Of a DNA stretch of 64,000 bases, positions 1 to 64,000 are shown one piece after another. Within the stretch, counting starts at the first letter, position 1; the number at the start of each line of letters is the position of its first letter. The stretch is from Stentor roeselii. Its lineage: Eukaryota > Ciliophora > Heterotrichea > Heterotrichida > Stentoridae. The notes beneath the pieces were generated by a model, which ran no database searches, was not told the origin of the DNA, and was given only the letters and a program-made list of their open reading frames with translations. The stretch covers positions 154,336 to 218,335 of the forward strand of contig RSEH01000021.1 in NCBI GenBank assembly GCA_006503475.1. The letters run 5' to 3'. The position numbers and the translations under genes were made by a program.

Positions 1-746
1 TATTCAAAGATTTTCTGCCTTATATAATTACATAAGTTCCTTATATGTGTCTTTGCATCTCTGTTTTACTTATTCATCTGATTACGTATTGTCTAAGATA
101 CTAAAATAATTACAAAATTATTTTACTTATTATGGACTCTTATGTTTTTTACCTATTTTCATCGTTATATATTGTAAACTTATGTTTTTTACCTATTTTC
201 ATCGTTATGAAGATGACTAAATATTTATAAAATTTAACTGGAGTTAAATCTGCCATCTGAACTTTGTGCATGTAGGTAGTTAAAAATATACTAATAAGTC
301 TAAGCAAAAATTATCACTTATATAACATCAATAACTTGTATTAAATTTTATAAATTCGAAATATTCTTATCATGAGCCGAATGGATACCTAATACTTAAA
401 TCGTAAAATTTTCAATTGTTAGTCAACTCAAAAAGTTTTCATCATAAAGTTATATTCCTTTTAAGCAAATAATCGAAGTGCCGAAAAATGTTTTATATAA
501 ATTTCTGAATAAATTTATTATCAATTTTAAATTAAACCAAATTTCAAATAACAAAATTGCACATTGAAAAGCTATCCATAGTGAAAACCCTAAAATTTGT
601 ATTTAGTGCAGGACAAAAGTTTAAACAAAAGGGAAGAAATCATATTATGAATGCGATTCAAATTACTATATAAGATAGCACAACCTGCTTAAATACGTAA
701 CTCTTTAATTGTAACTTAAGAGTTGACTTAATTAATTAACATAAAA
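1..746. other. AT-rich intergenic region with one short direct repeat
   Basis: No convincing coding frame is seen on either strand. The one clear structure is a direct repeat of about 30 bp at 139-168 and 179-208. The last stretch before the ATG at 747 is very AT-rich, as before most genes here, and presumably holds the promoter and a short 5' UTR. A gene that ends upstream of the window cannot be excluded. Confidence 0.6.
139..208. repeat. Tandem direct repeat, 30 bp unit, 40 bp period
   Basis: A 30-bp unit beginning cttatgttttttacc is present at 139-168 and again, identical by eye, at 179-208, separated by a 10-bp AT-rich spacer. Nothing suggests a coding role. It is probably a recent local duplication. 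Confidence 0.85.
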
Positions 747-2903
747 ATGTCTTTAGTATCTAATCTAGCTGTACAAGATTCAAACCTGATGACCAATCCA
801 GAAAAATTGTTTGAAAATGAAGAAGAATTCAAGAAGACCCTTCACAAATCTGCTCTTTCATCAGATTTTCTACTACAGAATATTCAAGATTTTGAACTCC
901 AGGCGGTTCAAAACATTTCTTTTCATCTTCTCAGAAAAATATTTAAAAATCTCGAGTTGAGCCTATGTCAAGAAGAGGTTCTCCAGGGTTCATCAGACTT
1001 AAATTTTCACATCTTTGAATGTCTTTCAGATCAAAAAACCGAAGACAGAGAATTTTCTGATAGCAGAACAGAATTGATGAAAAATGCATCATTTCTGAAA
1101 GAAGACCAGAATTCAACTATTCCTGATAGTTCCAGCCAAACATCTAAACCAAATAACTCCAAGTCTCTAAGTCCAAAATCATCGAATTCAAAAATTTTAA
1201 ATGAAGATTTTGGACAGGATAACAATGAAAGTTTTTTTTCATTTTCAGATGATTCTGAGTCTTTTACTGTGGTAAGTAAAAAAATATGCGAAGTATTCGA
1301 ACCCTGCACTAAAGAAGAGTTTCTTGCTGAGGTGAAGACATTGAGTGATTTGTGTTTAGTTCAAGAAAAAACTGAACGAAAAATTGTTTTGCCTCAGAGG
1401 AAGAAAGATATTGATTTATGTGAAGTAACTAAAAAAACGATTAAAAAAACCTTTCAACCTCTGATAAAGATATTTCCTTTACCTTGTATTTATTGTGAAG
1501 AAACAATTGTAAAAATTTTTTATATAACTGAACTCACCAGATGTGAACCTTGGATTGCCTTTGAAACAACTTTAAAAACACGATTTTTAGTCCTGTCAAA
1601 ACCCAGTTGTGCACCTCAGAATGTCCTGGAAAAAACAAGCAAAAAGAGCTTCTCTTTTAACCCAATAATCAGAATAGAGCCTATCATAGTTGAAGAAAAA
1701 ACCATTTCGAAACAATTTAATCTTGAGTCAAAAACTAGCTGTGATCCTCTAATTATTACAGAAAAAACTACCGAGAAAATCATTTCAGTCAGCGAAAAAT
1801 GCAGATGCGAGCCTTTGATGATAAGTGAAAAAACTCTAAAGCTTACTTTTTCCATCATCAAAAAAATAAGTTGTGATTGTTTTCTGGTCCATGAAAAAAC
1901 TACAACGAAAAACTTTGAAATTGAGAATAAAAGTGTTACTGAGCCTTGTATTGCTTTTGAAAAAACTAGTAGCAAAACTTTTAAGCCTCTTAAAAAGCAG
2001 ATCTGCGATGTTGATACTGAAAAAAATGAAAAAAGTCTTATTAAAGTGGGGGTTAAAGGTTTATGTGAGGATAATATTTTTATTCAAGAAAAAAATGCGA
2101 AAAACGGCTCCGATGTTTTAATCGAAGTCTGCAAGGAAAGCCAACAATTTGACTTAAATACGGAAAATATTAAACTAGATGAAAAAATTGAAATCGTCCA
2201 AAAAAGCATCCAAAACGAAGCAGAAAGTTCAACTTTTATATATAAACAATCATCGCAGATATTAAGTGAAAAATTCACTGAAAACCTAAATGAAAGCCAG
2301 AATTTTTCTATAAACAATTCAAAAACTTCAAATTATTTATATTCCAACAGCTCTAATGCAGGAAATTCTCAAATCCCTAAAGAAGATCTGAAGTTTTTAA
2401 ATGATTTAAAAAATCAGAGTTGTTCAAGCCACTCCTCAAGTGAAAATGCAATATCTCATCAATTCGAATCAAATCTTCCCTTAAAACTGTTAAAAAATCA
2501 CCCATTCAATGAAACCTTCAAATCTTCCACTGAAAAAAACTCTGATTCCTCCAACGATCACCTCTTTTCAATAAATAAAAATAAACTCCCTGAAACAAAA
2601 GACAAATCTTTCAACAGTTTCACAGACATCGACCCAGTTCGATCAATCTTCCTAGAACCTCCTGAAAAAAACCCAAGTCCCTTTCAAGCTACCTTCGAAA
2701 GTAATTTTCACGAAAGTATCTTCGAGTCCGAATTCGAATTTAAATCAAGTTCAATAATCACTTCCAGCAACTCATCAGAAATAATAAAAATTTCCACATC
2801 CGACTTCATATTGATCCCTCAATCAAGCCCATCCTTAAAATCCAATATACTCCCCTACGAAGAACTAAAAAGTGAAAGTGAAGACGATTTCGAGCTAATC
2901 TAA
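747..2903 (+). CDS. Hypothetical 718-aa protein with ten 22-residue tandem repeats
   Basis: I recognise no known domain family. From residue 206 to about 423 the protein is made of ten consecutive units of 22 residues. Consensus: x-E-K-T-x-x-K-x-F at the start, then a hydrophobic/basic stretch, then Cys-x-Pro near the end (for example EEKTISKQF and SCDPLII). The units keep register with no indels until the tenth; two weaker units follow. The flanks (about 1-200 and 430-718) are Ser/Asn/Lys/Glu-rich and probably disordered. There is no signal peptide or membrane segment. The alternating hydrophobic pattern within units suggests short beta strands. Composition and style resemble the giant repeat protein at 16074-21398, so the two may belong to one lineage-specific class. 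The start is the first ATG after an AT-rich leader. Confidence 0.8.
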   Translation: MSLVSNLAVQDSNLMTNPEKLFENEEEFKKTLHKSALSSDFLLQNIQDFELQAVQNISFHLLRKIFKNLELSLCQEEVLQGSSDLNFHIFECLSDQKTEDREFSDSRTELMKNASFLKEDQNSTIPDSSSQTSKPNNSKSLSPKSSNSKILNEDFGQDNNESFFSFSDDSESFTVVSKKICEVFEPCTKEEFLAEVKTLSDLCLVQEKTERKIVLPQRKKDIDLCEVTKKTIKKTFQPLIKIFPLPCIYCEETIVKIFYITELTRCEPWIAFETTLKTRFLVLSKPSCAPQNVLEKTSKKSFSFNPIIRIEPIIVEEKTISKQFNLESKTSCDPLIITEKTTEKIISVSEKCRCEPLMISEKTLKLTFSIIKKISCDCFLVHEKTTTKNFEIENKSVTEPCIAFEKTSSKTFKPLKKQICDVDTEKNEKSLIKVGVKGLCEDNIFIQEKNAKNGSDVLIEVCKESQQFDLNTENIKLDEKIEIVQKSIQNEAESSTFIYKQSSQILSEKFTENLNESQNFSINNSKTSNYLYSNSSNAGNSQIPKEDLKFLNDLKNQSCSSHSSSENAISHQFESNLPLKLLKNHPFNETFKSSTEKNSDSSNDHLFSINKNKLPETKDKSFNSFTDIDPVRSIFLEPPEKNPSPFQATFESNFHESIFESEFEFKSSSIITSSNSSEIIKISTSDFILIPQSSPSLKSNILPYEELKSESEDDFELI
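1362..2021 (+). repeat. 66-bp coding repeat, ten units (22 aa each)
   Basis: Units begin at residues 206, 228, 250, 272, 294, 316, 338, 360, 382 and 404 of the surrounding protein. The repeat is clear at protein level but diverged in DNA, so the array is old and held under selection for register rather than freshly amplified. Confidence 0.85.
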
Positions 2904-2933
2904 ATAATTTAACTTCTAATCTTTCTTAATTAC

Positions 2934-4934
2934 CTAAAGTGGCTGACTATAAAGATCCTTAAGTACTTCCTCATACTTGATCTTCGCCTGATGTCTCATC
3001 AACTTCTGCGTTGGGGTGAGTAAATCATCAGGTGTCCAAGCAACAGGTTCCAAATGAATCTTCTTAACGATCTCAAAGCCATGAAGCTTCTCCTCTTTGC
3101 CCAGGCGGGTCATTTCTTCATAGATTTTTTCCTTTAATCTCGGGTCTGCGCAGATGTCTTTGAAACTAGTTTCATTTGCAATGCCGACTTGAGGAGCCCA
3201 GTGCTGTCTGATGAACGCTTCATCAGGCACGACTATCCCGACGAGGTAGTATTGGAAGCTGTCTCCATATACGAAGATTTGAGAAATGAAGTAACTCTTA
3301 GTATATGCGATTTCAATCTTTTCAGCTGCCACGTATTCACCTTGGGCTAGTTTGAAGAAGTTCTTCTTACGGTCTATTATCTTTAAGGCACCTTTGTAGG
3401 GAAGAATCACTCCAACGTCACCCGTGTGAAGCCAGCCTTCTTCGTCTATTGTTTCAGCTGTTTGCTCGGGAAGTTTGAAGTAACCTTGGAAGACTGTTGG
3501 GCCTCTGAAACAGATCTCACCTCTTGGAGTTGGTCTGCCTTGATCGTCAACGTCGGTGCTTAAGTAGTTCATGTCGGGAACGTCGTTTAATTTTAACTCG
3601 ATTGTTGGAACTGGACCTCCAATAATTCCAGCATAATTCTCATAAGAATGAGTCAAAACACTTCCAGCACAAGTTTCAGTTTGTCCATATCCCTCCAAAA
3701 ACGAAGCAGAAAAAGCAATTCTCAAAAGTTTAAGTACCTCTGCCGCGATAGGAGCAGATCCAGTAACCATAATCCTAACCCTTCCTCCTAAAATAAACTT
3801 AAGTTTTCCAAACACCATGTTATCCGCAAAGTGATGAGTAGTAGATCCAGTCTTATTAAAGTGATTATCTTTCAACTCAATGCACTTCTTAATAATTTCA
3901 GCTCTGGGGCCTTTAGCAGCTGAGAACATCTGATTAATAGTATCATAAAACCTATTGAAAAGTCTTGGAACAGAGATAAAAACAGTAGGTTTTAAAGCTG
4001 TCAAGTCATCTCTAAGTTTAGTGACATCTCCAGCGAAGAATCCAACAGCAGCTCCTTCAGACAAGACCATGTGAACCATGAGTCTATCAAACATATGAGC
4101 CAAGGGGAGATACGAGATGTAAGTATCCGTTGAAAGTATTTTAAGATGAGTGCGAGAGACTCCAGCAATTGTACTGACCATGTTTCTATGAGAGATAATC
4201 GCTCCTTTTGACTTTCCAGTAGTTCCTGAAGTATAACAAATAGTGAACCAATCATCAGGGGTAGGAGGATGCTCCTGTCCTTCAGGGTGCAAGTTCTCAA
4301 GTTCAGCCAATGAATGAACTTCAAGTCCTTGTTCCTTTGCAGCAGTTCTTAATTCCTCAGAGGCATTATCAGAGGTAAACACGTAATGAAGAGACTTCAC
4401 CAAACCTTGTCCCTTCAGCTTGATCAGGTTTTTCGCGAGGTACTCAGGGCAAAATATTCCTTTCATCTGAGTCTGGTCAACAATCATGTCAATAGTGTCA
4501 GCCTGCTGAGTGTCGTACATCGGAACTGAAGTGATTCCTTGAGACATCAAAGCCAAATCAGCCACGAGCCACTCATGTCTGTTCTTTGAGTAAATTCCGA
4601 CAAAGGATCTTCCTTCAACTTCTCGATGATGAAGTCCGAGTTTCTCTAGTCCAAAGCCGACTTTTCTAGAAGTTTCTCTCAGCTGAGAATAAGTACTCCA
4701 GACGTATTCACCGAGTTTTCCGTCTTCTAATACACGTCTCTGGCCTGAAGCGTTTGATGAACCGTGAGTCGCTGCTGAGTTCGCGAAACTTTCGTGAAGA
4801 GTCACTCCTCCTGAGGTTATTTGGGCGTCAAAGTTACCTTCAGGATTTCGGAAGATTCCTGTATTGCCTGGCTTGGCTGAGTCTGGCACTTCGACTGTAT
4901 ACCTTGCGTCAGTGATTGAATTTACTCCACCCAT
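2934..4934 (-). CDS. Long-chain acyl-CoA synthetase (ACSL type)
   Basis: This is an ATP-dependent fatty acid-CoA ligase that activates long-chain fatty acids for lipid synthesis or beta-oxidation. The 666-aa protein has the AMP-binding motif YTSGTTGKSKG near residue 234, GYGQTET near 413, the WLHTGDVG motif near 497 and DRKKNFFKLAQGEYV near 517. Its length is normal for the eukaryotic ACSL family. No N-terminal membrane anchor is visible. Instead it begins MGGVNS, which fits the N-myristoylation consensus (Gly2, Ser6), so lipid anchoring is possible; this is inference. It ends 30 bp from the stop of the convergent gene at 747-2903. A second adenylate-forming enzyme, of a different subfamily, lies at 10823-12295. 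Confidence 0.95.
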   Translation of the reverse strand: MGGVNSITDARYTVEVPDSAKPGNTGIFRNPEGNFDAQITSGGVTLHESFANSAATHGSSNASGQRRVLEDGKLGEYVWSTYSQLRETSRKVGFGLEKLGLHHREVEGRSFVGIYSKNRHEWLVADLALMSQGITSVPMYDTQQADTIDMIVDQTQMKGIFCPEYLAKNLIKLKGQGLVKSLHYVFTSDNASEELRTAAKEQGLEVHSLAELENLHPEGQEHPPTPDDWFTICYTSGTTGKSKGAIISHRNMVSTIAGVSRTHLKILSTDTYISYLPLAHMFDRLMVHMVLSEGAAVGFFAGDVTKLRDDLTALKPTVFISVPRLFNRFYDTINQMFSAAKGPRAEIIKKCIELKDNHFNKTGSTTHHFADNMVFGKLKFILGGRVRIMVTGSAPIAAEVLKLLRIAFSASFLEGYGQTETCAGSVLTHSYENYAGIIGGPVPTIELKLNDVPDMNYLSTDVDDQGRPTPRGEICFRGPTVFQGYFKLPEQTAETIDEEGWLHTGDVGVILPYKGALKIIDRKKNFFKLAQGEYVAAEKIEIAYTKSYFISQIFVYGDSFQYYLVGIVVPDEAFIRQHWAPQVGIANETSFKDICADPRLKEKIYEEMTRLGKEEKLHGFEIVKKIHLEPVAWTPDDLLTPTQKLMRHQAKIKYEEVLKDLYSQPL

Positions 4935-5617
4935 TTTTATAAGCGAAGGAGAAATATTTAGGAAGAATAGTCTGATGGGATTAGAAAGGAATAAGAGTGG
5001 ATTTTGGTTTTTTGGGTTGCTATGATGGGCTTGGAAAGAAAGGGGATATGGATTTGATGAGATTTTTGAGATAGGTGGTCTTTGGGTAGTTGTTGAATTA
5101 TTTAAAACGACAAGAAAAGAATGAGAAATGGCTGGATTTAGAAATTTTACGTCGAGATTAGAACTTTAGTGACTTATGTTTGGGGAGTTTGAATGATTTA
5201 GGGAATAATATTTAGTTGTAAGGTCGTAGAAGCCATTCTAGAATAAAGTTGTTTTACAATTGATGGAAAAGATGTAGAACCTTGTTGTATTAGGAAGAAA
5301 AGGTTTGGTATAATAATAACTTGTTTTCTTGAATTTTGATTAACTTGATACTAATTATCGATAGATTATTATGACAAGCTGAAATCTAATGAATTATCTA
5401 TTTCACCTTATATTTAATCAATCAACCCTATATGAATTCTTTCCAGAAAACTTATCAAAATTATAATAATAACTTATTTTCTTGAATTTTGATTAACTTG
5501 ATACTAATTATCGATAGATTATCATTACAACCTGAAATCTGATGAATTATCTATTTTTACCTTTATTTAATCAACTCAACCCAGTTTGAATTCTTTCCAG
5601 ACAACTTATCTAAATAA
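4935..5617. other. Intergenic region containing a 153-bp tandem duplication
   Basis: This 683-bp spacer separates the ACSL start from the next plus-strand gene. It holds promoters for both divergent genes. The half nearest 5618 is an imperfect tandem duplication (5309-5614). No coding frame or RNA gene is seen. Confidence 0.7.
5309..5614. repeat. Tandem duplication, two copies of about 153 bp
   Basis: Copy 1 (5309-5461) and copy 2 (5462-5614) both start tataataataactt. Both continue through cttgaattttgattaactt and actaattatcgatagatta and end in gaattctttccaga. The copies differ by scattered substitutions and small indels. Copy 2 ends 3 bp before the ATG at 5618, so the promoter and 5' leader of that gene have been duplicated. 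Confidence 0.9.
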
Positions 5618-7006
5618 ATGGCGAAGGTGTTAAAAACCTTAGAAATTTTAACTATTAGTTCCAGCAAGTATCACAAACGTCTATCAGAGTGTTTTTCGGC
5701 TTCCCACTCATCTTCAAGTCTTTCCTCCTCAATAAAACTTCCAGCAAAGCGAATTGAGGAGATCCAAGAGCTTCTTTCAAACTTGAAATCCAACGACGAG
5801 CAGTTTTTTTCCCTATGCAGATCAGAAAGTCTTTCAAACTTATCCCTTCCATTGCTCAACTTAAAAAAAAGCCTAACCACGGTAAAGTTTTTCGTTTCCG
5901 AGAACATAAAACACGTGAAAAAAGACCTCTCAACAATATCAACAATTCTCAAAGAATTCAAAGAAAGATGCCAAAAAAACTTCCTCGAGTTCCTAAAAAG
6001 TCTCGACCTAGACCTAAGAAAAGCTTTAAAACCATTAGTTCCAGTGAAAGTTCTTCAAGAACAACTGAAATTCTGTCCAATAAACCCAGAACGTTTATTA
6101 AACTCTTTGCGTTCAGCGCCAGTAGAAGAAGAAAAAGATCTAAATTCAACAGTAGACAAGCTGAACAACCACATTCAGCTTTTGATTAACACCCTGGAAA
6201 CTGTTGCTAAAGACTTGATCGCGATGACACAAGCGACTAGTTCAAAGTACTACGAAATCACTGACCCTCTTTCACTTTACTCAGAGCCTCCTTCGCCTTT
6301 AGCGGCGCCGTTGCCAGATTACTTTAGTTACGACTTGGCCACCCTTGAAGTTCAAGAAGAGCCGAGGTCAGGAATGCAGTTAAGTGAGCAGAGTAAGAAG
6401 AAAATCATGGAAAAACTTAAAAATATCAGCAGTGGAAAGGACTCTTCATGTGAACCTCTACCTGCGAAAAGACTTGCTGAAAGACTTTCAAAGCTTTTTC
6501 AACAGGGTGTTAAAGAAATCGACTTGCTTGGGTGTCTGAAGGAAGAAGGTGTTCCTATCAGTGATCGGGAAAAGATTGTCTTTGATATTATTAACACGGA
6601 AAGGACTTCAGGACTAGATGTTAACCTTGATGATATTATATTAGCTGAAGAAATCGAAAAAAGAGACCATTTTTTCGAAGTCAGTCGAAATGACTATGAA
6701 GATGTCTTGAAAAATATTGAAGGCAAGGAACTCACTGATCGCTTTGAAGACCGCTCACAATTCGGAAGTCTTCAAAGTTCAATCGATGAGAAACTCGTCA
6801 GAGCCACAAGTAAAAAAGAAGTCGGCGAGCGAAAAAAAGCCTTCACCCCTGTAACCCTTTTAAGACCTGAGAACAAAATAAGAAGCAAGTCAAAAATCTC
6901 TCTTCACAACATCAAAGTAAAAAACATAACACCCAGTAAACTTCCTAAAAGCCAACCAAAACGATCGAACACGCCAGGATTAAAGAAAAAGAAAAAAAAC
7001 AGTTAG
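5618..7006 (+). CDS. Hypothetical coiled-coil protein, 462 aa
   Basis: I recognise no family. The N-terminal half (about 30-220) is rich in Leu/Lys/Glu helices likely to form coiled coils. A Pro-rich linker around 228-245 (SEPPSPLAAPLPDY) follows. A second helical block (about 265-400) is acidic and basic in turn. The last 60 residues are strongly basic and Ser/Pro-rich, ending GLKKKKKNS, which would suit binding to microtubules or nucleic acid. There is no signal peptide or membrane span. The next plus-strand gene begins 31 bp downstream, in another frame. Its upstream region is duplicated (5309-5614). Function unknown. Confidence 0.8.
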   Translation: MAKVLKTLEILTISSSKYHKRLSECFSASHSSSSLSSSIKLPAKRIEEIQELLSNLKSNDEQFFSLCRSESLSNLSLPLLNLKKSLTTVKFFVSENIKHVKKDLSTISTILKEFKERCQKNFLEFLKSLDLDLRKALKPLVPVKVLQEQLKFCPINPERLLNSLRSAPVEEEKDLNSTVDKLNNHIQLLINTLETVAKDLIAMTQATSSKYYEITDPLSLYSEPPSPLAAPLPDYFSYDLATLEVQEEPRSGMQLSEQSKKKIMEKLKNISSGKDSSCEPLPAKRLAERLSKLFQQGVKEIDLLGCLKEEGVPISDREKIVFDIINTERTSGLDVNLDDIILAEEIEKRDHFFEVSRNDYEDVLKNIEGKELTDRFEDRSQFGSLQSSIDEKLVRATSKKEVGERKKAFTPVTLLRPENKIRSKSKISLHNIKVKNITPSKLPKSQPKRSNTPGLKKKKKNS

Positions 7007-7037
7007 TTTCTGTTAATCTAATCAAATTTTACTATTA

Positions 7038-8069
7038 ATGAACGACTCCCAACGGCCTCCAATGGCTTCGAAACCTTCAAAAGTTTCTCAATTTTCACTG
7101 GGGACTGACAAGATCAAGTTGACGACTGAGTCTTCTCACAACTATCGTCACCATCAACTGCAACTTGATTCTCCCTCATCTAACAAAAAAGACATAAAAG
7201 CCTCTCATTTCACTTTCGGAAGCTTTGCCCAGAACTACTCAACAACTGCTTCAACTGCCTTTGAATTTCCACAGTCTTCCTTAAGAGAGTCCTGCAAGAC
7301 TCCTAGCAAAAATATTCACTTCGGAAATGAAAAAGTGAAGAAAATTTCAATGGTTCAGTCAGAGTTCACTGCAAAGCCTTCAAACATGTCAGGACAACTT
7401 GAGTCATTCGCGATTAAAGCAAGTCAAGACAACAGTCATTTTTCGTTTGGAAGCTTTCAAAATGATTACCAGTCAACAAACAGGGACTATCGTGCTTTTT
7501 CTTCGACTCCTACTAGAAAAGGAGAAAATTTTAACAACTCGGTTTCAGTGGTTCTTGGAAATTTTAAAGGAAGTCTTAAGACTGAAATGCAGGAAATGTT
7601 TAAAGGGAAAGAAAAAGAAAGGAACTCTAGTCAACAGGCGAATAGGTCTTTTTATATGAAACAGGCTAATTTTTTACTTGGGACTTGTAAAGAAACAACT
7701 ACTGCTACGTCGAAAGAGGCTTATAAAGGAGAGCAGATTAATAATAGGGAAACGGCTCAGGATTTACCTGCAAGGAAGAATAATGTGGTACTTGGAAAGG
7801 ATGTGAGAAAATGGCACTCGTCGTATCAGAAGGCTTTTGATGAAAAAGAAGTACCTTGCAATGGGAAAATCGTCACTTCTAAAAAAAATAACTTCGACTT
7901 GGGATATCATAATGAACGGCAACTTACTATTGCTCAAGAAAGCTTTTCTATAAAGACTTATGAAAATACTGCTAAGATTGTAAGACCGGAGATGATTTAT
8001 TTGGGAGCTTATAAAAATCCTTTCAAGACTGGAAATTCTGCTTATGGGGCGAGTTTACCGAAAGTATGA
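7038..8069 (+). CDS. Repeat protein of axonemal type (SAXO5/PPP1R32-like)
   Basis: The 343-aa protein carries about nine spaced copies of a short motif: an aromatic-x-hydrophobic-Gly core followed about ten residues later by T/S-rich sequence and an aromatic. Examples are SQFSLGTDKIKLTTE, SHFTFGSF, SHFSFGSFQNDYQST, ANFLLGTCKETT, NVVLGKDVRKWHSSYQKAF, NNFDLGY and MIYLGAYKNPFKTG. Repeats of this kind, F-x-L-G-x-D followed by T-T and an aromatic, occur in SAXO5/TEX45 and PPP1R32-type proteins that bind inside or on ciliary microtubules. Family placement is inference from the motif alone. There are no enzymatic motifs or membrane segments. It follows the 5618 gene by 31 bp on the same strand. Confidence 0.75.
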   Translation: MNDSQRPPMASKPSKVSQFSLGTDKIKLTTESSHNYRHHQLQLDSPSSNKKDIKASHFTFGSFAQNYSTTASTAFEFPQSSLRESCKTPSKNIHFGNEKVKKISMVQSEFTAKPSNMSGQLESFAIKASQDNSHFSFGSFQNDYQSTNRDYRAFSSTPTRKGENFNNSVSVVLGNFKGSLKTEMQEMFKGKEKERNSSQQANRSFYMKQANFLLGTCKETTTATSKEAYKGEQINNRETAQDLPARKNNVVLGKDVRKWHSSYQKAFDEKEVPCNGKIVTSKKNNFDLGYHNERQLTIAQESFSIKTYENTAKIVRPEMIYLGAYKNPFKTGNSAYGASLPKV

Positions 8070-8214
8070 AATCTTGAATGTTGATTAACTTACATTGAAA
8101 ATAACTAAGTCTTTAAGAAATCCAAATTCAAAAAATAATCCTAAAATTCAACAAAGAATTCTAAAATCCAACAAATATCCTTCTTCTCATTCATAATTTC
8201 CAATCCTTATCTTA

Positions 8215-9171
8215 TTACCCCTTAAAAAACTCAATCTCAACAAAGTTCTCAATATTAACCCTGCATATGGGGCAAAAGTTCATATCAATACAAGTGCTAC
8301 AAACGACAATATGATGACAAGGTTTGATTAAAATATTCCTCTTGTTAACAAGACAAATAATGCACTCATCAATTCGCGCTTCTCCAACATCTTTCTTTTT
8401 TTTTTCCTTTGAGAATATTTTAAGCTGTCCAGTTCGACATCTGTAAAAAATTCCAATCATAAGCATGACCAAAACACTTGAAGCCAGCAGCTGAAGACTA
8501 AGATTTAACTGATTCCAACGACTCGCCAATTCCACATCAACCCCTGCAGCAAGAGAAGAAGAGACAAGATGAAGGCCGTCTTTATTTCGACTTAAAACAC
8601 CTGAAACCACAACTCGAGAACCTTCAAAAATCGCATTTTCAGTCTTTGTTACTCGAGTCCTGAAGGATAAATCGATTTCTCGTCTGAAAAGACCTAAAAA
8701 AGACTGGCAAAATGACTGGAAAATCTGAGAAAAACCTGAAAAAGGTCGAATTGAGCTGAAATAAACAACTGGTGCTACTACTTTTGTCCTGTCATTTACG
8801 AGGACTCGAAGTGAGTCCTCAGTGCCTTTGACTATGAAAGAGTTCTAAGTATTTTTTACGAGTTTTGTTTGGACTGACTTGTTTCTTCTCCAGTTGTCGA
8901 TCACTGTTGTGTTGATACTGAGAACTACTTGCTTTGGAAGGTTAAATGACTTTTTAATTGTTACTTTTAATGAATGGCCTACTGCTGTTCCTATCACTTT
9001 TACTTGTTTTCCGAGAAATGATGAAGAATTTTTTATTAACTGTTCTACTGTTAAGGGAACTTTTGATAGAACTTTTAGGTATAAATAAGTACAAGCTGCT
9101 GAGGTTATTAGGAAGGAATAGGTCAGAATTTTTGCGGCGTTGTAGGCTTTGTCAAGGATTATCAGGTCCAT
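8215..9171 (-). CDS. MUL1/MAPL-like mitochondrial E3 ubiquitin ligase (two exons)
   Basis: Exon 1 is 9171-8860, a 15-nt intron fills 8859-8845, and exon 2 is 8844-8215, giving 313 aa. Without splicing the frame stops at TAG inside the intron. The spliced protein has a first membrane segment (about 14-35), a middle region where the MULAN/GIDE domain sits in this family, a second membrane segment (about 217-240) and a C-terminal RING. The RING (about 265-299) has the cysteine pattern CIIC, CHH, CSTC, CPIC. This order matches MUL1/MAPL/SP1 ligases, which sit in the outer membrane of mitochondria (or chloroplasts) with the RING in the cytosol. Its start codon lies only 27 bp from that of the divergent gene at 9199, so they share a promoter. 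Confidence 0.85.
8845..8859 (-). other. 15-nt intron (phase 0)
   Basis: On the coding strand it reads GTAAAAAATACTTAG. It has A at position 10 and TAG as an in-frame terminal codon. Removing it joins the membrane-anchor exon to the RING exon of the MUL1-like gene in frame. Confidence 0.9.
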
Positions 9172-9198
9172 TTTATATGATCTTTCAAACTCTTATAA
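9172..9198. promoter_or_regulatory. 27-bp bidirectional spacer between two start codons
   Basis: Only 27 AT-rich bases separate the ATG of the MUL1-like gene (minus strand) from the ATG of the CCDC34-like gene (plus strand). Both promoters and both 5' UTRs must fit here or overlap the opposite gene. TATA-like strings are visible on both strands (tatatga, cttataa). Confidence 0.7.
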
Positions 9199-10095
9199 AT
9201 GGAAAATTCAAAGATTGGCGTAAGAAGCTCATCTGCAAAAATAGATAGGATTGTTTGTAAGTTGGTATGAGCCAATCAGGATATCTCTCAAGCGACTCAG
9301 CGATCACTAAAAATCGCAGACAACGAGTACTTCCGAGCCTTAAAAATCCACCAATCAACCCGAACTCCCGCAAAAAAGTCTGAAATGCAAGAAAAAGCGA
9401 TATACACAATGGACAAGTTAATCCGAGAACGTTTAAAAAAAGGTAGTTTCGGGTACAACAACTCCAAACTACTAAATCTTCAGCAAGACCTAAAAGAAAA
9501 CTCCGATTTTCTAAACAACAGCTCTTCACTAATGCAGAAATTAAAGGAAGAGTCCAACGCCCGCCCTTCAGGAATGACTTACTCTGACTGGTTAAGGCAA
9601 AAAACAGCAGCTGAAAGAATAAAAAACAAACTAAAAGTAAAAATCAAAAGAGCTGAAACTGAAAACATGCTAAAACAAGAACAAATAGATGAAGAAGTCT
9701 TTTTGGAAAATCAAGTCGCTGTCCAGAGATGGATGAAAAAAAAACAAAAGGAAGCCTTTCGGGCGAAAAAGGAAAAAAAAAAAGAAAAAAGTGAAAAAAA
9801 TCGAGAAAAAAACGTGAAAAATGCACAGGGCGAAGAAGCTTATCGTAATTGGCTTCGGGAAAAGATCAGGGAAGAATGCACTGAATATGAAAAGAAAAAG
9901 AAAGAAACGAAAGAAGAAAAGAAAAAAATCGCGCAGGACAAATTAAGAGAAGCTGAATTTAAACTCCGATGTGAGCAGGCGTATCAGGAATGGCTGGAAA
10001 AGGTGAAGGCAGGTAGGAACTGCATAAGTCGAAAAAGCAGCATCGGAAGGAAAAAACTAGGATCAGAGCAAGAATCGTATTATCTGTCGATTTAA
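9199..10095 (+). CDS. CCDC34-like charged coiled-coil protein (two exons)
   Basis: Exon 1 is 9199-9256, an intron fills 9257-9271 and exon 2 is 9272-10095, giving 293 aa. A naive reading would start at 9385 and lose about 57 N-terminal residues; the spliced reading starts MENSKIGVRSSS. The C-terminal two thirds are almost wholly Lys/Glu helix carrying repeated aromatic-x-x-W-L/M motifs: YSDWLRQK, VQRWMKKK, YRNWLREK, YQEWLEKV. That pattern is characteristic of the CCDC34 family, which is linked to cilia and sperm flagella in animals. Assignment rests on these motifs. It has no enzymatic motif or membrane segment. Confidence 0.85.
9257..9271 (+). other. 15-nt intron (phase 1)
   Basis: GTAAGTTGGTATGAG. 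Unlike the other introns here it ends GAG and has A at position 11 rather than 10. It is the only phase-1 intron found. Retention creates an in-frame TGA. Confidence 0.8.
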
Positions 10096-10171
10096 TAATT
10101 TAATGGAATTTTTAATGTTCACTAATTGTTGATTTAATGACTTTTCTATTATTTTCTAATTCAAGGGTACT

Positions 10172-10726
10172 TCAAAATGTTGGCTTTACTTTTAATTGTG
10201 ACTTTAAATGTGACTGGCAGTTTAATATCGACCAACTCTTGACCCGTGTTACTAAAAACGACGATAAAAACACTCTAAACAAGTAAAAAACATTTAAAAC
10301 TCCAAGCAACCCACAAAAAATCAGAATAAGTATCGAGTAGACCATTCTATCTTCAAAGTTCACAAAATAATCATAAATCACTACTGAAGCCACCACTAAA
10401 AATCCCAGGGTCACCAAAAGAACTGAAAATTTCACTAAAAATTTGCATCGTTCACGGAAATCGCAAGGAAATTTCCATTCTGTGTAAGTTTTTGCTGCGA
10501 TTTTAAATGTGTGCTTGCAGACCTCACAAGAAGCGTCGAATAATGCTGGAAATTTAACCAGTATCCAGGTTTTTATACAGTCTTCGTGAACGTAGGATAA
10601 TGACCCTCGGCAGGCGCATGGGTGGATCATCAGACAGTCGTCACTTTGGAAGCAAATCCTGCAGACGAATGAGTCAGTCAGGTTTAAAACTTCCATTGAA
10701 ATATTAAATAGGTGGTTATTTTCCAA
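10172..10726 (-). CDS. RING-CH (MARCH-type) membrane E3 ubiquitin ligase
   Basis: The 184-aa protein starts with a C4HC3 RING-CH finger at about residues 21-71: CRICF, then CACRGSLSYVHEDC, then W-I and CEVC. Two hydrophobic segments follow (about 96-118 and 128-153). That is the standard layout of small MARCH/RNF-CH ligases, which sit in endomembranes with the finger facing the cytosol and ubiquitinate membrane proteins. No substrate can be inferred. It converges on the CCDC34-like gene (76 bp between stops) and is divergent from the ACSF3-like gene. Confidence 0.92.
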   Translation of the reverse strand: MENNHLFNISMEVLNLTDSFVCRICFQSDDCLMIHPCACRGSLSYVHEDCIKTWILVKFPALFDASCEVCKHTFKIAAKTYTEWKFPCDFRERCKFLVKFSVLLVTLGFLVVASVVIYDYFVNFEDRMVYSILILIFCGLLGVLNVFYLFRVFLSSFLVTRVKSWSILNCQSHLKSQLKVKPTF

Positions 10727-10822
10727 TCATTTTTATGTTGAAGGCATGATGGATTTTAAATACAAATAATTTACAGAATTAATTTATAGGTTTAGGAGAT
10801 TGGTATTGATTAATGATGAAAT

Positions 10823-12295
10823 ATGCAAGTTATCAAGAATGCTTTTAAATATCTGAACAATTCAGCAGTTCATTGCAAAAGCCGTACATTCCACTACTCA
10901 GATCTTTTATCACACGCCTCAAAAGTATCCTCTTATCTTGATTCCCTTCCCAAATCCTCGAACATAGTTTATCTTTCCGACCAGTCCTACGAATTCATTC
11001 CAATGCAATGGGGAATTTGGGCTTCAGGTCACATATCAGTTCCACTATGCACATCTCATCCACTATCAGAATGGGACTACGTTCTTCAAGACAGTAAAAG
11101 TCCGGTGATCCTCTGCCAGTCCTCCTGGGTTCCAAAGATCTCATCATTATCAAAATCAAGTAAAATTCCAATAATCCCATTCGACGACTGGACAACAGGA
11201 GACCCGATTCCTGAAGACTTCCAAAAGAAACTCTCTCTTTTAAGTCAAGACCTGCCAGCACAAATGATCTACACTTCAGGAACAACAGGAAGGCCCAAAG
11301 GCGTGTTGACAACTCACAAGGCTCTTGCAAGCCAAGTCAATTCTTTGACATCAGCGTGGAATTGGAAGGAAAATGACCATATCCTTGAAATCCTTCCCTT
11401 GCATCATGTCCATGGAAACGTTAACATCTTGACATGTGCTTTGAATTCAGGCGCTTCAGTCACTTTTCATTCAAAGTTCGACCCTGTGCAGGTCTGGTCT
11501 TCTATTCTTGAAAGTAAGACTTCTGGTCTTTCTCTATTGATGGGAGTTCCTACTATTTACTTTAAGCTTATCCAGGACTGGAAGGGAAGATCGAAAAGTG
11601 AACAAGAGAAACTTACTGAAGCTTGCTCGAATTTAAGACTTATGGTCTGTGGGTCCATGGCTCTTCCTGAAAACACTTTGAAGGAATGGAAAGAAATTTC
11701 GGGGCATGTCTTGCTGGAAAGATATGGAATGACTGAATGTGGAATGATCTTGTCTAATCCACTTGATGGAGAAAGGAAACCAGGATTCGTTGGAAGACCT
11801 TTGCCTGGAGTGCAGGTCAAAGTTGTCCAGGGAGAACTCAGGGTCAAGTCAGAAGGAATGTTTTTAGAGTATTTTGGAAAAAAACAAGCAACTCTTGAAA
11901 CTTTTGATGAAGATGGATGGTTTCGTACTGGGGATATTGTTGAACAGGACTCACAGGGTGACTTTAAGATTTTAGGAAGAGCTTCTGTGGATATTTTAAA
12001 GGTCAGTGGATTTAAAATTTCGGCTTTGGATATTGAAAATGATCTTCTTGGTATTCCTGATGTTTTGGAAGTCGCTGTTTTGGGAATTCCTGATGAAATC
12101 ACCGGACAGAAAATTGGGGTCATTTTTAAGGCGAAGAGAAATATCGGATTAGATGAAATTAAGGAATGGAGTAGGACACGAATGGCGCATTATAAGATTC
12201 CTAAGATTAGTCTTCAGGTTTCTGAAATTCCTAGAAATCAGATGGGCAAGGTGAATAAAAAAGAATTAGTCAAACTTTTTACTAGCCCTAATTAA
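10823..12295 (+). CDS. ACSF3: Malonyl-CoA/acyl-CoA synthetase, ACSF3-like
   Basis: This is an adenylate-forming ligase. The 490-aa protein has YTSGTTGRPKGVLTTH near residue 148, LPLHHVHGNVN near 192, LLERYGMTECGM near 300, WFRTGDIV near 370 and the C-terminal EIPRNQMGKVNKKEL with its catalytic Lys. The HHVHG signature and the PRNQMGK end match ACSF3/malonyl-CoA synthetases, which activate malonate or methylmalonate in mitochondria, rather than acetyl- or long-chain enzymes. A presequence is not obvious, so the compartment is uncertain. The start is fixed by an in-frame TGA just upstream. The coding strand changes from A+C-rich to G+T-rich along the gene. Confidence 0.9.
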   Translation: MQVIKNAFKYLNNSAVHCKSRTFHYSDLLSHASKVSSYLDSLPKSSNIVYLSDQSYEFIPMQWGIWASGHISVPLCTSHPLSEWDYVLQDSKSPVILCQSSWVPKISSLSKSSKIPIIPFDDWTTGDPIPEDFQKKLSLLSQDLPAQMIYTSGTTGRPKGVLTTHKALASQVNSLTSAWNWKENDHILEILPLHHVHGNVNILTCALNSGASVTFHSKFDPVQVWSSILESKTSGLSLLMGVPTIYFKLIQDWKGRSKSEQEKLTEACSNLRLMVCGSMALPENTLKEWKEISGHVLLERYGMTECGMILSNPLDGERKPGFVGRPLPGVQVKVVQGELRVKSEGMFLEYFGKKQATLETFDEDGWFRTGDIVEQDSQGDFKILGRASVDILKVSGFKISALDIENDLLGIPDVLEVAVLGIPDEITGQKIGVIFKAKRNIGLDEIKEWSRTRMAHYKIPKISLQVSEIPRNQMGKVNKKELVKLFTSPN

Positions 12296-14544
12296 CTATT
12301 GAGTTCTAGGTTATTGGGTTGTTAAGTAGAGGGAATAATTATTTTAATTGATACCCATTCTAAAATAAAAACAACTATAATTCTCGAATCCTTTCAAAAA
12401 TATAAGTATTATAGTAAATATAATTGAATAATTAGATCATGTATTATAATTAATCTTGAAATGATTAATCATGTTACTAATTGTAACTTAATCAAAAGAC
12501 TGAAGATTTGTTAAGAGAACAAATGAAGCTCTCCATGATCATTAAGAAATCGATAAGTCAAGCTTTATATTTGTAGGAACAGGACGGATTGTGATAGGAT
12601 ATGTGAAAATGGTGATATTCGGCATAGCCTAATTTTATCGTTAAATTCAAATATTCAAAAGTTCCAAAGTTTTTTGATTTTGAAATGGTCAAGACAAAAC
12701 GAATCCTCGCAAAAATACAAAAATTGAATCATAATACTTTTTACATTGATCATCTACTTGCATTCCAATTAAAACCAGAAGACTGGATTTTCTGCAAACT
12801 AGAAGATAATTTCTATCAAATCAATAGATCAGTGATTATTACTCATTATTCAATCAAAGAAATGCAATTATCATCGGATTTCCAATGACCAATACTAACT
12901 ATTCATCATACAAAAACACAAAATTAGAATTCAAGACTTTGAGGAAAAATATTTGTTTAGTTTTATTTATCGAAGATACTTTCAATAAATGGAATGCTAA
13001 AGACTTCTTGATTATTGAATCAAATTGAATATAACTGGCCATCAGACACTTAATAAATTTGAACCATTATGGATGCATTACTAAGGTTCAAGAAATAAAG
13101 AATTCACAAAGAAAACAAAATTTGATTTGCAATATAGAAATTTATTATATAAAAAAATGTTTTCATTAGTAACTCCTGATTGTTTGTTAGATTCTTTTTT
13201 TTCTGCAATTGACTTATATTAAAATACTATAAAGGCATATTTCTTAGTATTGTATTAGATAAACTTTACCAGCATACTTAATCATTCAAAAAAACTAGAG
13301 ATTTTATAACATAATAAATTTTATTTGCTTAAAGTTTTAATCACCAAATTAATAATAATTGAGTTAACTCCAAATTGTATTCATGAATACATAAAATTTT
13401 CAATTATTTTAGGAAATTATTCAAGTCCATAATTCAATCAAAAGCTCTTCTTGGTTATACATTGATATACATTTTGGAATACTATCTAAAGTATTTTAAA
13501 TATTTGATAATATTAAAAACGATGTTGAATTCTTGAACTACCCTATGATATTAAATAATCTTTAAAAATAATTCTATTTTGATTTTGTTTCAATCTTATT
13601 AATATATTTGGGATTTTTATCTAGAATTAAGTGACCTAAATAATCTAAATTTAGGACTAGTATATTAGTATAATTAAGAAATTATCGATTCAGCCTAGTA
13701 ATTTATTTCTTTATTTAATCAGTATTATTATATTTGAAAACTCAACATTTTTAAGCAATTATATCTGTTTTTGCTCACCAATTTTCAAATCATCTTAAAA
13801 GAGGATCGAAGATTTAGAAAGGCTATTTTGTTTGTAGTTACAATATATGAGTCCTTGAATATTTAAAGCAACCATAGTTCTTCCAGATGGAGCAGTAAAG
13901 CCAAGAGGTGAAAAACTGCAAAGTGAAAGTTTAACTAAAAATTTGTTATTATGGTGTGAACTATTGATATATATCAGAATATTTTTTACAGTTTAATTGT
14001 TTTCTAGATACATGATTCTTTTTCTAGTTTACCAAATAATATGAATTTTGATATATGAGTCTAATCAGGACTAGAATAAATATTTTTTAACTCATCAGTT
14101 TTCATTAGGGGGTAAATCGGATACTTCTATTCAAGAATAGGCTTTTGCTGATTAATCTTATTGGGGATGAGACTAAATTCTTTTATATTTGAAGCTTAAA
14201 TTTGAAATTTAGATAGGATTTATGTGTAGATAATTTTCTTATTTTCTATAATCCTTTTGTGTTTAAGTGGTTGAACCTTATTAGCTTCTTGGACTTGACA
14301 CTCAACTTAACTTATACAAAATAGTCAAAAGTGACTAGATAAAAGAAACCAAAAAATATAATAATATTTAAAAATGATGAAAAAGACTCAAAAGTCTAGT
14401 CAATAATAAACTTTTTTTCAATCAAATACCTAAAATAAATTAAAACAAAATCAGCGATAAATTCATCATCCAAATAATCACATAAGCCTTTCAGGTGATT
14501 CAGTGAATAAATTACTGCTAAAGAGCTTAACAATCCTATCTAAA
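12296..14544. other. 2.2-kb gene-poor AT-rich region
   Basis: This is one of the largest spacers in a gene-dense window. The only candidate gene is a short frame at 12685-12888. From 12900 to 14540 I see short AT-rich strings with frequent stops in all frames and no strong repeat, RNA gene or recognisable relic. A stretch near 13870-13930 is less AT-rich and could be a decayed coding piece, but I cannot identify it. Confidence 0.5.
12685..12888 (+). CDS. Possible small hypothetical protein, 67 aa
   Basis: An ATG frame in the gene-poor spacer encodes a 67-residue product with a basic start (MVKTKRILAKIQK) and a mixed hydrophobic/polar body (FYIDHLLAFQLKPEDW). No domain, signal peptide or paralogue in the window supports it. 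It may be chance, or a remnant of a larger decayed gene. Confidence 0.25.
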   Translation: MVKTKRILAKIQKLNHNTFYIDHLLAFQLKPEDWIFCKLEDNFYQINRSVIITHYSIKEMQLSSDFQ

Positions 14545-15309
14545 TTATTGAACTATCCAGATTCTTCTGGGTTCATAATTGTATCTCAGACCATCAACAC
14601 ATAGAATGTTTCCATACAATGAATGGTTTTGATATCTTAAGTTCTCCAATGCTGGACCTTGTCGGACTCGCCCCCATTTGTCGAAGATGCTACCGTGACA
14701 CATGCAAGTCCACCCTTTGTACTTGCCTACATATGGAATAGGGATACACCCTAGATGTGTGCATCGAGCACTTACTACAAGAACTTTAGAGTTTGGAGCT
14801 TCTGTGAACTTAGGTGGATGGGCAGTATCCATAAGTGAATGTTCCGGAGTACTTGCTTCATCATCCATTTCTTCCTTGGTAAACCTTCTAACAAACAAAG
14901 GATTTCCATGCCAAGAGATCTGCATGACTTCTCCAGGAGGTAGTTCTCCAATATCAAACTCCATATACTTATCCGGGAAGTACCTGATCCATCCAGCAGT
15001 CATGGCAGCAGCCGAGCTGGCAACCCACTTCGCAAGAGTGAGCCAAATGGCAGTGACCATTGTGTTACAAATATAAATCTGCGCCTTTTTGATCTCTCCT
15101 TCATTTTCATTAAACTCTCTTGCTTCATCAAACCAATTATCAAGTTTCAGCTTGAAGTCAGTCCTATCTAGAAAGTTCCCTGGTTTAGTAGCAGTCTCAA
15201 ATAAAGGAGCTCCTTCCTCTGAATACCGACTGCCTCGATACCATTCTTCTGAAAAGCAAACCTTCGGGACTTTAACCAGGAGCTTGGAAAGTGCGACTCT
15301 GGATAACAT
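14545..15309 (-). CDS. UQCRFS1: Rieske iron-sulfur subunit of mitochondrial complex III
   Basis: This is the electron-transfer subunit of the cytochrome bc1 complex, passing electrons from ubiquinol to cytochrome c1. The 254-aa protein has the two [2Fe-2S] ligand boxes CTHLGC (about residue 180) and CMCHGS (about 202). A single membrane helix lies upstream at about 87-110 (IWLTLAKWVASSAAAMTAG). The N-terminal 20 residues (MLSRVALSKLLVKVPKVCF) are basic and amphipathic as expected for a mitochondrial presequence. It ends GLRYNYEPRRIWIVQ. The start codon lies 38 bp from the divergent gene at 15348. Confidence 0.96.
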   Translation of the reverse strand: MLSRVALSKLLVKVPKVCFSEEWYRGSRYSEEGAPLFETATKPGNFLDRTDFKLKLDNWFDEAREFNENEGEIKKAQIYICNTMVTAIWLTLAKWVASSAAAMTAGWIRYFPDKYMEFDIGELPPGEVMQISWHGNPLFVRRFTKEEMDDEASTPEHSLMDTAHPPKFTEAPNSKVLVVSARCTHLGCIPIPYVGKYKGWTCMCHGSIFDKWGRVRQGPALENLRYQNHSLYGNILCVDGLRYNYEPRRIWIVQ

Positions 15310-15347
15310 TTATTAATGGTAATGAAGACACTGCTTATGAATAATAA
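15310..15347. promoter_or_regulatory. 38-bp bidirectional spacer
   Basis: The start codons of the Rieske gene (minus) and the small coiled-coil gene (plus) are separated by only 38 AT-rich bases, so promoter elements and leaders for both must lie here or inside coding sequence. Confidence 0.65.
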
Positions 15348-15902
15348 ATGATCAACACCTTTGAAGAGTTCAAAAAAGGAATAGGAAGAGTTGGAGTTAA
15401 TCCTGCTGGAAATGATGATGACGTCGCTGAGTTGAAGAAAATCGTTGAGATTAAAAATTTACAGAGACTTAAACTTTTCAGGGAAAATGAAGAATTGAGG
15501 AAGAAGAGTGTTGATAAAAATTTGAATGAAATGATTGCGAAAGTTGGAGAAGAACTTAGAATGCAGATAAGGGTTAATGAACAGATTGAGGAAAGAATTG
15601 AAAGGATTATTGGAAATGGTAAAGGGAAGGGATTTACTGAAAGAGGAAAAATTACTGATGTGAAAAGTGGAAGAACTGTTATGGATAAAAGTCCTTTGAA
15701 ACCGCCTAGATCGAGATGTGATAAAAAGGAAATTGAAATTTCTAATAGTCTTGCTTGTGCTATTGAAATGGCGCAGAAAAATCTGGAAAAGTGTAAAAAG
15801 GAAAAAAGAAGTGTTTCTCCTGGACTTAGTTCTACGAATTTAAGGTATTCGACTCCACCTAATCAAAGATTATTGAATCAGAGCTTGTTGTCTAATAGAT
15901 AA
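15348..15902 (+). CDS. Small coiled-coil protein with RSVSP...RYSTP tail
   Basis: The 184-aa protein has a coiled coil at about 25-90, a basic linker with SPLKPPRSRCDKK, a short helix (SLACAIEMAQKNLEK) and a Ser-rich tail. The tail has RSVSPGLSS, then LRYSTPPNQ, and ends LLNQSLLSNR. The same arrangement (SPIKPPR, a helix with DNAIDQAYKSL, RSVSPCFSTSS, SRYSTPGKK, end TSLSSN) occurs in the 210-aa protein at 49083-49715, so the two are paralogues. The SP and TP sites look like targets of proline-directed kinases. Function unknown. Confidence 0.8.
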   Translation: MINTFEEFKKGIGRVGVNPAGNDDDVAELKKIVEIKNLQRLKLFRENEELRKKSVDKNLNEMIAKVGEELRMQIRVNEQIEERIERIIGNGKGKGFTERGKITDVKSGRTVMDKSPLKPPRSRCDKKEIEISNSLACAIEMAQKNLEKCKKEKRSVSPGLSSTNLRYSTPPNQRLLNQSLLSNR

Positions 15903-16073
15903 AAATTGTTGAGATAAATATTGTTATTCAAGATCTGATTTTTAATCTTTTTAACTGATTTAGGATTTCTTGTGAAGTTGACAGGAAACCTTTTTTTTAT
16001 TCTTTTTCTTTTCTATATTGATGATCTTGATTCGCTTTCTTCATCAATTTTTCAATTTTCTGTTCATCAATAA

Positions 16074-19000
16074 ATGTCCATAAATCGCCTGAGATCTCAC
16101 GAAGACCTCTCCGGTTACCTAGAGTTACTGGAAGACACAAACGACTACTTCGAATCAAGTTCCGAGTACCTTCCATCAATATCCGAAGACCCAACCGAGA
16201 TAATCCAAGACCTTCTATCTCAGTTGTTATCAACTCGTAAAAAAGCTCAAGAAATGATAAAAATCGGAAAAAAGTTTTACAAGGTTCAAGAAGACCAAAG
16301 CAAAACTAACACCCAGTTGGTCAACGAAATCATGAGTCTTCAGTCAGACGTTAACACCCTGGCCAACCGTCTCGCAGCCCAAAGCAAAGAAATCGACTTG
16401 AAAGACAAGCAATTCGACACAATGTCTCACGAGTTGCATGAAACAGAAAAAGAATATCGCGCACTTCTCTCTGAAGTCGATCAGCTTAGAAAAGATGTGA
16501 AAATTCTTAGAAATCGAAAACAATCACCTCAAGCAAAACAAAGAAAAAGTCTACTTAAGGTCAATGAAGATAAAGATGAGGAAATCAGGAATCTTAAACT
16601 TCTTGTTGAAGACTTTAAAGAGGAATTATTTAGAAAAGCTGGGGAAATTAAAGAGGTTTCACAGAAAATGAAGGAAAATGAAGAGGCTTTGGTTAATGAA
16701 AGGGGGAATTTAGAGAAAACAAGGACTTTAGCGAATGGTTTTAAGAAAGAAGTGGCTCAGCTTCAGGATAAGGTTGATGAACTTGAATTTGAACTTGAAA
16801 CTGAAAAAAATTCGGTTTTTCACCTGGAAAAAGAACTTATTAAGCAAAAAAATTACAATGAAAACTTTGTAAAGGAGTATGAAAGAGAAAGAAGGGCGAG
16901 CAGCATCAGTCAATTCGGAATCAGCAATGAACTCATGACTTTTATACAAGAAGAAAACAGAAAAGATAGAGAAAAAGAAGAAAAAAGACCTAAAAGTCCT
17001 GAAAGTCTTGACAGTGATCATGAATTGAATTCAGTCACTTTGCCGATGTATAAAAAACATGCACCGAGAATTGAAACTCTTGGGGATTGGATTGATGAGG
17101 AAAAAGATTTCGTTGATGATTTATACCCACCTCCTTTGCTTAGTAAGCAAAATACTATGTTTGTCCTTAGCTCACCTGTTGTTAACTATGATAAAAAGTT
17201 CCAGTTTCCAGGGGTCTTGGAAAATCAACTGGAAATCGAAAAATGTGAATGTTTTTCGATTCAAAACTTCAAAAAAAGCTCAGCGAAATCGACATTTGAC
17301 CTTAAAACAGTTAAAAAAAATAAAAAAGTCTTCACTTTTGATGATGATGAAATCGCTGATAATGTGACTCCTATTCAACAGTCTTCTAAACTTTGGGATT
17401 TTTTTAGAGATGAAGGAATTTCTATCTGGGCTTCCAAGAATATACTCAGATTGAGCCTTGATTTCGAAAAGACTTCATCAATTTCTTTGAAGAATAAAGG
17501 AGTTGTTTCTTTGGAGGTTTTTAAAAATTTGGATATGGTGAAAAATTCAGGAATAGTCAGGGAAAGTCAGATTGGTTTAAAGAAAAGTTTACAGGATGTA
17601 GAAATTTTTTGTTTTCCTGGGAAATTAGTGAAAAGTAGGCTTGGGTGTTGCAAATTATTCGGAATGCAAATCGAGAGATCACGACAAGAAGTAAGTATTC
17701 AAAAAATTAAAGGATTTACGAAAAATACAAGTCTCTCACAAAAGTCCTATGAAAAAATTTGCATAAATAAAATAAAAAAATCACTTGTTATAAGCAAACC
17801 TGAAAATTCTGAACTTGAAATTAAAAGCATGAGGCAAGTCGTTACATTGAATCATTTCAAAGGATTGAATATAAAAAAACACCCAAGTTTCCAAATGCCA
17901 AGTGAAAATTTCTCTACTAAAATACTCCCACTGCCCAAACCTCCTTTAACCATCTTCAGTTCACAACAAACTACAATAATTCCAGACCGAAAAACAATTC
18001 TTCAAAATTTGAAAGGATTCAATAAAACGTCTAATCTTTCGCTTTCATCATTTAAAAGCTCATCAATTGATATAAGCCCTTCAAAGCCAAATCTTTCTAT
18101 ATTAAGATTCGAATTAGGAATAAATGCAAGTCATCAGAAAATCGAACTTCAACCTTTTAAAGGGTTTTATTCAAAAATCAGTCCAACTTCTGTAACTGTT
18201 TCTGAATCAATAAAAATTTTACCTGCGAAAAAAACAGAACTGGAAATTTGGAGACAAGGACTTGGAATCAAGCCTAGTAAACAAGAGGTACTAATTCAAA
18301 AAATTGCAGGTTTTAGCTCAAACTATGGTAAAACTTTAACTGTTTCAGGAAGACTGATCACAGAAATCCCACCAGTGAAAAAATCTTGTTTAGAAATATG
18401 TAGAAATGAATTTTCGGGTTTGAACATAGAAAGATCTTGGCAAGTTCTGAGTATTCAATCGTTAAAAGGCTTTAACCCTAAAACATCTCCTTCATTCGAA
18501 AGCCTATCATATGAAGTAATTCCACTGAAGCAAGCAATAGAAATCCAAACATTTCCTATTTCAACTCATCAATCAAAGTTATCAAAACATACCAATCCTG
18601 TAATCCAAATACAAAAAAAACTTCAAGAAATGACTTTACACGTTTCAACCCCCTTCAGCATCGAATCCAATTTGCACAGCATGAAAATTCAAGACATATC
18701 AATAACGAAAACCCTTCAAAGCCTTTCAATCCACAAACATTCATCAAAACTTCCATCAAAAAATCCTTTGAATTCAGAAAGTCAATCAATTGAAATTCTT
18801 TCACAACCAAAAGTAAAACTTTCACAAACATCAGAACTTCCGATATCCATTCATCGATCAGTTGAAATCTTAAAAATTTCTTCAAATCCTATAAAAAACC
18901 ATGTTTCTAGACTAGAAACCTCTAAAAACAATCAAAATTTCTCAATACCTAAGTTACAGAAGTTTTTCTTATCAGTTTCCTGTTGTCCTGAGAGTAGTTC

Positions 19001-21398
19001 CTTCATCCAACCGAATAAAAAACCAAAAAATCACTTTGTATTCGAAAATTCCGTCGAAATTCATAAAACTCTCCCAGCTGTTTCCATGAAATCTTTCCGA
19101 GTATCAGAAATTCATAAAAAAAATTCCATAACTTTCGAAAAAACTTTTGAAATCGAGTCATCTAAGAAGCCTTCTTTAAATATAAGTCAAGAGTTGCTAC
19201 TTCTCGTGAATCCTTTCATCATCAGAAAAAGAAAGCAAGACCTTGTTTTTGAATCAAGTCTAGAAATATTAAAACAAAGCAAAAAAAACACTTTTGAAAA
19301 ATTCCCAAGTTTTGAGTTAAAAAATCAACTTTTTCAATCAAAAGTTAAAAATTTTTCATGTTTTCCGACTTTTACCAGGCAAGACTGTTTAAGTCTCGAG
19401 TTTCAAAACCAACTTGAAGTTAAAAAATCGATTAAAACTCTAAAAAATTTAGAAATTTCGCAGCAGGTAGCTGTATCTCTGTTAAAATCACGAAATTACC
19501 TTGAAAAATCTCCAGTTTTCCAAATAACCAAATCGAATTTTCCTGCCGTTTCGAGTCAATTTTCCTTAAAACTTTACCCAACCCAGAAATTTTTCTTATC
19601 TCAGAACGAAACTGATTCATTTTCGATTTTTTCACCAATTAAAAGAAACCTTGACATGATTAAAAGTTCTTGCTTATCTATTCTGCCTCAACTTCCTGAA
19701 GTAAAAAAGGAAAAATTCTTGAATTTAAGTCTTATCAAAAAGCTTTCAATTCATTCAGACCTCTCGTCTTCAATGTTTCTTGAAAGTCGGAAACTAAAAG
19801 ACCTGAAAAATCAAAGTTTTGAGGGACTTGGAATAAAAGCGAAACTAAAAATATTGAAAATTGAGAATGAACAAGAGATAAATATAAAGAAACAGGTGCA
19901 AGAAATCAATATTGATAAATTTTCAGCTTTTTCCGCACAAAGCTCACTAAAAATAGCAAAATTAAGTCATCAGGGTGTTAACGGGAAAAAAGATAGAAAT
20001 TTTCAGATCCAGAGTCTTGATGATTTTCTTGTTTATCCCAAGTTGAAACTTATGCCTCAACTTTTTATTTCAAATGAAGAAGGGTTTAATTTAATAAAAC
20101 ATCCACAAATCATTCAACCTGAAGTCTTGAAAAGCTTTAAAGTTAAAACTGAGTTGGATCTAGAAGAAATTTCTAACATTTCTATTATTAAAAGTCAGAA
20201 AAATGACTTAGAGGTTAAAAAACAACAGAACATTTTTATTGAATCTCGGGAAAAAATCAGTGATTTTTGTCAAACTTTTGAAGATGTTGAAAAGAAAATT
20301 TTCCAAGGTTTTAATATCGTGAAAACTTTAAATTTTGATAGAAGAGGTGATTTTTTATTCCAAAAATCATGTCCTCAGTGTTCAGTTCTGTCTGAATCCC
20401 TCTTCAGTGTACCAGCCAAAACAAAAAAAACAGAATCAACTCAATACACAGAAGAACTTGAATTAACCTCTTTCAATTTTTCATTCCCAAAGAAAAATTT
20501 TTCAACAGTCCTGACTTCAACTTCAATAAAACCTCAGGAAAAAAATAGAAATCTTACTGAAAGTCCTCAAAAAAACTCATCAATTTCTACTTTTCCTGTA
20601 AAAATTCAAGAAAATCTTAGTTCAATCAACTGTTTTTCATTTCACCTCAAGACTGATCCCTTATTAGAGATAAAGTCTTCTCAGGCGATATCTTTAAAAC
20701 CTTCCCAAAAGGTCTCAAAGAACCTTGAGTTGTCAGTAGAAACAACAAATTTTAGTATTTTTTCACAAGTTTCAGATATTTTCAGTGATTCCAGCTCTGA
20801 GTCGTCATCATCGGAAAAAAATGAACTTCTTTCTCTTGAAACATATAAAATTCAGTCCCTTTCTTCAAATCTGCTAATTTCCAGCCAAAATCATGAAAAA
20901 ATCGCGATTTCAGTAAGACCCTCTGCAAGTTCAAATAGAAATCTCTCACTATTCACTAATTTCGATGAAATCATTCCTCAAAAGCGTATAACTGAGCTGA
21001 ATATAAAGACTTTTTCATTGTTTTTACCTGGAAACAAGGTAAAAAGTCCTTTAGTTCTATCAAAGCCAGTGATTTTTTCTATTTCTCCTCTTCCAAAGTC
21101 CCTTCTGACGATGTCCAAGGTTAGAAAAGAGTCTATCCCTGCAAGTTACTCAGCAATAAACAGTTCGATTAGGATTAGTTCGAACTTAAGTCTTACTCGA
21201 GATCCAATAAAGGACTTTTTCATTCTGGTATAAAATATTTAGACTTGCCAGTCAATCAAGCTGAACAGTTTGCAAAAGGATAAAATTGGACCGATTCCGA
21301 TTGATTCTTTATACAGAAAAGTGATGCAGGAAAAAATTCCTTTTAACAATTGGTATGTTTTCCTTAAAAGCGAACTTATAAATAGAGTGAGGGTTTAA
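16074..21398 (+). CDS. Giant repeat protein with dynein-adaptor-like N-terminus (two exons)
   Basis: Exon 1 is 16074-21227, an intron fills 21228-21242 and exon 2 is 21243-21398; the product is 1,769 aa. Residues about 40-280 form a long coiled coil. Its start, KAQEMIKIGKKFYKVQEDQ (about 55-73) followed by heptads, resembles the CC1-box region of HAP1/TRAK/BICD-type dynein adaptors; this is inference. From about 546 to 850 there are six units of 49-53 residues with a hydrophobic-K-G-F/L core (SIQKIKGF, LQNLKGF, LQPFKGF, IQSLKGF). The rest, to about 1,700, is Ser/Lys/Phe-rich with alternating hydrophobics. Exon 2 adds 51 residues (GPIPIDSLYRKVMQEKIPF, NNWYVFLKSELINRV) that look globular. There is no membrane segment. 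Function unknown. Confidence 0.82.
17709..18605 (+). repeat. Coding repeat, about six units of 49-53 aa
   Basis: Within the giant protein, units begin at residues 546, 596, 647, 696, 745 and 798. Each holds a K/A-G-F/L core, then K-T/S-S-P-S-F-like sequence, then I-P-x-K-K-x-x-L-E-I and G-L/I-x-I/P-E/S. Unit length varies by a few residues, unlike the rigid 22-residue repeat of the 747-2903 protein. Confidence 0.75.
21228..21242 (+). other. 15-nt intron (phase 0)
   Basis: GTATAAAATATTTAG, with A at position 10. If retained, translation would stop at TAA two codons in. Removing it extends the giant protein by 51 codons to TAA at 21396-21398. Confidence 0.85.
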
Positions 21399-21505
21399 TG
21401 TATGAATTAAATTGGTATTATTGTTTATAAATTTAGATTCCTTAAATTAGCGAAATTATAAATAAAGTGAGGGTTATGTATGAATTAATTGGTGTTATTT
21501 TTATA
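21362..21505. repeat. Imperfect direct repeat, about 65 bp, 78-bp period
   Basis: Copy 1 (about 21362-21427) and copy 2 (about 21440-21505) share ccttaaa, gcgaa, ttataaat, agtgagggtt and atgtatgaattaa. Copy 1 contains the last codons and stop of the giant gene, so the 3' end of the gene has been partly duplicated into its own flank. Confidence 0.8.
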
Positions 21506-21894
21506 TATTGAAGTTTTTATCGTAATACTTTTGCTAAGAGGTTGGATTTTAAGTTGGAGGAAAAGGATTTTTTAGTCATTTTTTTGGGTAATTAACCATT
21601 TCTTTTATCTAGTTATTTCTTAGTTATAATTTTTATAAATGGTAGTCCAAATCAATCAAAATCACCTCCTCTATTCGAAAAACTTCGCTAAACCTTGCAT
21701 TCTTGAAAGTGTATAAATCGCATTAAGAGTGTTACCAGTTTCTCATGATTAAAGTTTCAATCATTCACTTCTAATAAAAACTAAAAGTCTTCTATTTTTC
21801 AGAGAAATTTTAATATTTTTCAGAAGTTTGTGAAATATTAAAATAAGTAATTTTCAAATATGCCTTGCATGATTATTTTATGGTTTTATAAATC
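21399..21894. other. Intergenic region, 496 bp
   Basis: Apart from the direct repeat at its left edge, this is AT-rich spacer with no coding frame or RNA gene seen. Confidence 0.6.
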
Positions 21895-22116
21895 ATGGGT
21901 TGCGGATGGTCAAAAAAAAATAGATTTGATTATATCCAGAGTCCAAACACATCGGAAACATCTTTCCATCACAAACTAATGATAAAAGGACACTACCCGT
22001 ACTCCCGTCTTCGACAAAAGACCTTATTTACAGTAAAAGAAGAAACACCTTCTCAAGAAATATCTTCAATAAAAGGCGGATCAAGTGACTCTCTCTTCAC
22101 AACAAAAAATAACTAA
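21895..22116 (+). CDS. Small probably dual-acylated protein, 73 aa
   Basis: It begins MGCGWSKKNRF. Gly2 with Ser at position 6 fits N-myristoylation and Cys3 is a palmitoylation site, followed by basic residues, so membrane attachment at the cytosolic face is likely (inference). The remaining 60 residues are Ser/Thr/Lys-rich with no domain recognised. It is short, but the N-terminal signal shared with 28169-28852 and 52386-52976 supports a real gene. Confidence 0.65.
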   Translation: MGCGWSKKNRFDYIQSPNTSETSFHHKLMIKGHYPYSRLRQKTLFTVKEETPSQEISSIKGGSSDSLFTTKNN

Positions 22117-22183
22117 ATTGTTCATACCTAAAAATCCAATCAAAATATTCCTAAAATAAATCGATTTCTAAATCTATCTAATA

Positions 22184-24481
22184 TTAACTAAAAAAACTTT
22201 TAATAGTTTCTTGCTTTTCACCATCATTCATCAAGTTCCACAAAGAACTTTCTATCTCAAAATACTTGACCCCGACAGAATCCCAGAACTTTTTCCTCAT
22301 TAAAAAAAACCCTTGAAGATTTGAGTCAGGGTTTTTTTCATTTTTCAAATAGCTCTGATACCTATAATGCTCATTTTCATAAACAACGACAGGGAAGTCA
22401 TTAATCCAAAGTGGTAAAGTATTTCCATACAAATTTTTATTTCTCTCTACTTTAAATCCAAGACTATCGCATACATTTCTAATATCATCTAAAGTTTCAG
22501 TCATCTCGTCAAAGCAAGGATTTGAACTTTCAAGGATTTTTTGAATGTTTTCAGAATATATCTGAATTTCTGGAAAGTCTTTCCCTAAGATCCCCAGACT
22601 TTGAACAAAGATGGACAAGTGAAAAAGGTCTAAAGTTTTATCATCTGGAATAAAAATTTCAGTTGGAGGTTCGATGTTAGGTAAAACATCTTTGATTTTA
22701 TTCCAAAGTCCTGAATTAATGAATCTTGAATCTTTTATATCTAAATAAGCAAGAATCCATAAGCATCTAATGAAACTAACCCAGTTGATATCAAAATCAC
22801 TGTCCATCTTTTTCATGACTTCTCCAAGTTTTAAATAACTAGTATTTGCGATACTTTTAAAAGACATCAACAATCTAACAATGGGAAGGTATCTTCGAGC
22901 GTATTCTGATGAGTTGTTCATCACATTTGATACTAAAACATTTGTAAAATTGTTGACATCAGTCATGTTCAAGTCCTTATCAGAGAGTCTTTTTGTAAGT
23001 AATTCTTGAGTTTCAATGCAGATCCGGTTTATCCTTGACAAGAAGTAAAGAGAGACTGACATTTCGTGGTACTCGAAAAGATGAGAATATCTGAAAATTT
23101 TGTCATCGATCATTTCAAGCAATCTATGAGTTTGAAGTTCTTTCACCCCGGCGATGAGGATTGATAATAACATCATGTCTCGGGTGTGATAATGAGGAAA
23201 TAAGTGTTTCATGCATATTTTCGTTATGAATAGCTTGGTTATCGGAGATTTTATTTTCAGCTTCATTACAATTCTCATTAATCTCAGTAAAAGACTCTCA
23301 TTCACCGATTTCATCAAACAAATATTATAAAAAGAGTCTTCCAAAGCTAAAAATAAAGAAAGCATATCAGATTGATCCATATAGCATATCATATTTAAAC
23401 ATTTTTCTAAATTTGAAAAAGAAACAGTTGATATATCAAGTTTATCTCTCCTCAAATACTCAAGAAGTTTCTTTTTTTCATAAGGAAAATTTTTAAGTAG
23501 TGAAGATTTAAATATTGTGACGATATCAATAATCGAAAACAAGTTGTAATTATTAAAAATCTGTCCAATTACTATAGTTTGCAATTCTTTTGTAGCCTTT
23601 AAATTCGATGATGAAATCCTTGTAATAGTAGAAACCGCAGTCAAATCATCCTTTTTAAGAATAAGGAGTTTGCACATTCGTTCATGAAGATCATCAGAAA
23701 GATCAGGAATTTGTGTCATATAGTGAATGACATCGATAAGTTCATAAATCGACTTAAACTTATCTTCTTCTAAAGCTGACTTCAAAGTTTCAGTAAAAGG
23801 TCTGATGATAGACTCCGGGTCGGGTAGAGCTTTATTGACGAAGTAAAAATGCACAATCATTGCAATCTGATCAAAAGTCATAAACTCAAAGTCACTATGG
23901 TTAACAAGGCCTTCATAGATGTTAATATAAATTTTAGAAATGCCCACTTTATGTTGATTTAAAGACCAAAGTAAACTCGAGAACTTTGACAATGGCAACA
24001 TTGAATATTCACGAATTTCCATTTGAGTCATTCTTTCCTTCAGCGCTTCAACTAAGGTATCAAAAATTACATTGGAGATTCTGATAAAGGAAAGTGAATT
24101 AAGAATATCAGTAATTTGAGTTAAAGTAAGTCCATCAACTCGATTGACCAAATTACGAAAAACATAATGCCAAAGGTTAAAAGTGTTTTTTAAGTCTCGA
24201 AAGTCAGGGTTTTTAACCAAATCTTTTACTATCGAGACCAAGTCCCCTGTGTCCATGTAAGGAGCTCTGGATACCAAGGTACTTGAGAAGGTTTTTAAGA
24301 ATTCTTCTCGGTTGATGTTGATTCGAATTTCGCTTATGGTCATTTCTGAAATTCTTTTACAGATGTTGACTAGTTCGTGATTTGTGAGAACATCTGAACG
24401 GTAGATGATTTGTTTCACATCATGAATAGATCCTGCTTCTAGACTTGCTGTAAGGGCAAAGCGACGGAGAGATCTTAGCAT
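22184..24481 (-). CDS. RAP-domain mitochondrial RNA-processing protein (FASTK-like)
   Basis: The 765-aa protein has a basic, Arg-rich N-terminus (MLRSLRRFALTASLEAGS) fitting a mitochondrial presequence. A long alpha-helical repeat body follows (about 30-650). The C-terminal RAP-type domain is at about 680-765: LPLWINDFPVVVYENE, then GFFLMRKKFWDSVGVKYFEI. This helical-repeat plus RAP layout is found in FASTK/FASTKD proteins and the expanded mitochondrial RAP families of alveolates, which act in organellar rRNA or mRNA processing. Its particular RNA target cannot be told. The start lies 30 bp from the divergent gene at 24512. Confidence 0.85.
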   Translation of the reverse strand: MLRSLRRFALTASLEAGSIHDVKQIIYRSDVLTNHELVNICKRISEMTISEIRININREEFLKTFSSTLVSRAPYMDTGDLVSIVKDLVKNPDFRDLKNTFNLWHYVFRNLVNRVDGLTLTQITDILNSLSFIRISNVIFDTLVEALKERMTQMEIREYSMLPLSKFSSLLWSLNQHKVGISKIYINIYEGLVNHSDFEFMTFDQIAMIVHFYFVNKALPDPESIIRPFTETLKSALEEDKFKSIYELIDVIHYMTQIPDLSDDLHERMCKLLILKKDDLTAVSTITRISSSNLKATKELQTIVIGQIFNNYNLFSIIDIVTIFKSSLLKNFPYEKKKLLEYLRRDKLDISTVSFSNLEKCLNMICYMDQSDMLSLFLALEDSFYNICLMKSVNESLLLRLMRIVMKLKIKSPITKLFITKICMKHLFPHYHTRDMMLLSILIAGVKELQTHRLLEMIDDKIFRYSHLFEYHEMSVSLYFLSRINRICIETQELLTKRLSDKDLNMTDVNNFTNVLVSNVMNNSSEYARRYLPIVRLLMSFKSIANTSYLKLGEVMKKMDSDFDINWVSFIRCLWILAYLDIKDSRFINSGLWNKIKDVLPNIEPPTEIFIPDDKTLDLFHLSIFVQSLGILGKDFPEIQIYSENIQKILESSNPCFDEMTETLDDIRNVCDSLGFKVERNKNLYGNTLPLWINDFPVVVYENEHYRYQSYLKNEKNPDSNLQGFFLMRKKFWDSVGVKYFEIESSLWNLMNDGEKQETIKSFFS

Positions 24482-24511
24482 TTATAAGATATGGATAAGG
24501 TCTTGATATAA
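24482..24511. promoter_or_regulatory. 30-bp bidirectional spacer
   Basis: Thirty bases (ttataagata... to ...gatataa) separate the start codons of the RAP gene and the BAP31-like gene. TATA-like strings occur near each end. Confidence 0.7.
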
Positions 24512-24895
24512 ATGGTCACTCTTGCGTCTTTTGTTGTTTTTGTTGTTAATCCTGTTTCTCTTGTCTTGCTTGCTGTCCTGTTGTTTCCTTTTACTCCTTT
24601 GTTTGTGTTGGAAAAACTTTCTCAGTTTATTTGGAAAATGAATTTGAAGGTGAATGGAAAGGAAGTCAAGGTTATTCATTTTATGCTGGTTCTTAGTCTT
24701 TTGTTATTCATTTTCAAGTTTTACAGCTACTTGTCTTCGGAAAATCCTCATGGAAAAGCGAGAAATGAGTTTACCTTGGAAGATTCGATGAAACATAATA
24801 GAGCTGGAAGGGATTTTTATATTTCTCTTAGTTGCTTTGGGATCTGGGTTTATATTTGGAGAGTTATTCCTTTGATTGGAAAGTTAGTTAGTTAA
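24512..24895 (+). CDS. BAP29/BAP31-like three-span ER membrane protein
   Basis: The 127-aa protein has three hydrophobic segments (about 5-32, 52-72 and 100-124). The loop between the second and third is charged (RNEFTLEDSMKHNRAGRDFY). This matches the membrane part of BAP29/BAP31, where a loop with a conserved Arg precedes the third helix (RAQRNLYIAG in animals). BAP proteins help sort membrane proteins leaving the ER. The C-terminal coiled coil of animal BAP31 is missing, as the protein stops after the third helix. Assignment is moderate. Confidence 0.65.
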   Translation: MVTLASFVVFVVNPVSLVLLAVLLFPFTPLFVLEKLSQFIWKMNLKVNGKEVKVIHFMLVLSLLLFIFKFYSYLSSENPHGKARNEFTLEDSMKHNRAGRDFYISLSCFGIWVYIWRVIPLIGKLVS

Positions 24896-25169
24896 TTGGT
24901 TTAAAGACTTTAGGATTTTTTTTTGAAAGTTGTATAAACTTATTTAAATGATACAAAAATTCAACCCTTTAAAATACACTCTAAAATGATGATTCTCTCT
25001 AATTCAATCATAGAAAACTCGATATAAAATAAGATCTTCATCATCAAAACCATTCATTGAAATTCTAACTTTTAATTCAAGACTTTTTAACCCACTATTC
25101 GAAAATGGGCAAAAGAAGTTGACACTTGTTCATATTTAATCAACTCCTTCCAGCCATACTTATAACCAT

Positions 25170-27653
25170 ATGAACAAGGTAGTCTTTTTTATGCTTGTCA
25201 TACTTATTCTGTCCTTCAATGTTTTCATTTATCTATCATCCATCGAAAACAGCTTCCTCACCAATGCCCAGTCAGAATCCATTTCAAAAAACATTAACTT
25301 GAACCAATCTGATTCAGAAAACGCGAGCGAAGAAGACTTCCAATCTCAAGTCTCCTCTGACAGTTCAAGTGAGAAATTCCAGAGTTCTCATCAAGAAAGT
25401 GAAATTCTGAATGATTCATCGATCTTCAATGAAAATTCCTCTTCTCCAAGCAAAGGTGTTGAAAGTAGTTCATTTCTAGAGAGTTCAAATTTTGACTCTT
25501 TTTCAGGATTTCAAAACGAAAGCTCAGGGTTAAGTAAAGAGTCAACTGTGAGTTCTTCAAGGAGTAATAAAGATGACATTGATAGTTTTCCATCATTTTC
25601 TGTCCCGGATTCAAGTGAGTTGCGGGATTCACAAGACTTTTCAAGTTCCTCTAATGAAAGCAGGTCTTTTGGTAGTTCAGATCTTTCAGAATTTTCAGAA
25701 TTTTCTTCATTTGAAAGCAGTTCAGAAGTCATTTCAAGTGACTTCTTCAGTTCTTTCAACACCTCCGATTCAGTCCTTCCTGATTTTTCATCACTTGAAA
25801 GCAGTTCAGAGGATCTTTATAGTTCATCAATTCAAATCGAAAGTGAATCAAAAGAAATTCCATTACCAGTCTGCAGTTTCCCATTATTCAACTTCACCGA
25901 AGCTGAAACTCTTTCAATTTGGAACTACGTGAACTACACAGACTGTAAAACCAAATCAAACGATTCAATTTCAATAGAAAACAACAAGTTCATCGTCAAA
26001 TGTGAATCAGGTCTACCTCCAAAGTACTTCAACGACCCATTAAGACCCGAAAAATTAGCAGGTTCAACTAAAATCTTCGCATCCTGGTCAACAATCTCTC
26101 CAGACCTCTCTAAATCCTCCTTCGCATTCGTGAAATGCCAGGAAAACTCAGCTTATGCCTTCACTTTTTTAAAACAAAACAAGTCAATCTCTGATCAAGC
26201 ATCTAAACTTTCATCAGAACTTCAAAAATCTTTAAACATTTCATCTTCTCCAAATTTGAAAGTTTTACTTCTTGTTTTCGATTCAGTTTCAAGAGGAAGT
26301 GTTTATCGTAACTGGCCGAAGACTGTAAAATATCTGAAAAGTTTAAATGGAGATGGAAGTATTTGTTATGAATTTACGAATCCTGGAATTCCTGAACTTC
26401 ACACACAGGACAACATGGCTCAGATGCTTTACGGAGAAACTAAGAAGAAAATGCAGAAGACTCTTGGAATGAGAAACCCTCCAATGACGGTGAAATCAAG
26501 AAGCCACTTGGAGTACCAAAAGAAAGCACTTTGGAAATATTTCTCAAGTCAAGGATTTGTTACTTTTTTTTTACATGATGCTGTTTGGGACTTTTTGTCG
26601 TATCTTACAGGACATGACATTGAAACTGACCATTTTTTTGGAAACTTCTGGAAAGCTGCTTGGTCTGTTTATGGCTTTAGTGAATATGATAACTGTCAAA
26701 AGTGCATGGGTCTTCAAAACTCGCATAATATCAGCTTTGGACATATTTTTCAGTTTTTTAAAGAATATCCTAATAACCACCAGTTCGCTTATGTTCATTT
26801 AAACGCTGCTCATGAAAAGACAGGAAATATCAGAACTGTTGATTTAGATTTAAAAAGATTTCTCATCAATTTAACTGAACTTTTTAAAAAAAGACAGGAA
26901 GAATTCGTTGTTTTTCTTATGGGAGATCACGGCAGTTCCCCTGTTAAACTTCAATTCGATATTCGAGGATTTTATGAATACCGACAACCGATGAGTTTTT
27001 TAATTCTCAGTCCTGGAGTTGCTGAAGAAAGATTTAAATTGAATTTAAAACATAATTTGAATCAGATGTTTAGCAGGTTCGACGTTCATCTTACTTTAAA
27101 GCAAATCGCGCATTGGCCTTATGGAGGGCTTGATGCTGAAACTTATGAAAAAATGAAAAAATCTTTTGAAGTTGATGATGTTTCTAGTTTGTTGAGTGAA
27201 AAAATATCGGAAAATAGGACTTGTCGTGATATTGGAGTTGAAGAAGAGTACTGTCCTTGTAGTGGCTTTCGGGCGATTGATGAGAAGGACTCTGGAGAAA
27301 TCATTGTCAGGGGAAATGTGATTTATTTGATTGAAGAGTTTTTGAAAAGTAGGAAAAAAAACAACTCTGATTGTATTGAAACGATTTTAAATGTCACTGA
27401 ATACAAAAAATTTAATTTTAATATCAGGGACGATGGGTGGGAAACACTTTATAAGGTCAAGGTAAGGGTTGGAGAGATGACTGGAGATTTTTATGTTCGA
27501 AGTTGCACGGAACAAAAAATAAAAGATACGAAAAATGTGCTTGATTTCAGGTTTTTCACGAATAGAAACTTTACTATTGATGCTCTATCCGTGTTTTTTC
27601 AAGTTTTTCATGTCGAGGTTCAGAACAGTTGTGCAAATGACTGCTTTTGTTAG
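25170..27653 (+). CDS. DUF229 (sulfatase-superfamily) ectoprotein with Ser-rich stalk
   Basis: The 827-aa type II membrane protein has an N-terminal signal anchor (about 4-26). A very Ser/Glu/Phe-rich stalk (about 35-230) follows, then a catalytic-type domain. That domain carries FDSVSRGSVYRNWP near 367, HEKTGNIRTVDLDL near 547 and LMGDHGSS near 582. These fit the DUF229 family of the alkaline phosphatase/sulfatase superfamily, whose D-S-V-S-R and G-D-H-G boxes carry metal-binding residues. The C-terminal part is Cys-rich. The stalk has many possible O-glycosylation sites and probably projects the domain from the cell surface or into vesicles. Substrate unknown. Confidence 0.85.
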   Translation: MNKVVFFMLVILILSFNVFIYLSSIENSFLTNAQSESISKNINLNQSDSENASEEDFQSQVSSDSSSEKFQSSHQESEILNDSSIFNENSSSPSKGVESSSFLESSNFDSFSGFQNESSGLSKESTVSSSRSNKDDIDSFPSFSVPDSSELRDSQDFSSSSNESRSFGSSDLSEFSEFSSFESSSEVISSDFFSSFNTSDSVLPDFSSLESSSEDLYSSSIQIESESKEIPLPVCSFPLFNFTEAETLSIWNYVNYTDCKTKSNDSISIENNKFIVKCESGLPPKYFNDPLRPEKLAGSTKIFASWSTISPDLSKSSFAFVKCQENSAYAFTFLKQNKSISDQASKLSSELQKSLNISSSPNLKVLLLVFDSVSRGSVYRNWPKTVKYLKSLNGDGSICYEFTNPGIPELHTQDNMAQMLYGETKKKMQKTLGMRNPPMTVKSRSHLEYQKKALWKYFSSQGFVTFFLHDAVWDFLSYLTGHDIETDHFFGNFWKAAWSVYGFSEYDNCQKCMGLQNSHNISFGHIFQFFKEYPNNHQFAYVHLNAAHEKTGNIRTVDLDLKRFLINLTELFKKRQEEFVVFLMGDHGSSPVKLQFDIRGFYEYRQPMSFLILSPGVAEERFKLNLKHNLNQMFSRFDVHLTLKQIAHWPYGGLDAETYEKMKKSFEVDDVSSLLSEKISENRTCRDIGVEEEYCPCSGFRAIDEKDSGEIIVRGNVIYLIEEFLKSRKKNNSDCIETILNVTEYKKFNFNIRDDGWETLYKVKVRVGEMTGDFYVRSCTEQKIKDTKNVLDFRFFTNRNFTIDALSVFFQVFHVEVQNSCANDCFC

Positions 27654-28168
27654 ATTAGCTATTTAAATGGTTCTCTAAGATTAAGAGGATTGATTAAATT
27701 TAAAAAATTGATTGATTTAGGTGAAATCATCAGTCAAAACATCAAGATTTTTAATATTTTGCAACAATTTCGCCTTTGGAGCATAATTCAATAAGTGAAG
27801 AGGCCAAAAAATAAAATCCCATCACTAAAGCTTAAAAAAATAAAAAAATACTAATTATGGCTTTCAATCCCTTAATACAAAACCCTATTAAAGAGAATCC
27901 CCTTTTCATACAACAAATCCTTAAGCCATGTTGGCCTTGCTAGTAACAAAAAATTTAAAAATGACTGAAAACCTGATCCACAAGTCCAATCTTCAATCTT
28001 TTTATTCAAAAATCTTCGATATACATTTTCGGTAACTTTAAAAATTCTAATGTTTTCATAATCCTTAAAAAATTCTTTCAGCCTTAAATAAAATAATATT
28101 TAAGAAGTACTTAAGTCGAGATTTGCACCATTTATCCCTTCTCATCCCATCCCCGATATAAATTTAAA
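27654..28168. other. Intergenic region, 515 bp
   Basis: AT-rich with A-runs. No coding frame, repeat or RNA gene is evident. Confidence 0.6.
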
Positions 28169-28852
28169 ATGGGTTGTTGTGAAGGCCACAGCTATTCGCC
28201 ATATCTTTTATCTCCCAAAAGTGCGGCGGCATATCATTCGATTCTACTGAAAGAGAAGCGTCCATCACATAACAAGCATGTGCACTTTGAGATATCGTAT
28301 ACGAACTTTAAAGAGTTGTCAATCAAAGAAGAAACTTCATGTCCTTGGTACGCGAATGACCTGTCTGATGGGCAAGACTGGGAACTATACAGGTCAAGTG
28401 AAAATTTGACTATAAGTTTCATAAAATCCAGTGAAAAGTTACTGATATGTGGTACCCTCTCATTAAATTCAGCAATAGGATACGAGTCCATCGTATGTCT
28501 AGTGAATAATCCAAAGTACCGACTAATCTGGGACAGTGACTTAAGAAAAATGGAAATCTTATTCGGCGAAACGAACCTCGACGGTACAGTGAGTCTGATG
28601 GAGAGTTGGGAACTAAAGTCCCGTCTCTATAAAAGAAACGTTAGAAAATACGGTACAGGCGTTTTTATTTATTACACTCCTTTCGATGAAAACTTAAAAG
28701 ACAACTACCTTCTTTTCTCCATTCACACCCCAGACAAGCTACAAGTTTATTGGAAGGAAGACCCAGGAGAAGACCTAAGACTTGATTTACAGAAAAAATT
28801 CCTCTGGGCCAGCAACTTACTTGATGAAATCATGGATCAGAAGGCAAGATGA
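28169..28852 (+). CDS. START-like domain protein with N-terminal acylation signal
   Basis: The 227-aa protein begins MGCCEGHSYSP, with Gly2 for myristoylation and Cys3/Cys4 for palmitoylation. Residues about 65-220 look like a START/Bet v 1-type lipid-binding fold: LVNNPKYRLIWDSDLRKMEI is typical of the START region before the central strands, followed by alternating strands (GVFIYYTPF, YLLFSIHTP) and a C-terminal helix (KFLWASNLLDEIM). It could carry or sense a lipid at a membrane. Domain assignment is by eye and moderate. It converges with the coiled-coil gene at 28886 (33 bp between stops). Confidence 0.7.
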   Translation: MGCCEGHSYSPYLLSPKSAAAYHSILLKEKRPSHNKHVHFEISYTNFKELSIKEETSCPWYANDLSDGQDWELYRSSENLTISFIKSSEKLLICGTLSLNSAIGYESIVCLVNNPKYRLIWDSDLRKMEILFGETNLDGTVSLMESWELKSRLYKRNVRKYGTGVFIYYTPFDENLKDNYLLFSIHTPDKLQVYWKEDPGEDLRLDLQKKFLWASNLLDEIMDQKAR

Positions 28853-28885
28853 TGTATTTTAGTGAAAGAAGATATTCTCTAATTA

Positions 28886-30298
28886 TTAGATTAAGGTTGA
28901 TAGCTTTGACTGAAGGTATTTCTTTATTTCTTCTGGCCAGTAACACATTGATATACCGGAACTCTGAAGGGATGAGTAAAGGTGACTTGTTGGGATTTTT
29001 TTTATTGAGTCAGGAAAAGGCGACTGGGACTTGATTTCTTGAACAAGTTTTAAGAAATAGTTCTTTACTGGATCTTTGTACTTTAAAACCTCTTCTTTTT
29101 CATCTTGGGTTGAATGGTTGAAAATCTTCATGCTTTTACTTAGATGGTCAGGGCTAGGAATGTCTTTTTTGATCTCAGAAGTGGAAGAAATTTCAGTTGC
29201 TGGAATATTTAAAGATTTTTCGAATATAAATCTTTTATTAACAGATACCCTTGGAGAGACGATGTTGATTCCTTCTCCAGATTCGAAATCAAACGAAAAA
29301 AACTTGTTTTTAAGGATTTTTGGACTTTGGATGAAAAACACGAAATTTTCTGAATCGCTGCTGCTTTCTTCAAGTTCTCCGATTTGATCAGTAACGAAAA
29401 AGTCTCCAAAATTATCATTTTTTCCATTATTTTTCTTAAAATTGGCTTCAAGAGTATGGTCAGAAGTTTCGATTTCTTCAAAACATTTTTCCTTTTCCTT
29501 CATTTCCTGCATTTTTTTCGAGATTTCTTCCTTGTCCCTTCGACTTTCATCAAGATTTTCTTCAAGGTCTTTGATTTTTTCCTTTAACGAAAAATTTTTT
29601 GTTTTTAAGTCAGAAACTTTTGAATTCAAAGTGAAAAGATCGTGTTTTAAGTTCCCGACCTGGTTCCTCAGGAGTTCATTGTTGTTTTTCTCAGAGAAAA
29701 AATTAGATTCCAGCATTTTTATAGTTTTCGTTAAATCTTCAATCATTTTCATTTTTTTCATGAGTTCTGAGTAAATTTCAGTGACTTTTTTCGAGTTTTC
29801 TTCTTTAATCAGTGAAATTGAAAGTTTTTCATTTTTAAGTTGGTTGACTTCAAGTTTTTCCCTTTCTTTGAATTCTTTCTGCATCTGTTTCAAGTCATTT
29901 CTAACTTTTTCATTATCTTTCACCATGATTTTCAAGGATTTTTCTCGTTCTTCGACGATGCCCGTCAGATACTCGACCTGTTCTTCTTTATCAGTAAGAT
30001 TTTTTTCTGACTGGTCAAGTTTTCGTGAGTAAATTTCAAGCTTTTGAGAGAGTTGATCGTTTTGACTTCGAAGATTTTTGCATTTTATTGACAAGTTTTC
30101 AAGTTTTGTGCTGAAGCTGCGAGCCAATTTGGTCAAACGTGCGGCGTATCTTCGAATATTCATTGAATCAGTCACCAGGTACTCGATGAGCTGCTCATGG
30201 TCCGAGTGGCTGCCCATGGTCCTGTCGAGTGGAATATCAACAAGTGAAGCCAACTTTTCTAGTTCTTGCAGTTGAGCTGTGAATTCTTCGCTATCCAT
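28886..30298 (-). CDS. Long coiled-coil protein, 470 aa
   Basis: The N-terminal 290 residues are nearly continuous heptads (LENLSIKCKNLRSQNDQLSQ and similar), preceded by a short globular start (MDSEEFTAQLQELEKLASL). The C-terminal 180 residues are acidic, then Ser/Phe-rich. A helical end (PVKNYFLKLVQEIK, then WPEEIKKYLQSKLSTLI) may be a binding module. No family is recognised. Structural or scaffold roles at the cortex or basal body are plausible but unproven. Confidence 0.8.
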   Translation of the reverse strand: MDSEEFTAQLQELEKLASLVDIPLDRTMGSHSDHEQLIEYLVTDSMNIRRYAARLTKLARSFSTKLENLSIKCKNLRSQNDQLSQKLEIYSRKLDQSEKNLTDKEEQVEYLTGIVEEREKSLKIMVKDNEKVRNDLKQMQKEFKEREKLEVNQLKNEKLSISLIKEENSKKVTEIYSELMKKMKMIEDLTKTIKMLESNFFSEKNNNELLRNQVGNLKHDLFTLNSKVSDLKTKNFSLKEKIKDLEENLDESRRDKEEISKKMQEMKEKEKCFEEIETSDHTLEANFKKNNGKNDNFGDFFVTDQIGELEESSSDSENFVFFIQSPKILKNKFFSFDFESGEGINIVSPRVSVNKRFIFEKSLNIPATEISSTSEIKKDIPSPDHLSKSMKIFNHSTQDEKEEVLKYKDPVKNYFLKLVQEIKSQSPFPDSIKKIPTSHLYSSLQSSGISMCYWPEEIKKYLQSKLSTLI

Positions 30299-30533
30299 TT
30301 AAATTATTAAACGATTACCTCTGGTATTTAAGAAAGAGAATTAGAATTGTAGTTTTTTTAAAGGAATAGAAAAATATTGAATGATTTTGAAATTTTTTGA
30401 TGAAGTGGAAAGGGGTTGAAAATTTAGGATTTTTTAAAAAATGATTGAAAAATTTTGATGAGGTTTTGATTTTTTTTATAGGGTTTTTAGGTACTCTGGA
30501 TTCGGAATGTCTTAAATTCATCTTAAGAATAAA

Positions 30534-31868
30534 ATGGACTTAATTGCGAGTATTTTTGATTCCAAGTGTAAGTGTAATAGCTGTGGACAGCTCTTCAAAT
30601 TAACATCAAAGCGTCGAAAGTGTATTAAATGCAGTAAAATCTATTCAGAGCTGATATATTGCAAAAGATGCAGCATTAAAATATCCAAGCACGGCTTCTT
30701 CAGAAGCAAGCGGTATTGTCTCGAATGTCACAAAAAAGAGATTCACAAGGCAGAACCTTTAGAACCAACCGAAACATCAGAATCGCCAGACCTGTCCGAC
30801 CCACCAGTTCGAAAGCGCTTAGAAAGTCTCGAAGACGTGGTGGCGAACATGGGCATCTCAGCAGAAGAACTTCTAGAAAACCAAGGACAACTAGAAGAAG
30901 TAGTAAAAACCATAAACGACGGCGTACGCAGCCTGCCAAGGACCTCAAGCGTAAATTTTAAATAGTTCAACCGACAAGTCTCTCAAAACCTTCAACTAAT
31001 CACAGAGTCTCCAGGAAAGTTCTACGAAATTCTCAGTAAAATCGGAGAAGGTGGTGCAGGAAGTGTTTTTTTATGTAAAAGAAAAGATTCATCAGAGACT
31101 TTCGCAATAAAGCGAATTCGTCCAAAGAACGAGAAGCATCTTGACATGATTTTAAATGAAATCATATTGACCAAGTTAAGTTCCAGTCCTTACATCGTTA
31201 ACTACTTCGAATCTTACCAGTTCGACGGGTACCTCTGGCTAGTAGTCGAGTTGATGAAAGGTAGTTTGACTGACTTGATAATGCAAAGAGCAAGAAAAAT
31301 CCCAGAGTCAATCATCGCCTATGTGATGAGAGAAGTGCTTCAAGGACTGAAGATAATGCATGAGCAGTTCAGGATTCACAGAGATATCAAAAGTGACAAT
31401 ATTTTAATTTCACTTGACGGCTCCGTGAAACTAGGCGATTTCGGATACGCTGCTCAATTGACCCAGGAGCATGAAGCTCGTCACAGCGTCGTAGGGACCC
31501 CCAGCTGGATGGCTCCTGAACTCGTTGTCGGCATGGACTACGGCGTCAGTGTTGATGTCTGGAGTCTTGGAATCGTTGCAATTGAAATGGTCCTTGGAGA
31601 GCCTCCTTATTTGAATGAAAATCCAATGAAGGCACTTTATCTCATCGCCACTAAACCACCGCCTGTAGTTCCAAATGACGGCAAGTGGACTGAAGACTTT
31701 CAAAGCTTTGTAAGAGCTTGTCTGGTAAAAGACCCTGAAACAAGACCGACCACTGAAGTACTTCTGACTCACCCGTTTATTGAAAATGTGGGAAATGACG
31801 CTCAACTCGCTTTCAGTCAATATCTGCAGGAATGGCTTACTATGAAGAAAAATAAAAGTTTAGGCTAA
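30534..31868 (+). CDS. FYVE-like zinc finger plus STE20/PAK-type protein kinase (two exons)
   Basis: Exon 1 is 30534-30950, an intron fills 30951-30965 and exon 2 is 30966-31868; the product is 439 aa. Residues about 13-65 hold a cysteine-rich FYVE-type finger: CNSCG, then KRRKCIKC, YCKRC and RYCLEC. KRRKC sits where FYVE domains have R(R/K)HHCR, so phosphoinositide binding may be altered. The kinase domain (about 160-430) has the Gly loop IGEGGAGSVFL (165-175), IKRI Lys, HRDIKSDN (277-284), DFG (297-299) and GTPSWMAPE (about 316). These are STE20/PAK-group hallmarks, and all catalytic residues are present. No CRIB domain is visible. Without splicing, the Gly loop and catalytic Lys are lost. 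It is 43 bp upstream of IFT139. Confidence 0.9.
30951..30965 (+). other. 15-nt intron (phase 0)
   Basis: GTAAATTTTAAATAG, with A at position 10 and terminal in-frame TAG. It lies exactly in the linker between the zinc finger and the kinase domain. Confidence 0.92.
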
Positions 31869-31911
31869 TGTAGGACTATCCAATAAATATTCCTCTTTCT
31901 AAACATATAAA

Positions 31912-34900
31912 ATGGAAGTGACCTTAGCAACAATCCAGTTCTACGCACGAGAAAAGTACTGGCATCATATCATCGACGTGGCTCAAGAAGAACTTCGTCG
32001 TGGTCAAGACCCTGTCCTCACCTTTTGGAAGTCCTTCGGAATGTTCAAGGAAGGCAGTGTAGTCGAAGCCATTCGTGAATTAGAGTCCGTCTTTAAAAAG
32101 AGAGAAGTTCAGTTTCCGGCTTGCATCGCTCTTCAAGTCTATCATAAGAGCTGTAAAGTCGTGGATGAAGAAGCGATCACACGTTTGAAGACTCAAACAA
32201 AAGATTTCAAAAATAATGCACCTGATTCAGCGGTTTTGTTGGCTTGTCAACTTTTTTGTCATCTTGGAATGGCTGATAAAGCAAGAGGGCTGGTTAGTGA
32301 AGTCGTCAGTCGAAATGGGGAAAACCCGGGAGTTTTAATGACTTATGCTTGGATTGAAGTTTATGCTAATGGAGACTTGAAAGAAGCGGCAGGGGTTTTT
32401 GATCAGGTCATGGATGAAGTTGGAGAACAGATGTATTCGAGGTACTTGGAATCGGTCTTGGGCAAGATTAAGGTGCTGGAAATTTTGAAGGACTATAAGA
32501 ATATGGTCGAGTATTTAAATGATTTGCTTATTAAGGCACCCAGATTCATACCAGGACTAGTCGAAAAAGTGAAAGCACAAGTCTTAATCGGCAACTGGGA
32601 CGACATAGTGGAAAGTGTCCAAAGAGTCCTGTTAGCAAACAACAAAAACATCGAAGCCCTAAGAATCTGGACATTCTACTCCCTAGCCAGAGAAGCCAGT
32701 TACGACGTAGCTGTAGAAAAGCTAAAAGATTTAAAATCCGCTCTTCAACAAAAAGAGCCAAAAAACGCAAAACTTTACATCGACATAATAAAGCCGATAG
32801 TTCGTATCTCAGGAAGAAAACATCAAGTCCTAGAAGTATGTCTGATGATAGCTCAAGAGGCAAAAAAAATCAGTCCAAACAATTCTCAAGTTCTTCTCGA
32901 AGTCGGCGAAATCCTTCGTCTTCTCGGCGACTTCAAAGCGGCAATCCAGACCTTCAACGAAGCGACTCAATTAGAAGAAGACAACAGCCAAGCAATCAAC
33001 AAAATAGTCTGGTGCAAGATCCTTCAAGGAATGTTCGCCGAAGCCTCTCAACAGATGGAATTTCTTTTAGAAGTCGAGGAAAACTCAGGAAGATCTGCAG
33101 AGTTAGCATTTATCGCAAGTCTTTTAAAATGGCGTAAAGACCAAGACAAAAAAGAAGCCCTTCGACTGTTAGAAGAGACTTTATCCCTTCACATTGCAGC
33201 GAGTAAACAAATGAGTCCAAGTTTAGAGTTTTACGCAAAGTTGAACCCTGACTTTCTCCTTGAAATCGCTCGTGAACATCTTCAGTACCTTGGCTTGAAG
33301 CCTCTTTCAAAAACAGCGAAAGCCCCTCCTTACCTGGTGCGTGTCACGAAGCTTCTGGAGACTATCACCAAGCAGATCCCTGGAATCATTGAAGGTCATC
33401 TTCTGCTTGCAAAGTCACGGTTTATAGCGAATGACCATGCAAATGCTTCGAAGTTCATCGCGATTTCTCTTCAACTCGACCCGGACTGCATCGACGCGTT
33501 GATCTTGTCGGCGCTGATCAGTCTTCAAGCAGGGCAGTACGCCTCGGCTCAGACGACTTTAGAGCAGGCCTTGGCCAGAAGCTTTACTATTCGTGAAAAT
33601 CCTTTATTTATGCTTGTAAAAGGCCAGGTTGAGATGAAACTCAAGAAATTTCATGATGCTATCAAAACCTTCGAAGCAACAATGGCGCTTCCTGGAATTC
33701 GCTCTGCTGGGGAAAATAAAAAAACTGGAGTTTTAGGAATTTCTGTTGAAGACCGTGGAAGTGTCTTTGCTAATCTCGCTGTTGCTTATGCGGAAAATGG
33801 AGAAATACCGAAAGCCACAAGGATCATGGCTGAAGCTATTGGAGAGTTTGCAGGGACTAGTGTTGAGGTCATTGTTGTCCTTGCTAATAGTGAAATCGCG
33901 TTGAAAAAAGGTGATATTAAGCAAGCTCTTAATATTTTAAACGGAATCCCTTCTGATAGTCCTAGTTTCAAAGATGCGAAAATCGCTCAAAGTGAAATTT
34001 ATTTAAACAAAATGTCGAATCGAAGACTTTACGCTAAATGTTTCTCGGATATCGTGAATAGTGATGAAAGTGTTGAAAATTATCTGATGTTTGGTGAGGC
34101 TCTTATGAGGATTCAAGAACCGGAAGAAGCGATAAAAATTTATGAAAAAGCTTTAAGACAAAAACCTGATGACTTGTTTTTGACGAAAGAAATCGGCAGG
34201 GCGTTGGTTTTAACTCATGACTATCAAAGGGCTATTCAGTATTACGAGTCTGCTGTTCGAAATGATCCTAAAAAGACGGAATTGCTTACTGACCTTGCAC
34301 ATCTTTACCTTAGGCTTAAGGATTTTCAGTCTGCGAATTTAATTCTTGAGCAGGCGTTGAAAAAGGAACCGAATGATATCAACTCTATGAGAGAAGCAGC
34401 TCAGAATTATTTGTTACAGGCTCAGGTATTTTTGAAAAGTAATAAGGGAGGGGATTCTAAGATTTTAGGACCGATTTTAGAAGCTGCCAACTCGCTTAAA
34501 AATGCGGGGATTATTCAGAAGGATCTTCTTGCTTCGTCTAGGGATATGTCTAATGAACAGATTGAGAAGGAGAGGAAGAACTGCTCGAAGATCTTTTTTC
34601 ATCTGGGCCAATACTTCGAACAACGCGAAAGAAACTACCCACAAGCCCTAGCCTACTACAACGAGAGCGCTCAATACGACGACATGAACATAACCTCAAT
34701 CCTCCGCGCAGGCTACTTATTCGAAAAGCAAGGAGACTTCCAAAAATGCATTCAATACTGCAACCGAGTTCTCCGAATCGACCCATCAAACGAAGAAGCT
34801 GCGACGCTAATGGCCGAGATCCAACTTCAGGCCTCTTCCGTCGACGAAGCTTTAGAAACCTACAAAAAACTCTTAGAAAACAAATCCGATCAATACAACA

Positions 34901-35823
34901 TCCTGTCAAAGCTAGTCCTGACCTTAAGACGAGTAAACAAGCTCGAATTCTTCGAAAAGCTTTTAAAAAACGCTGAAAGAAAAAAGTCATCAGAAGCCGG
35001 TCAGGCCTACTGCAGAGGACTTTTCTTCAGATTTAAAGGACAAGTGCGAGAAGCCCTTGAAGAGTTCAACAAATCCAGAACTGACGTGGTCTACGGAGTC
35101 CCTAGTCTCGAGCGAATGATCGACATTTACCTGAACCCTGACGACGACATCCCTTCAGGTTCAGTGCGTCTTTCGACTGACAATGTGACAGCAGCTGAAA
35201 GCTTAGTTGAAGAATTGATTTCCAAGTCTAACACCCTGAAAAGTCTTACTTTGAAAGCCTTGGTCCAGGTCGCCAAAGGGAAAAAGGATTCAGTTGAGAA
35301 AGGACTTGAACTGCTTACAAGTATCTTTGAAAATAACCAGACTTATGTACCTGCAATGATCGCTTATACTGTCGCTAAGCAAGCCTTGAATAAGGACTCA
35401 GATGCCAAGAGCATGCTTAGGAACTTCTCGAAGTACCCTTATACTATTGAATATGCTGAAGAGTTTGAAAAAGGATGGCTTATGCTCGCACAAGTCTTCA
35501 TCGATAGTGATAATAAAGACTCTGCTGTTGAACTCCTTCATCGCTGCTTGAAATTCAACCAGTCCTGTGGCAAGGCGAAGGAAATGCTCGGTACGATCAA
35601 AGAATCTGAAAACAAATTCAATGAAGCAAGTGAATTCTTTCAATCCGCCTGGAAAATCTCGAAAACTGCTTCAATCGGCTTCCGCCTGGCCTTCAGTTTC
35701 ATGAAAGCGAAAAAGTACGTCCAAGCCATTTCAATTTCAAAGGAAATTCTTTCCATGTACCCTGACTACCCCAGGATCAAGTCAGAAATCCTCGACAAAT
35801 GCAGAACTTTGGTAAGGGCTTAG
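31912..35823 (+). CDS. TTC21B: Intraflagellar transport protein IFT139 (TTC21B)
   Basis: This is a subunit of the IFT-A complex, which drives retrograde transport and cargo entry in cilia. The 1,303-aa protein is almost entirely tetratricopeptide repeats (for example AIKIYEKALRQKPDDLFL, AIQYYESAVRNDPKKTEL, CIQYCNRVLRIDPSNEEA). The family-typical start has ATIQFYAREKYWHHI. Length equals that of TTC21A/B in animals and algae, so it is complete. No intron is needed. Composition switches sharply inside the gene (A+C-rich 32545-33000, G+T-rich about 33600-34595, A+C-rich 34605-35000). The next gene starts 20 bp after its stop. Confidence 0.95.
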   Translation: MEVTLATIQFYAREKYWHHIIDVAQEELRRGQDPVLTFWKSFGMFKEGSVVEAIRELESVFKKREVQFPACIALQVYHKSCKVVDEEAITRLKTQTKDFKNNAPDSAVLLACQLFCHLGMADKARGLVSEVVSRNGENPGVLMTYAWIEVYANGDLKEAAGVFDQVMDEVGEQMYSRYLESVLGKIKVLEILKDYKNMVEYLNDLLIKAPRFIPGLVEKVKAQVLIGNWDDIVESVQRVLLANNKNIEALRIWTFYSLAREASYDVAVEKLKDLKSALQQKEPKNAKLYIDIIKPIVRISGRKHQVLEVCLMIAQEAKKISPNNSQVLLEVGEILRLLGDFKAAIQTFNEATQLEEDNSQAINKIVWCKILQGMFAEASQQMEFLLEVEENSGRSAELAFIASLLKWRKDQDKKEALRLLEETLSLHIAASKQMSPSLEFYAKLNPDFLLEIAREHLQYLGLKPLSKTAKAPPYLVRVTKLLETITKQIPGIIEGHLLLAKSRFIANDHANASKFIAISLQLDPDCIDALILSALISLQAGQYASAQTTLEQALARSFTIRENPLFMLVKGQVEMKLKKFHDAIKTFEATMALPGIRSAGENKKTGVLGISVEDRGSVFANLAVAYAENGEIPKATRIMAEAIGEFAGTSVEVIVVLANSEIALKKGDIKQALNILNGIPSDSPSFKDAKIAQSEIYLNKMSNRRLYAKCFSDIVNSDESVENYLMFGEALMRIQEPEEAIKIYEKALRQKPDDLFLTKEIGRALVLTHDYQRAIQYYESAVRNDPKKTELLTDLAHLYLRLKDFQSANLILEQALKKEPNDINSMREAAQNYLLQAQVFLKSNKGGDSKILGPILEAANSLKNAGIIQKDLLASSRDMSNEQIEKERKNCSKIFFHLGQYFEQRERNYPQALAYYNESAQYDDMNITSILRAGYLFEKQGDFQKCIQYCNRVLRIDPSNEEAATLMAEIQLQASSVDEALETYKKLLENKSDQYNILSKLVLTLRRVNKLEFFEKLLKNAERKKSSEAGQAYCRGLFFRFKGQVREALEEFNKSRTDVVYGVPSLERMIDIYLNPDDDIPSGSVRLSTDNVTAAESLVEELISKSNTLKSLTLKALVQVAKGKKDSVEKGLELLTSIFENNQTYVPAMIAYTVAKQALNKDSDAKSMLRNFSKYPYTIEYAEEFEKGWLMLAQVFIDSDNKDSAVELLHRCLKFNQSCGKAKEMLGTIKESENKFNEASEFFQSAWKISKTASIGFRLAFSFMKAKKYVQAISISKEILSMYPDYPRIKSEILDKCRTLVRA

Positions 35824-35843
35824 TTTTCATAATCATATTTTAA

Positions 35844-36947
35844 ATGGAAAGGAAAAGACCTGAAACTTGGAATTTCAAAGAAGTCTCTGAATGGCTTCAG
35901 ACCATCGGACTTCCTGTCTATCGGGAAAAATTTGAACAAATCCGCATTGACGGTCCTTTACTGTTTGAAGTCCAGGAAGACGACTTGAAAAACGACCTTC
36001 AGGTCACGATTCGTTTGCATCGTGTGAAGATTTTACAGGAAATCCAGAAACTTCGAGAAATGAATGAAGGTGGATTAGTAGTTGAGTCTTCTGATAGTGT
36101 GATTGACACTGGCGATTGGGAGGTTTTAGTGCTAAAGGCCATAGAAGGGACCTTGAGCAACCACTCGTACCTCATCGGCCGACATGGAGCATCGGTTGGG
36201 CGTAACTCAGCTTCGAACGACATCGTGATAAGTGAGAGCTTTGTAAGTCGAAAGCATTGTGATATCAGATACTTGAATCTAAGCAACCAGTTCATTTTAA
36301 AAGACCTCGGATCGACTACTGGAACCTTTTTAATGGCAAGAAGTAGTCTCGAGCTGGAATTGAACTCGATGTTTCAAATGGGACTTAGTGAGTTTAAAGT
36401 CACTTCAGTTCTTTTTAACCCCTTCGGACAGGCTCGAAGTCTTATTCTTCAGGTCTATGAAGGACCTGCCAAAGGGAAAGAATTCAAAATCTTTGCTGAT
36501 GGAGTCAATATTGGAAGAGACCCTAGCAATAAAATCGCCATCAGGGAAGACTCGCAGATGAGCTCTCATCATGCGGATATTGTTCTTAGGAATGGAAAGT
36601 TCTGGCTTAATGATGTAGGGTCTACTAATAGAACCTGGAGAAGAATTAGTGCGGAAGGCGAACCGAGTGAAAATGTTCCGGTTGTTGTTGGAGATGTTAT
36701 TAAAATTGGATCTACTGTCCTGTTGGTACAAATGCCTGACCCTTCTCAGATTGATGAAATTAATGAGAGTAGGAATGATGGCGAATCGGTTAAAGAAGAA
36801 AATGCTTGTAAGATATGTTTTGCGAGAGAAGCTGATGTTTGTTGCTACCCTTGTGGACATCTGATATGCAATAAGTGCGCTTTCAAATGCAACCTCTGCC
36901 CAATCTGCAGAAAGGACATCCAAGACCGAGTAAGGCTGTTCAAGTAG
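35844..36947 (+). CDS. SAM-FHA-FHA-RING protein, probable E3 ubiquitin ligase
   Basis: The 367-aa protein has four modules. An N-terminal SAM domain (about 8-70) begins WNFKEVSEWLQTIGLPVYRE. A first FHA domain (about 90-185) has VGRNSASNDI, SRKHCDI and LGSTTGTF. A second FHA domain (about 205-300) has IGRDPSNKI, SSHHADI and VGSTNRTW. The C-terminal C3HC4 RING (about 320-362) has CKICF, CGHLICNKC and CPICRK. FHA domains bind phosphothreonine peptides, so this looks like a phosphorylation-reading ubiquitin ligase. I do not recognise this combination as a named family. It starts 20 bp after IFT139 and ends 20 bp before the next ATG. Confidence 0.9.
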   Translation: MERKRPETWNFKEVSEWLQTIGLPVYREKFEQIRIDGPLLFEVQEDDLKNDLQVTIRLHRVKILQEIQKLREMNEGGLVVESSDSVIDTGDWEVLVLKAIEGTLSNHSYLIGRHGASVGRNSASNDIVISESFVSRKHCDIRYLNLSNQFILKDLGSTTGTFLMARSSLELELNSMFQMGLSEFKVTSVLFNPFGQARSLILQVYEGPAKGKEFKIFADGVNIGRDPSNKIAIREDSQMSSHHADIVLRNGKFWLNDVGSTNRTWRRISAEGEPSENVPVVVGDVIKIGSTVLLVQMPDPSQIDEINESRNDGESVKEENACKICFAREADVCCYPCGHLICNKCAFKCNLCPICRKDIQDRVRLFK

Positions 36948-36967
36948 AATTAATGTAAGAAATAATA

Positions 36968-37513
36968 ATGACTGAAAAAAAAGTATACATCTGGCCAACT
37001 TCCATTCCTGAAAACTGGAAGAAAATCGCTGGAGAAGACTACTTTGTTCACATCTCAAAGTCCAACCAAGCGAAAAACACTTTAGAGTTCTTACAACAGA
37101 CACAGAAATACATTCTTCAGATCAGAGGAAGTATCAAAGAATCCTCCTCAGCACGTCGCATCAAATGGCCGAGTAAGTCAAAAAGACAACCTCTCCAAAT
37201 GAAGAAAAAGCTATTCGAGGAAGAAGAAGACCATGAAAATCCTCGAATAAAGGTCATTGAGCCTTCTCACAGTCCTCTGTTGCCCAGTCTCAGTGAAAAA
37301 AACATCAGAGACCCGAAGGACCTGAATAAAATCCAGAAGCTTAGAAGAAACCATTCGAATTTTTCTCAGCCTTCAAATGGAGGTTATTTGAAGTTCGTTA
37401 ATCAACACTCGGACTACTCAAGAGCCAGTCACGACCCACCTCCTGATTTTTTATGTTTGCCAAAAGCTTTAAAAGCCAACTTGAACCGAGTTTTTAATTC
37501 TTTCCGAAACTGA
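36968..37513 (+). CDS. Hypothetical basic protein, 181 aa
   Basis: No family is recognised. The start (MTEKKVYIWPTSIPENWKKI) looks globular; the middle is basic (ARRIKWPSKSKRQPLQMKKK) and then acidic; the C-terminal half is Ser/Pro/Asn-rich with PDFLCLPKALKANLNRVF at the end. It lies in the tight plus-strand run, 20 bp after the SAM-FHA-RING gene. Its own ATG and codon pattern argue for a real gene. Confidence 0.65.
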   Translation: MTEKKVYIWPTSIPENWKKIAGEDYFVHISKSNQAKNTLEFLQQTQKYILQIRGSIKESSSARRIKWPSKSKRQPLQMKKKLFEEEEDHENPRIKVIEPSHSPLLPSLSEKNIRDPKDLNKIQKLRRNHSNFSQPSNGGYLKFVNQHSDYSRASHDPPPDFLCLPKALKANLNRVFNSFRN

Positions 37514-37601
37514 GGAACTAGTTGATTAAGAAAGATTAAAAATAACAACTAAATGATATTCAGTACTTTTCTTTAAGAATTTTTATAATATATTTATTAT
37601 A

Positions 37602-38606
37602 ATGTTTAACAAGGATGATATTAAATTACTTGAAGTTCAGGAACTTCAAGCTGAACTTTTGGCGGTAAAGCAACTGGTTGATTTGAAAGATCAAAATATT
37701 TGCAAGTTGAAAGAAGACCTGAGACAAAGCCAAGTGGCTAACAACAAAGCAGTCGGCGAGCACCGCTTTCTTCAGGAAGAAATTTTGACACTGCAGAAGG
37801 AACAGGAAAGGACTTTAGAGGACTATGAAAAGGTTTTGGATAAGGTTGAAACTTTGACGAATGACCGCACTGAGAAGTTTAAAATTATTGAAGGCTTGGA
37901 AGACAGGAACAGATTACTTCAAATTCAACTGGCTGAGGCTAGAAACATGATTAGCCAACTGGAACTGCAGTTAAATGATAAAAATACGAAAGAACATGAA
38001 GAGCAGTATGAAATTAAAGTACTTGCTAATCAACTTACTCTAGTACATGAACAAGAAGATGAATTGCTTAAGGAAAATAAAGAGTTAAAAGCTTTTAATG
38101 AAGAACTGGTCGAGAAACTCAGAGGACTTAATGAAGAAGTCTCGTTTTTTCATGAAAAAAGCAAAGAAAAAGATAAAATGATTGAAGGCTTCACTAATGA
38201 ACTCAGGGATTATGATGATATTCTTGGTGATTTCAAAGGGTTTAAAGAGGTTAACAGGAGGGAGAAGGAGGAAAAGGAAAGAGGAATACTCAAGATCAAA
38301 GAACTTATTGTGATGAATGAAGAAAAGGAAAGAAATTTAGAGAAAAAAGATAAGGAAATCAATGAGCTCAGAATCACTCTTAATAATAAAGAAAGAACTG
38401 TTGCTGATATCATGAATATTCTTCAGGAAGAAAAAAAAAACTCTGATTCTAAAGAAAAAAAAATTCGAGAACTGCAGGATAAGATTGAACTTCTGGACTT
38501 TAAACAGATGGAAGTTAAAGAGTATCTTGCTAGAAAAGCTGAAAGAATGAAAGCCCGTTATGAGGCTGAACTTGCTTTAGTTCATTCTTTAAAAATACAG
38601 GTATAA
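37602..38606 (+). CDS. Coiled-coil protein, 334 aa
   Basis: Nearly the whole protein is Glu/Lys/Leu heptads (VQELQAELLAVKQLVDLKDQ, NDRTEKFKIIEGLEDRNR, RKAERMKARYEAELALVHSL). There is no other domain. It may be a centriolar, basal-body or ciliary structural protein, judging only from the neighbours (IFT139 upstream, CCDC33-like downstream). Confidence 0.78.
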   Translation: MFNKDDIKLLEVQELQAELLAVKQLVDLKDQNICKLKEDLRQSQVANNKAVGEHRFLQEEILTLQKEQERTLEDYEKVLDKVETLTNDRTEKFKIIEGLEDRNRLLQIQLAEARNMISQLELQLNDKNTKEHEEQYEIKVLANQLTLVHEQEDELLKENKELKAFNEELVEKLRGLNEEVSFFHEKSKEKDKMIEGFTNELRDYDDILGDFKGFKEVNRREKEEKERGILKIKELIVMNEEKERNLEKKDKEINELRITLNNKERTVADIMNILQEEKKNSDSKEKKIRELQDKIELLDFKQMEVKEYLARKAERMKARYEAELALVHSLKIQV

Positions 38607-38670
38607 ATAACTTAAAACATCGATATCCTAAAACTCCACTAAAAATTCTCCATCTCTATTCAATAAATCC

Positions 38671-41232
38671 ATGGACGACCGAAAGCTAGTAGGAGCAGCT
38701 CAGTTAAACGTGATAATCGAAACTGCGGAATTCGCAAAAGAATATCACTACTTCATCACAGTTCAACTAGAAGGTGAATCAGAAAAGCGTCGAACTGACA
38801 TATCAGAGCGAGTAAACAATCCCCAGTTCCTAGCCCGTACATTTTTCCTTCCTCTTCCAACATCAAAGATAGAGCTAAACATGCGTTTGATTTTCCAAGC
38901 ATTCGTAGTAACAGTGCGAGACAACGAGCCAAAAGAGCGAGGCCAAGCGCGTTTATTAGGAGAATGCGCAGTTGACCTGAGTCCTCTGGTCCCTGCCTTG
39001 ACAGACGTGCGAGGAGGAGGGACAAAGCAACACCTGCGCTTTGTAAGGACTTTAGAAGACCAACAAACAACAGTGGGTCGCTTTTTAGTTACTTTAAGAG
39101 TGATGGCAGCGCAACAAGACCTGCAAGAAGCGGACCCTCTTGACATTTATCATGCTTTGCCTACACCTGACGCTTTTCGACAGTTCATGTGGAGGGTCAG
39201 GGTGGACTTCAGGTCAGCGACTGATGTTCCTCTTAATAATGCTTCTGCTTCAGGCCTCGCCTCTCCTTACCTGGAGTTCGGGTGGAGTCACTACGTGCAA
39301 CAGAGACCTGGGGACAATGAGACTGAAACTTCTCATATTATTCAGAATTCAAGAAATCCTCTTTGGAATTACCAGTTGTTTTACTATAGCAAGGAGAATA
39401 TCAATGAACTTGATGGGTTTTTTTGGGTGTTCCTTAAAGAAAGAGTTGCTACAAATAGTCTTGAAAGTCTTACTATTCCTGTTTCAGCTATGAGGGCTTT
39501 TCACCCTGTGCACTTTGAAGTTACTACAAATCGAGGAGATAGTGGAGGGATCAGGTGCAAGCTTTACTTTTCATTGACTATCGAACAGTCACTTAGTGAC
39601 ACTGCAAGTCTGATTGAAGAACTCGTCGATATCGCGATCCTGGGTGTTAACTGGTCAGTTGCCCCTACTATCATCAACAGGATCATGATTGGAATGACTT
39701 CTCATGGAAATCAACTGCGAGAACTACCTTTACTTCAAGTGGATTTAAATGAGGAAAATAGTGTCGCTTTGGAACTCTCTTCGCATCGATCTCAGAGGTC
39801 TTCTGTGTTTTTAAGTCCTGTTCTGCCTTTGACGGTAAGAGCTCTTGATAATGAGTATGGAGCTCAAGCGATTTTTACTGTGCCTAAAAGCTTTTTGAAC
39901 TCGCAGGTCAGCTTTCATTTGTTTGTGCGAGATGAGAATAATGTTGGACTTGTCAGACATCAAATACCTGAGACTTTGGCTGCTTATACTGAAATCGTTG
40001 ATGATCATCTCAAGTCTTCTTTGCAGTAATAGACAGATAGGATGAATAAACCTCTTGCTATTCCTTTTATTTGGGCTGGAACGCAAAATCCTGCACTTAA
40101 TCGAGCTTTGAATCAACTGGTCTCTACGCTTCAGATATCGGTTTTTAGACTTAATGTATCTTTTAGGTAGAAACAAAGACCGCCAAGTGGATTGAATAAG
40201 TCGATTATTGACCCGAATTTGTCGGAGAAGGTCATGGCTAAAGCTTCTCTTAATTTCATTTCAAATAGTCCGATGCATAGTATAGTTCCTCAACAAGCTG
40301 GCGAAAGATGGGAACTCCTCTCAAGAGAGCTTCAACAAAAGCAAGAACTAATCCACCGTCTAATGAAAGAAAACGATGAAAAAAGCGACGCCCTGAAGCT
40401 AACAGGAGCTGAAATCATCGACCTTCGCCGCCAAATCAAGCTTCTTCAAAGTGAAAACTCAGTTCTTCGAAAGCGTCTTCACGAAGAAGAAGAAATCGAC
40501 GTAGGAGCAGTAGTCAACCGAGAAGTAGAACGAATGAACAACGAAGAACTAAAATCAAAAATCATTAAAATCGCTCAAATGTACCGAAACGAGCGAGGTC
40601 GAAACGAGGAATTCTCAAAAGCGATCAAACAAGCTCAAGACGAGGTAAGCGAGGCCTACAAATACAAAGCAGAACTCGACAAACTTCGAGAAAAACACGA
40701 AAAAGAAATGCTTCGAATGCAGAAAATTCAAACACAAGTCGATAAGGTCAAGGTCTATCGCGAAACAATAAAAAAACAAGAAGCTGTCATCTCAAAACTC
40801 GAAAAAATCCTTGACAGGACTTTGAAAGACTCCCAAGCCGCCCGAGAAACTGCTCAGGAACTGGAAAAACTTAAGACTGAGAACTTGGAACTGCAGAGAA
40901 GGATCAAGGAAAGTGCCTATGGAGGAAAAGACGCAAATGAACAGAGTCGACAGGAGATTAGAAGGCTGGAAAGACTTGTGCAGGAATTGAATGAACAGCT
41001 CAGGTCGAAAAGACCTGATACTAGAGAAATTCGCGGGGCGACTCCCATGCAGGATGATGAAAGGATTAGACTTGAAGTCGACTTGCAGAAAGCTGAACTA
41101 CGCATGCAGGCTATGCAGGAGGAAATGGATAGGAATGCTATTAAGTATGCCAGAGAAATTTCTCATTATAAAGTACTTGTGGCTGAGAAACAAGGAGTTA
41201 TTGATACTATGCGTGTTGGGTTAAATGATTGA
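38671..41232 (+). CDS. CCDC33-like C2/coiled-coil protein (three exons)
   Basis: Exons are 38671-40025, 40041-40155 and 40171-41232, with 15-nt introns between; the product is 843 aa. An unspliced reading gives two separate frames and a lost middle. The first about 450 residues contain two C2-type beta domains: one at about 10-150 (LNVIIETAEFAKEYHYFITV) and one at about 170-330 (SPYLEFGWSHYVQQRPG, SRNPLWNYQLFYYSKE). After a linker (NKPLAIPFIWAG) the last about 310 residues form a long coiled coil. C2 domain(s) followed by a C-terminal coiled coil is the arrangement of CCDC33, expressed in motile-cilia tissues of animals. Family assignment is moderate; the gene model is strong. Composition switches from G+T-rich to A+C-rich near 40290. 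Confidence 0.85.
40026..40040 (+). other. 15-nt intron (phase 2)
   Basis: GTAATAGACAGATAG, with A at position 10. As a phase-2 intron its GTAA start gives an in-frame TAA if retained. Splicing rejoins TTG CAG ATG AAT in frame. Confidence 0.88.
40156..40170 (+). other. 15-nt intron (phase 0)
   Basis: GTATCTTTTAGGTAG, with A at position 10 and terminal in-frame TAG. It follows the 115-nt middle exon of the CCDC33-like gene. Confidence 0.85.
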
Positions 41233-41598
41233 GAGTTTTAGATTAAAGAGAACTAGATGTTAGAGGATTGATTTTTAAATTTTAGGATATTAGTGAGGTG
41301 GGTATTAATTAATAAAGGAAAAGTTATTAACTAAGCATTTTAAATTGAAGATCATAGATTAAAATTTTAGAATATAAGTGAGGTGGGAAAACTTATTAAC
41401 TAAGCATTTTAAGTTGAATGATCATAGATGTATTGTAGAATGTTCATATTTGGTAAATCTACTTATAATCAATTCAATCTTCAAGTGAAAAGAGATTATT
41501 GTTCTATAGATACAACTCATCAAATTATTTAAGAGAGAAAATGATAAAATATTGAGTGAAGGTAAATCTCTTATATTCAAAACATCTTTAGGTAAATA
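41233..41598. other. Intergenic region, 366 bp, with direct repeat
   Basis: Spacer between two convergent genes. It holds a direct repeat (41278-41430) and otherwise AT-rich sequence with no frame. Confidence 0.6.
41278..41430. repeat. Imperfect tandem repeat, 65-85 bp units
   Basis: Copy 1 (about 41278-41360) and copy 2 (about 41365-41430) share ttttag-atat-agtgaggtggg, ttattaactaagcatttta and gatcatagat. Copy 2 lacks a block of roughly 15-20 bp present in copy 1. Confidence 0.82.
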
Positions 41599-42477
41599 TT
41601 AATCAGCTAATCGATTATTGTTTCCTGTTAACAGATTTGTAATGAAATCTATTTTCGAATTTAATTCGCCGATTTGTCCCTTAAGTTGACCTACGTCATC
41701 TCTAAGTTGACTCCTTAGTTGACCTATCTCACCTTTCAATTCAACTACATCTTCTTTCAATTGACTTGTTTCACCTTTCAAATGACTTACATCAGTTTCC
41801 AGTTTTCCAATTTTGAAATCTATTTTTGCCTCGAGTTGAGAAATTTTTCCTTCGAATTTGGTAAATTGAGGTCTTATATACTTGATCACTTTTTGATAGA
41901 TGATATCAGTTTGGATTGCATAACTTTCGAGGTCTTTTATACTTACCCAGATGCATCCAGCTATCGAGTCACCGAAGTCATCGAAGGGCTTCTCACTTGG
42001 ATCACCGCCGTTGTAGTATACCAAATATTGACACCTATTGATTTTTAACTTGAAGTCTTTAATTTGTTGAGCATTTTTGAGAAAAATAACTGTGACCGTG
42101 CTCATTATGATCGTGTCACGTTTGCAAATATTTGAGCTGGTGACTCTGAATTCTTCCAGCTTGCATCCTTCGGGTTCCATCACTACCAGAGTGAATGATG
42201 GATAGCCAGTTTCTTCTTGGCTTATTTCACCAACCCGAAGCTTTTTGTTCATTCTTAGAGAGCCCTGGATTTTCTCTAAGAAATTAAGAATTTCTTTCGA
42301 ATCTAGAGTTCCCGATTCGAGTGGAAATTTTTGAGAGTGTTTTGGAGAACCATGGCCTATTGGAGGTAATGAACTGTGCGAACTGCTACTTTTTGAACTA
42401 GTTAGAGCTTTTCTTTCGTGACTGCTTTTCCTGCTTTCACTGCTTCCTTTGCTAGACTGCTTTCTTTCAGATTCCAT
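41599..42477 (-). CDS. Hypothetical protein with Ser-rich head and heptad tail, 292 aa
   Basis: Residues 1-55 are Ser/Lys-rich and probably disordered (SSKGSSESRKSSHERK). Residues about 60-205 look globular and beta-rich (YPSFTLVVMEPEGCKLEEF, MSTVTVIFLKNAQQIKDF, CQYLVYYNGGDPSEKPFDDF). The C-terminal 80 residues are a striking run of heptads built on Q-L-K-G/E-x-x (ISQLEAKIDFKIGKLE, SQLKEDVVELKGEIGQLR). The globular part may be a binding domain displayed on a coiled-coil oligomer. No family recognised. It faces the PAP cluster. Confidence 0.75.
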   Translation of the reverse strand: MESERKQSSKGSSESRKSSHERKALTSSKSSSSHSSLPPIGHGSPKHSQKFPLESGTLDSKEILNFLEKIQGSLRMNKKLRVGEISQEETGYPSFTLVVMEPEGCKLEEFRVTSSNICKRDTIIMSTVTVIFLKNAQQIKDFKLKINRCQYLVYYNGGDPSEKPFDDFGDSIAGCIWVSIKDLESYAIQTDIIYQKVIKYIRPQFTKFEGKISQLEAKIDFKIGKLETDVSHLKGETSQLKEDVVELKGEIGQLRSQLRDDVGQLKGQIGELNSKIDFITNLLTGNNNRLAD

Positions 42478-43986
42478 TTATTAGATATTATAAAATCAGA
42501 TCAGAAAACCATATAAAGCTCTTTCTGAAGAATTCAAAAGTTTTAATTAAATTAGTGAATGTTTAAGTGTTTTTATATTTATTGTGATTATAACTATTAA
42601 ATATTGATAGAAGATTTCAGCTGTGCTAGATATTTGTTCTAATATTTAAGAAATATCTAAGTTCTCATCCGTTCAAGTAATTCAATATAGGAATTATTGT
42701 TAAAATACTATCCAGGATATATCTTATCTACCAGATCTTGATTTTCATCCTCATAAAATTTTACTCTCTTTAATAATTCATATGATCTGATTTTAAACAG
42801 TTTTATAATGTAACTAGCTATATATTCAGAATATTTATTCAAATATCCATTATCTAATAAGATTAATAAAATCAACAAAAGAATTCTATAATTATGTTTT
42901 CATTTTTTCATCTTCTGATTCAAATTTATCAGCGGATTACCTTACAGAAATATATTCACTTCTTCTGTACTGCGAATAAAAATGCGATGCAATAAGGAAT
43001 TTTTAGTTCAAGCTTCAAATTCTAACTAAGTTGCTGAAGGTGACAAGTAGAATAGTCTGACATTAGTTTATGGAGTATCAATCACAATTGCATTTCCCCC
43101 ATTTACGAATTAATCAAGTATTTATAATACAACAGCCATTGATCTATTAATGAAGTATCTAATTTCTTTTAGGTCGCAGAGGATCCAGTCATTTTATGCA
43201 GAAATCGGAATACCTCTTAGATAATAAATTTAAAACTCTAAATGGTTATTCCAGTCTATTGAGTTTCTAAGAGGAGTTTCATGTTTTGATCATTTCCAAA
43301 ATAAAAAACTTCGCAACTTTTGAATATTTGATGCCATGCATGAAAATGTGGGCAGCGGTCAATATAACAGTCCCTTGCAGATTATTTTCACAACCCATCC
43401 TAATCTAGCTGATTCAAAACCTTCAATCACAACCTCCAAATAGTTTGCCTTGATCAATTTTTTTGATCATGGAGTGTTCCATCTGCTGCTCTCAACACAA
43501 CTTCAGTTATTCTATTGAAGATATAAAAATACCATCATCAACTATTCTAATAATAATAATTATTCCAGTTTGATTAATCATTTATATTCTAAATTTATGC
43601 ATTGAAGAAGGTTTGGTAAAATTCCAACTTTTTAGCTATAAGGGCATTGAATTATCATAAAGAACTTGAAATACTTTCATCATTTTCTAGTTCTTTATGT
43701 GATTTTTAATTGATTGTCTAGTTATCTAATCACAACAGACACTTATCGAATTGATTGAGTCTAAATACTCAAATATCATTCTTACTAATATTATCCAGAT
43801 TACCTCTTATCTTTTATCATAAGGATTTCTAAGCTTATCTATAAACTTATACTCTCATCAAGCATTCGCCTGATCACGTGTTAACCAAAGCTATAAATTT
43901 ACTAGTTCTATATATTCAGCATATTTAATAAAACACATCCATTTATCTAATAAAATTAATCAAATCAACAAAAGAATCCTATAATT
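42478..43986. other. 1.5-kb spacer holding a phosphatase-gene relic
   Basis: AT-rich spacer upstream of the first intact acid phosphatase gene. About 42690-43000 is a decayed duplicate of that gene's 5' flank and first codons (listed separately). The stretch about 43310-43510 is less AT-rich and, read on the minus strand, gives short coding-like pieces (VVLRAADGTLHDQ) broken by stops. It may be a further relic that I cannot identify. Confidence 0.55.
42690..43000 (+). pseudogene. Relic of a third purple acid phosphatase copy (5' end only)
   Basis: The segment aligns by eye with 43780-44090, the promoter and start of the intact gene. Shared strings include atatattcag, atctaataa-attaat-aaatcaacaaaagaat, ctataattatgttttca and catcttctgatt. 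The ATG at 42894 matches the intact ATG at 43987. Within about 20 codons small indels and substitutions destroy the frame, ending in TAA, and similarity fades after about 43000. The rest of the copy is deleted or unrecognisable. Confidence 0.82.
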
Positions 43987-45309
43987 ATGTTTTCAGTCTT
44001 CCATCTTCTGATTACGATTGCGTCAGCGGGATACCTTTACCCGGAACAGATTCATTTATCCTGGACTGAGAATGAAAACGAGATGCGAGTCACCTGGGTG
44101 ACATTTTGGGCAGTTTATTCCCGAATTGAATATCGACCAATCCTTTGTTCCGACATCCCGGAGCCCACTAAGTGGTTGTATGTCGAGGGCAGCTACAACA
44201 GATGGGATGCTGGCACGAAAACCTCTCATATTGAGTATGTTCATACTGGAGTGATTCCGGGTCTTCGCTCCGAATGTTACTATGAATACCGAGTCGGAAA
44301 TGGAATGTTCTGGTCAGATCTTTATATGTTTTCGGGAAGGACTCCTGATTACTCAGCCCCTTATGACACCAAGAAAGTTGAATTGATCGTTCTAGGTGAC
44401 TGGGGAACTGGAGAGCTAGGTCAATATACAAAACATCTCCTAGGACAACAAGCGAAAGTCAGAAATTTCGACGCAGTCCTGCACGTAGGTGACTTCGCAT
44501 ACGACATGGACGACGATAACGGAAAAGTGGGAGATACCTGGATGAACCTAGTCCAAGAGATATCAGCGAACTACCCTTACATGACTCTTCCAGGAAACCA
44601 CGAAAAGCATGCGAATTTCACTCAATACAAGAACAGGTTCAACATGCCTTTTAACGACGCAGCGAACGGAACTTCATATTTTTACTCCTTCGACATGGGG
44701 CCTGCTCATTTCATCATGATGAACACAGAAGTGTACTTTTACTACTCAAACATCACTCAAGTGACTCAAATGAACTGGTTGTTAGACGATCTGAAAAAAG
44801 CAAATGCAAATCGAGATCTGAGACCTTGGCTTATTGTCTTGAGTCATCATCCTCTTTACTGCTCTGTCAATTGGAGAATCCCTCTGCTGAGAAACAATGG
44901 AGACTGCGGAGTGGCTGCGATTACGATGCAGAAAGCCTTGGAAGATTTGTTTTACAACAATGGAGTCGATGTTTATTTCCAGGCCCATGTGCATAACTAT
45001 GAAAGATGCTCTGCTATTTATAAGAATCAGACTGTCCCTGGAAAGGAGGATGGACTCAATCTTCATGTCGGGCCTAAAGCTCCGATTTATATTACTAATG
45101 GAAATGCCGGGAATAATCATGGACATAATGATCCTACGAGTCCCACACCGCAGGACTGGGCTCAGTACTGGACTAATGACTATGGGTATGGAAGAGTCGT
45201 TGTTCATAATAACACTCATCTGTATTATGAACAGTTCAGTGCTGTTGAACTTGACTTGATTGATTATGTCTGGATTGTTAAGACCCAGAAAAATTATCAG
45301 GACAATTAG
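43987..45309 (+). CDS. Purple acid phosphatase, copy 1
   Basis: This is a secreted or lysosomal binuclear metallophosphatase that hydrolyses phosphate esters. The 440-aa protein starts with a signal peptide (MFSVFHLLITIASAG). A fibronectin-like N-terminal domain follows (about 20-125, IHLSWTENENEMRVTWVTFW). The metallophosphatase domain carries the family's metal-ligand blocks in order: LGDWGTG, VGDFAYD, LPGNHE, VLSHHPLY and QAHVHNYER. The last block has Ala where GHxH is usual. Many N-x-S/T sites suit a glycoprotein. It is the first of two intact tandem copies, after a relic copy upstream. Confidence 0.95.
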   Translation: MFSVFHLLITIASAGYLYPEQIHLSWTENENEMRVTWVTFWAVYSRIEYRPILCSDIPEPTKWLYVEGSYNRWDAGTKTSHIEYVHTGVIPGLRSECYYEYRVGNGMFWSDLYMFSGRTPDYSAPYDTKKVELIVLGDWGTGELGQYTKHLLGQQAKVRNFDAVLHVGDFAYDMDDDNGKVGDTWMNLVQEISANYPYMTLPGNHEKHANFTQYKNRFNMPFNDAANGTSYFYSFDMGPAHFIMMNTEVYFYYSNITQVTQMNWLLDDLKKANANRDLRPWLIVLSHHPLYCSVNWRIPLLRNNGDCGVAAITMQKALEDLFYNNGVDVYFQAHVHNYERCSAIYKNQTVPGKEDGLNLHVGPKAPIYITNGNAGNNHGHNDPTSPTPQDWAQYWTNDYGYGRVVVHNNTHLYYEQFSAVELDLIDYVWIVKTQKNYQDN

Positions 45310-45703
45310 TAGTTAGATAATCAGATTTAATAAGAATTCTAATAGTCTGGGTTTAGAAAGGGAAAATTTTTTAGTTAAGGGTTTGAAAATTTTGATTTTC
45401 GAGATTTTTAATGTCAACTGCCTTTCAAAGTGAGGATTAGTCTTTGGATTTAGTGATTTATTGTCAGTTTTAGTCAATACCAAGTATGTTTGAATAAACT
45501 TCAGAAACACAATTAAATCTAACAAAAAATTATTTTTCACAAAGAAATGTTCATAATTTTGTTTAAAAGTGCATCTAAGCCTTATAATTTGATGATCTCT
45601 ATACCCTTACCCGATTCAAGACTACTTAGAATGAAAATCTTTTATAAATTATTATATAAATGTCTAATACCAAAATGAATCTTAAATCCAGATCACCAAT
45701 ATA
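45310..45703. other. Intergenic region between tandem phosphatase genes, 394 bp
   Basis: AT-rich spacer; no frame or repeat seen. It does not obviously resemble the 5' flank of copy 1, so promoter sequences of the two copies have diverged. Confidence 0.55.
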
Positions 45704-47017
45704 ATGATTTTCATCAGCATCGTCTTGAAACTAGCGTCAGCCGGTTGGCTTTCCCCAGAGCAAATTCACTTATCCTGGACAGAAAACGAAAACGAAATGC
45801 GAGTTACCTGGGTGACATATTGGCCCGTCGCCTCATACATCGAATATCGTCCACTACTTTGTTCGAACATAGAGAAGCCTACCGAGTGGCTGAGGGTCAT
45901 TGGATCTTCGATAAAATACGATGAAGGGACTCTGACAACACGTTATCAATATATTCACACTGGAGTAATGACTGATCTTAATCCAGAGTGTTATTACGAG
46001 TACAAAGTCGGAAATGGCCTTTACTGGTCGAATGTCTTTTTGTATTCAGGTCGAACTCCTGACTATTCCGCTCCTTTCGATACCTCAAAAGCTGAATTCA
46101 TTGTTCTAGGAGACTGGGGCACAGGATTCAACGGGCAGTACACAAAGCATCTTTTAGCCCAACAAGCAAAAGTTAGAAATTTCGATGCGGTTTTGCATGT
46201 CGGAGATATGGCTTATAACTTAAATGACCTAGAAGGGGTCATTGGAGATCGTTGGCTTAACATGGTCGAAGAAGTTTCAGCGAATTTCGCATACATGACT
46301 CTTCCAGGTAACCACGAGACCCACAACAACTTCACTCAATATAAAAACAGGTTCAACATGCCATTCAATGACGCTGCGAATGGCACTTCTTATTTTTACT
46401 CTTTTGATATGGGACCAGCTCATATCATTATGATGAACACTGAATGTTACTTTTATTACTCCAACATCACCCAAGTCACACAAATGAACTGGCTGTTGGA
46501 TGACTTGAAAAAAGCTAATGCGAATAGAGAGCTCAGGCCTTGGCTTATTGTTCTCAGTCATCATCCTTTGTACTGCTCGGTTAATTGGAGACTTCCTTTG
46601 TTGAAGAATAATGGAGACTGTGGAATTGATGCTTTGAAATTACAGAAGGCCTTAGAAGATGTTTTTTATGAGAATGGAGTTGATATCTATTTTCAGGCAC
46701 ATGTTCATAATTATGAGAGAAATGGACCGATTTATAAAAATCAAAGTATTCCTAGTCAAGTTGATGGAGAAAATTTACATGTTGGCGCTAAAGCACCGAT
46801 TTATATTACTAATGGAAATGCTGGAAATTCTGAAGGACATAATGATCCTACTAGTCCTACTCCTCAAGATTGGGCGCAGTATTGGTCTAATGATTATGGG
46901 TATGGAAGGATGGTAATTTATAACAATACTCATTTGTATTATGAACAGTTCAGTTCACCTGAAACTGACTTAATCGATTATCTTTGGGTTGTTAAAACTC
47001 AGAATCGATACAATTAA
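45704..47017 (+). CDS. Purple acid phosphatase, copy 2
   Basis: The 437-aa paralogue of the preceding gene is near-identical over long blocks (for example SPTPQDWAQYW). It has the same metal-ligand blocks, here LGDWGTG, VGDMAYN, LPGNHE, VLSHHPLYC and QAHVHNYER. The signal peptide is short (MIFISIVLKLASAG) and differs from copy 1, as does the 5' flank. Synonymous sites differ throughout, so the duplication is not very recent. Both copies keep all ligands and look functional. Confidence 0.95.
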   Translation: MIFISIVLKLASAGWLSPEQIHLSWTENENEMRVTWVTYWPVASYIEYRPLLCSNIEKPTEWLRVIGSSIKYDEGTLTTRYQYIHTGVMTDLNPECYYEYKVGNGLYWSNVFLYSGRTPDYSAPFDTSKAEFIVLGDWGTGFNGQYTKHLLAQQAKVRNFDAVLHVGDMAYNLNDLEGVIGDRWLNMVEEVSANFAYMTLPGNHETHNNFTQYKNRFNMPFNDAANGTSYFYSFDMGPAHIIMMNTECYFYYSNITQVTQMNWLLDDLKKANANRELRPWLIVLSHHPLYCSVNWRLPLLKNNGDCGIDALKLQKALEDVFYENGVDIYFQAHVHNYERNGPIYKNQSIPSQVDGENLHVGAKAPIYITNGNAGNSEGHNDPTSPTPQDWAQYWSNDYGYGRMVIYNNTHLYYEQFSSPETDLIDYLWVVKTQNRYN

Positions 47018-47498
47018 AATATTAGTTAAGCTTAGATTTGAATAGGAATGGTTTTAATAAGCTAATAAATTCAAATATAGAAAGAATTGCGATCAATTAA
47101 TTAACTCACTGAAACATTATACAAAAGTTTTTGAGTATTATTCTCTGAGGTATTTGTCTTATCTATTATGGAAAAATATAAATTGTTTGATGTGATGAAG
47201 AATGTAAGATAATTTTAATATTTCAAATGACTAACTAATCCTATTTTAAAAATAGCTTTACATGAAACTTAAGACTTTATTGTTATAACTTAAATCGATA
47301 ATGATAAACTTGAAACTCTCAAAGTTAATCTTTTATGTAAATAAAAATTGAATTTTAACTTGATATATGTAAAAATTTCATTATAATTATATTTTCTAAA
47401 ATCTGTTCTCAATTTATACCTCTACATTTAACTATAAAATCCATCAACTTAAAAACAATTACTTCCCATAATTCGTTATCAATTAAATTTTACTAAAT
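47018..47498. other. Intergenic region, 481 bp
   Basis: AT-rich spacer with the promoter of the cNMP-binding gene presumably near its right end. No frame, repeat or RNA gene seen. Confidence 0.55.
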
Positions 47499-48926
47499 AT
47501 GCTGGCTGGTCGGCCTTTAGAAGAGCTGAAAGACTCTCTCCTCAAAAAAGATAGAACTGAAATAGACCTAATGGTACTTTCTACTCAGAAACTAAAAACA
47601 ATAATAAAAGAATCTCCCTTGCTAAAGCAAATCCCTGCAAGTCAACGTTCAGAAGTAAGTCTCATCTAGTTCTGCAAGTGGATGACTCTTCACATCTGTC
47701 CAAAATCAAGCACATTCCTAACCGAATCCACAAAAAAGCCAGATTTTTTCATCCTCATAGAAGGCAGTTTAAAAGTCCGTCAAAAAACCCGAAAAGAGTT
47801 CGAAGTCGAGCCATTCGAAATCTTCGGATGCACAAAAAAACTTCTAAAAAAGCCTTGGGTGGCATCAACAGTGACCGCAACAGAAGACTCTTCAATAGTT
47901 TCGATTCCAAGACGGAATTTCAAGCGTTTGGTGAAAGAAATATTTGAAGTAATAGAAAGTCAAAAACTTCTCGAGTTCCTCATCAAATCAGTTCCTGGAA
48001 TAAAGCAACTTGGCCAGGCGGGGAAAGAAAAGGTTTTGACATATTTCGAAAAGGTTTATTTTAAAGCTGGAGACTTGGTGATTCAAGAAGGAATTTTGTG
48101 TGATCATGCTTTTGTCATTGAAACTGGAGAATGCAAATTGGTGAGTAGTAAAAATCCTGTTAGAAAAGGAACTGGCTTGTATCAGGGACTTGTTTCGAAG
48201 ACTACTAGTTGCTTTAATATTGCTTTTGCTACTGTTGGAGAATGGGTTGGGGATGACTCTCTTATTCGAGGCGTGCCGATTGAGTTTTCAGTCTTTGCTG
48301 TTGGAAATGTGGCACTTTTGAAGATTTCGAAGGAAAACTTTGAAGGAGGACTTAGTAGAGAGACTCAAGCTGCTTTGAGGGAAGTTATGGAAAGTAAACT
48401 TCGATGGAGGAGGGAAAGAAGAAAGAAGATCTCGCAGGTGATTACTAAGGAAATCGCTGGGAATAATGAAAATGATGCTATTGAACTTAAGAATAATGAA
48501 AAAGTTTACCCGGTTGCTAGTAAGTCGACTATCAAACTTATCACGAAGAGGAAAAAAGCTAAGTGTGATAGGAAGGATAGCCCGGATAGTGGAAAAAGTA
48601 GAGATTTTTTAAATGAATCTAGACCCAAGTCCAGTTTCTCGGGTTTTAGGGAAAGCTATCATAGGAAAATAGCTAGTTGTGGAAATGATGAAAAAAGAAT
48701 CAAACTTTATAATGCTGGGACTCTTGGGTACTCACTTGTTCCTGTTGTAAGTATAAGGCAAAATTTTAAGCCAACTGAAAATTTAACTAGTACCATTAGA
48801 AGAAAGAATACCTTGGGCAGTGATCGTCGAAACTTCAATTCTTTTAGTGAAATGGTAAGACATGGAAGGCCAGCATCGCCAAACCCTGCTGAAATATGGG
48901 CTCGAAGTCACAAAATCAAATTATAA
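47499..48926 (+). CDS. Protein with two degenerate cyclic-nucleotide-binding domains (two exons)
   Basis: Exon 1 is 47499-47654, an intron fills 47655-47669 and exon 2 is 47670-48926, giving 470 aa. A naive reading starts at 47682 and misses 56 residues. Two CNB-type beta-barrel domains are visible. The first is at about 53-150 (MTLHICPKSSTFLTE, FFILIEGSLKVRQK, SIVSIPRRNFKRL). The second is at about 170-275 (YFKAGDLVIQEGILCDHAFV, GECKLV, VALLKISKENFEGGL). The phosphate-binding cassette (FGELAL...PRAAT in active proteins) is not conserved; domain 2 has VGEWVGDDSLIRGVPIEFS, without the key Glu-to-Arg pair. So cAMP/cGMP binding is doubtful and it may be scaffold-like. The tail is basic and Ser-rich. 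Confidence 0.82.
47655..47669 (+). other. 15-nt intron (phase 0)
   Basis: GTAAGTCTCATCTAG, with A at position 10 and terminal in-frame TAG. Removing it joins ...QRSE to FCKWMTLH in frame. Confidence 0.9.
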
Positions 48927-49082
48927 ACCTTTCAACAATTTGATCCCCATTTAAAAGTTTAAACTTATCATTCCCATAAACAAATCAAGCTAATTCTATG
49001 AATATCTAACCTAAAGCAAATATTATCAATCCTCTCCTTTATTAACAAGATCTCTTATCCTAAGAAATCCTCTTTTATCTTA

Positions 49083-49715
49083 TTAATTACTTGACAAACT
49101 GGTGTTAAAAACTCCTTTTTTGCCAGGCGTTGAGTACCTGCTTGAACTTGTACTAAAACAAGGTGAAACTGAGCGATTCGCAGAACTATTAAAAGAAAGA
49201 GATTTATACGCCTGGTCAATCGCATTATCAAGTTTATTTTTCACAACACTCACATTTTTCGTTTCTTTAAAACTTTTAATTTTTCTATCCTCATGTCTCG
49301 GAGGCTTGATAGGACTTTTGCTGTTCATAGTTTTACTTGACTTCAAAGGACTTTTCGTTACAGAAATCGAAGAGTTGAGACTCCTTTCATGCCTTTCAGT
49401 GAAATTTCCAGTGTTCGCAAATTTGCTGGTTTTTTGATTTCGAGATTTTTCAAGTTCTTCTAATTTCTCAGCAAGTAGCATTCCTTTCATTTTTTCTTTA
49501 GTAAGAGCTTCAGTCAAGGCATTCAAACGTTTATTTAAAACATTCTGCTGGATTTCGTTTCTCAATTTCTGGTTCTCGAATTCAAGGATCTGAGAGTCAC
49601 ATTCGATGAACTCAATCAATTCTTTCAATTCAGCGATTTCTGCACTTTGAGAGCCTTTTTGTTCATTTTTTAAAACTTTTATTTGTTCTTTGATAATTTC
49701 AAGTGTTTTGAGCAT
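49083..49715 (-). CDS. Coiled-coil protein with RSVSP...RYSTP tail (paralogue of 15348)
   Basis: The 210-aa protein has an N-terminal coiled coil (about 1-105; ELKELIEFIECDSQILEFEN). A basic Ser-rich linker with SPIKPPRHEDRK follows, then a short helix (NKLDNAIDQAYKSL) and the tail RSVSPCFSTSSSRYSTPGKK, ending NTSLSSN. Order and motifs match the 184-aa protein at 15348-15902. The PI4K stop lies 31 bp upstream on the same strand. Function unknown. Confidence 0.78.
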   Translation of the reverse strand: MLKTLEIIKEQIKVLKNEQKGSQSAEIAELKELIEFIECDSQILEFENQKLRNEIQQNVLNKRLNALTEALTKEKMKGMLLAEKLEELEKSRNQKTSKFANTGNFTERHERSLNSSISVTKSPLKSSKTMNSKSPIKPPRHEDRKIKSFKETKNVSVVKNKLDNAIDQAYKSLSFNSSANRSVSPCFSTSSSRYSTPGKKGVFNTSLSSN

Positions 49716-49746
49716 CTTTATTAGCTATTTTATTGAATTTCATGAT

Positions 49747-51513
49747 TTAAGGAATTATATCATTCACTCGTTCTTGGTAGTAGTCATACTGATTGGTAGT
49801 CCAATTGTTCGAAGAGTCTTCAATGAGCGTTTTCACCCTTTCACTGCATTCACTGTCATTTAAATCAAAAAAGAATCTTTCTCTGAAGTCTTTCAAGACG
49901 TACTTTTTATCAACGAAGCAAGGAAAGTCACTAGAAATTTGCATAATATCAATTAAAAGTTCCAATTCAGCGTAATGCCTGCGAAGTGCCAAAAAGCCTT
50001 TGTAAACCAACATAGAATAATAAGTAAACATCGGTCCTTTCCGTCCTCCCATCACTCGAATCATTTCTTTCGTCAACTTGAAAGGGGAGGACTCGAAGCC
50101 GAAGTTGCCTCCAGGCGAGGACGTGAGGAAGAACCCGTAGTCAATATGAATAATATGCCCTTCCTTGTCAATCAACAGGTTTTTATTATGTCTATCTTTC
50201 ACATTCAAGATATAAGTGACTAAAGAATACCCTGCCATACTCAACACAAAATTATGTTGAAAGTCATCAAAATCATGTCCCCATACTTTTTTAAAGATTT
50301 CAACAAGACTTCCTAGTTTTAAATGTTCTTTTTTCAGGTCATGAATTGACTTAGTGTCAGGAATATACTCGATAAGTCCTGAGCTGTTTCCAGTTACAAT
50401 GATTTCATAAGGTCTGAGGTAGATTGAAAGAGATTCTTTTTGAAAAATTTCTAAACTTTTAGTGATTATCTGCATCGCCAGACACTCTTGCCGCAGGTCG
50501 TCGTTGCTCTTGACGATGAGTCCTCTGAGCTTCCAGGACTGGTAATGCCCGAAAGGCGAGACTGCTCTGAGCCTTTGAGACTTTTCAGCCCAGGGCTCGT
50601 TGACCATGATCAAGCTGAACTCATGACTTGAGGACCTGTCAAAGGGGACAAAGTATTTAGACTGCAGTTCAATTGAATTATTTCTGACAAGTCTCAGTTC
50701 TTTAGGAACAGAAGAAGAGTTTTCGTTTAAATCTACTGTTTCGAATACGATTAGATAAGGAACTCTTGTTTTGGTTTTCATGCATAAAGATTCGGATGGA
50801 ATGACTCTCACGATTTGTTCAGTTTTTAAGGAATTGTCGAATGGAATGACGATTCCACGATAAAGTCTTGCAGTGTAGTTCTCTTCTTGTCCTGAAGAGT
50901 ATTTCGTTCTAAGCTTTAATAGTTTGTTGTTAGTTTCTAATAAAAAACTCGTAAGGAACACGTCTAAAAATTCAGTTTCTTGGTTAAGTTCCTCTGATTT
51001 TTTTATAAGATTCTCAAAAAAACTCTTCTGCTGGTCAAAGTAATCATTTCGTATCAGCTTCCTGAATAACAACTCATCTTCCAACCCTTCAATTCTGTAG
51101 ATTGGAATCGGTTCACTGCTTGAGTCTTCCAGTTTTCCATTAACTATGCAATTTTCAAGTTTCATGATTTCTCGATTTATTCCTGTTATTGAAGGATGGT
51201 TTATGTAAGTCAATAAGCTCCAGTAAAGTCGCAGTCCGAAGTTCTGATCAGAGATGGCCAAACTATTCAAAAAGTTGGAATAACTGTTGTATGATGCGTA
51301 GTTTAAAGAAAGGTTCACAAGCTGAGGAAGGTAAAAATACAGTTCGGAATGTGAGTACTTCTGCAAAAATGAGACTAGCAAGCTCTGAATGTTGGGTTTC
51401 GTGTAAGTTACCAGATCTCTCAGAACCTGCTCTATTTTATATCCGTCGTTCAGCAGTTGATTAAGTTTTTCATGAGAAAGTTCGACTTTAGGGTCGTCCA
51501 GAGTGGTTTCCAT
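49747..51513 (-). CDS. PI4KB: Phosphatidylinositol 4-kinase, type III beta-like
   Basis: It phosphorylates phosphatidylinositol at position 4, typically at Golgi and trafficking membranes. I take the second Met (METTLDD, 51513) as start, giving 588 aa; an upstream in-frame ATG at 51537 would add eight hydrophobic residues. The N-terminal 130 residues look like the helical (lipid kinase unique) domain. The C-terminal kinase domain has FGHYQSWKLRGLIVKSNDDL, then LRPYEIIVTGNSSGLIEYI, NVKDRHNKNLL (catalytic loop) and HIDYGFFLTSSPGGN (activation loop start, DYG for DFG). The order and the PGGNFGFESSPFKLT string point to the PI4K-beta class. It is shorter than animal PI4KB, mainly in the linker between the helical and kinase domains. 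Confidence 0.92.
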   Translation of the reverse strand: METTLDDPKVELSHEKLNQLLNDGYKIEQVLRDLVTYTKPNIQSLLVSFLQKYSHSELYFYLPQLVNLSLNYASYNSYSNFLNSLAISDQNFGLRLYWSLLTYINHPSITGINREIMKLENCIVNGKLEDSSSEPIPIYRIEGLEDELLFRKLIRNDYFDQQKSFFENLIKKSEELNQETEFLDVFLTSFLLETNNKLLKLRTKYSSGQEENYTARLYRGIVIPFDNSLKTEQIVRVIPSESLCMKTKTRVPYLIVFETVDLNENSSSVPKELRLVRNNSIELQSKYFVPFDRSSSHEFSLIMVNEPWAEKSQRLRAVSPFGHYQSWKLRGLIVKSNDDLRQECLAMQIITKSLEIFQKESLSIYLRPYEIIVTGNSSGLIEYIPDTKSIHDLKKEHLKLGSLVEIFKKVWGHDFDDFQHNFVLSMAGYSLVTYILNVKDRHNKNLLIDKEGHIIHIDYGFFLTSSPGGNFGFESSPFKLTKEMIRVMGGRKGPMFTYYSMLVYKGFLALRRHYAELELLIDIMQISSDFPCFVDKKYVLKDFRERFFFDLNDSECSERVKTLIEDSSNNWTTNQYDYYQERVNDIIP

Positions 51514-51647
51514 TAAAATTATATGCAAAAGTATCATGACTTTAAAAGTATCAGAAAACTACTTGAAACACTTTAAAATACGAAATCTTAAAAAGACCTG
51601 TAATAATTAAGTATATCTTAAATAATTAACGTATAATAAATACAGTT

Positions 51648-52244
51648 ATGTTGACTTTAAAAAATCAACCAGTCTTCGGCGAGTCTGCTTTCACTTTAAG
51701 GCACAAACGGACTTCAACTTACAGTTTTTCAAGAGCTGTGCGCTTTCGAAGCCAAAAACGAGCTGACAACGTGGAATACCTTAACTTGCCCAGCACTTTA
51801 GATAAAAGAGGCACCACTCAAGGATATGGACAACGTTGGCAGCCTGTAGGAAATCTAAGAAAAGACTCGCCTGCCCCTGGGACCTACGAAATTCCGACGA
51901 CTTTCGAAATGAGGTCTGGCCCCAGGTTCCGGAAGGAGTCTCCGACCCGTTACCATGCCCATGATGACAACTCACCTGGACCTGGAAGCTATGAAATCGT
52001 TCAGGACATCGGCAAGAATGCTCCAAAGTTCACTTTTCGGCCAAGGAATATCTTGACTAAGTATATTGATACTCCTTGCCCTGGCGCTTATCTGCCAAGC
52101 ATCTCTCAGACTTCAGCTTATAAAAATATTTCATTTGGAATTGGAGAAAGATCTTTAAACAACACCTCTTCACGCTTTAATAGTCCTGGACCAGGTAGCT
52201 ATGAAGCACCATCTGATTTTACTAAGACTGGGTGGAAGCATTAA
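51648..52244 (+). CDS. SHIPPO/STPGR-repeat protein (ODF3-like)
   Basis: The 198-aa protein carries four SHIPPO-type repeats: PAPGTYEIP (about 76), SPGPGSYEIV (about 109), CPGAYLPS (about 144) and SPGPGSYEAP (about 179), spaced 33-35 residues. Similar PGP-Y repeats occur in ODF3/CIMAP proteins, which bind in the lumen of ciliary and flagellar microtubules. No other domain is visible. It is divergent from the PI4K gene. Confidence 0.88.
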   Translation: MLTLKNQPVFGESAFTLRHKRTSTYSFSRAVRFRSQKRADNVEYLNLPSTLDKRGTTQGYGQRWQPVGNLRKDSPAPGTYEIPTTFEMRSGPRFRKESPTRYHAHDDNSPGPGSYEIVQDIGKNAPKFTFRPRNILTKYIDTPCPGAYLPSISQTSAYKNISFGIGERSLNNTSSRFNSPGPGSYEAPSDFTKTGWKH

Positions 52245-52385
52245 TTTTATTTAAATTGTTAGGAGGTTTTATCATGAACTATAGATTAAGATTACAATAA
52301 AGAAGAAGAATCTAAAAATTTAGAGAAACATCTGACTTAGTAAAAATGAAATAAAGATGAAAAGCAGAAATATTATATAAACAAT

Positions 52386-52976
52386 TCATTTAAATTGAAA
52401 TAAAGACTTTTTTTGTGAGTAAATATTGAGTAAGTATCTCTGAATAAATCTTACTATTTGAACATTATTTGAGTAAATCATTAATTTTCTCTTGTTGATA
52501 ACCAACGGGCTATTTTCAAGAAGTTTTAAAAATTCTTTTACAAAAAGAGTCTTAGGATAAACGCAGTCAATATATATGCACACATTTTCTGCATCAGTGA
52601 CTGAAAAAGCTTGAATCATTGCTTGTTCCAGAGAGTCCACCTCACCTAAAGTTCCATCAATATACCAAGGCACCGCAGCAAAAACAACTTTTTCAGCATT
52701 TCTTCCTTTAACCACCAACACCTTTTCATCCTTCAACTGATTTTTAACCAATTTTCGATTTTCAAGATAATGAAAACACTTTTCCAAAACATAAATCGAC
52801 TCTTTATTCAAGACCTTTAAATCGAATTTGACCAAGTCATTAGTCAAGACAAGTAAAGAGTCAATCTTTTCATCAAAAGGGTTTCCAGTGAAGACCTCAA
52901 CAGAGACTTCTCCGACTTTCAAACTTGCTACATTTATTTTCTTCAAAGCCTCCTGCTTGAAAAAAAAGCATCCCAT
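52386..52976 (-). CDS. Degenerate macro-like domain protein with acylation signal, 196 aa
   Basis: I start it at 52976 (MGCFFFKQEALKK) rather than at 53003, because the longer form would overlap the stop of the upstream gene. MGC is a myristoylation/palmitoylation signal. The body has the look of a macro (ADP-ribose-binding) fold: IDSLLVLTNDLVKFDLKVLN, KVVFAAVPWYIDG, a helix with EQAMIQAFSV and VCIYIDCVYPKTLFVKEF. The loop glycines and Asn/Asp that bind ADP-ribose are not evident, so activity is doubtful. Domain assignment is tentative. The gene starts 7 bp after the thioredoxin-like gene stops. Confidence 0.6.
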   Translation of the reverse strand: MGCFFFKQEALKKINVASLKVGEVSVEVFTGNPFDEKIDSLLVLTNDLVKFDLKVLNKESIYVLEKCFHYLENRKLVKNQLKDEKVLVVKGRNAEKVVFAAVPWYIDGTLGEVDSLEQAMIQAFSVTDAENVCIYIDCVYPKTLFVKEFLKLLENSPLVINKRKLMIYSNNVQIVRFIQRYLLNIYSQKKSLFQFK

Positions 52977-52983
52977 GTTTAAT

Positions 52984-53433
52984 CTAGTTATTTTTTTTTG
53001 CATCTTCCTGCAGAAGTTTGAGGAAAATGCTATAAGCGGAGTCTGGACTGTTTTCTACCTTGTTTCTGCAGTCACTGTTCAAAACTTCTCCTTCCTTGTT
53101 CACCAGGACCAGTGTGGGGATCGTTGCAATCCTGTATTTCGTTGAAAGTGAATCAAGAAGTATCTTCTCTCCGAAGGGAATCGAAAGCCAGGGCATCTTA
53201 TCGTAGTATGCTTTGAATGCACTTTCTGAATCGTCTAAACCTGCCAGAACTACTTCAAGGCCTTTGTTTAATTTGATGTGGCTTGTGTAAAAATCTGAAA
53301 GCTTTGGAGTGAATGAACGGCAGGGAGGGCACCAACTTGCTGAGAAGTAGATCAGGAAAGGCTTTGAAAAGTCAAGGGATGATGGAAGGATTTCACCTGA
53401 TTTGCTTAATAGTCGTTTGCCCAGGAAGGCCAT
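52984..53433 (-). CDS. Thioredoxin-like protein (nucleoredoxin/tryparedoxin type)
   Basis: The 149-aa protein has FSASWCPPCRSFTPKL near residue 31, with active-site Cys-Pro-Pro-Cys. Later come MPWLSIPF and TKYRIATIPTLVLVNKEGEV with the cis-Pro. The WCPPC active site and the PWLSIPF string are typical of nucleoredoxin/tryparedoxin rather than classical thioredoxin (WCGPC). It reduces protein disulfides in the cytosol; there is no signal peptide. Its stop is 7 bp from the next start codon on the same strand, in another frame. Confidence 0.92.
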   Translation of the reverse strand: MAFLGKRLLSKSGEILPSSLDFSKPFLIYFSASWCPPCRSFTPKLSDFYTSHIKLNKGLEVVLAGLDDSESAFKAYYDKMPWLSIPFGEKILLDSLSTKYRIATIPTLVLVNKEGEVLNSDCRNKVENSPDSAYSIFLKLLQEDAKKNN

Positions 53434-53523
53434 TTATTTGGAATTGATAATGTGAGACCTTAATAAGATAAAAAGTAATCAAAATGTCTATTTATACAGT
53501 CCTCAAACGAATATCAAATAAAA

Positions 53524-54684
53524 ATGAATAAACTTCCTGAAGAGATGCTGATGCACATCCTTGAATTTCTCCCTGTAAGGGATTTATTTAAAGAAATAAT
53601 CCTTGTGAACATAACGATTTGCTCAAGTCTCCAGAATCACTACACCTTGAAAAGATTATCTCAGCTGATCACTGGCTGTGAGACAAGTGTGTTCAAAAAC
53701 TATTCAGACATCCAATCAATCATCAAGAAATCATTAAAACACTCTAAAAAGAAACCTTTAGAATTCATGGGATTCGGTACCACAGGAGGTGTTGATGATG
53801 ATTTATCTCAATATTGGGTTGAAAACCTTTTCATGATGAACTCATCTTCTTACTGTTCAAATCTGGGTCCAGGCTTCACCTGTGTAGCAGTCATAAGAAA
53901 GAGTCAAAAGTGTTCATTGACGAATACTCAAAAGAAATATAGAAAAATAGCTGCTAAAATCATCAGAAAAAACCCGATTATAAGTAATCTTATACAAGTA
54001 GATAAGAAATCCAAAGAACCTCTACTGCCTCTTGAAGAAGCTACGTTTTTAACTATTATGAGAGAAAATCCTGAAATTATAACAGTCTTTGAAACTGGAT
54101 ATGCTCAAGAAACTTTTCTGAAGGTGTTAAATACTTTAACGCAAACTACTTTGAAACTTTCTAACTTCAAGCAAAATGATGAGAATTTATTGTTTAGAGA
54201 TATTGATCATAACATGGTTGAAGAACTTCCGATGTTCGCTTGTATCAAAGGATTTTTTATTAGTCGTAAAGGAGATTATTCGTGTCCTGGTAAAACTTTT
54301 TGGATCTATTGTAGTGAAAAATATTTTCATCCTGATAAATTCAATTTACTGATTTTTGAAAGAACTAAGACTATTGAAGAAGTAAAGGTTATCTGTGAAA
54401 ATGAAAACGATCTCCAAATAGATGAGATTACAGAAAATGAATTCTATCAAATTTGTTATTTCAAAAGACGGCCTGGAGTATTGAAGCCAATTCTTTGGTT
54501 TAAATTTTTAAGCAATAAAACTGAAACTGCTGAAATCAATCTGAGACATTATTACTCTGCAAAGTACATATATGTAAGTTTTACTGATTTTGAAAACAGG
54601 ATGGCTCAAATGAATGACCATCATCTGAACCCCAACATTGATTTTACATACATTGTGCCATTTGGATTTGAGTTCTTTGGTTAA
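53524..54684 (+). CDS. F-box protein, 386 aa
   Basis: The N-terminus (LPEEMLMHILEFLPVRDLFKE, then VNITICSSL) is a clear F-box, the SKP1-binding motif of SCF ubiquitin ligases. The rest (about 50-386) has no repeat or domain I recognise and presumably binds the substrate; it looks globular (LSQYWVENLFMMNSSSYC, PILWFKFLSNKTETAEINL, FTYIVPFGFEFFG). Divergent from the thioredoxin-like gene (90 bp). Confidence 0.78.
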   Translation: MNKLPEEMLMHILEFLPVRDLFKEIILVNITICSSLQNHYTLKRLSQLITGCETSVFKNYSDIQSIIKKSLKHSKKKPLEFMGFGTTGGVDDDLSQYWVENLFMMNSSSYCSNLGPGFTCVAVIRKSQKCSLTNTQKKYRKIAAKIIRKNPIISNLIQVDKKSKEPLLPLEEATFLTIMRENPEIITVFETGYAQETFLKVLNTLTQTTLKLSNFKQNDENLLFRDIDHNMVEELPMFACIKGFFISRKGDYSCPGKTFWIYCSEKYFHPDKFNLLIFERTKTIEEVKVICENENDLQIDEITENEFYQICYFKRRPGVLKPILWFKFLSNKTETAEINLRHYYSAKYIYVSFTDFENRMAQMNDHHLNPNIDFTYIVPFGFEFFG

Positions 54685-54892
54685 TAGTAACTAAAATAGT
54701 TTAAATAATTTTAGCAAATGAGTAGGGCTGGTAAATTCAAATAATTTCTTACTATTTAATCAATGTGATCTAAGACAATAATCAATTTGAATTATCAAAA
54801 CATTCAAATTAATCTCCCAACAACTTCCTTCAAAAATACCGTCATCTGTATTCAAAAACCTGCTCAATCACGCCAATTATCATCAATAATAA

Positions 54893-55546
54893 ATGGAGTT
54901 TACCGCGCGAGTCCAAGAAGCCAACGACGGTCTCTTCCACATAATTCCAGGTTTCGCTTCAGTAAACCTAGAAATCCGTTACCTAAATTCCCAGAAATCA
55001 AAAGAAGAGCTATTAAGTTTCAACGAAGAATTCCTGCGTATCTGCGAAGAGAAAGAAAAATCCGATCTCGAGTCTCATTTCTCGAACAGAAGACTTCCCG
55101 TATTGATTTGGTATACAACTAAAGCAGTCGAGTCAGTCATGAACTCGAAAGACTTTGAATTCCTGAAAAGACTCATCGAGTTAGGTCTTGACTTTTCTCA
55201 TTCAGTGTTCAAAGGAACGCTGCCCAAGGCAGTCATAATGTGCGCTGGAGACGATGAAGAATTCGAATCCTTTATCAAACTTCTACTGAAAGGAGGCATA
55301 ATAATAGACGACTCTGAAAACGAGACCTATTCAACAGCCCTGCACATCGCTTGTCTGAAGTTCGACGTGGGATTCGTTCGTATTCTGCTGAAATACGGAG
55401 CAAACCCGAACGCAATCAACAAACTCAAGATGATGCCAGTCAACTTGGTGGAAAACGAAGAAAATGAAGAGGCTAGACTTATTTTAGAGGACTTGAGAAA
55501 TGCGGGAGGCCAGTGCACTTGGAATAACTATATGGACAGTTTTTAA
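54893..55546 (+). CDS. Ankyrin-repeat protein, 217 aa
   Basis: Residues about 85-205 hold three to four ankyrin repeats. The clearest is YSTALHIACLKFDVGFVRIL, followed by LKYGANPNAINKLKMMPVNL. The N-terminal 80 residues are helical with no recognised domain. It probably mediates protein binding; partner unknown. Start chosen at the first ATG in the frame (aataataaATGGAG). Confidence 0.82.
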   Translation: MEFTARVQEANDGLFHIIPGFASVNLEIRYLNSQKSKEELLSFNEEFLRICEEKEKSDLESHFSNRRLPVLIWYTTKAVESVMNSKDFEFLKRLIELGLDFSHSVFKGTLPKAVIMCAGDDEEFESFIKLLLKGGIIIDDSENETYSTALHIACLKFDVGFVRILLKYGANPNAINKLKMMPVNLVENEENEEARLILEDLRNAGGQCTWNNYMDSF

Positions 55547-55569
55547 TGTAAAACTTTAAGGTACACAGG

Positions 55570-57432
55570 TTAATTACTGCTTATTTGAGGGAGGTCTGAC
55601 TGGTTCCTTATCTTCATTTTTTCAAGGATCTCTTGATTCTGTCGCTCGAAATGAGAAGTGACTTCCTGGATCTCTTCAGTGGTGGCCTTCGGGTTGTCTT
55701 CCACCCACTTGCTCATCTCTCTTACACGTTCACCAAGTCGATTTCTTTCCTCCTGGTCAAGTGAGATTTTTTCCAGGTAAAACCGGACGTCAGCTACTTT
55801 TGACTCGAGCAGGTTTTTAGCTTCCAGTTGTTCCTTGAGTTTTTTGTCTTGTCTACTGAAAAACTCGGCTTCTCTACAAAGTCGTTCAATGTCAGCATGA
55901 GTGAAGCAAGCCCTGTCACGATGAATACTCATTTGGTTCGTCTTCAAAGTGACTTTATCAACAGCTGTGACATTTAAAATACCATTAGCATCGACTTCAA
56001 AAATTACTTCAATCTGAGGAATGCCTCTTGGAAGAGGCGGAATGCCTTCAACTGTGAAGCTTCCTAAAAAGTTGCAGTTTTTCGTCAGTGGTCTTTCGCC
56101 TTCGAAGACGTGAATTGTGACACTTTTCGCGTTGTCTGAAAATGTGGTGAAGGTCTGAGACTTTTTCACTGGGTAGGTCGTGTTGCGAGGTAAAATCTTG
56201 GTCATCACTCCGCCTGTTGTTTCGATGCCTAAAGAAAGAGGAAGCACGTCTAGCAAGACCATATTTCTCAATCGCTCGTTTTCTTCACCTTGAAGAATTG
56301 CACCTTGAATCGCGGCTCCTACTGCAACGGCTTCATCAGGATTTATGCTGCGATAAAGCTCTCTACCGCCGAAGAATTCTGAAATTATCTGCTGGATCTT
56401 TGGTATACGCGTCGATCCACCCACTAGGACAATCTCGTGGATGTCTCGCTTGTTTAGTTCTGCGTCTTGCAAAACTATTTGAATTGGGCCTGTCACTGCA
56501 CGGAAATAGTCTAAGTTGAGTTCTTCGAACTTGGCCCTAGACATCGTTGTGTAATAATCAAGAGACTCAGCCAAGCACTCAACTTCAATAGCAGCCTGAG
56601 TGGTACTAGACAAGGTGCGCTTCGCTCGTTCACATGCAGTTCTCAGTCTTCTCAAAGCTCTCGGGTTATTCATGATATCGACGTCTGTTCTTCGAAAAAA
56701 GTCATTAGCACAATACTCGACCATGCGACTATCAAAGTCTTCTCCACCCAGATGAGAGTTGCCAGCAGTTGAAATGACTTCAATAACGCCACGGTCAATA
56801 TTAAGCAGCGAGACATCATAAGTGCCTCCTCCAATATCAACAATCAAAGCATTATGTTCCCCTCTCCTATTATCAATACCATATGCGATCGCTGCGGCAG
56901 TCGGCTCGTTAATAATTCGTCTCACGTTAATCCCTGCAATGACTCCAGCATCACGTGTGCCTTTCCGTTGAGCGTCATTAAAATAAGCAGGAACAGTGAT
57001 CACTGCATTTTTCACTTGTCTGCCCAGGTAAGACTCAGCGATTTCTTTCATTTTGTGCAAGACCATTGCTGAGATTTCTTCAGGGTAAAAAGTTTTAAGT
57101 TCGTTTTGATACTCGATGCGAATCTGGATCTTTCCTTCTTCTGATGCGATCAACGTGAATGGCCAGAGTCTCATGTCTTTTTGGATCAATGGGTCTGAAA
57201 AATTACGGCCGATGAGACGCTTCGCGTCGAATACTGTGTTGCGAGGGTTTCTTGCTACTTGGTTCTTTGCTGCTTCACCGATTATTCGCTCGGATGAAGT
57301 GAAGGCCACGTAAGACGGAGTGGTTCGGCCGCCTTGGTCGTTTGGGATTATTTCGACGTGGTTGTTTCGCCAGACTGCCGCGCAGCTGTAAGTTGTTCCT
57401 AAGTCTATTCCGATTGTTATCTCTGAGTTCAT
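55570..57432 (-). CDS. HSP70-family chaperone without EEVD tail
   Basis: The 620-aa protein has the full HSP70 signatures: [15 protein letters not shown] at the start, [34 protein letters not shown], and [13 protein letters not shown]. It also has a substrate-binding domain ([20 protein letters not shown]) and a helical lid. There is no signal peptide, presequence or KDEL, so it is cytosolic or nuclear by default. It is slightly short and ends [12 protein letters not shown] instead of the EEVD that cytosolic HSP70s use to bind TPR co-chaperones, so it is likely a divergent, perhaps non-inducible paralogue. Confidence 0.96.
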
Positions 57433-57770
57433 TATAGGCTTAGATTTTTGTGCATATTTTTAAAGTCATTAGAAAATTCTCGATTGTTCTAGAATCCAAA
57501 ATGGGGTATTTGAATAGGGTTTCAAGGTTTTTTTTAGATTAAAATAAAGAGCTTGGTTTTAATTTAAGGCTTTTGAGTTGGCTCCTCTTGGATTACTTTA
57601 AGAATCAGGAATAATTGTGAGTTAAGCAAAATATTAGAAATTGATTATTAGCTAATTGCATAAACACTTCGCTTCAAGGTTGAAGAATTTAATCCGATAA
57701 TGATTAATAAACCTTATTGTCATTCACTAAAAAAGAGTTATCACTGTGTTGATAAATTTTTCAAATAAAA
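57433..57770. other. Intergenic region, 338 bp
   Basis: Divergent promoters of the HSP70 and GPR180-like genes lie here. I do not see a perfect heat-shock element (inverted nGAAn repeats); no coding frame or repeat. Confidence 0.5.
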
Positions 57771-58994
57771 ATGCTCGTAATTTTCTTTTTTAGTTTATGT
57801 GCCTATTCGAAGTTTGTAAAGAATAGTTTGAGCTTTACTTCGGACAACGATTGGAAATACATTACAAAGTTCGCTGGAAATGCAGGAAAAATCACCTGGT
57901 TTGCGAAAGCTCGAATTTTAAATGCTGATAGAGACAGTGAAGAAAATATTTCAATTGATCATGCAATCTATATCGATAATAAGTGGGATGATGTAAGAGA
58001 ACTCAGTACATGTGAACAAAAAGTCAATTTTTCTCCAAGAAAATCAAAAATTGAAGTTCCTCTCAATGGGACATGGTCAAGTCTAAAATTAGGTACAATC
58101 TTTCAAGGATCAGATACCCACTTCTGGTATTTCGCTGCTGCTGTGTGCGGAGCAGATTCTAAAATTCGAATTGAATTCGAAATCAACATAATAAATTCAG
58201 ATGAATCTCTTTTTTCTTCTGAAGAAAGTGGACTCAACTGGATTTTTCCTCTTGTTCTAATATTTTACATTTGGAGTCTTTGCGATAACATGATTCGTTT
58301 ATTTAATTCATTTAAGAAGAGACAAGAACTAGAGTCTCACATGATATTTTTAAATACAGCTATCTTCCTTCAAGTCCTCGGTATCGCGATAGGTTCCTTA
58401 CACATGATTTTATATACTTACAACGGTTACGGCATCGGTTTTTTTTACATATTCTACCAGTTACTCGAAGTATTTTCATCAACAATAGTCTTTTTGCTTC
58501 TGATCATAATATCAAATGGCTGGACAATAAAATTCAAAGAACTCCAAGATCTCGACATCTACATCCCAGTTGCCTTACTTCTGACAGTGATCAATTTAAT
58601 ACACGTGAGTATCGAGAAAGGCAACGAGGAGAGCTACAACTCATTCAGCAACTACGACGGAACTTCCGGATTCATTTTCTGTTTTTTCCGAGGAATTCTC
58701 TGGAGCTGGTTTATTTACTCAGTCACCAACTTATCCAAAGAAGTGACTCCTCGAGTAGGCGAGTTCTTATTGAACTTCGGAATTTTATCTTCAGTTTATT
58801 TCCTGAACCTTCCTTTCGTGATTCTGTTTTCCTGGTGTTTCGATCACTACGCCAGGAACAAAATCGTGATACTTTTAGTGAACCTCTCTCAAACCGTAGT
58901 CTTTTTTTACCTGACTCACATATTTGGGGAAAAAAGCAACTTTTACAAGTTGTCGACGCTTTCTCGTAGTACCTTGCCAGGAAAGATCCAGTAA
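57771..58994 (+). CDS. GPR180/TMEM145-like seven-span membrane protein
   Basis: The 407-aa protein has a signal peptide (MLVIFFFSLCAYSKF). An extracellular beta-rich domain follows (about 18-150; WFAKARILNADRDSEE, LKLGTIFQGSDTHFWYF). Seven hydrophobic helices then run from about 160 to 390. The luminal domain followed by a seven-helix bundle matches the GPR180/TMEM145 (intimal-thickness-receptor-like) family of GOST-type proteins, which act in secretory or signalling membranes rather than as classical G-protein receptors. Assignment is by architecture and helix sequence (FYQLLEVFSSTIVFLLLII). Confidence 0.82.
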   Translation: MLVIFFFSLCAYSKFVKNSLSFTSDNDWKYITKFAGNAGKITWFAKARILNADRDSEENISIDHAIYIDNKWDDVRELSTCEQKVNFSPRKSKIEVPLNGTWSSLKLGTIFQGSDTHFWYFAAAVCGADSKIRIEFEINIINSDESLFSSEESGLNWIFPLVLIFYIWSLCDNMIRLFNSFKKRQELESHMIFLNTAIFLQVLGIAIGSLHMILYTYNGYGIGFFYIFYQLLEVFSSTIVFLLLIIISNGWTIKFKELQDLDIYIPVALLLTVINLIHVSIEKGNEESYNSFSNYDGTSGFIFCFFRGILWSWFIYSVTNLSKEVTPRVGEFLLNFGILSSVYFLNLPFVILFSWCFDHYARNKIVILLVNLSQTVVFFYLTHIFGEKSNFYKLSTLSRSTLPGKIQ

Positions 58995-59020
58995 TACACT
59001 TTATTAGTTAACTAGTTGCG

Positions 59021-59983
59021 TTAATTCGAGAAGGTTATGTCAAGACTTTTATTTCTAGACGAGGGGTGGACAAAAGACTTACTTGCTTTGATTTGTCCGA
59101 ATTTTGGAGACTTCCTAGGACTTGCTTCGTCGAATGAAAGGTTAAAAAGTCTTGTAAAAACGTTTTCTGTTGATTTTTTTCTTGCGAGTTTCTTGCTTTT
59201 GTCTCCAACAGTCGGGGCGAAAGGGTGCTGGACTTCAGATCTTTTGCTTTCTATTTTCTGCATCGTTCTTTCCAGTCGTTCAACTAGTCTGACTTCGATT
59301 GGCTTCCTGGCTCCCATTTGTTCTACCAGATAAGCTGAGTTCTTGTCTATTTCCGGTAAAGACTTCAGTTCAGCGACTTCTTTTTCTTCGAGTTCAATTT
59401 TTTTTTCTTTGGTTTTTTCGAGTTTTCGTTTGTTCCAGTCAAGGTTGAACTGAAAAAACTCTTCAGTCGTTCTTTTAGGTCCTTTTGTTTTTATGTTCGG
59501 CTTGAATGTCAGCTCTGAAGTGATTTTTCTTTCTTTTTCCTCGTGAAGCTTTTTTTTCTTTTCTTCGAGTCGTTTGGTAGACTTTTCCAGTTCTTTTTCA
59601 TATCTTTCAGTGATGTTCAGGTCTCTTTTCCCTAATTTCTGAGAGTTTCTGTTGATTTCAGGCTTGGATTTCAAAGTGCTGAGTTCTTTTTCTTTTAGAA
59701 GATCAGTTTTTTGCTTTAACTTTTCGACTTTTTTGTTTTGCATCGCTTGCATTCGAGCCAAGGTGATTTTCGCGAAATCGCTTTGCTTGACTTTCTTTGC
59801 TGGGGTGACTGGAGGGTCTTCTGATTTGACTCCCGCAGAAGTTGAAGTTGATGACCCAGTCGGTTTTCTTTTAACTTCTGACACTTGGACAGGGTTGACT
59901 GAATCTTCTGTTTCTTCTTGAAGCCGAAGGAGGATATTGGAGAAAATGCTTTTCATTTCATCAGTCTCAAACTCTTTGAGCAT
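59021..59983 (-). CDS. Highly charged protein with F-x-P/K-P-x-I motifs, 320 aa
   Basis: Lys/Glu-rich helical protein with repeated short motifs: KSKPEINRNSQKL, TSELTFKPNIKTKGP, LKSLPEIDKNSAYL and HPFAPTVGDKSKKLA. Each places F/L-x-P-x-I before a basic Ser/Lys stretch. Motifs of this kind recur in ciliate and algal proteins of unknown function often found in cilia; the axonemal link is inference. N-terminal 90 residues are acidic and Ser/Thr-rich. It converges with the GPR180-like gene (26 bp between stops). Confidence 0.75.
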   Translation of the reverse strand: MLKEFETDEMKSIFSNILLRLQEETEDSVNPVQVSEVKRKPTGSSTSTSAGVKSEDPPVTPAKKVKQSDFAKITLARMQAMQNKKVEKLKQKTDLLKEKELSTLKSKPEINRNSQKLGKRDLNITERYEKELEKSTKRLEEKKKKLHEEKERKITSELTFKPNIKTKGPKRTTEEFFQFNLDWNKRKLEKTKEKKIELEEKEVAELKSLPEIDKNSAYLVEQMGARKPIEVRLVERLERTMQKIESKRSEVQHPFAPTVGDKSKKLARKKSTENVFTRLFNLSFDEASPRKSPKFGQIKASKSFVHPSSRNKSLDITFSN

Positions 59984-60129
59984 ATTTTTATTTCATTATA
60001 AAACTCTTGTTGAATTTATTTTGGAATTAGTGGATTTAGTAAAAAAATGAAATTTTGTTAGGAAGACTGATTAATGAAAAAGTTGGATTTTGAAGATAAT
60101 TGTTATCAGAGCCATATTTACTTAATCTC

Positions 60130-61623
60130 TTAAAAGAAGATAGTAAAGGCGGATGATAAAGTCAGAAGTATTAAACTTCCAGACTCACTGCTTTCATTTT
60201 CTCTTTCGTATCTGTCTTCAAAAGTTTTCTGGCTATAGTCATGACCAAAAATCGCAAAGTTGGCGGCATCAACTCCAGAAATATAAGCAGCATGAGCAGC
60301 TCCCATCATATCACACATGGTGGCTTCTCCAGCAAAGAACACTTTTTCCAGTGTAGAATCAAACTCAGTATAAAGATCACAGTCAGTTGGTTTGGCTCCA
60401 GCTTTAATATAAGAATAAGATCCCTGAGCGAATTCATCCTTGCTCCAATTACTTCGAGAGTACCGAAGATAATTAGGGGCATTAGGATACCATTTCCTAA
60501 TAGTCTCCATCGCATCATCAAGCACTTCTTGATCAGTCCACTCACTGTACTCTTCAGCAACATCTCCAATATTAAACATAACAAGCAAAGGTTTTTTGAG
60601 AAACTTGTTCACATTTAAAGTCTCTACCCAAACGCCAGGTTTATCAGAAACAAAGCAAATCCAGTCAGTTTTTTCGTCATCAGTCCAAAAAGCTTCTTCG
60701 AACTCGAGCCAGAGCTTGTCCATCAGTCCGAAGCCGATGCGGTTTATTGCTGCGGTCTTTGAAGATGATAAAGTTGGAGTGAAGGTTATTGCCCCTGACT
60801 GCAGAAGGCCTAGAGGAACTGTTACAATCACTTTATCTGCTTCGTATTTAGAACCTGACTTGGTCTTTATGGAAACTTTGTCAGACGAGTAGTCGATTGA
60901 GGTGACTACTTGATTTTTTATGATGTTTACGTTGGAGGCAAGGACTTCGATTATTTCTTTGTATCCTCCTGGGAAGATGTGTTCTGCTCCGTCGAAGTTG
61001 ATGACTTCCATGACGTATTTGGCAGAGATACTCGATGTTTCTGCTGCGTATTCTTGTCCGAAGATATAATTCAAGGTAAACTCGTAGTTTATTTCATCTT
61101 CAGCTGTGTTTCCATGGTCAAAGTCCTTAAGCATGTCGTCAAGTGAGTCACTCACAGCAGCATCGTAGCTGTTTTCTTCAGTGAAGTCATTAATTTCTTC
61201 TACCAAGTTATCTATTTTCTCTCTGTCAAATGGTTCAGTCGGACTGTTATACCAGTAAAAATTATCAGAAGCTTCTTCACTGTCATCCCAGGTTTTGACT
61301 GTTTCGATGTTTTTTACTTTGGTGATTGTGTACAGAGGGTTGTACTTGTTCTTCCATCTCGTCTCTGAGTCGGCTCCTGGACCTACTCCGTGAATCCAGG
61401 ACGCTCCCAGGTCGACGTAGGTCTCGCCTTGCTTCACGGAATATATTCGGCCACCTGTTCGATTTCTTGCCTCGAGAACTGTTACTTTACAACCGTGATA
61501 TAAAAGCTCTTGAGCTGCACCTAGACCTGAAATTCCGGCTCCGATTATAATGACATCTAAGTCGCATTCACTTGATACAACTATGATCAAAAAACTGATC
61601 AATGGTAATAAAAGAGAGTTCAT
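60130..61623 (-). CDS. FAD-dependent amine oxidase (polyamine oxidase-like), secreted/possible GPI anchor
   Basis: The 497-aa flavoenzyme oxidises amines, releasing an aldehyde and H2O2. After a signal peptide (MNSLLLPLISFLIIVVSSEC) comes the FAD-binding VIIIGAGISGLGAAQEL, then EARNRTGGRI and LGASWIHGVG. The substrate domain has DKVIVTVPLGLLQSGAITF, and the C-terminal FAD motif is VFFAGEATM. The length and the WIHGVG motif fit the polyamine oxidase/LSD1 group. It ends in a hydrophobic tail (SLILLTLSSAFTIFF) preceded by Ser/Gly residues, a pattern that fits GPI anchoring, so it is probably on the cell surface or in vesicles. Confidence 0.93.
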   Translation of the reverse strand: MNSLLLPLISFLIIVVSSECDLDVIIIGAGISGLGAAQELLYHGCKVTVLEARNRTGGRIYSVKQGETYVDLGASWIHGVGPGADSETRWKNKYNPLYTITKVKNIETVKTWDDSEEASDNFYWYNSPTEPFDREKIDNLVEEINDFTEENSYDAAVSDSLDDMLKDFDHGNTAEDEINYEFTLNYIFGQEYAAETSSISAKYVMEVINFDGAEHIFPGGYKEIIEVLASNVNIIKNQVVTSIDYSSDKVSIKTKSGSKYEADKVIVTVPLGLLQSGAITFTPTLSSSKTAAINRIGFGLMDKLWLEFEEAFWTDDEKTDWICFVSDKPGVWVETLNVNKFLKKPLLVMFNIGDVAEEYSEWTDQEVLDDAMETIRKWYPNAPNYLRYSRSNWSKDEFAQGSYSYIKAGAKPTDCDLYTEFDSTLEKVFFAGEATMCDMMGAAHAAYISGVDAANFAIFGHDYSQKTFEDRYERENESSESGSLILLTLSSAFTIFF

Positions 61624-62109
61624 TTTATAGTTAAATAGGAATGCTTAACTTTTTAGTGTTAGTCTAGACTTTTTATAGATTTATTGAGTTATCGAGAGTA
61701 AATTCAATTATTTACTAAAAGTTAATTTCTATTGATTATTCTATTTTCAAATCTTAATGGACCTTAAAGATTTCTTCAAATTCATCGTTTGCACGGAAAT
61801 TATAAGTGCATTAAAGAGTAATCTTTGATTATAATTTTTTAAGATTTAATATGTTTTCGAGAGATGAATTCAATTATTCTTCCTTCAAAGAGTATGCTTA
61901 TCTCAGAGCGATCCTTTATTATAGTACTTTGTCAAAAACTAGTGAATATCATACCAATCTTTTCAAAATCATAAAATCTAAAGTATATCATTCTACATAA
62001 ATCTCCATAGTTCATTAAACATAAGAAAAAGCTAAGCTTTCATACATAACTCTCTGAATTTCACAAAAGGATTTCTCACTCTTTTACCATCCTCAAACGG
62101 GTCTTAACT
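61624..62109. other. Intergenic region, about 490 bp
   Basis: AT-rich spacer upstream of the amine oxidase start; no frame or repeat seen. Confidence 0.5.
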
Positions 62110-63870
62110 ATCGATTTGATGAAGCAAAGGTAGACAGAGTAGACAAAAACGAAAATTTCAGATCTGATATAGATGGTCGAGGCAGAAAGGATTCCACAAA
62201 GTATATTAGGACTCTAGACAAAAAAAAATCTTTTAAAGAACTTTAAAAAACTAGTTAAGTCCTGTTCTGATCCCAAGCAGGCCCTATTATTTAAGCGACT
62301 AAAACAGACTTACAGACATAACCAAAAACCAGATACTAAGAAAGAGAAAGTCGCAGTTAAAAAAAGAAATCTGGAAGTTCGAGTTCTTCTTCTAACAAAA
62401 AAGGCCACAAAAAGTCATCGAGCACCTCGTCTTCAAAGAAAAAAAAATACAACAGTCATCAAGCAGCTTCTCTTCAAAAAAATTAAGAGACCCGTAGCAT
62501 TAAGACATCATAAAGAAAGCAGGACTTCAGGTGCGGGCTGGCAAAAGAAGTGCTATCAAAGTAGTCTGCAAAGAAAAGGTAAAAAAACCGGAAGCTACTA
62601 TACCAGTGAAGCCCGAAAAAAAAGAAATTAAATGAAGTAAAAAGGCATACCAATAAGAAAAAGAAAGAAAAAGAAGTGCTCAATATCGTCTTCATCAATT
62701 TCAAACAACTCAAGCATGAGCATACAAGACTTTCGAAACAATTATAAAACAAAACTACCTTGAACATCGAAAACTCAAAGTCAATAACCTTCCGGCTACC
62801 TCAAAGTCCTGAAGAGTTTATTACAATAAAACCGAAGACTAAAAACCTAAACTTATCAAGATGTTACTTAAAGCTGAAACTTTTCTATAACTTTGTAGTC
62901 TCGAAAAAAAAAAAAACTCACGGCAGATGCTGATTTTAAAGGTAATGTCGTGATTCTGGAGCTGCTGGAATTGACAAGGCTTTAATGGTGAATTTAACTC
63001 CTGATAAACTTGACCTGATGAGTAATGAAATCGATTGAAATAGAGAATTCGCTCTGACCAATGCCCTGAAAAACAATGAGGATTGAAATCTCTTCAACTC
63101 AGCGATAATGAACTGAAGACGAATTCACCGAAGCTTTGTTTTATATCTTAGAGTGAACTACTCCCTGATCACTCTTCAGGTTCATCTCAACCAAATGACC
63201 GCTGAACACCTGCAGCCGGGTTAAACAAGAGAAAATCTTCTCAGAAAATCATTAAAAATCCAACGAAAAAGTTTAGACTCTCATCTCGCCCGATTATTTG
63301 CAGGTTAATGAAAGACTCATCTAAAAAAAATCTTAAAAAAATCGTGTTTGTTTCAACATAAAAAAATAGAAGAAATTCAAGAGTAAGTCAAAAATCTCAA
63401 GTAAACCAAAGTCTTTGAGAAAACTTTAAATGACTTGGACCTCAAATTGGATTCATTCAGCAAAAGAGTATCAATGAAAACAAAAAACCGATAAAGTCGA
63501 GGTGAAAATCGCTGAAATTGAGAAAGACGTGAAAATTTACTGAAACAGGTGAATGATACTCAGGAAGGTTTCTTTCTCAGAGATTTAATGAAAAAAGACC
63601 AGATTTTAGCAGAATAAATAAGAACTTGCAAATCAAATGACTCATGAAGGCTTAGGTTGAGTTACTTGAAGATTTAGCTGGAGTTTATGAAAAAATAGCT
63701 GAGGAAAAGGGGGTGTTTCTTTTTTCAGCAATAATGAAAAAAGAGTAAACCCCGACAAGGACATCTTCAAAGTATCTGTCAAGTGAAAAACTTCGTCAAA
63801 TCAATAAGTCAAAAATCCTTCTCGGCTTCTTTCGTAAACTTCAGCGCTGTCATTGATTATATCTAAAGTT
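62110..63870 (+). pseudogene. Heavily disrupted Ser/Lys-rich coding region
   Basis: No intact gene is present, but pieces of plausible protein appear on the plus strand in successive frames. Near 62111-62250 the peptides are basic/acidic; near 62370-62450 a run of Ser and Lys reads KSGSSSSSSNKKGHKKSS. Near 62951-63080 GIDKALMVNLTPDKLDLMSN and then FALTNALKNNED appear; near 63660-63740 VELLEDLAGVYEKIAEEKGV; near 63765-63845 SSKYLSSEKLRQINKSKI. Frame changes often sit at A-runs. In-frame TGA and TAG also interrupt it. Either a pseudogene or a stretch with uncorrected indel errors. No family recognised. Confidence 0.6.
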
Positions 63871-64000
63871 TAATGGACTCTGTAACCGTTTATTCTCATT
63901 CTCGAATCGTTAAAACCCTTAATGTCTTATTGAGTGTCTTGAAGAATGTATCCGGCTAGAATATTAAATCTTTTCAAAGGTTCTCAGTAGAATTACCATG

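What the first reader, a model, noticed from the sequence alone, without database searches (positions are those of the whole stretch)
32401..35000. Sharp switches between G+T-rich and A+C-rich blocks inside single genes
Direct counts in IFT139 on the coding strand: 32401-32460 is G+T 37 of 60, while 32641-32700 is A+C 40 of 60. Likewise 34501-34560 is G+T 35 of 60, while 34621-34680 is A+C 44 of 60. The switches, near 32545 and 34600, are abrupt and lie in an uninterrupted TPR frame, so they mostly affect synonymous sites. The CCDC33-like gene does the same (40381-40440 A+C 39 of 60; 41161-41220 G+T 36 of 60; switch near 40290). Similar alternation is visible in HSP70, ACSF3-like, CNB and phosphatase genes. 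Ordinary codon bias should not flip within a gene. Possible causes are strand-asymmetric mutation linked to replication, transcription or nucleosome phase, or patchwork gene conversion with a differently biased donor.
Basis: seen in the sequence. Interest (0 to 1): 0.72.

Follow-up and report, generated by a model that had tools for sequence, protein, structure and literature searches.

The report
Kilobase sawtooth of DNA strand bias
In the parts of this probable ciliate genome examined here, the choice among synonymous codons rises and falls in a one-way sawtooth of roughly one to two kilobases that belongs to the DNA rather than to the genes, as if certain fixed spots were repeatedly broken or exposed and left a mutational scar on both sides.

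Summary
IFT139's jump was matched in 0 of 1000 synonymous shuffles; HSP70, ACSF3-like, CNB and phosphatase jumps were not individually significant. Synonymous third-base choice is autocorrelated in 244 kb from two contigs.

The pattern is directional: sharp switches run keto (G/T) to amino (A/C), the return is gradual (14 v 0 at window 20, threshold 12). Composition is nearly mirror-imaged across switches, cross-validates between independent site classes, extends into non-coding DNA and keeps its sign across opposite-strand genes. HSP70 paralogs jump at different places. So it is a DNA-level mutational footprint, not codon selection or patchwork conversion.

Geometry: C-to-T excess on the strand whose 3' side faces each boundary, over roughly 300-500 nt. 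Best explanation: recurrent breaks at preferred sites, resection, and deamination of 3' single strands in inherited DNA; the break step is inferred. Rivals: origin-like sites with yeast polarity, DNA-excision junctions (TA not enriched), transcription. My searches listed no earlier report.

The parts
31912..35823 (+). IFT139 (TTC21-type) gene that carries two of the switches
   Evidence: Pfam ARM_TT21 domains over most of the 1303-aa frame; uninterrupted frame
32301..32540 (+). keto (G/T) side of the first switch
   Evidence: mean synonymous keto residual +0.18 over 75 sites
32534..32546 (.). K->M boundary
   Evidence: segmentation 32540; switch score 35.9 at 32536
32541..32780 (+). amino (A/C) side of the first switch
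   Evidence: mean residual -0.33 over 76 sites
32541..34604 (.). one sawtooth segment, A/C-rich at its left end and G/T-rich at its right end on the + strand
   Evidence: no further boundary called between 32540 and 34604
34365..34604 (+). keto side of the second switch
   Evidence: mean residual +0.25 over 78 sites
34598..34612 (.). K->M boundary, the highest-scoring of 121
   Evidence: 34604; score 46.2 at 34606; 0 of 1000 shuffles
34605..34844 (+). amino side of the second switch
   Evidence: mean residual -0.33 over 77 sites
36840..36870 (.). K->M boundary in the next gene (35844-36947)
   Evidence: 36866; score 28.5 at 36843
   Evidence: sequence: removing GTATCTTTTAGGTAG keeps one frame from the ATG at 40042; no Pfam match for 40192-41232
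40283..40295 (.). K->M boundary near the 5' end of that gene
   Evidence: 40292; 40285, 1 of 1000 shuffles
3605..3624 (.). K->M boundary in the gene 2934-4934 (minus strand)
   Evidence: 3608; score 45.4 at 3621; 1 of 1000 shuffles
56533..56539 (.). weaker K->M switch in HSP70 (55570-57432, minus strand)
   Evidence: score 28.8 but 129 of 1000 shuffles as large and not called by the segmentation
45450..45540 (.). K->M boundary called in the gap between the two phosphatase genes
   Evidence: 45494, few sites (17 left, 9 right)

Best explanation
SHOWN here: the DNA is divided into irregular segments averaging about 1.3-1.7 kb. Inside a segment the strand read 5' to 3' drifts from A/C-rich to G/T-rich at synonymous and non-coding sites, and at each boundary it drops abruptly back to A/C-rich. 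A rising ramp is unchanged by taking the reverse complement, so each strand is enriched in T over C in the roughly 300-500 nt leading up to a boundary on its 3' side. INFERRED: the boundaries are preferred sites of recurrent double-strand breaks in the inherited nucleus (a meiosis-like programme is the simplest source). The 5' ends are cut back, the 3' tails are single-stranded for a time, and cytosines there become T more often than elsewhere, by deamination or error-prone gap filling. Over evolutionary time this prints opposite strand biases to the left and right of each site, mostly at synonymous positions.
For: Polarity: sharp K->M v M->K jumps 8 v 0 and 6 v 0 (window 20, threshold 12), 19 v 2 and 13 v 2 (window 30, threshold 14) on two contigs; 5 v 0 at score 30 or more in 11 further loci. 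Cross-validation between C/T and A/G sites, with reversed-polarity calls giving jumps about 3.5 times smaller. DNA level: coding with non-coding r 0.035 se 0.006; opposite-strand neighbours at 300-700 nt -0.030 se 0.008, same-strand -0.031 se 0.005. Near mirror-image composition. Single-process context: C-to-T shift weakest after G, its mirror (purine before C) weakest too; strongest before G. Held-out profiles stay one-signed for about 400-500 nt. Intergenic gaps over 60 nt also act as boundaries. Geometry matches that stated for human meiotic breaks: single strand left of the break on the forward strand and right of it on the reverse strand, with deamination signatures (passages of PMC7615360). 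One Spo11-type (TP6A_N) match in the genome.
Against: No break, single-strand or germline data. No motif at boundaries that replicated. No common rise of GC on both sides of the boundary, which GC-biased conversion at recombination hotspots might give. Boundaries are about as frequent in ORFs as ORF coverage predicts (70% v 77%, 80% v 72%), whereas break hotspots often favour gene-free DNA (recalled). Mirror symmetry is imperfect: coding C/T sites respond more than A/G sites. Gene-end means did not correlate across gaps under 60 nt, a weak test. A UDG-family repair enzyme is present, so simple loss of uracil repair does not explain the strength.
Confidence: 0.45

Rival explanations
1. Replication: boundaries are precisely placed origin-like sites and the leading strand is A/C-rich as in yeasts, so the sawtooth is a miniature of the human N-domain pattern with the sign reversed.
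For: Same shape (jump at one kind of site, gradual return, no reverse jump) in human; leading strand enriched in A and C in Saccharomyces cerevisiae and Kluyveromyces lactis (passages of PMC3459929).
Against: Needs a fixed origin about every 1.3-1.7 kb. With such spacing most sites would be passively replicated and the skew cancelled, yet T among C/T sites goes from 0.88 to 0.34 across strong switches. Skews in those papers run over kilobases to megabases.
Confidence: 0.15
2. Developmental excision: each boundary is where a germline-only segment (IES) is removed in making the somatic genome; a smooth germline gradient looks abrupt because its middle is missing.
For: Blepharisma, a heterotrich, has about forty thousand IESs, about 70% intragenic (passages of PMC9942856), on a 41-Mb somatic genome (PMC9942806), a density like that of the boundaries. 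Explains sharpness inside exons.
Against: TA, which bounds three quarters of Blepharisma IESs, is not enriched: -0.06 se 0.13 per junction within 12 nt, 76 of 101 switches tested. No PiggyBac domain found, though that search had no ringing control. A source of the gradient is still needed.
Confidence: 0.12
3. Transcription: non-coding transcripts that diverge from or converge on boundaries in germline nuclei expose one strand on each side.
For: Could give dyad symmetry and mark intergenic gaps.
Against: Divergent transcription would have to damage the template strand, or convergent transcripts would have to end at common points inside exons; gene orientation makes no difference in gap halves.
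Confidence: 0.08
4. Codon-level selection: codon or tRNA re-use, or folding-rate control along the mRNA.
For: Codon autocorrelation within genes.
Against: Spans amino acids and both site types, reaches non-coding DNA, keeps its sign in top-strand terms across opposite-strand genes; HSP70 paralogs have jumps at different columns.
Confidence: 0.03
5. Patchwork conversion from a differently biased donor, or inverted germline segments re-joined in development.
For: Abrupt edges inside genes.
Against: Both predict sharp edges of either polarity; observed K->M v M->K 14 v 0 and 32 v 4 at the two settings quoted.
Confidence: 0.02

Closest known systems
Replication skew domains (human N-domains; yeast origin skew jumps)
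   Same: Sawtooth of GC and TA skew with sharp jumps of one polarity and gradual return; the yeast sign (A/C-rich leading strand) would fit if boundaries were origins (passages of PMC3459929)
   Different: About 1.3-1.7 kb segments here instead of inter-origin distances, and very strong at third positions
Mutagenesis at meiotic double-strand breaks (human hotspots)
   Same: Which strand is single on which side of the break; deamination signatures in the resected zone (passages of PMC7615360)
   Different: There seen as de novo mutations at hotspots with 1-2 kb resection; here an equilibrium base-composition pattern over 300-500 nt with no break data
Subtelomeric strand bias of ciliate nanochromosomes (Oxytricha, Halteria)
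   Same: Strand-symmetric bias at DNA ends in ciliates; deamination suggested for Halteria (passages of PMC3558436 and PMC7858049)
   Different: There at real chromosome ends (about 50 bp in Oxytricha); here at internal points of long chromosomes, inside exons
Deamination gradients of mitochondrial DNA (recalled, no call)
   Same: Graded third-position bias thought to follow time spent single-stranded
   Different: One long gradient per molecule there; many short two-fold-symmetric units here

Membership tests
Replication skew domain (N-domain type) | jumps of one polarity with gradual return | tested here: met
Replication skew domain (N-domain type) | jumps coincide with replication origins | not testable with these tools
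   no replication data
Replication skew domain (N-domain type) | segment length comparable with inter-origin distance | tested here: inconclusive
   mean 1.67 and 1.27 kb; origin spacing in this organism unknown
Meiotic break footprint | top strand altered left, bottom strand altered right of a point | tested here: met
Meiotic break footprint | breaks at the point | not testable with these tools
   no break data; only a Spo11-type family match
Meiotic break footprint | GC-biased conversion around the point (not universal) | tested here: not met
   GC of codon positions 1 and 2 flat; GC3 about 0.30 left, 0.43 right, no common rise
IES excision junction (TA-bound type) | TA at the junction | tested here: not met
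   excess -0.06 se 0.13 within 12 nt and -0.03 se 0.24 within 36 nt, 76 of 101 switches
IES excision junction (TA-bound type) | extra germline sequence at the point | not testable with these tools
   no germline sequence held
Codon or tRNA re-use | correlation confined to coding strand and to codons | tested here: not met
   cross-class correlation
Patchwork conversion | sharp edges of both polarities | tested here: not met

The most novel reading that the evidence does not exclude
The synonymous sites of this genome are a fossil map of recurrent single-strand exposure at fixed points roughly every 1 to 2 kb of inherited DNA (breaks with resection, or a comparable process), strong enough to dominate C-to-T change near each point, so that the map can be read from codons alone.
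Probability: 0.4. Interest if true: 0.9.

Novelty: new variant of a known kind. Interest (0 to 1): 0.75.

Why it matters
Skew sawteeth are known at the scale of replicons. A kilobase-scale, two-fold-symmetric, one-way sawtooth running through exons did not appear in the listings of my searches. If the boundaries are break sites, sequence alone would give a fine map of germline breaks in an organism without such data. It would also mean that codon usage, and part of the amino-acid usage, depends on position relative to boundaries, which would mislead codon-bias, substitution-rate and gene-transfer analyses.

Tried and rejected
Codon-level selection: rejected by non-coding continuity and sign across opposite-strand genes. 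Patchwork conversion and inverted germline segments: rejected by polarity. Nucleosome phase: no 150-200 nt ripple. A period near 0.93 kb: hinted at, but the later peaks and troughs are within about two jackknife errors. In spacing simulations exponential and mildly regular spacings both gave coefficients of variation near the observed 0.67, but the simulated amplitude was too strong (scores 444-756 v 345 observed), so this is only a rough guide. TA at junctions: not enriched. Motif: CAGGC/GCCTG 11 v 2.6 expected within 30 nt of the 59 strongest switches, but 0 v 2.8 at the 62 weaker ones and 1 v 0.7 at 10 new ones: not accepted. TGA as tryptophan: not supported, TGA ends 18 of 126 ORFs. Correlation of gene-end means across gaps under 60 nt: none (r -0.15 for 18 opposite-strand pairs, 0.19 for 20 same-strand pairs), low power. 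The cyclic state order of the six-state model was a hint and is not used as proof.
Full report
Setting. The window is the last 64 kb of a 218-kb contig of a 44.4-Mb genome in 522 contigs. It is gene-dense (ORFs cover 77% of 164 kb of C137 and 72% of 80 kb of C1) and TAA, TAG and TGA all end ORFs. Among candidate segments whose removal joins open frames, 10 of 16 of length 15 read GTA...TAG, against 0 or 1 at each other length from 10 to 25. Introns of 15 bp are the rule in heterotrich ciliates (passage of PMC11441545), so a heterotrich with the standard code is likely. The species was not identified. K means G or T, M means A or C.

Observation. The six counts are exact. Using synonymous choices only, the window shows autocorrelation at codon lags 1-10 far above 100 within-gene shuffles (z 19 for C/T sites, 7 for A/G sites, 7 for the cross term). 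The cross term is positive, so T-ending and G-ending codons go together; a GC-content effect would make it negative. At lag 1 alone the cross term is about zero or negative. The same holds in C137 and C1, fading by about 90-100 codons. A two-state model trained on C137 improves held-out C1 by 817 nats over 18,559 codons.

Direction. At window 20 codons and threshold 12, K->M v M->K jumps are 8 v 0 (C137) and 6 v 0 (C1); at window 30 and threshold 14, 19 v 2 and 13 v 2. At wide windows and low thresholds M->K rises are the more numerous (175 v 116 in C137 at window 40, threshold 8), as gradual ramps predict. In 11 further loci (8,149 codons) scores of 30 or more are 5 v 0, 24 or more 10 v 4, 18 or more 14 v 20. 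A sawtooth segmentation of the observed polarity scores 469 v 268 for the reverse in C137 and 304 v 206 in C1 at the setting alpha 1.2, lambda 400; the reversed model also gains, since it too can follow blocks.

Cross-validation. Boundaries called from top-strand C/T sites alone predict the drop at held-out A/G sites (0.186 se 0.024; 64 of 79 positive); those from A/G sites predict C/T sites (0.243 se 0.034; 47 of 56). Calls of the reverse polarity made in the same way give -0.053 se 0.022 (70 calls) and -0.069 se 0.022 (66 calls). Held-out profiles stay one-signed to about 400-500 nt on each side and then reverse.

DNA, not codons. In top-strand terms, sites in neighbouring genes 300-700 nt apart correlate -0.031 se 0.005 for same-strand and -0.030 se 0.008 for opposite-strand genes; a coding-strand effect would change sign. 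At 0-120 nt the values are 0.054 se 0.022 and 0.044 se 0.030, the second not significant alone. Coding and adjacent non-coding bases correlate 0.035 se 0.006. The left half of gaps is richer in G+T than the right half in each of the four orientations; over 72 gaps of 100-1500 nt the difference is 0.055 se 0.010, 50 positive. Gaps over 60 nt act as K->M boundaries (0.19 to 0.31 by size class), gaps under 60 nt do not (0.007 se 0.069), random points inside genes give -0.035. Against this, gene-end means did not correlate across gaps under 60 nt (18 opposite-strand pairs, r -0.15), a weak test. 'Non-coding' here means outside the ORFs called, so it holds some missed exon.

Composition and context. 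At the 59 of 121 switches with score 24 or more, fourfold sites are T .562 G .196 A .186 C .056 on the left and A .456 C .252 T .227 G .065 on the right; T among C/T sites goes from .88 to .34 and A among A/G sites from .48 to .85. This is close to a mirror image but not exact: GC3 is about .30 on the left and .43 on the right, so some coding-strand preference is added. At 101 of the 121 switches (score 20 or more) the C/T shift is present in each neighbour context, strongest before G (2.24) and weakest after G (0.64); for purines the mirror context, before C, is also the weakest (0.22). One process, C to T on the strand whose 3' side faces the boundary, can account for both site types. Amino-acid usage differs between the two sides (chi2 37.7, 19 df, p 0.0066).

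Evolution. The HSP70 paralogs L020-L025 are 45-75% identical. The largest jumps of L020, L021, L023, L024 and L025 fall at alignment columns 339, 384, 297, 241 and 310. Over the 15 pairs, smoothed profiles correlate from -0.25 to 0.77; two pairs (L021/L022, 75% identical, r 0.77; L021/L025, r 0.27) exceed all circular shifts. A nearby duplicate pair upstream of the window (OTU-like by its motif, recalled, no family call; r 0.69, exceeding all shifts) jumps nine columns apart, and the two phosphatases agree in part (r 0.41, 7% of shifts as high). So boundaries belong to loci and drift; the protein does not set them.

Density. The segmentation boundaries in 164 kb and 61 in 80 kb: mean spacing 1.67 and 1.27 kb, coefficient of variation 0.59 and 0.71; 70% and 80% lie in ORFs against coverage of 77% and 72%. 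No period stands out against jackknife errors.

What the boundaries are. A TA at each junction is excluded: 76 of 101 switches tested (25 lay within 200 nt of a gene end), excess -0.06 se 0.13 within 12 nt and -0.03 se 0.24 within 36 nt, with simulated locating error of median 6 and 90th percentile 36 nt. No motif replicated. Family searches of the genome gave one UDG match, one TP6A_N (Spo11-type) match, four cytidine or dCMP deaminase-type matches and no PiggyBac domain; the last had no ringing control.

Mechanism. The C-to-T excess lies on the top strand left of a boundary and on the bottom strand right of it: the strands left single by 5' resection of a break. The human meiotic break paper states that geometry and reports deamination signatures, including C>T raised at CpG (passages of PMC7615360). 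I therefore favour recurrent breaks with resection in the inherited nucleus. What is shown is a strand-asymmetric, two-fold-symmetric mutational process at fixed points; the break is inferred. The closest formal analogue is the replication sawtooth of human and, with the right sign, of yeasts (passages of PMC3459929), but it would need precise origins every 1-2 kb. Excision junctions would fit the IES density of Blepharisma (passages of PMC9942856 and PMC9942806) but lack TA.

Novelty. Searches on ciliate skew or sawtooth, hypotrich base composition, heterotrich genomes with codon usage and IESs, strand asymmetry with breaks, skew at origins and strand asymmetry within genes listed nothing like it; I saw listings for those and passages of the papers named. 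The library lacks most subscription papers, among them Prescott and Dizick 2000 on hypotrich base composition, which I saw only as a reference.

Limits. One genome, about 290 kb of 44.4 Mb; ORFs called mechanically; no germline, replication, break or polymorphism data.

Noticed in passing
window 40042-41232 and 38671-40029: The coiled-coil gene has a 15-nt intron at 40156-40170 and follows a C2-domain ORF that ends in TAATAG 12 nt upstream; whether they are one CCDC33-like gene or two is open.
   Followed up: partly
the 59 strongest switches in C137 and C1: CAGGC/GCCTG is enriched near the strongest K->M switches (11 v 2.6 expected within 30 nt) but not at weaker ones nor at 10 new ones.
   Followed up: partly
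C/T and A/G third positions near 101 switches: The C-to-T shift is weakest for C preceded by G and strongest before G, with matching mirror contexts; this may point to the enzyme or lesion.
   Followed up: partly
window 43987-47017: Two adjacent purple acid phosphatase-type genes, 76% identical, with about twenty further matches in the genome.
   Followed up: partly
window 41599-42477 (minus strand): Predicted protein ends in a run of short similar units of the LKGEI/QLK kind, seen in the translation.
   Followed up: no
whole genome G000: No PiggyBac (DDE_Tnp_1_7) match by six-frame search, no ringing control, although Blepharisma has eight homologs and Stentor coeruleus weak ones (passages of PMC9942806).
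   Followed up: no
window and C137 genes: Adjacent codons (lag 1) show a slightly negative C/T with A/G correlation, -0.043 se 0.012 in the window and -0.019 se 0.007 in C137, against positive values at larger lags: a codon-pair effect apart from the sawtooth.
   Followed up: no
L022 (C214:6377-8194): An HSP70 paralog whose match contains one in-frame TGA; an intron is possible.
   Followed up: no
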